Source: Bacteroidales bacterium (GTDB taxonomy: Bacteria; Bacteroidota; Bacteroidia; Bacteroidales; VadinHA17). Taken from it: DNA of 36,955 nt. Location: the NCBI GenBank assembly GCA_024762655.1, contig JANTHB010000033.1, forward strand, positions 1 to 36,955, in the 5' to 3' direction. Numbering within the stretch: position 1 is the first letter of the stretch; every line of letters starts with the position of its first letter. The notes beneath the pieces were generated by a model. It had not been told where the DNA came from and ran no database searches. It saw only the letters and a list, made by a program, of their open reading frames with translations. The position numbers and the translations under genes were made by a program. Below, piece after piece: positions 1 through 36,955 of the stretch.

Positions 1-117
1 AATGGAATCTGCAAAACGTAGATAACCAATGAAATATAAGATCTGCAGTTTGTTTGATAAAATAATTCTTAATCAAGAAGCAAAATGTGCGAAACTTTAA
101 TTACTTATTTTCGCTCT

Positions 118-1407
118 ATGAAACGAATAAAACCAGGGAATATCTTTATCGTGACCATCCTGATGCTCCTTCCGGGATTTATTCAGGCAAAACCGGCCCT
201 AACACAAAAAACCCTTAAAAACCGGATTTTTTCGGAGCATATTAAAACCGTAGAGCTTTATCAAAAAGGCTGGCGCATGTCCTATCCCTATCTGCGTCTG
301 GAAAGCGAAAATACCCTGTGTCTGGATTTTGATGATCTCAGTGAGGAAATCAATACTTATTATTATACGTTCATCCACTGTGACGCCCGTTGGCAACCTT
401 CGGATATTTCAGAAGCAGATTATCTGGAAGGATATCCAGAAAATGAGATTACCGATTACAAAAACTCGGTCAACACTACCGTTCCCTACACGCATTATCA
501 TGTGTCCTTTCCTAACGAAAATGTGCGTTTTACCCTGACAGGGAATTATATAATACTGGTTTACCGGGAGATGGACCGGGAGAAGCCTGTTATAACGGCC
601 CGTTTCATGGTGTACTCGACCGCGGTAGACCTAGACGGAAAGGTGATCCCCCCGGCGGGACCCGACCGTGCCAAAGACCAGGAGCTGCTCTTATCCGTGG
701 ATTACAGCCGTTACCCCGTACAGTCACCCCGTGACGAGCTCTATGTTGTGGTGAGACAAAATGGTCGCTGGGACAATGCTCTTTTTGGCATACGCCCCTC
801 CCGTGAAGAAAACCGGAAACTGGTATATGACCATACCTCCGGTCTTGTTTTCCACGGAGGCAATGAGTTCCGGAATTTCGACATCAAAAGCATCAGGTAT
901 CAGAGCCAGCATATTGATAAGATAGAATATATCGCTCCTTATTATAACATACGTCTTAAACCGGATGCGCTGCGATCGACGGGGCCTTATTTTTCGGACA
1001 AAGATCTGAACGGGAAATTTTATATAAAGAATTCACTGGGAACCGATCCGGATACCGATGCAGACTATCTCAATGTTTATTTCACATTGCCTTCCAATTT
1101 CCCTTTTGACGAAGAGGTATATATTACCGGTGCCCTTACCGGCTGGGATTACACAAAGAACAACCGTTTGGCTTACCATATGGATACCCACAGCTATGAA
1201 GGCACCCTGTTGCTGAAACAAGGTTATTACAACTATGCCTATGCCGTCAAATCGCCCGGTCAGGTCCGCGGAGATCTTACCCGCATTGAAGGCTCCCATT
1301 TTGAAACGGAGAACGACTACACGATCATGGTGTATCACCGTTCTTCTTTCGAAAGGTACGACCGGCTGGTGGGTGTAAAAATCATCAACAACAGCACGGA
1401 CAGGTAA
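118..1407 (+). CDS. DUF5103 / type IX secretion system plug-like protein
   Basis: ORF 85..1407; ATG at 118 precedes a signal-peptide-like N-terminus (MKRIKPGNIFIVTILMLLPGFIQA). Body resembles DUF5103 (LCLDFDDLSEEINTYYYTFIHCDARWQPSDISEADYLEGYPENEI). Confidence 0.8.
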   Translation: MKRIKPGNIFIVTILMLLPGFIQAKPALTQKTLKNRIFSEHIKTVELYQKGWRMSYPYLRLESENTLCLDFDDLSEEINTYYYTFIHCDARWQPSDISEADYLEGYPENEITDYKNSVNTTVPYTHYHVSFPNENVRFTLTGNYIILVYREMDREKPVITARFMVYSTAVDLDGKVIPPAGPDRAKDQELLLSVDYSRYPVQSPRDELYVVVRQNGRWDNALFGIRPSREENRKLVYDHTSGLVFHGGNEFRNFDIKSIRYQSQHIDKIEYIAPYYNIRLKPDALRSTGPYFSDKDLNGKFYIKNSLGTDPDTDADYLNVYFTLPSNFPFDEEVYITGALTGWDYTKNNRLAYHMDTHSYEGTLLLKQGYYNYAYAVKSPGQVRGDLTRIEGSHFETENDYTIMVYHRSSFERYDRLVGVKIINNSTDR

Positions 1408-1447
1408 GAAGGATGATGCCTGAACCTGTTTTTATGCGTGCAATCCG

Positions 1448-3004
1448 TTACAGTTCAAATTTAATCCCCTGGGCCAAAGGCAGTTTCGTTCCAAAATTGA
1501 TGGTATTGGTCTGGCGTCTCATATACGCTTTCCATGCATCGGAGCCGGATTCCCGTCCTCCTCCGGTATCTTTTTCTCCGCCGAAGGCTCCGCCGATTTC
1601 CGCTCCTGAAGTTCCTATGTTCACATTTGCGATGCCGCAGTCCGAGCCTCTTGCCGACAAAAACTCTTCGGCTTCCCGCAGATTCAAGGTAAAGACAGCG
1701 GATGACAGGCCCTGGGGCACATCATTATGAAGGGCGATTGCCTCGTCGAATGTTTTATATTTAATCAGATAGAGGATGGGTGCAAAAGTTTCTTCCTGAA
1801 CGATTTTATAGTGATTTTCCACCTCGGCCAGGGCGGGTGTCACATACAAACCGGAAGGATACTGTTCTCCCTGCAGCACCTCTCCTCCGAAGATCACCTT
1901 ACCGCCCTCTTCTTTTACCTGTTCCAGCGCGTTGGTATAAAGTTCTGTGGCAAAGTGGTCGATCAGCGGGCCTACGAGGGTCTTTTCATCCAGCGGGTTT
2001 CCTATTTTATGAACCACCTGCTCATAGGCATTGAGCAGCTTTTTTTTCACATCGTCATAAACGTCTTCGTGGATGATCAGGCGGCGGGTCGTGGTACAGC
2101 GTTGTCCGGCCGTGCCCACAGCCCCAAAAACGATAGCGGGGATAGCCAGGTCTATGTCTGCATGGTTGGAGACGATTATGGCATTGTTTCCCCCCAATTC
2201 TGCGATCACGCGTCCCAGTCGTTTGGCGACCTTTTCGCTCACATGTTTTCCCACGGCTGTCGAGCCGGTAACGGAAATCAGGGGAACGCGTTTGTCGGCC
2301 AGGAAGTTATCTCCCATCACGGACGACCGGGCGATCACCAGGTTAAAGACTCCTTCGGGTACCTTGTTTTTCTTCAAAACGGAAGCAATAATATTCTGTG
2401 TGGCGATCGCTGTCAGGGGTGTTTTTGAGCTGGGTTTCCACACCACTACATCACCGGCCACGGCAGCAATCATGGCATTCCAGGCCCAGACGGCCACGGG
2501 AAAGTTAAAAGAGGTGATAAGCCCCACGACGCCGAGGGGATGATACTGGTCGTACATTCTGTGTTTGGGTCTTTCCGACTGCATGGTAAATCCGTACAGC
2601 TGACGGGACTGTCCCACGGCGAAGTCGCAGATATCTATCATTTCCTGCACTTCGCCCATGCCTTCCTGGTAAATTTTGCCCATCTCCAGGGTCACCAGTT
2701 TGCCGAGGTCTTCTTTGTGTTCGCGCAAAGCCAGGCCAATCTGTCTGACCACCTCTCCTCTTTTAGGAGCAGGCACCAGACGCCACTCCTTAAAAGCTTC
2801 CTGTGCGTTTTTGATCACCTTTTCATAATCTTCGATGGTAGCATTCTTTACTTTGGCAATGGGTTTTCCGTCGATGGGGGATACCGATTCCGTCAGCGGT
2901 CCGTCCGTGTCCACCCAGGTTGTGCCGGTAGTGACACCCGGGTTGACCTCCCGGATACCCAGCCTTTGTAACATTTGCTCAATTCCGTACTCTTTCCGGT
3001 TCAT
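1448..3004 (-). CDS. Aldehyde dehydrogenase, ALDH7 (aminoadipate-semialdehyde dehydrogenase-like)
   Basis: 518 aa; ALDH motifs ELGGNNAIIV and GTAGQRCTTTRR; N-terminus resembles ALDH7A1 family. Confidence 0.85.
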   Translation of the reverse strand: MNRKEYGIEQMLQRLGIREVNPGVTTGTTWVDTDGPLTESVSPIDGKPIAKVKNATIEDYEKVIKNAQEAFKEWRLVPAPKRGEVVRQIGLALREHKEDLGKLVTLEMGKIYQEGMGEVQEMIDICDFAVGQSRQLYGFTMQSERPKHRMYDQYHPLGVVGLITSFNFPVAVWAWNAMIAAVAGDVVVWKPSSKTPLTAIATQNIIASVLKKNKVPEGVFNLVIARSSVMGDNFLADKRVPLISVTGSTAVGKHVSEKVAKRLGRVIAELGGNNAIIVSNHADIDLAIPAIVFGAVGTAGQRCTTTRRLIIHEDVYDDVKKKLLNAYEQVVHKIGNPLDEKTLVGPLIDHFATELYTNALEQVKEEGGKVIFGGEVLQGEQYPSGLYVTPALAEVENHYKIVQEETFAPILYLIKYKTFDEAIALHNDVPQGLSSAVFTLNLREAEEFLSARGSDCGIANVNIGTSGAEIGGAFGGEKDTGGGRESGSDAWKAYMRRQTNTINFGTKLPLAQGIKFEL

Positions 3005-3115
3005 GTTTTTGTCGGTTTTATGGTTGATAATAAAAGTTCAAATTTAACTGCTAATAACGAAATTGTATATGATGCGTAACATGATTTTTAGCATTTTTTA
3101 TGAATATTTATGCAT

Positions 3116-3123
3116 TAATTTTG
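3116..3123 (+). promoter_or_regulatory. Putative Bacteroidetes -7 box (TAATTTTG, consensus TAnnTTTG) for pruA
   Basis: Exact TAnnTTTG match 35 nt upstream of the pruA start; no convincing -33 element identified. Confidence 0.45.
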
Positions 3124-3158
3124 TACTCGAATTTTGTATAACCATAAACCGGATCATT

Positions 3159-4784
3159 ATGCCAAAAGGAATCTACCATGTACCCATAGCCAGGAACGAA
3201 CCCATTTTAAGTTATGCTCCCGGCACGCCGGAAAGAAAGGCCATTGAAGAAGAGATAAAGTGGGTTTATAACCATGTCATTGACATACCGATGTTTATCG
3301 GAGGGAAAGAAGTCAGGACCGATAAGAAAGTGCGGGTTTTTCCGCCCCACAAGATTGACCACACCCTGGGTTATTATTACCAGGGAGGAGAGGAAGAAGT
3401 ACGGAAAGCCATTGATGCAGCGCTGGCGGCCAGAGAAAAATGGTCGGGGTTAAGCTGGGAACACCGGGCTTCTATTTTCCTCAAGATTGCCGACCTGATT
3501 TCGGGGCCTTACCGTCATAAGCTGAATGCCGCCACCATGATCGGTCAGTCGAAGAATGTTTTTCAGGCCGAGATTGATGCTGCCTGTGAGCTGGCAGACT
3601 TTTTCCGCTTTAATGTGCAATACATGACCGAGCTATACAACCAACAGCCTTCTTCTGCCCCGCAAGTATGGAACCGGATGGAATACAGGCCGCTGGAAGG
3701 TTTTGTATTCGCACTCACTCCGTTCAACTTCACTTCCATTGCCGGAAATCTCCCCACAGCTCCGGCATTGATGGGCAATGTAGTTGTGTGGAAACCATCC
3801 AAAACCGCTGTTTATTCGGCTCATATGCTGATGGAGATTTTCCGGGAAGCCGGACTACCCGACGGCGTCATAAACCTTGTATTTGCTTCGGGGCCCACCG
3901 CCGCCCGAGTAGTTCTGACCCATCCGGATTTTGCGGGATTTCATTTTACCGGTTCCACGGCCGTTTTCCAGAGCATCTGGAAGATGATCGGAGAAAACAT
4001 TAAAACCTACAAGTCCTATCCCCGCATTGTAGGCGAGACAGGAGGAAAAGATTATATACTGGTGCATCCTTCGGCCAATAAAAAAGCGGTGATCACCGCC
4101 ATTGTACGGGGTGCTTTTGAATACCAGGGGCAAAAATGTTCGGCCGCTTCCCGGACCTATATCCCGGAGACCATGTGGAGAGAGATGAAAAAAGAGCTGG
4201 TTGCAACCGTGAAAAAGCTTAAAATGGGGCCTCCGGAAGATTTTACCAATTTCATCAATGCCGTCATTGACGAACCCTCTTTTGATAAGATTACCAGTTA
4301 CATTGAGAAAGCCAGAAAGTCCAAAGAAGCGGAGATCGTGGTTGGCGGAGGCTATGACAAGAGCACAGGTTATTTTATCGAACCTACCATCATCCGGGCG
4401 CTGGACCCGCATTACGTCACCATGGAAGAAGAGTTGTTCGGCCCTGTGATCACCGTCTATGTTTATCCGGACGACCGGTTTGAAGAAGCCATGGACCTGC
4501 TGGACAAAACCTCTATTTACGGACTTACCGGGGCGGTTTTTGCCCAGGACCGTTTTGCCATCAAACGGGCCACAGAGCGTCTTGTGAACACGGCCGGTAA
4601 TTTTTACATTAACGACAAGCCCACCGGCGCAGTGGTGGGACAACAGCCTTTCGGAGGAGCCCGGGGTTCCGGCACCAACGACAAAGCAGGCTCCATCCTG
4701 AATCTGTTGCGCTGGGTATCTCCGCGCTCTATCAAAGAAAATTTTGTTCCCCCGGAAGATTATCGCTATCCGTTTATGGGATAG
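3159..4784 (+). CDS. pruA: L-glutamate gamma-semialdehyde dehydrogenase (1-pyrroline-5-carboxylate dehydrogenase)
   Basis: ORF 3063..4784; likely start ATG 3159 (MPKGIYHVPIARNEP). Motifs VGETGGKDY, YQGQKCSAASR, QQPFGGARGSGTNDKAG are typical of P5C dehydrogenase. Confidence 0.92.
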   Translation: MPKGIYHVPIARNEPILSYAPGTPERKAIEEEIKWVYNHVIDIPMFIGGKEVRTDKKVRVFPPHKIDHTLGYYYQGGEEEVRKAIDAALAAREKWSGLSWEHRASIFLKIADLISGPYRHKLNAATMIGQSKNVFQAEIDAACELADFFRFNVQYMTELYNQQPSSAPQVWNRMEYRPLEGFVFALTPFNFTSIAGNLPTAPALMGNVVVWKPSKTAVYSAHMLMEIFREAGLPDGVINLVFASGPTAARVVLTHPDFAGFHFTGSTAVFQSIWKMIGENIKTYKSYPRIVGETGGKDYILVHPSANKKAVITAIVRGAFEYQGQKCSAASRTYIPETMWREMKKELVATVKKLKMGPPEDFTNFINAVIDEPSFDKITSYIEKARKSKEAEIVVGGGYDKSTGYFIEPTIIRALDPHYVTMEEELFGPVITVYVYPDDRFEEAMDLLDKTSIYGLTGAVFAQDRFAIKRATERLVNTAGNFYINDKPTGAVVGQQPFGGARGSGTNDKAGSILNLLRWVSPRSIKENFVPPEDYRYPFMG

Positions 4785-4811
4785 TAAATTATATTTAATG
4801 ACAAGTTATTT

Positions 4812-4845
4812 AAACCGTAACGTACATTCAGTTACGGTTTTTTTT
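4812..4845 (+). terminator. Rho-independent terminator after pruA
   Basis: AAACCGTAAC-GTACATTCA-GTTACGGTTT followed by T-run. Confidence 0.85.
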
Positions 4846-4875
4846 ATTCAATCAATATTGTTTCCTTATTTTCAT

Positions 4876-4883
4876 TAATTTTG
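4876..4883 (+). promoter_or_regulatory. Putative -7 box (TAATTTTG) for ftsB/divIC-like gene
   Basis: Exact TAnnTTTG match 20 nt upstream of ATG 4904. Confidence 0.4.
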
Positions 4884-4903
4884 TTCCTGAAATAAACACA
4901 CCC

Positions 4904-5224
4904 ATGGGCTCTCCATTGTTAAAAAAGACTTTTCATTTTCTGAGGAACAAATATGTTCTCACCCTGCTTCTTTTCATTATCTGGTTATTACTGTTCGACA
5001 GTAATAATCTGCTGGACAGGATGAAACAGGTAAGAGAACTAAACCAACTGAAAAATGACAAGGAATATTATCAGAAAAAAATAAAGGAAGACTCCCGCAA
5101 GCTGAAAGAGCTGGAGACGGACGACAAAAGCCTGGAAAAGTTTGCCCGTGAACAATATCTCATGAAAAAGAAGAATGAAGATCTTTATATCATCATTGAC
5201 AAGGACAAGGACAAGGACAGATAA
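4904..5224 (+). CDS. FtsB/DivIC-like septum formation initiator family protein
   Basis: 106 aa, single N-terminal TM helix followed by coiled coil (LNQLKNDKEYYQKKIKEDSRKLKELETDDKSLEKFAREQYLMKKKNEDLYII). Confidence 0.8.
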   Translation: MGSPLLKKTFHFLRNKYVLTLLLFIIWLLLFDSNNLLDRMKQVRELNQLKNDKEYYQKKIKEDSRKLKELETDDKSLEKFAREQYLMKKKNEDLYIIIDKDKDKDR

Positions 5225-5249
5225 CCCCCGTTTCCATATCTGCTGTTTA

Positions 5250-6533
5250 TCAGTAAATTGAAAGATTGTATTTTCCCGGATTCTTATCCAGTTTTCTAAA
5301 AAATGCCAGGAGGTCCCCGATGGTTCCCGGCAGGGACGAAACCCCTGCTTTTGTCAGTATTTCGCGTGCAGCCGCTGCTACCGGTTTTTTATGATAAAAA
5401 TGTTCGTGACTATAATTCAGATACTTGATCACTCTGAAGGTATCAAACCAGTGATAGATGCGCTTCCGGAAGGTCTTCTCCGAGGAGACATTCCCACGAA
5501 TCTCTTGCATTTTAAGCAAAAATTGTTCTTTCCCCAGAAATTTCCGTAAGGAATCCGGTAGCTGTTCAAAGACTTCAACGTCTGTTTTCTCCCCTGTATA
5601 AACCGGGGGAAACCGTGAAAAGAAACGGGCCAGTTCCAGGAAAGCCTCCGGGGCATAGGTAAGAAACTCTTTTTTCTCTCCGGAGAGAAACTTTTGTATT
5701 TCGGGGCCGGTACCAAAAGGCACTTTCGTTCCCGGACGGGGTGAGGGAATTACCTTTGTCTGTGTCAGGTCTGTAAAATATCCGGTCTTTATGATTTTCT
5801 GCAAGAAATAAAAATCCTCTCCGCCCTGCCGGCTGTTCATTCCTCCCTGTTTGGCGTAGGCATCCGCCCTGACAGCAAAAGCTGAACCTACGGTATGATA
5901 AGCATAGGGATATCCGATAAAACGCAGGGCATTGACAAAATATCGCAGGTGCAGTTCGTACCGGATGATGGCTCTGTACACCTCCCGGGGAAAAGAGAAC
6001 CCTTCCAACGGATGTTCAAAATATACGGACCCCCCGGTTATTTCAGGTTTGTGCATAAAAACCTCTTCCAGGGCCCTAAGATAATTACGGGCTACCAGGG
6101 TATCGGCATCCAGCGAAGTGATGAATCCATGCATGTTTTGAGCCCAAAGGAATCTTCTGACCGCTTCGTCCATACCTATTTTCCGGGCCAGCCCCACTCC
6201 AGCCTTTTTCGCCGGCAGGTCAGCAAAAAGTACCGGGAAAAACCGGATCTTGTCGTCAGACCATTTGGTGGTCAGACTTTCTATTTCCTGCAGAGTCTGC
6301 CGGTTTCTGGCAACCACTTCCGGAGGATCCTTTTCCGAAGCGTTAATAACAATGATCACTTCTACCGGATTACGGGGCAAAGTACAGGCAGAAAGGGACC
6401 GCAGGGTATCTGTCACCCGGGCTTCATCATGGCAGGGAATTACGATAACATTGGTAAGATGCGGCCGGGGTTTCCGGTCTATGAGTGCAGGAAAAGAGAC
6501 CCGGCGTTTAAGGTAGGTCTCCAGTGCCTTCAT
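5250..6533 (-). CDS. Glycosyltransferase family 2 protein
   Basis: GT2-like N-terminus (VIVIPCHDEARVTDTLRSLSACTLPRNPVEVIIVIN) and DxD-like SLDADTLV. Confidence 0.8.
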   Translation of the reverse strand: MKALETYLKRRVSFPALIDRKPRPHLTNVIVIPCHDEARVTDTLRSLSACTLPRNPVEVIIVINASEKDPPEVVARNRQTLQEIESLTTKWSDDKIRFFPVLFADLPAKKAGVGLARKIGMDEAVRRFLWAQNMHGFITSLDADTLVARNYLRALEEVFMHKPEITGGSVYFEHPLEGFSFPREVYRAIIRYELHLRYFVNALRFIGYPYAYHTVGSAFAVRADAYAKQGGMNSRQGGEDFYFLQKIIKTGYFTDLTQTKVIPSPRPGTKVPFGTGPEIQKFLSGEKKEFLTYAPEAFLELARFFSRFPPVYTGEKTDVEVFEQLPDSLRKFLGKEQFLLKMQEIRGNVSSEKTFRKRIYHWFDTFRVIKYLNYSHEHFYHKKPVAAAAREILTKAGVSSLPGTIGDLLAFFRKLDKNPGKYNLSIY

Positions 6534-6534
6534 G

Positions 6535-7164
6535 TTAATTGGCCTTCAACACAGAATCCCTGATGGATTCGTACTTTTTATTTAACCCTTCCAGTACCTC
6601 TTGTGTAACATCCAGATTCTTATCTCCATACAGGATTGTACCTCCCAGCGTGGTGGTGCTTAAGATATACTTATAATGATGGACTTTTGAAAACTCATTG
6701 AGATAATCCGTTATACTGTACAGCACTTTTCTCGTACTCACCTGCTGCTCTTCCATAAGTTTGGAAGCCAGATCGTCTTTCAATTTCAGTATCTCCTGTT
6801 GTTCCTGCGAGAGTTGTTGTTCAATTTTCTGAGCCTCGGAGCGTGTCACCAGGCCCCGTTTCATGTTATTCTGATACTCCGACACTTTATTTTGCCATTT
6901 CTGGCCCCTGGTGGTTAACTTATCTTCCGATACCTTTTGTTTTTTGGCCAGTTTCTCCTGGAGGTCAACAGAAAAGTCATAGTTGGCCATGAGCGTATCC
7001 ATATTAACATAAGCAATGGATAACGCAGGATTTCCGGCAGTATCTGCGCGGGCTGTAAGGTTTGTTTGCTGAGAACTGCTTTTGGGATGGGTAAAATACA
7101 GAACAAATAAAACAATAACAGCAATGATAAGGATACCATTAATGATCAGCGAAGTTTTCTTCAT
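6535..7164 (-). CDS. OmpH/Skp-like periplasmic protein, possibly membrane-anchored
   Basis: N-terminal hydrophobic helix (SLIINGILIIAVIVLFVLYF) then Skp-like coiled coil (AYVNMDTLMANYDFSVDLQEKLAKKQKVSEDKL) and C-terminal strand (YKYILSTTTLGGTILYGDKNLDVTQEVLEGLNKKY). Confidence 0.8.
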   Translation of the reverse strand: MKKTSLIINGILIIAVIVLFVLYFTHPKSSSQQTNLTARADTAGNPALSIAYVNMDTLMANYDFSVDLQEKLAKKQKVSEDKLTTRGQKWQNKVSEYQNNMKRGLVTRSEAQKIEQQLSQEQQEILKLKDDLASKLMEEQQVSTRKVLYSITDYLNEFSKVHHYKYILSTTTLGGTILYGDKNLDVTQEVLEGLNKKYESIRDSVLKAN

Positions 7165-7345
7165 CGTTTTGGGTTTTTATTTATCCCGCAAAGATATACG
7201 ATTTCCTCTTTCCACAAACATCTCATCAGGAAAAAATAAATTTCCCGCAAATTAATCCAGACTCAGTTAACAGGTCGGCGTCTCAGGCAAAAGGAAAGCT
7301 TTGCAGGATATTTTATCCTGGGAAAATAAATCCCGTAAAAACCGG

Positions 7346-8371
7346 TTAGAACTCGGGGCAGGGAATAGCGTGGATTTTTCTTCTTTTATACTGTGTTGTT
7401 CTGAATTCGTACATAAAGGAGATCTCGTGAGAACCTCCTGTTGACATAACCAGACGGGAAATCGTAAAATCGTAACTATAACCCACATGAATCTGTTTGG
7501 TTTTATATCCCACAAGGATAACCATTGCATCCCGGTCGAAATATCCTTTCACTTCCTTGAACAAAGGGAATCCCCGATACCAGAATCCAAACATCAGAGG
7601 GCTTTTATACCAGTATAAACCCATATCCAGTTGTTTGAAGGGCCCCTGTGATTTAAACAGGAAAGCCAGGGAGAGGCTTTCTTCTATGGGTTTTAATAAC
7701 CTGCCCTTACGGATTATCTGTGCTCCGCCATAGACGGACACCTTGATGGGTAGCTGGCTGGCATCCCCATACAGTGATTGTTTGGGTTTCAGCAGATGAT
7801 CCACCGTGGTCCCAAACCAATACTTATCCGTATAGGCCAAAACGGACGTTTCCGCATCAATATCCCCGACATTGTCAAAGGGAGGCTGCTCGGTAGGGGG
7901 GGTATTTCCTCCCGGCGACAACTGATCATTAAAAATAAGCCGGTAAAAATCGAGAGACAACTGGGTATATTTCACCTGGATGCCGGGCCTGACGTATATC
8001 TCATCCGTAACCTGAATGTTATAGGAATAGAGCAACCCCAGATTCAGATTACTTAAATGGCCGGAGCCAGCGACATCGTACAATGCAAGGAAACCCACAC
8101 CCGAATTGAAATTTTGAAAATATTTATCAAAAGAAAAGCTATAGGTTGTAAAAACCCCTGGAATAGCGGGCCACTGGTTCCGGTAATTCATTACAATCCG
8201 GTTCTCTTCGGTAGCTCCCGTAAAAGCAGACCCGAGATAGAGAGGATTGGCATAAAACTGGGAAAACTGGGGATCCTGGGCATAGAGGGGCATGGCAAAA
8301 ACCATCCCAAAAATAAGTATGACCGAGAATCTTTTCACCAATATGTTCGTTATCAGTTTTTTAATAAACAA
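7346..8371 (-). CDS. PorP/SprF family type IX secretion membrane protein
   Basis: Signal peptide then AQDPQFSQFYANPLYLGSAFTGATEENRIVMNYRNQWPAIPGVFTTYSFSFDKYF, the typical PorP/SprF N-terminus. Confidence 0.92.
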   Translation of the reverse strand: MFIKKLITNILVKRFSVILIFGMVFAMPLYAQDPQFSQFYANPLYLGSAFTGATEENRIVMNYRNQWPAIPGVFTTYSFSFDKYFQNFNSGVGFLALYDVAGSGHLSNLNLGLLYSYNIQVTDEIYVRPGIQVKYTQLSLDFYRLIFNDQLSPGGNTPPTEQPPFDNVGDIDAETSVLAYTDKYWFGTTVDHLLKPKQSLYGDASQLPIKVSVYGGAQIIRKGRLLKPIEESLSLAFLFKSQGPFKQLDMGLYWYKSPLMFGFWYRGFPLFKEVKGYFDRDAMVILVGYKTKQIHVGYSYDFTISRLVMSTGGSHEISFMYEFRTTQYKRRKIHAIPCPEF

Positions 8372-8690
8372 AATCCTCCCCTGAATCTCAAAAAAACAAA
8401 GCTAAATGTAAAAATTATATTGTTTAAATTACGATTTAGTTAATCTATTAGTTTCAATCAGATCCTTTTATTTTACATCAAATGTAAAAAAATAAGTTAA
8501 ATAACTGATTAGATTTATTGATAAATGAGGTCATTTTATACGCAAATGCATAAAGGAAATCAACCGTTTGTTTTCAGGAAGGTTTTTTTATCGGTCCGTT
8601 TACGTGGTCCTGAACGCAGAGGAGTCTAACTATTACCGTCAATTTTTACTACGTAGGTTTTCTTACTGTCCGGCCTGTCCGGCGTTTCTA

Positions 8691-10076
8691 TTAATTTTTC
8701 TTTTTGATCAATGTTACATTTCCAAATCGTACGAAAGGTTTTCCATTGGAGAAAGTCCCTTTTGCTTTCCAGATATACACATCGGGTTTAGCCATTTTAT
8801 CAAGGATGTAGCCATCCCATCCTCTTTGTAACTCATTGCTTGTAAAAATCAGTTCTCCCCTGCGGTTGTAGATCTGCAGGTGATATTCCAAAACGCCTTT
8901 CCAGACAGGATGGAAGACTTCATTGGCACCGGGAGTATCCGTAAAATAACCGTCGCAGGGCCCATTGGGATTGGGGATGAATGCATTGGGAAAACGGATA
9001 TAGTACATACTGTTTTCAAAAGCATTCTTTACCACCATCGTATCCATGCATCCTTGCGGTGACCACACTTTCAGGATTATGCTGAAAGGTCCTTCCGAAG
9101 CATAATGATGCACGGGCTCAGCTTCTTCCGAAAAATGACCATCTCCGAAATCCCAGAGATATCTGACAGCATTTTCCGAGTTATTATAAAAAGTGATTTC
9201 TGATTCAGGAACCGCTGCATGCCGTGGATAAATTTCAAACGCAGCTTTGGGAGCTTCAAAAACCGTTATGGTATCCGTCCTGGTAGCTGTTTGTCCCTGT
9301 CTGTTTTTGCCGGTCAGTGAAACAATATAGGTCCCGGATTTTTCAAAGGTATGGTTTGTGTTCTCATTTTGAAATACCAACGGTTTGTTGTCCAGGGTCC
9401 ATGTGTAACTCTCGCAATTTTCAGATTGATTGATAAACCGGACCTGCAGGGGAGGACATCCTTTGTCGGGTACCGTCCTGAATCGAACATGAGGCAGGGC
9501 GTCTTCGGAGGAAGTTTCAGGGGATAATTCCGTTGTTTTTGTATCAGACCCGGTTGTCCCGGGAATTTCCTGTCCTGAAGGAATCTTATCCGGCGGATGA
9601 TGAACGCCTGCATTCTGTTTTTCTTCCGTTTTATCCACTGTCTGTCCCGCAACGGATGGTTTTTTTTCTACCTTTCTGTTCTTCTCCCCATGGGTTATCT
9701 TTTCTTTTTTGTTTGTATTTCTCACACTATCAGGCTTCTCTGTAATCGTTTCATCCGTAAAAATTTTTGCCGGTTGATGATCATTTCTTTTTTCATCAGC
9801 GGTAATTACTGAACTTGTTTTTGCCTGTTCCAAAGAAATTTCCGGAGAAGGTATTTTGTGGTCAGGTGAATGAGTTTTGATCCCCAAATAAATTCCGGTA
9901 GAAACCATTACAAGAGCGGTAAGATAGTAGATATTAAGATGTGAGGGAGAAAATTGCAGGAATTCCTTCCACCGCATTTTCCTGAGCACACGTCCCCAGA
10001 AAGATTTCGAAGGGGTCACGCGGTACCCTTCAAACTCCGTCTTAAACCACTTTTCTATGTTATTGTCCGTCCTCAT
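8691..10076 (-). CDS. Membrane-anchored PKD-domain protein with T9SS type-B / gliding-motility-associated C-terminal domain
   Basis: RBS-like AAGGAAG before ATG at 10076 (MRTDNNIEKWFKTEFEGYRVTPSKSFW). Internal TM helix (IYYLTALVMVSTGIYLGI), Lys/Glu/Thr-rich linker, PKD (YLWDFGDGHFSEEAEPVHHY), C-terminal FPNAFIPN...YHLQIYNRRGELIFTSNELQRGWDG...DVYIWKAKGTFSNGK...GNVTLIKK. Confidence 0.88.
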   Translation of the reverse strand: MRTDNNIEKWFKTEFEGYRVTPSKSFWGRVLRKMRWKEFLQFSPSHLNIYYLTALVMVSTGIYLGIKTHSPDHKIPSPEISLEQAKTSSVITADEKRNDHQPAKIFTDETITEKPDSVRNTNKKEKITHGEKNRKVEKKPSVAGQTVDKTEEKQNAGVHHPPDKIPSGQEIPGTTGSDTKTTELSPETSSEDALPHVRFRTVPDKGCPPLQVRFINQSENCESYTWTLDNKPLVFQNENTNHTFEKSGTYIVSLTGKNRQGQTATRTDTITVFEAPKAAFEIYPRHAAVPESEITFYNNSENAVRYLWDFGDGHFSEEAEPVHHYASEGPFSIILKVWSPQGCMDTMVVKNAFENSMYYIRFPNAFIPNPNGPCDGYFTDTPGANEVFHPVWKGVLEYHLQIYNRRGELIFTSNELQRGWDGYILDKMAKPDVYIWKAKGTFSNGKPFVRFGNVTLIKKKN

Positions 10077-10632
10077 TTTCTTCCTTATCCCGGATGGCAA
10101 TCCGGCTCATATTTTCCAGCTTATGTCTGATCATTTTTTTAGCTCTGGAATATTGCGATTTGCTTGTATTCACATCAATCTCCAGCATTTCGGCAATTTC
10201 CTTGTGTTTGTATCCTTCGATGGCATAAAGATTGAAAATCATTCTATATCCCGGTGGGAGACTCTGAATGACCTCCAGAAGCTCTTCACGGGTGAAATCG
10301 CTTTTGTCCGGCACCTCTGCATGGGGCGCATCATACATTTTCTCTATCTCGTCGTAATATCTGTGTTTCAAATTTTTGTGATAATATGTAATGGCCGTGT
10401 TTATCATAATTCTTCTCATCCAGTTAAAAAAGGAACCTGCTCCCGAGAACTCCTGCAAATGAAAGAACACCTTGACAAAACCTTCCTGCAGGATGTCTTC
10501 CGCCTCAGCGATATTGGCGGCATAACGGTTACACACACCCAGAAATATATCAGCATAGCGCTCATATAAAATCTTTTGTGCCTGCCTGTCCCTTTTTATA
10601 CAACCCTTTATGATATCTTCATCAGACTGCAT
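10060..10632 (-). CDS. RNA polymerase sigma factor, ECF subfamily
   Basis: Sigma-70 region 2 (ILYERYADIFLGVCNRYAANIAEAEDILQEGFVKVF) and region 4 (LPPGYRMIFNLYAIEGYKHKEIAEMLEIDVNTSKSQYSRAKKMIRHKL). Start may be 10632 (MQSDED) or 10659. Confidence 0.93.
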   Translation of the reverse strand: MQSDEDIIKGCIKRDRQAQKILYERYADIFLGVCNRYAANIAEAEDILQEGFVKVFFHLQEFSGAGSFFNWMRRIMINTAITYYHKNLKHRYYDEIEKMYDAPHAEVPDKSDFTREELLEVIQSLPPGYRMIFNLYAIEGYKHKEIAEMLEIDVNTSKSQYSRAKKMIRHKLENMSRIAIRDKEENEDGQ

Positions 10633-10825
10633 TCGCTCTACGTAATTTACGACCAGCAATGCAACGAAATGGTTGCATTCAGAAATATTATTTATTAATT
10701 TTTTTTCAACACTGTTTCAGAATATGTTCCCGGATGACAAAGGTCATAAAAATACAAAATATGAATAACGTTATTTTGTAGGTGTTAAGATATAAAAAAC
10801 CTACTAAATACTAAAACGCCGAATC

Positions 10826-11737
10826 ATGTTCAATAAATTTGTTGCTTTCCTTCTCCCCTATTTTCCGAAAAGATTCATATGGATCTTTTCAAAAAGGTAT
10901 ATTGCCGGAGAGACCCTGGAGGATGCCCTGGCGGTTTCGAAAAGCCTGAACCGTGAAGGAGTGAGGGTCACCCTGGATGTATTGGGTGAATTTATCAAGG
11001 ACCTGGATGAAGCTGAAAGGAACAAACAGGAATATCTCCATGTGATTGACCGGTTGGTAGCAGAAAAAATAGACGGGAATTTTTCGGTCAAACCCTCCTC
11101 GTTCGGACTTTTGATCGATGAGGAAGTCTGTTACCGGCATATCCGGGAGATCGTTGCCAAAGCTGCATCGTATCATAATTTTGTCAGGATAGACATGGAA
11201 GACTCTTCCTGTGTCGACCGGGAGATTAAACTGTATAAAAGACTTCATGAAGAGTTTCCCGGAAACGTCGGACTGGTTTTTCAGGCTTATCTGAAAAGGA
11301 CCTTTCAGGATCTGCAGGATTTAACTCCTTTGCACACCCAGGACGCCCCTCTCAATTTCCGGTTATGCAAAGGGATATATGTGGAACCTGCCCGTATTGC
11401 TTATAAGGCTCATGATGAAATCAACCGGCATTATCTTGAAGACCTGGAATATATTCTGCAGAAGGGATTTTTTGTCGGGATTGCCACGCACGACGATTAT
11501 CTTATTGAAGAGGCATACAAACTGCTGAAAAAATATAAGGTCTCCGGTGATGCCTATGAGTTTCAGATGCTGTACGGGGTAACCCCCGAGCGAAGAAGAT
11601 CTGTGGTGAGAAAGGGTCATGCTATGCGCGTGTATGTTCCTTTCGGGAAAGAGTGGTTTGGATATTCCACCCGGCGACTAAAAGAAAATCCCAAAATGAC
11701 CAGCTACATTATCAAAGCACTTTTTAACAGGAAATAA
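10826..11737 (+). CDS. Proline dehydrogenase
   Basis: 303 aa; VTLDVLGEF, DMEDSS, FRLCKGIYVEPARIAYK, FVGIATHDDYLI, YEFQMLYGV, RVYVPFGKEWFGYSTRRLKENP are PRODH motifs. Confidence 0.92.
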   Translation: MFNKFVAFLLPYFPKRFIWIFSKRYIAGETLEDALAVSKSLNREGVRVTLDVLGEFIKDLDEAERNKQEYLHVIDRLVAEKIDGNFSVKPSSFGLLIDEEVCYRHIREIVAKAASYHNFVRIDMEDSSCVDREIKLYKRLHEEFPGNVGLVFQAYLKRTFQDLQDLTPLHTQDAPLNFRLCKGIYVEPARIAYKAHDEINRHYLEDLEYILQKGFFVGIATHDDYLIEEAYKLLKKYKVSGDAYEFQMLYGVTPERRRSVVRKGHAMRVYVPFGKEWFGYSTRRLKENPKMTSYIIKALFNRK

Positions 11738-11747
11738 TCCCAAATAC

Positions 11748-11815
11748 CCCGGATCAACGCATCCGTTCCGTTGTTTCTCCGCTTCCCAATGCGTGATCCG
11801 GGTCTGTTGTTTTTT
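11748..11815 (+). terminator. Candidate terminator downstream of proline dehydrogenase
   Basis: CCCGGATCAACGCAT pairs with ATGCGTGATCCGGG (one bulged A, 26-nt loop), followed by TCTGTTGTTTTTT. Confidence 0.55.
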
Positions 11816-11938
11816 CCGGATCCGGCAGGTTCCAATACAGGGTCCTGGTTTTTAGGCAAAGTTTCCTGCCTGATATTTGTTGATTTGGTAAAAATTACCT
11901 TATTTTATATGAAATTGTTTCACATAAATCAGGAAGAG

Positions 11939-12673
11939 ATGGATAAAAGAACATTTTTCAAGTCAGCCGCTCTGGCAGGAGCAGGATTATTTGCCACCCG
12001 TATCGGAACCACCGCCACACCCGACCTCCCTTACTTACGTTTGTTTTCTCCCGGTCCGTTGACCAATGATCAGGGAGAATATGTTTTACCACCTTTGGAT
12101 TATCCCTATAATGCCCTGGAGCCTCACATTGATGAACAAACGTTGAAGCTGCATCATGACAAGCATCATGCAGGATACGTAAGAGGGGTAAACAAAGCCA
12201 TGAAGGCTATACAGGGTGCCCGGGAAAAAAATGATTTTTCCCTGATCAAGCACTGGGAAAGGGAGCTGGCCTTTCACGGTGCCGGGCATGTCATGCATTC
12301 CATTTACTGGAAAAACATGACCCCTAAAAAGACTTCGCCTTCAGGAACTCTAAAAAAATATATCAAGCGTGATTTCGGTTCTCAGGAGGCCTTTATCAAC
12401 TATTTTACCGCTGCTACCAAAAGCGTGGAGGGATCCGGTTGGGGCATCCTCGCCTATCAGACGGGAACGGATAAGCTGGTGGTCTTGCAGGCAGAAAAGC
12501 ACCAGAATCAATCGCAATGGATATCTATTCCCATTCTTGTTTGTGATGTATGGGAACATGCATACTATTTAAAATATCAAAATAAAAGAGCCGAGTATAT
12601 CCGTAACTTTTTCGATGTAGTCAACTGGGATGATGTTGGCAGCAGGCTGGATCACCTTTTGGATATGGCCTAA
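11939..12673 (+). CDS. Fe/Mn-family superoxide dismutase with Tat-like export signal
   Basis: ORF 11771..12673; likely ATG 11939 (MDKRTFFKSAALAGAGLFATRIG). SOD motifs LHHDKHHAGYV, GHVMHSIYW, GSGWGILAYQ, DVWEHAYYLKYQN. Confidence 0.88.
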   Translation: MDKRTFFKSAALAGAGLFATRIGTTATPDLPYLRLFSPGPLTNDQGEYVLPPLDYPYNALEPHIDEQTLKLHHDKHHAGYVRGVNKAMKAIQGAREKNDFSLIKHWERELAFHGAGHVMHSIYWKNMTPKKTSPSGTLKKYIKRDFGSQEAFINYFTAATKSVEGSGWGILAYQTGTDKLVVLQAEKHQNQSQWISIPILVCDVWEHAYYLKYQNKRAEYIRNFFDVVNWDDVGSRLDHLLDMA

Positions 12674-12706
12674 AAAAAAGCCCGGAACTTTCCGGGCTTT
12701 TTTATG
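12672..12706. terminator. Bidirectional terminator between convergent SOD genes
   Basis: AAAAAAAAGCCCGGAACTTTCCGGGCTTTTTT, A- and T-tracts on both sides. Confidence 0.9.
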
Positions 12707-12720
12707 TCACATATTTTAAT

Positions 12721-13296
12721 TTAATATCTCTCTGAGATTACCTCCCAGTTCAACAAGTTCCAGAATGAAGAAACGTAGTCGGGGCGTCTATTCTGATAAT
12801 CCAGATAATAGGCATGTTCCCATACATCACAGGTCATAATGGGGGTTAATCCTTTACGAAGGGGATTCCCTGCATTGCTTTCCTGTATGATTTGCAATTT
12901 GCCTGTATCATCTTTCACCAGCCATGCCCAGCCCGAGCCAAACAGGGTGGCGGCTTTCTTGCCGAATTCGTTCTTAAAATTCTCAAGCGAGCCAAAGTCA
13001 CGTTTGATAGCGTCGGCCAGTGCACCGACCGGTTCTTTCGCTCCATCCGGTCCGAAAGCCAAAAAGTAAAAGGTGTGATTCCACGCCTGGGCTCCGTTGT
13101 TGTAAAGACCTCCGTCAGCTTCCCTGATAATGGTCTCCAGATCAGCATTTTCAAACTTTGTTCCCTTACTCAGGCTATTTGTATTGTTCACATAAGCCTG
13201 GTGGTGTTTTCCGTAGTGAAATTCCAGTGTCTTCCTGGAAATAACAGGTTCCAGGGCATCCATGGGATACGGTAATTCCGGTAATTCAAAAGCCAT
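12721..13296 (-). CDS. sodB: Superoxide dismutase, Fe-type
   Basis: 191 aa; FHYGKHHQAYVNNTN, NNGAQAWNHTFYF (Gln characteristic of Fe-type), GSGWAWLV, DVWEHAYYLDYQNRRPDYVSSFWNLLNW. Confidence 0.93.
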   Translation of the reverse strand: MAFELPELPYPMDALEPVISRKTLEFHYGKHHQAYVNNTNSLSKGTKFENADLETIIREADGGLYNNGAQAWNHTFYFLAFGPDGAKEPVGALADAIKRDFGSLENFKNEFGKKAATLFGSGWAWLVKDDTGKLQIIQESNAGNPLRKGLTPIMTCDVWEHAYYLDYQNRRPDYVSSFWNLLNWEVISERY

Positions 13297-13403
13297 AGTT
13301 TATAAGATTTATAAGGTTTAACAATAAAATGAATTTAAAAGTAATATAATATAAACAATCTTCAAAACAATATGGAAAATTCTTTCTTTCTTGTCCTTAT
13401 TAT

Positions 13404-13435
13404 AAAAGGCCGGTTGAGCATTCAACCGGCCTTTT
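13404..13435. terminator. Orphan terminator-like hairpin upstream of sodB
   Basis: AAAAGGCCGGTTGA-GCAT-TCAACCGGCCTTTTT, 14-bp perfect stem, in the divergent sodB/MATE intergenic region. Confidence 0.75.
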
Positions 13436-13534
13436 TCCTTAACCTAAAAAACCCAACCTAAAAAATCATGCAATATTTAAACTGCTTCTTTTTTGATTTT
13501 ACCCTACAAAAATACATATTATTTAGATTAAATC

Positions 13535-13542
13535 CAAATATA
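13535..13542 (-). promoter_or_regulatory. Putative -7 box (TATATTTG on minus strand)
   Basis: CAAATATA on + strand; exact TAnnTTTG on - strand, upstream of the orphan hairpin and sodB. Confidence 0.35.
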
Positions 13543-13663
13543 TATTAATCTTTTGTCAAAAAAATATGATATTTTTTCAAAATCCTGATAAATACGAAAA
13601 ACAACGGTAAAAATCACTATTTTTCGGACTTTCTTTTGGAACAGGACAGGGCATTACAATACC

Positions 13664-14974
13664 ATGAACAAAAGCATTCTACGTCTGGCCATACCCAATA
13701 TCATCAGTAACATTACGGTTCCCCTGTTGGGAATGGTTGATTTGTCGGTGGTAGGACATCTGGAGCAAGTGTATTTCATCGGGGCTGTTTCGTTGGGGAC
13801 GACCATTTTTAATTTTATTTTTTGGGGATTTGCCTTTTTACGAATGAGTACCAGCGGAATCACCGCACAGCTCTTCGGAGCCAAAGACAAATCCGGAACT
13901 ACCCGGGCATTACACCGGGCAGCACTCACCGCATTGCTTTTCGGACTTATCATCCTGCTGCTTCAGATTCCCATTGATAAGATCAGTTTTTATCTGCTGA
14001 ATGGTTCGGAAAGGACCGAATATTTTGCTTCCCGATATTTTTATATCCGCATTTGGGCTGCCCCCGCCACCTTATTATTGTATGTGCTTAACGGATGGTT
14101 TCTCGGGATGCAGAATGCCAGATACCCTATGATCATTGCCCTGGTAATCAACACTATTAACATCATACTGGATTTTCTTTTTGTTTCGGGTTTCGGTATG
14201 AACTCAGACGGAGTGGCCCTGGGTACACTGATCGCGAATTATTCCGGACTGGCTGTAGCCATTTATTTCCTTCGTAAAAAATATCCTGAAACGTTCCGTT
14301 TTGAGGCGTTCTCTTCCATGCTGAACCTGAAAGAATTGAAATCATTGTTTAACCTGAATCTCAACATATTCATTCGTACGGTATGTCTTATTGTGGTTTT
14401 CACATTTTTCACGGCACGCTCAGCGGTTTTCGGTGATAATATACTGGCGGTCAATACACTCCTGTTGCAATTCCACATGTTCTTTTCCTATCTTATCGAT
14501 GGTTTTGCCTTTGCTGCCGAAGCGCTCACGGGCAGATATGCGGGGGCTTCCAACCCTTTCAAACTGAAAAAAGCTATAAAAAGCCTGTTTACCTGGGGTC
14601 TGTTGATCAGCATTCCGTTTTCCCTGGGATATTTTTTCTTCGGCAGGAATATTTTTTCTGTTTTGACCGATAACCAGACGGTAATCCGGATGGCCGAACC
14701 TTATTTTTTGTGGATCGTGGTCATGCCTCTGCTCTCTTTCCCTGCTTTTTTATGGGATGGCATATACATTGGCACCACTTCGTCAAGAGGCATGCGGGAT
14801 ACCATGCTGCTCTCCACCCTGGTCTTCTTTTTTCCGGTATGGTATTTTACACAAAATGCCCTGGAAAATCACAGTTTTTGGCTGGCACTGGCCATTTTTA
14901 TGATCAGTCGTGGGGTTACAATGACTATATTTGCAAAAAAATATATCTTTAAAGATTCATTAATATCCGTATGA
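13664..14974 (+). CDS. MATE family efflux transporter
   Basis: 436 aa multi-TM; MNKSILRLAIPNIISNITVPLLGMVDLSVVGHL typical MATE N-terminus. Confidence 0.93.
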   Translation: MNKSILRLAIPNIISNITVPLLGMVDLSVVGHLEQVYFIGAVSLGTTIFNFIFWGFAFLRMSTSGITAQLFGAKDKSGTTRALHRAALTALLFGLIILLLQIPIDKISFYLLNGSERTEYFASRYFYIRIWAAPATLLLYVLNGWFLGMQNARYPMIIALVINTINIILDFLFVSGFGMNSDGVALGTLIANYSGLAVAIYFLRKKYPETFRFEAFSSMLNLKELKSLFNLNLNIFIRTVCLIVVFTFFTARSAVFGDNILAVNTLLLQFHMFFSYLIDGFAFAAEALTGRYAGASNPFKLKKAIKSLFTWGLLISIPFSLGYFFFGRNIFSVLTDNQTVIRMAEPYFLWIVVMPLLSFPAFLWDGIYIGTTSSRGMRDTMLLSTLVFFFPVWYFTQNALENHSFWLALAIFMISRGVTMTIFAKKYIFKDSLISV

Positions 14975-15243
14975 TCATGCCTGTCACGAAAGATATCGAG
15001 ATCGAAGAGCTGGTAGAGAGAGTGCCTGCTTCCGTTTCGTACCTCAGCAAAAAAGGGATCCGTTGTATCATGTGTGGTGAACCTATCTGGGGAACCCTCG
15101 AGGAAGCGGCCCGGGAAAAAGGGTTCTCTGACGAAGAAATAGAGGTTTTTGTCAGGGAGATTAACGAACTGGAACAAAAAGGAGAGTCTCCCAGACCGAC
15201 TGATCTGTCCAAAAAGATAAAGCCTTTGGATACTTCCGAATAA
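14971..15243 (+). CDS. DUF1858 domain-containing protein
   Basis: VTKDIEIEELVERVPASVSYLSKKGIRCIMCGEPIWGTLEEAAREKGFSDEEI, DUF1858 pattern with CxxC; ATGA overlap with MATE stop. Confidence 0.8.
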   Translation: MIMPVTKDIEIEELVERVPASVSYLSKKGIRCIMCGEPIWGTLEEAAREKGFSDEEIEVFVREINELEQKGESPRPTDLSKKIKPLDTSE

Positions 15244-15268
15244 TGGTCATACCCCAAAAACACACATC

Positions 15269-15685
15269 ATGATATACCTTACCCGTCGGGAACGTTTCAA
15301 TGCGGCTCATCGCATGTACCGGGAAGAATGGAGCGACGAAAAAAACTATGAAGTTTTCGGAAAATGCTCTAACCCCAACTGGCATGGACACAATTATGAA
15401 CTCTTTGTAACCGTCAGGGGGGAACCGGATCCTCATACAGGACTACTTATCAACCTGAAAGAGGTCAGCCGGATCCTCCGGGAATATGTTATTGACCGGC
15501 TGGATCATAAAAACATCAACCTGGAAGTGGATTTTATGCAGGGGAAGATTGCATCCACCGAGAATCTGGCCATGGCCATCTGGGACGTACTGGAACCCCA
15601 TTTTAAATCGTTGGGGGTTGCCCTGCATACCATACAGATCAAAGAGTCTGAAAACAATATTGTAGAATATCAAAAAAATCAATAA
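15269..15685 (+). CDS. 6-pyruvoyl/6-carboxytetrahydropterin synthase family protein
   Basis: [48 protein letters not shown]. Confidence 0.9.
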
Positions 15686-15686
15686 A

Positions 15687-16325
15687 ATGGATATATTCAA
15701 CAACGGAAACACCATGGATCCTGAAAAAGGATATGTACGCATTGACCGCTGGAATGATGAGCAAACGGAAAAACTGGCCTTTCATTACGGGGAGATCCTG
15801 AAACTTATCGGAGAAAATGCCGGCAGGGAAGGATTACAGGACACTCCTCTGCGGGTGGCCAAGGCCATACAGTTCCTCACCCAGGGATATAATACGGATC
15901 CTACCAATATTCTCAGGTCGGCCATGTTTGAGGAGGATTATAAAGAAATGGTTATTGTGAAGGATATTGAGGTCTATTCCATGTGTGAACACCACATGAT
16001 ACCGTTTTTCGGAAAAGCACATGTGGCCTATATCCCCGACCGTTATATTACGGGTTTGAGCAAAATCGCAAGGGTGGTAGAAGCTTTTGCACGGAGGCTG
16101 CAGGTACAGGAAAGACTCACCATGCAGATCAGGGATTGCATACAGGACACTCTGAACCCCCTGGGAGTGGCAGTGGTTATTGAAGCTCAGCATCTTTGTA
16201 TGATGATGAGAGGCATACAGAAGCAAAACTCTGTCACAACCACATCCGCCTTCACCGGCGAATTTTTGCATAAACAGGCCACCCGGGATGAATTTGTACA
16301 TCTGATCGGTTCTACGTTGCATTGA
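15687..16325 (+). CDS. folE: GTP cyclohydrolase I
   Basis: [90 protein letters not shown]. Confidence 0.95.
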
Positions 16326-16426
16326 TCCCAAACCTGCCACAGAAAACGCTTACATGTATTATCTGTTGGGGACCGGTTATCCCTCCGGCCAAAACAAGGA
16401 TTATTCCGATTGTTCCGGAACTTTAT

Positions 16427-16434
16427 TACTTTTG
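16427..16434 (+). promoter_or_regulatory. Putative -7 box (TACTTTTG) for fabD
   Basis: Exact TAnnTTTG match 31 nt upstream of the fabD ATG. Confidence 0.4.
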
Positions 16435-16465
16435 CTGACCGATGTAAAACAAAAATTCTGAAGTT

Positions 16466-17356
16466 ATGACTGCATACGTATTTCCCGGCCAGGGGGCACA
16501 ATATCCGGGAATGGGCAAGGACCTTTACGAAAAATACCCGGCCGCCGGAGAGCTTTTTGAAAAAGCCAATGATATTCTTGGTTTCAGGATCACTGAGATC
16601 ATGTTCGGGGGCAGTGAAGAAGATCTGCGACAAACACAGGTAACCCAACCGGCTATTTTCCTCCATTCCGTTGTGCCGGTTCATCTGCTGGGCAATCATT
16701 TTTCCCCGGATGCCGTAGCAGGCCATTCTCTGGGTGAATTTTCAGCCCTGGTGGCCAACGGAACGCTGGCTTTCGAGGACGGTCTGAAGCTGGTTCACAT
16801 GCGGGCTCTTTCCATGCAGAAAGCCTGTGAGCTGGTCCCTTCGACCATGGCTGCTATTCTGGGGCTGGATGATAAGGTTATTGAAGAAGTATGTAAGCAG
16901 ATCGATGATATTGTGGTCCCGGCCAATTACAATTGTCCCGGGCAAGTGGTCATCTCCGGTACCGAGACCGGGGTTTACCGTGCTATGGAAGAGTTGGCGG
17001 AAAAAGGAGCCAAAAGGACGGTAAAGCTTTCTGTGGGCGGAGCTTTTCATTCTTCCCTGATGGAACCGGCTCGCAAAGAGTTGTCTGAGGCGATCGCCAG
17101 CACCTCCTTTAACAAGCCTTTCTGTCCCATCTACCAGAATGTTACGGCCCTGCCCACCACCGACCCGGAAGTGATCAGGCAGAACCTGATCGAACAGCTT
17201 ACCTCTCCTGTACGCTGGACACAGACGGTACAGAACATGATCCATGATGGGATCACCCGTTTCATAGAAGCGGGTCCGGGAAAAGTATTGCAGGGGCTGA
17301 TACGAAAAATAGACCGTACCGTCGAAACAAGCTCTCTTGTCCTGCCGGAGGACTAG
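16466..17356 (+). CDS. fabD: ACP S-malonyltransferase
   Basis: YVFPGQGAQYPGMGKDLYEKY, VAGHSLGEFSALVANG, GGAFHSSLMEPA, FIEAGPGKVLQGLI. Confidence 0.95.
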   Translation: MTAYVFPGQGAQYPGMGKDLYEKYPAAGELFEKANDILGFRITEIMFGGSEEDLRQTQVTQPAIFLHSVVPVHLLGNHFSPDAVAGHSLGEFSALVANGTLAFEDGLKLVHMRALSMQKACELVPSTMAAILGLDDKVIEEVCKQIDDIVVPANYNCPGQVVISGTETGVYRAMEELAEKGAKRTVKLSVGGAFHSSLMEPARKELSEAIASTSFNKPFCPIYQNVTALPTTDPEVIRQNLIEQLTSPVRWTQTVQNMIHDGITRFIEAGPGKVLQGLIRKIDRTVETSSLVLPED

Positions 17357-20346
17357 GCTTTCGGGAGCATCTGTTCTACTCCCGGTTTCAGCACCACCCC
17401 CGTATTTTTCCGGCCGTCTATTTTAATCACCACAGGCTCTCCGAAACGGATGTGCCGGATATATTTTGTTTCAAAAACCGCCGGCTGTCTGTTCAGATAT
17501 TCCAGATCCAGGTATCCTCTGTTTTCATGCTGGTTTACGGTAAAGTAACCCACCCTGAAAGAGGTAAGGTTCTGGAAGAAGTGCGTTCCCTGGCTCGGGT
17601 CCACCCGGTAGTTTTCCTGGCCGGCTTCCACGATCAGGCGGGCCTGTGATATCTGAGGCCACTTGACAGGTATGCCCAGCCAGGGGTCTGAAGAGCCCCA
17701 GCGTCCCGGCCCGATCAGGATAAAGTTTTTTCCTTCCCGGGCCAACATCCGGTTTCTTTCATCTATCTCTTCTGCAATCTCTTTGCTGCGGGCCGCATCA
17801 AAAACTTCCGGTTTCACATACACAATATCCAGCACATCACGGATCACGCCATTCCCCAGTGCCGAGTCAGAAAATAAAATCGTCTCCTTCTTTTTTACCT
17901 TTCCGATTTCTATTTTTACCATCTGATCATCATCCACGATAGGTCGTATCTGCAGGAAGTAAAACACCCGGGGTTGTCCGGGAGGGGTTTCCATATCTAC
18001 GGCAAATTCGATCTCTATGGGATTTCCCATCTCGCGATGTCCGACAGAAAGCAGCTCGCGAAGGATTTCAGCCAACGGGAACTGCCCGTAATTCAGAATA
18101 TTGGAAAAGGTAATCACTTTCTTCCCTTTTTCAACCGCTCCATCCCTGATCATATGGTTCTCAAAATCATATGTACTCGTCACATATTCAAGGGCGGCAT
18201 CATCCGGTGCTTCACGGATGCTTAGTTTCTTCAGATTCACAGCATCATCGGTAGAAGGCACAAAACTGCCGATATCCATGTCCAGGGCATAAAAACGGTT
18301 TTGGGTTTCTTTCAGGGAGGTATCCGTAGAAGAGAGTTGAAGGATTTTTTTTGGATATTTAGGGGAAAAACGCAATGATTTTTCACCATCCACCACCAGT
18401 TTTCCCAGGCCGAAAGCCACATTGGCGATTCCGTCTGACGGTTTCTCAGGAGGTATCGGATAAAAATTAATGGAGCGGGCCACCCCGGAAAAAGTAGGAT
18501 AAAACAGGTTTCCATGCGGACGCCCACATACTTCCTGCAGGACGATCCCCATTTTTTCCTCGTCGATCACATTCGAGGTAGCATCCATGTATGCTTTACT
18601 GTTTCTGAAATATACGGAGGCATACACCTGTTTGATGGCTGTATTCATAGCTTCGAGCATCTTTTTCTTATCTTCCGTACCAGGAATCATATAGGTGGAA
18701 TATATCCCTGCAAAGGGCTGATAGTGGGAGTCTTCCAGTTTACTTGACGAACGGACGGCTATGGGGTTACGGGCTATCTCAAGAAAAGCTTTCAGATCCT
18801 GCTGTAATGAATCCGGCAGGCGGGCATCCACGAACTTTCTCAGGACTTCCTCATCCTCAGCGTCGGAGAGCGCGATTTTATATAAGTCGTTGTTTTCCAT
18901 GAACGCATCAAAAATATCCGTCGCAATCACCACTGTCCGGGGGATGGTGATCTGAACTCCATCGAATTTATTAAACAGGCGATTATTCTTTATCATGGTA
19001 TTCACGAATGCCAGTCCGCGGGCTTTTCCTCCGATAGAACCTTCTCCTATGCGGGAAAAAGTCACATACTCATCATAGGTTTCCGGGTTAAATTTGGCAA
19101 TAACCCCCCTACCCTTTCCACGGCGATAGCTGGAGATGGCCACATAAACGAACTTCCTCAGATCATCCATTGTATCGAAGTCTTCAGGACGGAGGTATTT
19201 GAACATCTGGGCCAATGGGAATAGAGCACGCGCATTCAACCACCTGGAAAAATGATTCTTTCCGGTATGGTATTTCAGGGATTTATCGGGGATGGTCATC
19301 AATTTCTGCTGAAACCGCTGCAGATCAGCCGCCCTGTCAATCTCTTCCCCTGTATCAGGATCGCGGAAGATAAAAGGACCGAATGCAAAGTTCTCCATGA
19401 TAAACTGTTTCAGTTCACCAGGCAATGTTTTGGAATATTTGTGGATAAATCCGGCCTCCATTTTCCGGGTTTTTTCCGCCAGTTGTTTATCGGAAGATTG
19501 CAGCAAAAAAGGCATATGCTTGTCAAATGCCCGCACATAGTCCAGCAACTTAAAACCGGCTTCCGGATCTTTAACCCCCTGATTCTTAAAACTAACATCT
19601 GAAATAATGCCGAGGATATTGTATTTGTATTTATCAAAAAGCGTTCTGGCATCTTCCAGATTGGTTGCCAGCAGGACTTTAGGACGACCTCTCATGCGCA
19701 ACATCTTCTGGTGCTCATTCAGGCCTTCCATCTGAAATTCTTTGGATTGACGAAGTATGATCCGGTAGAGGTTTGGCAGATAAGAGGAGATGAATCTGAT
19801 AGAATCTTCTACAAAGAGGATTGCCTGCACTCCTGTTTTCAGGATATCGTCCTCGGCATTCATTTTGTCCTCAATCAGTTTTATTATAGCCAGCAGAATA
19901 TCGGCATTGCCCAGCCAGCTGAAGACATAATCTATGGCTGACAGATCTTCCTCCTCAATTTTTTTGGAGACCTCCCTTGTAAAATAGGTAAGTACTACAA
20001 TGGGAATATCCGGTTTAATATTTTTCATCTCCCGGGCCAGGGTAAAAGCGTCCTTATTTCCTACCCTGAGCGCAGAAATAACCAGGTCAACCGGTTCGTT
20101 CCGGAGAATTGAAAAACCTTTTTCCGGGGTATCCGCCTGAATAACCACCGGTGGATAGCGCAGATTCAGAGAAACATACTCATTAAAGATCTGCTCTTCA
20201 ATGCGTCCGTCTTCTTCGAGGATGAAAGCATCATAATGACTGCAAACCAATAATACCCGGTGGATACGCTTCTGCATCAGTTTGCTGAAGGAGGTATCCG
20301 TAAAATCATAATTCAGTTTATCCCAGTTCAGTCGGTTAATTTCCAT
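17353..20346 (-). CDS. Two receiver-like domains + PEP synthase/PPDK_N-like ATP-grasp protein (often named phosphoenolpyruvate synthase)
   Basis: 997 aa; REC-like segments (HRVLLVCSHYD..., AILFVEDS...IISDVSF...), PPDK_N motifs SIGGKARGLAFVNTMI, IAVRSSSKLEDSHYQPFAGIYSTY, FYFLQIRPIV, and a C-terminal region with FILIGPGRWGSSDPWLGIPVKWPQISQARLIVE. Confidence 0.85.
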   Translation of the reverse strand: MEINRLNWDKLNYDFTDTSFSKLMQKRIHRVLLVCSHYDAFILEEDGRIEEQIFNEYVSLNLRYPPVVIQADTPEKGFSILRNEPVDLVISALRVGNKDAFTLAREMKNIKPDIPIVVLTYFTREVSKKIEEEDLSAIDYVFSWLGNADILLAIIKLIEDKMNAEDDILKTGVQAILFVEDSIRFISSYLPNLYRIILRQSKEFQMEGLNEHQKMLRMRGRPKVLLATNLEDARTLFDKYKYNILGIISDVSFKNQGVKDPEAGFKLLDYVRAFDKHMPFLLQSSDKQLAEKTRKMEAGFIHKYSKTLPGELKQFIMENFAFGPFIFRDPDTGEEIDRAADLQRFQQKLMTIPDKSLKYHTGKNHFSRWLNARALFPLAQMFKYLRPEDFDTMDDLRKFVYVAISSYRRGKGRGVIAKFNPETYDEYVTFSRIGEGSIGGKARGLAFVNTMIKNNRLFNKFDGVQITIPRTVVIATDIFDAFMENNDLYKIALSDAEDEEVLRKFVDARLPDSLQQDLKAFLEIARNPIAVRSSSKLEDSHYQPFAGIYSTYMIPGTEDKKKMLEAMNTAIKQVYASVYFRNSKAYMDATSNVIDEEKMGIVLQEVCGRPHGNLFYPTFSGVARSINFYPIPPEKPSDGIANVAFGLGKLVVDGEKSLRFSPKYPKKILQLSSTDTSLKETQNRFYALDMDIGSFVPSTDDAVNLKKLSIREAPDDAALEYVTSTYDFENHMIRDGAVEKGKKVITFSNILNYGQFPLAEILRELLSVGHREMGNPIEIEFAVDMETPPGQPRVFYFLQIRPIVDDDQMVKIEIGKVKKKETILFSDSALGNGVIRDVLDIVYVKPEVFDAARSKEIAEEIDERNRMLAREGKNFILIGPGRWGSSDPWLGIPVKWPQISQARLIVEAGQENYRVDPSQGTHFFQNLTSFRVGYFTVNQHENRGYLDLEYLNRQPAVFETKYIRHIRFGEPVVIKIDGRKNTGVVLKPGVEQMLPKA

Positions 20347-20367
20347 GTGTTTGCATTTCAGGTAATA

Positions 20368-23300
20368 CTATCCTTTATTCCCATTGTTCTGGAAGAGGAT
20401 TGCAGAAGCTCTTTTTTTCCCGTTCATGTAGATTTTCAAAGGTTTTCCGAACCGGATATGCCTGCAATATTTTGTTTTGTTCACTTCTTTTTGCTTTTTC
20501 AGGATATCCCAGCGGATCACATCCTCGGGGATATAATGCTGAATGGAGAAATAACCGACATTCATGGAAGTGACATTATGAAAAAAATGCGATCCGAGGG
20601 AAGCATCCAGCGGGAAGTCCTCCAGGCTGGTTTCCACGATCACCTTGGCATGGGATATCTGTGGCCAGATCACAGGGATTCCGATAAAAGGATCGCGTGT
20701 TCCCCAGCGTCCCGGTCCTATCAGGACATAATACCGGTGTTCCTTTATCATTTCGTCATTCAGGGCAGCGATTTCATCCGCTATAGTGCGCGTGCCGGTA
20801 TTCTCAAAAGTATCCGGATCGATATAGATCACATCGGTTATGGTATCTATCTTCCCGTTTCCCATACTGTGGGTGCTGTACAATAAGAGTTTAGATTTGT
20901 CCAGGGTATCAAAATCTATTTTAAAATCCAGTTCTGCGCTAACCAGGGGTTTTATCTGCAAAACATAAAAAGAAGCTTTGCCGTCTTCATCTTTCTTCAG
21001 ATCCACGGCATACTCAATCTCCACCAGTGATCCCAGGGCTTCCTTAAACAGGTCTAAGGTAAAATCAATGGTTCTGGCCAGGGGGATATAATCATATTTC
21101 AGAATATTGGCAAAGTTCACCACGCGGGGGCCCGGCACCTCCAGTCCGGGCTCCAGCCTGTCGTTATTGGCATCATAAACCGACACACAATGTTTCAGGG
21201 TTCCGTCTTTCTCGGCCTGGTCGAGGGGAAGCCTGGCCAGACCGGCTTCTTCGCCCTCCAGCAGGTTCAGGTCATCTTTTCTCAGGTCCACAGCAAAGAA
21301 TTCCGTCTGGGAATTTTTTATCAGATATTTGGGAGTATATATTTCATTTTTGGGATAACGAGGCGAGAAACGATAGGTTTTTTCGCCGGTCATTACATAC
21401 TGACCCAGGCCGATTGCAGCCAGGGCAAAACCTTCTTCGGGTTTCATGTGGGCTACGGGGTAGTAGTTATAGGACTGAGCGGTACCGCTGATGTGAGGAT
21501 AGTAAAAATCACCATGAACGGAGCCCACCACCTCCTGGATGACCACCGCCATTTTCTCTTCATCAATCTTATAATCAATGGCTTCAAAATATCTCCGGGC
21601 CTGCGGAGAGTAAATGGAGGCAAAAACCAGTTTTATCGCATCTTCCGTTTGTCTGAGGCAGACTTCCAGATCGGGGTGGGTATTGGGCAAAATATAGGTT
21701 CCGAAGATTCCCGAAAAAGGCTGTGTCAAAGAATCTTCCAGGAGACTGGATGAGCGGACCGCCAATGGATTCCTGATTTTCTGCAACAGGATCCTTAATT
21801 TCTTCTCCAGTTCGTCCGTCAGCGTACCTTCCAGAAATTTTTCCTGTAACCTGAGGTAATCTTCCCCTGAAAAAACCAATTCTCTCAATTGGTTTCTTTC
21901 CATGAACAAGTCAAATTCATCCGTCCCGATAATAGAAGTTCTCGGAATGCGCATATTGATCCCGGCAACCAATTCGGACAGGCCGAATTTATAAATCAGC
22001 GTATTGGTGAAAGTAAGTCCTCTGCCTTTTCCTCCCAACGAACCGGAGGAGAGGCTGACGATATTGGTTTCGTCGAGCACCGCCTGTTCGGAGAAAGGCA
22101 CTATTTTTCCTTTGTCCTGCTCTCTCCTGCGTTGACGGACCGTATTGATTAAAAATTCCCTCAGCTCCTTTATGCTTCTGAAATCCGACACTTTCAACGG
22201 ATTAATTAGTTTGGCTATCATAGTTTCTCCCCTTGCCATAAGCCAAAGAGAGAAATGATTCTTCATAGAATGATATGCCAGTGAATCTTCCGGGATGGTT
22301 TTCAGATAATCTTCAAACTCTGCCATAGAGCGGGCCACTGCAATTTCTTTTCCATCCTTATCCCGGTAGACGAAATGTCCGAATCCAAGATAGTAATTAA
22401 TAAAATGACGAAGATCCTGAAAAAGGGTAGCGGAATTTTTATCAATAAAATTTGCATTTAATTCGGCAGCCAGTTTTTCATTGATTGTTTCATAGGACTG
22501 AAGGATCAGGGGAAGGTTCGGCAAAAACTTCCGGATATATTTCAACAGCTCATATCCTGCCCGGCTGTACATCCGGCCCTCTTTCGGAAAGCGTGCATCC
22601 GAGATGACACCCAGGAGATAATCTTTGTATTTTCTGATCACCTCGATGGCCTCCTCATAGGTGGTAGCCAGCACCACCTTGGGTCTGGCACGCAACTTCA
22701 GCACTTTATACCGGTCGTCAATGCCTACATCTTCGATCAGATTCCGCGTTTGTTCAAGAATCGTGGTATAAAGCACAGGCAAATAACGTGAAAAATACTT
22801 GGTATTGTCTTCCACCAGTAAGATCACCCGGGTATAAGCTATACGGGTGTCATTATCAGCATTTACCCAGTCTTCCAGAAGCTTCACCATGGCAAAGAAC
22901 ACTTTTGAATCGCCGTTCCACACAAAAAAGTGATCATGAGGTTCGAGTTTCCGGAGTTCATGCCGTATCAGGGGGATATCATTGTTGTTATTCAGCAACA
23001 AGTAGGTAGGCAGATAAGGATGGGCTTTTTTTATCTTACGGTACAGACGGATCGGGGATTTCTTATCTGCACCGATCATGATAATGATCTGATCAAAATG
23101 CTTTGATTTCATCCTTTTGAGTGCCTCCTCGCCGGAGGATACCGCTGTTATCCTGGGTATGGAGGTAAGGTTAAGCTGATGGTACTCTCCCAGAATATGA
23201 TCCGTAAACTGACCTTCTCCTTCAATACTGTAAGCATCATACAGGCTTGCTACCAGCAGAATCTCCTTTACCTTAAAAGGCATGAGATCATGGAAGAGAT

Positions 23301-23835
23301 CTCTGTCGGCATTATGCTTGTCCAGAAACAACTGCAGTAACTTCCTGCTTGTCAACCGTGTAACTCCGGAAGACAATACTTCCTTGCTGGTCTCATCCTG
23401 CTCAAAAACAGCCTTGCTTCTAATACGGTCTATATAATCGGTAAGAATGCGCCCAATGTCACGAATAAGTATTTTGTCGTCTCTGAGCATCAGCTCGATA
23501 TCTTCATTAACGGGAAAATAGTCTTTGGAATAATAAATGGTAATATCCCCTTTCCCCCCATCCAGGGTATTAATCTCTTCGGTTATAAAAAGGCCGGATA
23601 TCTGAAAATCGGGGGAAAGGAATTTTCTGTTCTGACAACTGATACGTACATTCGTGGCATTGGGGATTACGGCATGCCGTTTTATCAGAAAGATAAGCTG
23701 GTCTATCACGTCGTCCAGCGGTTTGTTCTGCCGGATTATTTCCGAGGCTTCACTGATATAGGCCAGTTCCCTGAAGCTTTTGTTTTTATCTTCCAGGGCT
23801 CTTTGATACGGATCGTTCAAAGGTTTGTTTTTCAT
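20368..23835 (-). CDS. GAF-like + two receiver-like domains + PEP synthase/PPDK_N-like ATP-grasp protein (paralog of downstream gene)
   Basis: ORF 20368..23925, likely start 23835 (MKNKPLNDPYQRALEDKNKSFRELAYISEASEIIRQ). SLGGKGRGLTFTNTLI, LAVRSSSLLEDSLTQPFSGIFGTY, FYVLQIKPLV, YVLIGPGRWGTRDPFIGIPVIWPQISHAKVIVE. Confidence 0.85.
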   Translation of the reverse strand: MKNKPLNDPYQRALEDKNKSFRELAYISEASEIIRQNKPLDDVIDQLIFLIKRHAVIPNATNVRISCQNRKFLSPDFQISGLFITEEINTLDGGKGDITIYYSKDYFPVNEDIELMLRDDKILIRDIGRILTDYIDRIRSKAVFEQDETSKEVLSSGVTRLTSRKLLQLFLDKHNADRDLFHDLMPFKVKEILLVASLYDAYSIEGEGQFTDHILGEYHQLNLTSIPRITAVSSGEEALKRMKSKHFDQIIIMIGADKKSPIRLYRKIKKAHPYLPTYLLLNNNNDIPLIRHELRKLEPHDHFFVWNGDSKVFFAMVKLLEDWVNADNDTRIAYTRVILLVEDNTKYFSRYLPVLYTTILEQTRNLIEDVGIDDRYKVLKLRARPKVVLATTYEEAIEVIRKYKDYLLGVISDARFPKEGRMYSRAGYELLKYIRKFLPNLPLILQSYETINEKLAAELNANFIDKNSATLFQDLRHFINYYLGFGHFVYRDKDGKEIAVARSMAEFEDYLKTIPEDSLAYHSMKNHFSLWLMARGETMIAKLINPLKVSDFRSIKELREFLINTVRQRRREQDKGKIVPFSEQAVLDETNIVSLSSGSLGGKGRGLTFTNTLIYKFGLSELVAGINMRIPRTSIIGTDEFDLFMERNQLRELVFSGEDYLRLQEKFLEGTLTDELEKKLRILLQKIRNPLAVRSSSLLEDSLTQPFSGIFGTYILPNTHPDLEVCLRQTEDAIKLVFASIYSPQARRYFEAIDYKIDEEKMAVVIQEVVGSVHGDFYYPHISGTAQSYNYYPVAHMKPEEGFALAAIGLGQYVMTGEKTYRFSPRYPKNEIYTPKYLIKNSQTEFFAVDLRKDDLNLLEGEEAGLARLPLDQAEKDGTLKHCVSVYDANNDRLEPGLEVPGPRVVNFANILKYDYIPLARTIDFTLDLFKEALGSLVEIEYAVDLKKDEDGKASFYVLQIKPLVSAELDFKIDFDTLDKSKLLLYSTHSMGNGKIDTITDVIYIDPDTFENTGTRTIADEIAALNDEMIKEHRYYVLIGPGRWGTRDPFIGIPVIWPQISHAKVIVETSLEDFPLDASLGSHFFHNVTSMNVGYFSIQHYIPEDVIRWDILKKQKEVNKTKYCRHIRFGKPLKIYMNGKKRASAILFQNNGNKG

Positions 23836-23908
23836 AAGTTGCTGCTTGATATCGTAAGTAAAGATAAGGCTTTCATAATAAAAAGCAGAAAGACACGGGG
23901 CAAAAAAA

Positions 23909-23936
23909 ATCCCGACATTTGACAATGCCGGGAATT
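23909..23936 (-). terminator. Rho-independent terminator downstream of korB
   Basis: Minus strand: TCCCGGCATT-GTCA-AATGTCGGGA followed by TTTTTTT. Confidence 0.8.
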
Positions 23937-23966
23937 TGTGATTTCATAATATATTCAGCAGGTAAA

Positions 23967-25001
23967 TTATTTCACTTCCCAGGTATTTCCACTGGTTAAC
24001 AGGTCGTCCATTTTTTTGATGGGGGAAGATTCTTTCACTTTTCCGATCTGGGCATGCACTGCCATATCATAAGTCGGGGCTGCGACATTCCGGATAATTC
24101 CCAAGGCCACGGGATAATTTGGCCAGCGCATGTTAACCAGCATCATGTGCAGGCCGGGATTGTTTTCGGTACTGTTATGTACCAGAATATCTTTTTCGGT
24201 GATTCCGTTTTCCCCGATCTTTACCACTTTTAGTTTCATATGTTCCCGGTCGAGGATCAATCCTTTGTCCCGTTCTTTTCCGAAGATCATGGGCTCACCG
24301 TCGCGGAGGATAATCTGCCGGTCTTCTTTGTGTTCACGGTCTGTAATATCGGCATAGGCTCCGTTATTATAGATCACACAATTCTGTAAAACCTCCACCA
24401 CAGACGTCCCTTCGTGTCGGGCAGCTTCGGTAAAAATCTCCGTAGAGAGTTTAATGTTGCCGTCTATGGTCCTGGCAAAAAATTTACCTTTGGCGCCAAT
24501 GACCAGTTCTCCCGGATTAAAAGGAGGCTCGACGGTGCCGTAGGGAGAAGTTTTGGTAATCTGGCCTTTTACGGAGGTAGGAGAGTATTGACCTTTGGTC
24601 AGTCCGTAAATGCGGTTATTAAACAGCAGAAGATTAATATCCACATTTCTTCTGGCGACATGTATAAGATGATTTCCTCCGATCGCCAGAGAATCTCCGT
24701 CACCGGTGATGGTCCAGACCGAGAGTTCGGGGTTAGCCACTTTAACGCCTGTTGAGATAGCGGCGGCACGTCCATGGATCCCGTGAAAACCATACGTCGC
24801 CATATAGTAAGGGAATCTTGAAGAACAGCCTATTCCAGAGATAACGGCATATTTTTCCTTTTTTATCCCCAGCTGGCTCATGGCCCTTTGCACACTGTTA
24901 AGGATGGCATGATCGCCGCAACCCGGGCACCATCTAACTTCCTGATCGCTTTTAAAGTCTTTAGGTGTATATACCACCTCTTGTGATGTTTCTTTAGACA
25001 T
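23967..25001 (-). CDS. korB: 2-oxoacid:ferredoxin oxidoreductase subunit beta (2-oxoglutarate type)
   Basis: VRWCPGCGDHAILNSVQRA, SGIGCSSRFPYYMATYGFHGIHGRA, TGDGDSLAIGGNHLIHVARRNVDINLLLFNNRIYGLTKGQYSPTS. Confidence 0.9.
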   Translation of the reverse strand: MSKETSQEVVYTPKDFKSDQEVRWCPGCGDHAILNSVQRAMSQLGIKKEKYAVISGIGCSSRFPYYMATYGFHGIHGRAAAISTGVKVANPELSVWTITGDGDSLAIGGNHLIHVARRNVDINLLLFNNRIYGLTKGQYSPTSVKGQITKTSPYGTVEPPFNPGELVIGAKGKFFARTIDGNIKLSTEIFTEAARHEGTSVVEVLQNCVIYNNGAYADITDREHKEDRQIILRDGEPMIFGKERDKGLILDREHMKLKVVKIGENGITEKDILVHNSTENNPGLHMMLVNMRWPNYPVALGIIRNVAAPTYDMAVHAQIGKVKESSPIKKMDDLLTSGNTWEVK

Positions 25002-25004
25002 ATC

Positions 25005-26849
25005 TTATCCCTCCTTTAAATTATTGACAGCATCTTTGATCTCTGCCACGGTAAAAGGTAAACCTTGCACTTTATTTAATTGATGATAATCGAACTGTGG
25101 GAAATTCATTCTGAGATAACCGGCGAACTGGCCCATATTCAATTCGCAAACCAGTATCTTTTTAAATTTTCTCAGAACATCCTCCACATTTCCCGGAAGA
25201 GGGTTAATGTAATTAAAATGTGCCAGTCCGACTTTTTTCCCTTCCTTATCCAATTCTTCCTGTGCTGATTTCAGGTGGCCATAGGTACTTCCCCAGCCCA
25301 CCAGCAACACATCGCCTTCCTGTTCGCCATCCACTTTCAGTGCGGGAATATCATGGACTATTCTTTTGACTTTTTCGGCCCGGATATTGGTCATTACCTG
25401 GTGGTTTACAGGGTCGTAGGAAACATTTCCGGAGATTTCATCTTTTTCCAGGCCGCCGATACGATGTTCCAGGCCGGGGGTACCGGGGATGGCCCAACCG
25501 CGTGCCAGGGTTTCCGGATCTCTTTTGTAAGGTTTATAGTCTTCAGTGCCTTCCGGAACGATGCGTGGCTTTATCTCCGGCAAATCACTCATGGCGGGGA
25601 TTTTCCAGGGCTCAGTGCCATTGGCCAGAAAACCGTCAGTCATCAGGACTACGGGGGTCATATGTTCCAGTGCGAGCCGTGCAGCTTCAAAAGCATAATA
25701 AAAACAGTTGGCCGGTGTGCTGGCGGCTACCACAGCCACGGGGCTTTCTCCGTTACGGCCATAAAGTACCTGCATCAAATCGGATTGTTCTGTTTTTGTA
25801 GGCAGACCGGTAGAGGGCCCCCCCCGCTGAACATCCACCACCACCAGGGGCAATTCTGTGATCACGGCCAGGCCTAGGGCTTCGGATTTCAGTGCAAGGC
25901 CCGGTCCTGAAGTAGTCGTAGCTGCCAGAAGTCCTGCAAAACTGGCACCGATAGAAGTAGTGATCCCGGCGATCTCATCTTCGGCCTGAACCGTTATAAC
26001 CCCCAGGTTCTTTCGCAAAGCCAGCTCTTCAAGAATACCGGTAGCCGGTGTTATGGGATAGGAACCGACAAAAAGCTGCAAGCCTGCTTTTTCGGAAGCA
26101 GCGATCAGTCCCCAGGCTGTAGCCGTGTTCCCGTTGATATTCCGGTAGGTCCCTTTTTCGATCTCCGCCGGTTTGACAACATAGGTAACATGCAAGGCCT
26201 CAATGGTCTCGGCATAATAATAACCGGCTTTCAGAACACGCTCATTGGCCTCGATGATTTCGGGTTTCTTTTTGAATTTACTTTTGAAAAAGTCTTCCGT
26301 AAACTTCAGCGGACGGTTAAAAACCCAATATATCATACCGAGGGCGAACATATTCTTACTACGGAGCACGCTTTTCATATCCAGTCCCATGTCCTCCAGT
26401 GCACGTTTTGTCAGAGAGGTTATAGGAGCCTGTATAACATTATAATCTTCCAGTTTTTCTTCCTTGATGGGATCTTCATTATAGCCTGCTTTTTCAATGT
26501 TCTTAGGGGTAAAGTTATCCACATCAATGATAATCATTGCTCCGGGTTTTAGCCAGCGAGCATTGGCTTTCAGGGCAGCCGGGTTCATAGCCACCAGCAC
26601 ATCCGCCAGGTCACCCGGGGTTTTTACACGAGCATGTCCGAAGTGAACCTGAAAGCCGGAAACACCTCCTACAGTCCCCTGCGGAGCGCGTATCTCTGCC
26701 GGATAATCAGGAAAAGTAGCAATATCATTGCCAAGTAATGCAGCCGTATTGGAAAACAACGTCCCCGTCAACTGCATACCATCACCGGAATCTCCCGAAA
26801 ACCTGATGACGACATCTTCCAGTTCAATAGGCTTGTTTTTTTTTGTCAT
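25005..26849 (-). CDS. korA: 2-oxoacid:acceptor oxidoreductase subunit alpha (gamma-alpha fusion)
   Basis: VIRFSGDSGDGMQLTGTLFSNTAALLGNDIATFPDYPAEIRAPQGTVGGVSGFQVHFG; GSYPITPATGILEEL; DVQRGGPSTGLPTKTEQSDL. Confidence 0.92.
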   Translation of the reverse strand: MTKKNKPIELEDVVIRFSGDSGDGMQLTGTLFSNTAALLGNDIATFPDYPAEIRAPQGTVGGVSGFQVHFGHARVKTPGDLADVLVAMNPAALKANARWLKPGAMIIIDVDNFTPKNIEKAGYNEDPIKEEKLEDYNVIQAPITSLTKRALEDMGLDMKSVLRSKNMFALGMIYWVFNRPLKFTEDFFKSKFKKKPEIIEANERVLKAGYYYAETIEALHVTYVVKPAEIEKGTYRNINGNTATAWGLIAASEKAGLQLFVGSYPITPATGILEELALRKNLGVITVQAEDEIAGITTSIGASFAGLLAATTTSGPGLALKSEALGLAVITELPLVVVDVQRGGPSTGLPTKTEQSDLMQVLYGRNGESPVAVVAASTPANCFYYAFEAARLALEHMTPVVLMTDGFLANGTEPWKIPAMSDLPEIKPRIVPEGTEDYKPYKRDPETLARGWAIPGTPGLEHRIGGLEKDEISGNVSYDPVNHQVMTNIRAEKVKRIVHDIPALKVDGEQEGDVLLVGWGSTYGHLKSAQEELDKEGKKVGLAHFNYINPLPGNVEDVLRKFKKILVCELNMGQFAGYLRMNFPQFDYHQLNKVQGLPFTVAEIKDAVNNLKEG

Positions 26850-26881
26850 GAATAGTTATTTTATTTTGTATCAATAAGTTA

Positions 26882-26916
26882 AATGCATATAAAAACCTGT
26901 TGGCCTTATATGCATT
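26882..26916. repeat. Perfect 11-bp inverted repeat upstream of korA
   Basis: AATGCATATAA (26882-26892) and TTATATGCATT (26906-26916), 13-nt spacer. Confidence 0.9.
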
Positions 26917-27066
26917 CGTTTCAACTCTTTCTTTTATTATTCTCTGCAAAAGTAAGGATTTTCTACTATGGCAACCCCGATTATTTTATGTTTTTTAATA
27001 GTTTTTATATCTTTCTGTGATTTAAATTGCTTTTGGATGATTTTTTGCAAATAAAGAGATTTATTT

Positions 27067-27576
27067 ATGAATATCAAAACCATACGGGGCATTACCCCCA
27101 AAATCGGTAAAGACTGTTTCATTGCAGATACGGCTGTGTTGATCGGGGACATCATAATCGGAGACCGTTGCAGTATCTGGTTCGGTTCTGTTCTCCGGGG
27201 AGACGTCAATTATATTCGTATCGGCCGCCGCGTAAACATTCAGGATGGCTGCATCCTGCATACGACCTATCAAAAGACAACGATTCATATCGGAGACAAT
27301 GTCTCGGTAGGTCATGGCGTGATCCTTCACGGAGCCACCATTGAAGAGGAGGTGCTTATCGGTATGGGGGCCATTATCATGGACTATACACATATCGGAA
27401 AGCATTCCATCATAGCAGCCGGGGCCCTGCTCAAGGAGCATACCGTCGTTGAACCCGGGAGTATCTACGCCGGAGTGCCGGCAAAAAAAATCGGAGAAGT
27501 GAGCGAAAAACAAACCAGGGACCTGATCCTGCGGACAGCGGATAATTACATCAGCTATGCCAAATGGTATCTGTAA
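27067..27576 (+). CDS. Gamma carbonic anhydrase family protein
   Basis: Left-handed beta-helix hexapeptide repeats; RGDVNYIRIGRRVNIQDGCILHTT, VSVGHGVILHGATIEEEVLIGMGAIIMD with three His in expected positions. Confidence 0.92.
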   Translation: MNIKTIRGITPKIGKDCFIADTAVLIGDIIIGDRCSIWFGSVLRGDVNYIRIGRRVNIQDGCILHTTYQKTTIHIGDNVSVGHGVILHGATIEEEVLIGMGAIIMDYTHIGKHSIIAAGALLKEHTVVEPGSIYAGVPAKKIGEVSEKQTRDLILRTADNYISYAKWYL

Positions 27577-27593
27577 ATAGGATCAAACGTTTC

Positions 27594-28415
27594 TTATTCG
27601 TCCTTCCACAGATCCAGCTTTTTAAGATTTATTTTTTCTTCGAAGAACATGCCTGATATTTTTTCAAAGTAAGGGGTATAGTCTGACACGTAAAAAACAT
27701 CTTTTTGCCCATCCCCACTCCTACGCAGCAAATCTTTTTCCCCCAGCAGATCTTTCACAGTACGGGCTACAATAGCGGCCGAGTCGAGTATCTCCACAGA
27801 AAAATCATAAAATTTACTGATCTGGTTTTTAATGATCGGATAATGGGTGCAGCCCAGTATTAAAGCTTCTACCGACCGGAGCGGTTCATCAGACAGGTAG
27901 GCACGAATGATCGCATTGCTGATGTTATCAAAAATAAAGCCTTCTTCAATCATGGGGACCAGCAGGGGGGTTGCCCTGGAGATCACGCCGGCCTCAGGAC
28001 TTTTTTCCTTTATTTTTTTCTCATATGCGCCCGAGCGGATGGTTGCTTTGGTCCCAATCACTCCTACTTTTGCTGGAGCCAGATGTTCCAGGTAATACTC
28101 CACCACCGGGTCGATTACATTTACAATATCCACTTCTGTTCCGTACCAATCCCTGAGAGGCCCGTATGCAACGGAGGATGCCGAATTGCAGGCGATCACA
28201 ACCGTTTTGCAGTCTTGGTCCATTAAAAAACGGGTAATCTTATCGGCATAATGAAGAATGGCCTCGGGGGATTTTTCCCCGTAAGGCAGATGGGCCGTAT
28301 CGCCGAAATAGATCATCCTTTCTTCGGGCATTACCTGTTTGAGGGCATGGGCTACCGTCAGTCCTCCTACGCCCGAGTCAAAAACACCAATAGGTCTGTT
28401 GGCATCCATCTTCAT
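27594..28415 (-). CDS. murI: Glutamate racemase
   Basis: RPIGVFDSGVGGLTVAHAL, YFGDTAHLPYGEKS, VIACNSASS, LILGCTHYPII. Confidence 0.95.
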   Translation of the reverse strand: MKMDANRPIGVFDSGVGGLTVAHALKQVMPEERMIYFGDTAHLPYGEKSPEAILHYADKITRFLMDQDCKTVVIACNSASSVAYGPLRDWYGTEVDIVNVIDPVVEYYLEHLAPAKVGVIGTKATIRSGAYEKKIKEKSPEAGVISRATPLLVPMIEEGFIFDNISNAIIRAYLSDEPLRSVEALILGCTHYPIIKNQISKFYDFSVEILDSAAIVARTVKDLLGEKDLLRRSGDGQKDVFYVSDYTPYFEKISGMFFEEKINLKKLDLWKDE

Positions 28416-28433
28416 AAGACATAAATTTTACAA

Positions 28434-28465
28434 AAAAAGAAAGACCATCCCAAAGATGGCCTTCC
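28434..28465 (-). terminator. Rho-independent terminator after ompH pair
   Basis: Minus strand AAGGCCATC-TTTGG-GATGGTCTTTCTTTTTTT. Confidence 0.7.
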
Positions 28466-28491
28466 AAGATAATAAATTATAGACATATTAT

Positions 28492-29010
28492 TTACTGGAT
28501 CCCCAGTTTCTTTTTTACCAATGGCAGGATATCAATGCTCTGATCGGAAAAATAAAGAATGGTCCCTCTGGAGATATCAAAGATATAGGTAAACCCATTT
28601 TCCTGAGCCACATCTTTGATCGCCTGGTTGGCTTTGTCAATGATAGGCTGAAGCACTTCGGCCTGTTTTTTCTGCATCTCCTGCTGGGCATTGTTCTGAA
28701 AGTCCTGCATGGTTTGCTGTATATGTTGTAGTTCTTCGAGTTTTGTTTTCTTGATCAGTTCAGTCAGGTTATTTTGCTGATCCTGGAACTCCTGGGCTTT
28801 TTTATTGTATTCCACCTGCATGGCATCATACTGGTCTTGTAACTCCTTTGCAAAACGTTGCAGATGAGCCTGTGCACTATCATTTTCTGGCATAGCCTGC
28901 AAAAGTTCCTGACTGTTAATATGTCCGAATTTAAATTTCTGTTGTGCCTGCGCCGACAGGCCCCATCCAAACAATATCAACACCAATAAAATACTAATAC
29001 TTTTTTTCAT
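28492..29010 (-). CDS. OmpH/Skp family outer membrane chaperone
   Basis: Signal peptide; KFGHINSQELLQAMPENDSAQAHLQRFAKEL...; C-term ENGFTYIFDISRGTILYFSDQSIDILPLVKKKLGI. Confidence 0.9.
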   Translation of the reverse strand: MKKSISILLVLILFGWGLSAQAQQKFKFGHINSQELLQAMPENDSAQAHLQRFAKELQDQYDAMQVEYNKKAQEFQDQQNNLTELIKKTKLEELQHIQQTMQDFQNNAQQEMQKKQAEVLQPIIDKANQAIKDVAQENGFTYIFDISRGTILYFSDQSIDILPLVKKKLGIQ

Positions 29011-29083
29011 CTGGTTATTTATTTTTAGTTAAACTTCAAATATAAACTCCGGTACATTTCAGCGACAAATGTAAGTAATTTAT

Positions 29084-29599
29084 TTATTCTTTATATCCCA
29101 TCTGTTTCAAAACCTGATCGCTCAGGTCATAACGCGGATTGGTATACAGAAAGACCGGTCCGCCAGCGGTATCAAAGATCACGGCATAATTTCCTTCGAC
29201 GGCCAATTTCTTTACAGCATTATAAACTTCGTCCTGGATCGGTTTAACCAGTTCTTCTCTTTTTTTGAAAAGATCTCCTTCGGGTCCGAAATATTTTTTC
29301 TGAAGATCTTTCGCTACCTGTTCTTTGGAGATGATTTCATTTTCCCGTTTTTTCTTCATTTCCGGGGTTAACAATACCGCCTCATTCTGATAGGCTTTGT
29401 ACAGCTTATCTATCTCGGCGTATTTGTCAGAGATCTCTTTTTCCCACTGTTTTGAGAGGGTATTCAGTTTGTCCTGAGCTGCTTTGTAAGAAGGAATATT
29501 GTTTAAGATATATTCGGTATCCACAAAAGCATATTTTTGTCCCCAGCTTATGCCGGCAGACAACATTATCATCGAAATTAAAACTATAGACTTTTTCAT
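29084..29599 (-). CDS. OmpH/Skp family outer membrane chaperone
   Basis: Signal peptide; KYAFVDTEYILNNIPSYKAAQDKLNTLSKQWEKEI...; C-term NYAVIFDTAGGPVFLYTNPRYDLSDQVLKQMGY. Confidence 0.9.
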   Translation of the reverse strand: MKKSIVLISMIMLSAGISWGQKYAFVDTEYILNNIPSYKAAQDKLNTLSKQWEKEISDKYAEIDKLYKAYQNEAVLLTPEMKKKRENEIISKEQVAKDLQKKYFGPEGDLFKKREELVKPIQDEVYNAVKKLAVEGNYAVIFDTAGGPVFLYTNPRYDLSDQVLKQMGYKE

Positions 29600-29629
29600 A
29601 GCGCATAAATTATTATGTTAGACATAAAA

Positions 29630-32143
29630 TCAGAATTCCTGGCCAATGGTAAAGTGGAAATGGCCGCCGCTGGGACCGGGTTGGCCCGGCAGGGAGTTAA
29701 AGCCATAACCCCAGTCAATTCCGAGCAATCCGAACATAGGGAGGAACGCCCGCAAACCAATACCGGCAGATCTTCTGATCCCAAACGGGTTATAATCCTG
29801 GATTCTGCTCCAGGCATTTCCTCCTTCCAGAAAACCCAGAACGAATACCGTGGCCTGAGCCTGCAGGGTAATGGGATACCTCAATTCCAGGGTAACTTTC
29901 TGGTAAACATTCCCTGCTTTTTTGTATTCTCCTATCCTGTTTTTTCTGTAAGGTGTCAAAGAACCGTTTTCATATCCACGGAGACCGACAGTGGTAACTC
30001 CGTAGAGGTTATATCCGGACATCCCGTCACCTCCGACGTCGAATCTTTCAAAAGGCGAAGGGCCCACATCCCTGTTATAATAACCGAGATAACCGAAGTC
30101 GAACCTGGTACGTAACACCAATTTTCCTGCCAAAGTTTGATACCAGTCTGTTTTAAATACCCATTTATGATATTCGACCCATCTATAAAACTCTTTATCA
30201 GGCATTTCCGGATCTGAATAATTTTTATTATTAAACCAGGAATACGGAGGGGTCAGTTGCAGGGAGAGGGAAACATTGGATCCTCCCTGGGGATAAATAG
30301 GATTGGGTCCTGCTGAAAATCTGCCGAAAGTGGTGGTAAGGCTAAAGTTGTTTGAGTTCCCGTTTTCAAACAGAAAGCTCCGGTTCCAGTTGTTCAGTTC
30401 GTAGTTCTGAAAAGAGAGGCCGGTGTAGAGGCTGAAATAGTCATCGGGCCATTTCAGTCTTTTTTGCAACCCCAGGCTTGCTCCGGAAATATTCAGGGCC
30501 TGGCGCGCCAGATCGCCTTTTTTGCGGCCGTTGGTTTGTCCGGTGCGGTAAACGGAAAAGGAGAATGTATTATGTTTCTTCCCTCCGAACCAGGGTTCCG
30601 TAAACCCAAAGCTATAAGCCTGATAATATTTCCCGTTGGTTTGGGCTCGCAAGCTCACAGACTGACCGTCCCCTGTAGGGATGGGACGCCAGGCTTTGGG
30701 ATTAAACATGTTCCTGACCGAGAAATTATTAAACCGCAAGCCGACCGTACCCACAAGCATATTGGCCCCCCAACCCCCGGAAATCTCAAACTGGTCATTG
30801 GCTTTCTCCTCCAGATTATATTCCAGGTCCACCGTGCCGCTGGCCGGATTGGGGATAGGCACGGGATTGATTTTCTCAGGGTCGAAGTGACCCAGCTGCG
30901 CCAGTTCACGTACCGAACGTACAATATCCGATTTGCTAAACAACTCGCCCGGAAGTGTCCTCAGCTCCCGGCGAACCACATGTTCATTGGTCTTGGTATT
31001 TCCTTTGATGATCACCCTGTTTACGGTAGCCTGCTCCCCTTCGAAAACACGCATTTCAAGGTCTATGGAATCATGCTCAATTTTTTGTTCTACAGGGGTT
31101 ATATCCGAAAACAAGTAACCGTCATCCATATAGATTGACTGTACCGCATCCTCATCCTCTCTCAGCCGCTTATTCAGCATCTTCAGATCATAAGGATCCC
31201 CCTTCTTGATGCCCAGACGCTGACTCAACAGGGCCGAAGGAAATTTGGTGTTCCCCACCCAGGTAATATTCCTGAAATAATACCGGTCTCCTTCATAAAT
31301 TTTTATGACCAGGGCTATCCTGTTTTCCTCTAGGGTATAGGTTGAGTCGCCCAAGATTTTAAAATCCCGGTAACCGTTTTCATTATAGAACTCAACCAGT
31401 TTCTTTTTATCTTCCTTATAATCTTTTTCAACAAATTTGGAAGCTTTGAAAATATTCCAGTCTTTCTTTTTAGTTTTTTTCATGACATGTCTCAACTTCT
31501 TGTCAGGGAAAACTTTGTTCCCTTCGAAATCAATCATGCCGATCTTCACTTTTTTTCCTTTATTGATGTCAGCCACCAGCAATATGCTGTTCTGAAAGCG
31601 GGGATCTTTCTTTTGCCGGATAGTTACCGACACGTCCAGAAATCCTTTTTCAATATAATGTTCCCGAATGATCTTGCGGGTATTGTTAAGGAGATTCTCC
31701 GTCACCTGACTTCCCGCTAACACATTGATTTTCTCCTGCAGGTCGTCCTGTTCACTTTTTCTGATCCCTTTAAATTCAATCTTTGACAGACGGGGTCTTT
31801 CCTGCAAGTAATAATCCAGGTAAATTTTTCCACTGTCGATTCGTGAATAGGTCACTTTTATATCGGAAAACAGGCCTTGTTTCCACAGTTTTTTTATTGA
31901 ATTGGTTACATCCGATCCGGGGATCTGTATTCGCTGGCCGGCATTTAAGCCGGTAAGTTGTACCAATATACCTTTATCCAGATACTTGATCCCCGAGATG
32001 GTTATACCGCCCAGGATATAACTCTTGGGGTTGGAATAATCCACCACGGGGAGATTCTGATTCAGCGTATCTTTATCCTGCGAAAAAGAAGCCCCCTGGA
32101 TTCCGGAAACAAATAAGAGCACTACTAAGAATTTTCTCCACAT
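29630..32143 (-). CDS. bamA: Outer membrane protein assembly factor BamA
   Basis: POTRA repeats and Omp85 barrel; ISGGWGANMLVGTVGLRFNNFSVRN, VGLRGYENGSL, GIDWGYGFNSLPGQPGPSGGHFHFTIGQEF. Likely start 32143 (MWRKFLVVLLFVSG) rather than 32170. Confidence 0.93.
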   Translation of the reverse strand: MWRKFLVVLLFVSGIQGASFSQDKDTLNQNLPVVDYSNPKSYILGGITISGIKYLDKGILVQLTGLNAGQRIQIPGSDVTNSIKKLWKQGLFSDIKVTYSRIDSGKIYLDYYLQERPRLSKIEFKGIRKSEQDDLQEKINVLAGSQVTENLLNNTRKIIREHYIEKGFLDVSVTIRQKKDPRFQNSILLVADINKGKKVKIGMIDFEGNKVFPDKKLRHVMKKTKKKDWNIFKASKFVEKDYKEDKKKLVEFYNENGYRDFKILGDSTYTLEENRIALVIKIYEGDRYYFRNITWVGNTKFPSALLSQRLGIKKGDPYDLKMLNKRLREDEDAVQSIYMDDGYLFSDITPVEQKIEHDSIDLEMRVFEGEQATVNRVIIKGNTKTNEHVVRRELRTLPGELFSKSDIVRSVRELAQLGHFDPEKINPVPIPNPASGTVDLEYNLEEKANDQFEISGGWGANMLVGTVGLRFNNFSVRNMFNPKAWRPIPTGDGQSVSLRAQTNGKYYQAYSFGFTEPWFGGKKHNTFSFSVYRTGQTNGRKKGDLARQALNISGASLGLQKRLKWPDDYFSLYTGLSFQNYELNNWNRSFLFENGNSNNFSLTTTFGRFSAGPNPIYPQGGSNVSLSLQLTPPYSWFNNKNYSDPEMPDKEFYRWVEYHKWVFKTDWYQTLAGKLVLRTRFDFGYLGYYNRDVGPSPFERFDVGGDGMSGYNLYGVTTVGLRGYENGSLTPYRKNRIGEYKKAGNVYQKVTLELRYPITLQAQATVFVLGFLEGGNAWSRIQDYNPFGIRRSAGIGLRAFLPMFGLLGIDWGYGFNSLPGQPGPSGGHFHFTIGQEF

Positions 32144-32156
32144 AATACACAACACT

Positions 32157-32918
32157 TTACCTATCCACATTCATTTTTGTCTGTTCACTGATACGTCCGA
32201 ATCTTCTCTCCCGGCGTTGATAGTCTATGATCGCTTTAACGAGATCTTTTTTCCTGATATCGGGCCACAATTTTTTTGTAAAATACAATTCGGTATACGC
32301 TATTTGCCACAGGAGAAAATTGCTGATCCTGTATTCTCCGCTTGTGCGGATCAATATATCGGGGTCAGGGATATCTTTTGTTTGCAGGTATTCCGAGAAA
32401 AGGAGTTCATCAATACTGTCAACATTGAGTTTCCCTTCCGTGGCATCCCTGGCCATCTCGCGGGCCGCCTTTGCAATCTCCCACCGTGCACTGTAGCTTA
32501 AGGCGAGGATAAGTGTCATCCCTTTGTTTTCTGCTGTCCGGTCAATGGTTTTCATCAGGTTTTTCCTCACCTGCGCAGGCATAATATCCAGATTACCTAT
32601 GGTTCTAAGCTTTATATTATTTTCCATCAGGGTACTGATCTCGGCATTAAGGGTAGTCACAAGCAAAGACATCAGGGCGTTCACTTCGTCGGAAGGCCGT
32701 TGCCAGTTTTCGGTAGAGAAGGCAAAAAGTGTCAGATATTTCACGCCCAGTTCAGCGGCAGCTTCGGTAACCTCTCTCACGGCCTTTACGCCATGCTGAT
32801 GGCCTACGACCCTCTCCTTCCCTTTGCGTTTGGCCCAGCGGCCGTTGCCATCCATAATAACAGCCACATGAACCGGTATCTTGTCTTTATCGATCTCTGT
32901 ATTATCCTTTAAAGCCAT
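32157..32918 (-). CDS. uppS: Isoprenyl transferase (undecaprenyl diphosphate synthase)
   Basis: VPVHVAVIMDGNGRWAKRKGKERVVGHQHGVKAVREV, LTLFAFSTENWQRP, DPDILIRTSGEYRISNFLLWQIAYTELYFTKKLWPD. Confidence 0.95.
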   Translation of the reverse strand: MALKDNTEIDKDKIPVHVAVIMDGNGRWAKRKGKERVVGHQHGVKAVREVTEAAAELGVKYLTLFAFSTENWQRPSDEVNALMSLLVTTLNAEISTLMENNIKLRTIGNLDIMPAQVRKNLMKTIDRTAENKGMTLILALSYSARWEIAKAAREMARDATEGKLNVDSIDELLFSEYLQTKDIPDPDILIRTSGEYRISNFLLWQIAYTELYFTKKLWPDIRKKDLVKAIIDYQRRERRFGRISEQTKMNVDR

Positions 32919-32921
32919 CTT

Positions 32922-33629
32922 CTATTGATCATTACTATCCCAGTAAGCCGGACAATTTTCCCGGTCATAAAATATTTTGAAGCTTGCAAATATACCAACA
33001 AATGAGTACCAATCATTATTATGAGAAAAAGATTTTACATCCGGGGGCACCAATCCGACGGAAGGGTCGGCAGGAGACCAGGTATCAAGGTAATCGTTAA
33101 ATGTTTTCCTGAAGCCCCATTCAGCGCCAACGTCTATCTTTTTACTCAGGTTAACCTTGAGCCCCAGATTAACAGGCAACACAAACTGATTGGCTACTTT
33201 AGGGTTCCCAAAAATAAAGACAAAGCCTGCCCCCCCGGCAACATACGGAGTAAATAATGTTTTTCTGGGATCATACCCGTAAGGCAAAAAATTAAACTCA
33301 AACTGGATGGCCATATCCAGGAAAGATTCGGAAAAAGAAGCATTCCGTAAAGGCAGAAAGGAATAATCAAAATCCTGTCCGCTGGCTTTCAGTCCTCCAT
33401 AGTAAACATTAGTCCGTACGGCATACCTTTTGTTAATCCAGAAATTATAAAAACCACCGAAAGCCGGTGACAGATCATAAAACATTCTCTCCGGATTAAT
33501 GTCCCCGAAATAATAAGATCCCCCGGCAAATACGCCTATATTCTGAATGATTTTGGTCTTCTGCTGTGAATAAGCAATCTGTGATCCCGATACTGTCAGG
33601 AGGAAAAGGAGTAACCAATGTTTTCTCAT
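32922..33629 (-). CDS. DUF6089-like outer membrane beta-barrel protein
   Basis: Signal peptide; IGVFAGGSYYFGDINPERMFYDLSPAFGGFYNFWINKRYAVRTNVYYGGLKASGQDF. Confidence 0.75.
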   Translation of the reverse strand: MRKHWLLLFLLTVSGSQIAYSQQKTKIIQNIGVFAGGSYYFGDINPERMFYDLSPAFGGFYNFWINKRYAVRTNVYYGGLKASGQDFDYSFLPLRNASFSESFLDMAIQFEFNFLPYGYDPRKTLFTPYVAGGAGFVFIFGNPKVANQFVLPVNLGLKVNLSKKIDVGAEWGFRKTFNDYLDTWSPADPSVGLVPPDVKSFSHNNDWYSFVGIFASFKIFYDRENCPAYWDSNDQ

Positions 33630-33647
33630 ACAATTTTCTTTTGGCTC

Positions 33648-34406
33648 CTAGAACCTGAAGATCGGAAGATTCTTCCTAGAGGTCCTCAGTTTCCAAATAA
33701 CATGAACGCTTGTAAAAAAATAAACGTCGTTAAATTTGGAATATTGTGGTGAGGTAAAACCATCGGCATAGTCAGTAAGAGTAAAGTGTGGCCCTACTTC
33801 AAAGCCCAGGTCCCAGTTGGGATCCAAAGCAAACCGGACAGCGCCGCCTGCGGGGATGCTCAAGGTCACTTTAAGGCCCGGATTCATCCTATTATAAGGA
33901 TCTTCTATGGATCTAACATTGAGTATGGCCGCCCCCAGGCCGGCAAAAACGTAAACACTCAGACTACTGGCAAAAGAAGAAATGCCCCTGCCTTTCATCA
34001 TGAGATAACTTTGGTTGGCACGTCCGTTGATAATCGCCTGTTCATAACGCAGGGAAGGTTCCACAAGAAAAGATTTGAATTCGATCCCCCTTCTCTCATT
34101 TACCCCGCCGGCATCGCTACCGTGCAATTCTCCAAAAGCAAGATTGAAATTAAGCCAGCCTATCTCATAAAGTTTATACCTCATACCCACATGCAACATC
34201 GGACGGGTACTCTTAAAGGACAGATCTTTTAATCCCAACAGGTTCTGTCCCGGTGAATAACCGCCAATATCTCCAAAATAGTTGGCAATGCCAATCCCTG
34301 CACTCATTTCATACCTGCGCAACTTCCAAATCTGGGATTGACCGGTAACTGCAAACAGAGAAAATATAGTGATAAACAATGTTATCCTGGCAAATAACTT
34401 TCTCAT
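33648..34406 (-). CDS. DUF6089-like outer membrane beta-barrel protein (second copy)
   Basis: Signal peptide; YEMSAGIGIANYFGDIGGYSPGQNLLGLKDLSFKSTRPMLHVGMRYKLYE. Confidence 0.7.
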   Translation of the reverse strand: MRKLFARITLFITIFSLFAVTGQSQIWKLRRYEMSAGIGIANYFGDIGGYSPGQNLLGLKDLSFKSTRPMLHVGMRYKLYEIGWLNFNLAFGELHGSDAGGVNERRGIEFKSFLVEPSLRYEQAIINGRANQSYLMMKGRGISSFASSLSVYVFAGLGAAILNVRSIEDPYNRMNPGLKVTLSIPAGGAVRFALDPNWDLGFEVGPHFTLTDYADGFTSPQYSKFNDVYFFTSVHVIWKLRTSRKNLPIFRF

Positions 34407-34579
34407 GCTATGATTTCTTTATGACAAATATAGAAAAATTTTCACTTTTACCCATGTTAACTTACTTTTTTAATCGTTCCCAACTACATAGAGCTACCTT
34501 TTTATCATCAAACAGGAGGTATTGCAATTCTAACTCCCCCGGCACACACATTCTTTTATTTCAGATGATTATCAACACT

Positions 34580-35458
34580 TCACACTCTTTTATCGGCGCC
34601 CCACATCAATTTTGTCCGCAGTGTCTCAAAATAGTCAATATCTTCCAGTTTGAGTACCCGGATAAAAAAGCCGGCTTTTTTAATCTTCAGAGGTGCCTTT
34701 CCGGTATAGACTTCCGATCTTGAATCCATGGAGACCCAATAGGCATCCTGGCGGGTGGAGACTTTTACCGTCAACTCATAATTATCGGGAATCACCACCG
34801 GCCTGACCGTAAGGTTATGAGGAGCTATCGGGCTGAGAATAAAATTCATAGACCCGGGTATCACGATCGGTCCGCCAACGCTCATGGAATAGCCTGTAGA
34901 GCCTGTGGGAGTAGAAACGATCAAGCCGTCGGCCCAGTAGGTGTTGAGATGTTTGCCGTCCATCATCACCTCAATGTTAATCATACCCGTTCCTTTTTTC
35001 TGAACGGCAAACTCGTTTAAGGCAAAAGGAAAATCCCGGAGGAGTCCCTTTGGATTTTCCAACTCAATCAATGATCTCTTTTCCAATGTAAATTTCCGGC
35101 TGAAAATGGCATCAATGGATTTACCGATATTTTCGCGGGAGATACTAGCCAGAAAGCCCAGCCGGCCACTGTTTATGCCGATAATCGGGATGGAATTCCT
35201 GCGCACAAAAGAAACGGCTTCCAGAAAGGTCCCGTCCCCGCCTACACTGAGTAAAAAGTCAACCTCTTTCCCAAAATCCGTATGTTCTGAAAAGAAGTGA
35301 TTATGATTAAACGGATAGTCGAAATCATGTTTGACATTCTCATATAACTCCCTGTAAAGAATAACATCAGCACCATATTGTCTGAATTTTTCACACATCA
35401 GTTGAAAATATGGAAAAAACTCAGCGGTAATTTTCTTTCCGTAAACGGCGATTCTCAT
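34580..35458 (-). CDS. nadK: NAD kinase
   Basis: LLSVGGDGTFLEAVSFV, PIIGINSGRLGFLASI, YWADGLIVSTPTGSTGYSMSVGGPIV. Confidence 0.95.
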   Translation of the reverse strand: MRIAVYGKKITAEFFPYFQLMCEKFRQYGADVILYRELYENVKHDFDYPFNHNHFFSEHTDFGKEVDFLLSVGGDGTFLEAVSFVRRNSIPIIGINSGRLGFLASISRENIGKSIDAIFSRKFTLEKRSLIELENPKGLLRDFPFALNEFAVQKKGTGMINIEVMMDGKHLNTYWADGLIVSTPTGSTGYSMSVGGPIVIPGSMNFILSPIAPHNLTVRPVVIPDNYELTVKVSTRQDAYWVSMDSRSEVYTGKAPLKIKKAGFFIRVLKLEDIDYFETLRTKLMWGADKRV

Positions 35459-35476
35459 GCGTAATGTATATAAAGA

Positions 35477-36142
35477 TCAAATATTCAAGTACATCATAAA
35501 TTCATCAAACCGGCTGGCATAAAAGGTATCCAGCTCCTGGTCGTTCATAAACGATGCTTTAACATTATAATCATAACGCTCAAAAGTGCTAATGATAGAA
35601 GACACCTCCGTTCTGTTAATTTTCAGGATCACTTCCATTTTTGTAGAATCTTCATGCGGTTGAATATACATGCTCAGGATTTTGGCGTCATTCGATTCCA
35701 CCATCTGTGCGATCTGGCTCAGGGAATAATCATTCTGGTGCAATTCAAGCACCAGAATGGCACCGGGATTTTTTACGGCGGTAAGCCCTGCAAAATATTG
35801 GATCAGATCATGATTGGTGATCATTCCCAGATAATTCTTTTGTCTGTCCAGCACAGGCACCACGGTTAACTTCAGGCGGGAAACGATCTCGATCACCTCA
35901 TAGATGTGTTGATCCAGATAAACAAAAGGACTGAACAGGGACAGATTATGATTTCCTATGGGTTCATCCGCCATATTCATGTCATAGATATCGGTATCTG
36001 AGATCAATCCAAGAAATTCCTTATCATTTACGATAGGCAGATGGGATACCCTGAACACCTCCATCCAGTTCAATGCTTTTTGTCCGGTATCGGAGGTATG
36101 GAGTGCCGGGACGATGTCTGAAATCAAATCTTTTGCCAACAT
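35477..36142 (-). CDS. CBS domain-containing protein with ACT-like C-terminus
   Basis: Start probably 36142 (MLAKDLISDIVPALHTSDTG). CBS pair (SHLPIVNDKEFLGLISDTDIYD; LTVVPVLDRQKNYLGMITNHDLIQY) then an ACT-like segment (ILVLELHQNDYSLSQIAQMVESNDAKILSMYIQP). Confidence 0.85.
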   Translation of the reverse strand: MLAKDLISDIVPALHTSDTGQKALNWMEVFRVSHLPIVNDKEFLGLISDTDIYDMNMADEPIGNHNLSLFSPFVYLDQHIYEVIEIVSRLKLTVVPVLDRQKNYLGMITNHDLIQYFAGLTAVKNPGAILVLELHQNDYSLSQIAQMVESNDAKILSMYIQPHEDSTKMEVILKINRTEVSSIISTFERYDYNVKASFMNDQELDTFYASRFDEFMMYLNI

Positions 36143-36167
36143 AATGATCAATCCAGAAAAAACCTTG

Positions 36168-36175
36168 TAACTTTG
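36168..36175 (+). promoter_or_regulatory. Putative -7 box (TAACTTTG) for pdxJ
   Basis: Exact TAnnTTTG match 29 nt upstream of ATG 36205. Confidence 0.45.
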
Positions 36176-36204
36176 CCGAAAGATAATATAAAAAGATAAG
36201 AAAT

Positions 36205-36918
36205 ATGACGCGTTTAAGTGTAAATATAAATAAAATTGCGACAATACGGAATGCCCGTGGCGGAAATATCCCTGATGTGCTGGAAGCAGCCATCAACTGT
36301 GAACGTTTCGGAGCAGAAGGAATCACGGTTCATCCCCGGCCGGATGAACGTCATATCCGGTACAGGGATGTCAGGGATATCCGGCCGGTGCTGCATACCG
36401 AATTCAATGTGGAAGGGTATCCGGGCGAGCGTTTTATGAAACTGGTGCTGGAGGTGGTTCCCGACCAGGTAACCCTGGTCCCTGACCCGCCGGATACCCT
36501 TACCTCCAATGCCGGCTGGCAGATAAAAGAAAACATAGCTTTCCTTACGGAAATCATCGGCACATTGCATCAGAAAGGAATACGCACCTCTCTTTTTGTA
36601 GATACGGATCCTGAAAATATCAACTATGCTCCGAAAACAGGTACCGACCGCATTGAGTTATATACCGAACCATACGCTGCCGGATATCGAAAAAACAGGG
36701 AAGAAGCGATCCGGCCTTTTACAGAAGCCGCCAGGCTGGCTCATCGTCTGGCGCTTGGGATCAATGCCGGTCACGATCTGAACCTGGATAATTTAAGATA
36801 CTTCCATCAGCATATCCCTTATCTTGACGAAGTGTCCATCGGACATGCCCTGATTTCCGATGCATTATACTACGGTCTGGAAAACACGATCCAGATGTAT
36901 TTACAACAACTACGTTAA
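36205..36918 (+). CDS. pdxJ: Pyridoxine 5'-phosphate synthase
   Basis: [92 protein letters not shown]. Confidence 0.95.
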
Positions 36919-36923
36919 ATTTC

Positions 36924-36955
36924 ATGAAACTTTTTTACCGGGAGCTGGGAGAAGG
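36924..36955 (+). CDS. Truncated CDS start, possibly alpha/beta hydrolase
   Basis: ATG at 36924 reading MKLFYRELGE at the window edge; only about 10 codons visible. Confidence 0.35.
   Translation, partial: MKLFYRELGE

Follow-up and report, generated by a model that had tools for sequence, protein, structure and literature searches.

An ECF sigma factor gene in a Bacteroidales genome overlaps a gene for an inner-membrane protein that ends in PKD domains and a T9SS type-B CTD, with a PorP/SprF gene downstream. We propose, at a probability of about 0.6, that this membrane protein is an anti-sigma factor that acts as a tethered mimic of adhesin cargo and reports the availability of T9SS and PorP. 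The case is built from sequence, namely the architecture, the gene linkage, module swapping, sigma-head fusion, a promoter motif with second sites, and CTD and PorP subfamilies common to sensor and adhesin.

In the proposed mechanism, the sensor would be a chimera of a sigma-binding head, a transmembrane helix, a flexible linker whose length would let it reach across the periplasm, and the PKD-CTD end of a giant type-B adhesin. The sigma factor would drive transcription of the cassette itself and, in many genomes, of a giant secreted protein, while the adjacent PorP/SprF would be the shuttle for the sensor's tail subfamily. We infer that the head binds sigma and that the tail binds PorP, the tethered tail sampling the PorP/SprA export site. 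With export capacity free, the tail would be engaged, the head would let go of sigma, probably through pulling or regulated proteolysis, and adhesin would be made; with adhesin on PorP, the tail would be free and sigma held. This sign of response is proposed because an autoregulated circuit needs negative feedback.

The window analysed is a stretch of 36,955 nt from a Bacteroidales bacterium (VadinHA17; assembly GCA_024762655.1, contig JANTHB010000033.1), in which the cassette lies within positions 7,346–10,632. Its features are as follows.

10651–10677, minus strand: putative sigma promoter TGCAACCATTTCGTTGCATTGCTGGTC, with a −35-like TGCAACC, a 17-bp spacer and a −10-like GTC; it ends 18 nt before the sigma start codon (ATG)
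10060–10632, minus strand: ECF sigma factor, 190 aa, with Sigma70_r2 and Sigma70_r4_2 matches
8691–10076, minus strand: inner-membrane anti-sigma-like sensor, 461 aa, with PKD domains and a T9SS type-B CTD (domain and topology analysis)
9942–10076, minus strand: cytoplasmic head of the sensor, residues 1–45, two helices, without a Pfam family; proposed anti-sigma domain
9876–9935, minus strand: single transmembrane helix, residues 48–67 (topology prediction)
9507–9872, minus strand: charged, fast-evolving linker, residues 69–190, predicted to be disordered (pLDDT below 50; dN/dS 0.4–0.6)
9012–9494, minus strand: two PKD domains, residues about 195–355 (PKD_4 3.7e-19, two stretches)
8694–9005, minus strand: type-B CTD, residues about 358–461, of the giant-adhesin subfamily (profile scores, identity and tree)
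8479–8486, minus strand: conserved TACATTTG, a sigmaA −7-like box (TAnnTTTG) in the alignment of relatives, probably a separate PorP promoter
7346–8371, minus strand: PorP/SprF-family outer-membrane shuttle protein (PorP_SprF 1.1e-59; TIGR03519 3.7e-62)

The gene order of the initial annotation, ECF sigma, then sensor, then PorP/SprF, was recovered with all three genes on the minus strand, as was the 17-bp overlap, the sensor ATG lying at 10076 inside the sigma gene. The sigma factor comprises regions 2 and 4 only (Sigma70_r2 6.8e-12, Sigma70_r4_2 1.4e-17), and its closest relatives reach 89% identity. A domain search of the cassette found neither a TonB-dependent receptor nor a FecR domain. 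The PorP/SprF reading frame opens with a TTG codon, but translation more likely begins at a GTG at 8338, which would give a product with a signal peptide. A gap of 319 bp separates this gene from the sensor, and because the gap holds the conserved sigmaA-like box, which follows the published TAnnTTTG consensus (PMC9723704), the PorP gene is linked to the cassette yet probably also served by its own promoter; we therefore dropped it as a strict operon member. Elsewhere in the window, at 11771–13296, two genes for Fe/Mn superoxide dismutases, the products being 300 aa and 191 aa long, are arranged convergently, end to end, and adjoin a proline dehydrogenase gene.

Searching with the sigma factor gave 80 loci, most of them from Bacteroidales and other Bacteroidota MAGs, and a CTD-type sensor adjoins the sigma gene in 37 of them. 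Separate sampling of Bacteroidales, independent of the sigma search, found the same adjacency in at least 17 genomes. The sigma factor is thus not rarely adjacent to this gene in relatives, an outcome that would have counted against the initial proposal, and because the adjacency is conserved it is not a matter of chance. The two genes overlap by 14–17 bp in close relatives and are separated by up to 29 bp in distant ones, with one outlier at 137 bp. Among the 33 CTD-type loci with at least 1200 bp of sequence beyond the sensor, 28 have a PorP gene downstream on the same strand, 130–340 bp on, and five lack an adjacent one. The putative circuit is thereby found conserved in many families of the Bacteroidales. 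One Bacteroidales MAG (JARKQN01) carries the sigma-sensor pair twice, at loci L050 and L052.

The long charged linker and PKD-like repeats of the initial annotation were borne out, the latter as two PKD domains; its type-B CTD is divergent and falls just below the curated cut-offs (CHU_C 26.5 against 27 bits; TIGR04131 21.6 against 35), scoring 28 bits, over the 27, in a genome-wide search. This CTD is 40–57% identical to those of giant cargo proteins and forms one clade with them (99/95), apart from other type-B CTDs sampled from the source genome. The PKD and CTD part is well conserved (dN/dS 0.12–0.15). Foldseek matches of the sensor were generic Ig-like and PKD folds, headed by fragments of the Aureispira grappling hook, and were not counted as evidence.

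The PorP genes are related in the same way. T9SS is present in the source genome (SprA, 2774 bits), which encodes eight PorP/SprF proteins; that of the cassette scores 230–340 bits against giant-adjacent PorPs and 30–104 bits against the seven others of its own genome. In the PorP tree, the sensor-linked and giant-linked proteins group together (95/94) to the exclusion of those seven. Work on F. johnsoniae and P. gingivalis has established that type-B CTDs pair with cognate PorP/SprF shuttles (PMC12618676, PMC9143113). Given this, and given CTD and PorP subfamilies common to both, sensor and adhesin probably share the cassette PorP as their shuttle. The sensor-linked PorP of genome G209 (L238, 5287–6318) is split into two open frames, owing either to faulty assembly or to a genuine disruption.

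These observations bear on a different reading of the tail, in which the protein is an anti-sigma factor whose PKD-CTD end remains periplasmic and responds only to envelope stress or to CTD cargo that has not been exported, with neither entry into T9SS nor contact with PorP. RseA and RseB, for comparison, sense unfolded porins. Full export of the sensor would indeed be impossible without cleavage at the transmembrane helix, and barrel-type relatives show the same module working with other envelope sensors. However, the linkage to a PorP of the cognate subfamily in 28 of 33 loci speaks against a purely periplasmic role, as does the low dN/dS of the PKD and CTD part, a degree of conservation expected of an export signal. 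We regard this reading as unlikely, though credible.

The motif TGCAAC[CT]-N17-GTC is present ahead of the sigma gene in 53 of 79 loci, including all 36 readable CTD-type loci, and its spacer is 17 in each of the 53 although 14–19 was allowed; by chance it occurs in 0.77% of random 195-nt stretches. From this we infer that the sigma factor recognises the motif before its own gene and is autoregulated. In 42 genomes, selected via cassette or related sigma loci, a scan with a stricter form gave 63 sites against two for the reversed pattern. Thirty-four of these sites precede sigma; when the source genome's site on contig C4 is added to the other 29, 18 of 30 are followed within 100 nt by a gene for a signal-peptide protein, a lipoprotein or an outer-membrane protein. 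Cassette genomes have one to four sites each.

The gene after the second site is often that of a giant secreted protein, many of these giants being cut by contig ends. The one complete type-B giant, of 5433 aa in genome G209, has a C-terminal type-B CTD that belongs to the sensor's own subfamily. Other targets are not type-B cargo, and include lipoproteins, type-A CTD proteins and an OmpP1/FadL-like protein. In the source genome, where a relaxed form of the promoter pattern yielded mostly chance matches (16, the reversed control giving 11) and was discarded, the second site lies on contig C4, 42 nt before the gene for a DUF2341-like protein with a signal peptide, whose reading frame continues past the contig end. 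Contig C10 of the same genome encodes a giant of >5258 aa that carries the matching CTD and has no adjacent PorP, and the two fragments may be one split gene. Three genomes (loci L211, L213 and L223) have the motif 43–54 nt upstream of a 460–473 aa lipoprotein with a conserved FPGFRFASSD...RP end. A promoter copy with one mismatch lies 19 nt upstream of an ACP phosphodiesterase-like reading frame in genome G000 (C40:12394–12423, locus L150).

The promoter data also weigh on a model of opposite sign, in which the protein is a static trans-envelope tether. Its tail, anchored at PorP, would hold sigma off until disturbance at the surface or competition from cargo set sigma free. The roughly 120 disordered residues of the linker could span the periplasm, and the fused or separate barrels of other family members suggest an outer-membrane anchor. 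With autoregulation and an adhesin target, however, release by cargo competition would give runaway positive feedback, and we consider a static tether improbable.

The anti-sigma role assigned to the head in the tethered-mimic model is drawn from its position, topology, module swapping and fusion rather than from family membership. The gene lies directly downstream of sigma and encodes an N-terminal cytoplasmic domain and a single transmembrane helix, the layout of membrane anti-sigma factors. The cytoplasmic head put at roughly 50 residues in the initial annotation proved to be 45 aa long, and the single helix that follows it, at residues 48–67, stood. No cleavable Sec signal peptide was found in the sensor: there is no Ala-X-Ala site, and the helix comes after a conserved head under purifying selection (dN/dS 0.15–0.30, the linker being less constrained at 0.4–0.6), so that by appearance it is not a cleaved signal, a second outcome that would have told against the initial proposal. 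The search of the head against Pfam families, PDB sequences and known class I anti-sigma domains gave no match.

The head and helix keep the pattern IE.LFR..FE.Y...PS...W.....KL...FL.F....FNIYY across the sigma family, while the C-terminus varies between a CTD, an outer-membrane barrel and a short tail. The source genome itself has three sigma paralogues, each followed by a different protein, two of which have heads of this pattern. In six genomes sigma, head and transmembrane helix form one reading frame, and an assembly frameshift was dropped as the explanation, the fusion being present in all six. At these fusion loci (L107, L239, L240, L241, L260 and L269) the next gene encodes a signal peptide and YDTVYTYDTV-like repeats, and most of the products end like outer-membrane barrels. 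Eight loci (L072, L079, L081, L084, L092, L093, L094 and L121) carry the head in two or three tandem copies before the helix. AlphaFold modelling of sigma and head used natural fusions; in the model of a fused relative the head was predicted with modest confidence (pLDDT about 53–77), the model gave no sigma-head interface, and a Foldseek search with it matched the sigma part only.

The exchange of C-termini, the sigma-head-helix fusions, the autoregulatory promoter and the regulon site before a giant adhesin lend weight to the anti-sigma-like sensor first proposed. They support a sigma/anti-sigma pair with exchangeable sensors, in which the head probably binds and restrains sigma. That the protein is instead a conventional type-B surface protein whose signal peptide is exceptionally long, sharing an operon with sigma and never binding it, would fit its full PKD-CTD of exported proteins and the neighbouring PorP, but is very hard to reconcile with a conserved 45-residue head under purifying selection that recurs in barrel-type proteins at other sigma loci and is fused to sigma in six genomes.

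Set against known systems, the pair shares with class I pairs (RseA, RsiW and the short-headed CnrY) an overlapping downstream anti-sigma gene, a cytoplasmic head, a single transmembrane helix, an extracytoplasmic sensor and an autoregulated promoter; unlike them, its head has no Pfam or PDB sequence match and its sensor is the tail of a secretion cargo. Class I anti-sigma domains lie near only 6% of Bacteroidetes ECFs (PMC7406223). SprB-SprF and PG1035-PorP likewise combine PKD domains and a type-B CTD with a PorP/SprF gene directly downstream (PMC12618676, PMC9143113), whereas here the Sec signal peptide is replaced by an N-terminal transmembrane anchor and the neighbour is a sigma factor. 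In FecA-FecR-FecI, too, an outer-membrane protein, an inner-membrane anti-sigma factor and an ECF sigma factor form one circuit, but the cassette has a PorP/SprF shuttle as its outer-membrane partner in place of a TonB-dependent receptor.

Links between T9SS and ECF sigma factors have precedent. In P. gingivalis the T9SS CTD protein PorA affects the ECF factor SigP through PorXY (PMC7712824), which likewise has a CTD protein influencing a T9SS-linked ECF sigma factor; PorA, however, is exported to the surface and acts by a two-component route with no direct anti-sigma, in Porphyromonas only. In F. psychrophilum, promoters of T9SS genes have been linked to an ECF/anti-sigma pair (PMC9723704). 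The cassette would work like membrane anti-sigma systems and would resemble TonB-linked surface signalling and the FlgM checkpoint in its logic, yet by the features examined it belongs to none of these families. Literature searches returned no description of a type-B-tailed anti-sigma factor or of such a cassette, which does not prove that none exists.

In the FlgM-FliA checkpoint of flagellar export, the anti-sigma factor reports the state of the machine that exports the products of the sigma regulon. FlgM is soluble and fully exported; the cassette sensor differs in being membrane-tethered and T9SS-linked, with its dependence on export proposed. Tentatively, at somewhat under even odds, we extend the tethered-mimic model to a T9SS export checkpoint in which the mimic competes with the giant adhesin for PorP/SprF, as part of a wider Bacteroidota head family with exchangeable outer-membrane sensors.

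The head family may fill part of the gap in ECF regulation in Bacteroidota, its sensors swapping between outer-membrane barrels and a T9SS tail. The cassette also makes the matching of giant T9SS adhesin production to export capacity directly testable. If the model is true, adhesin transcription may be coupled to free secretion capacity, and the cell may read its own secretion state.
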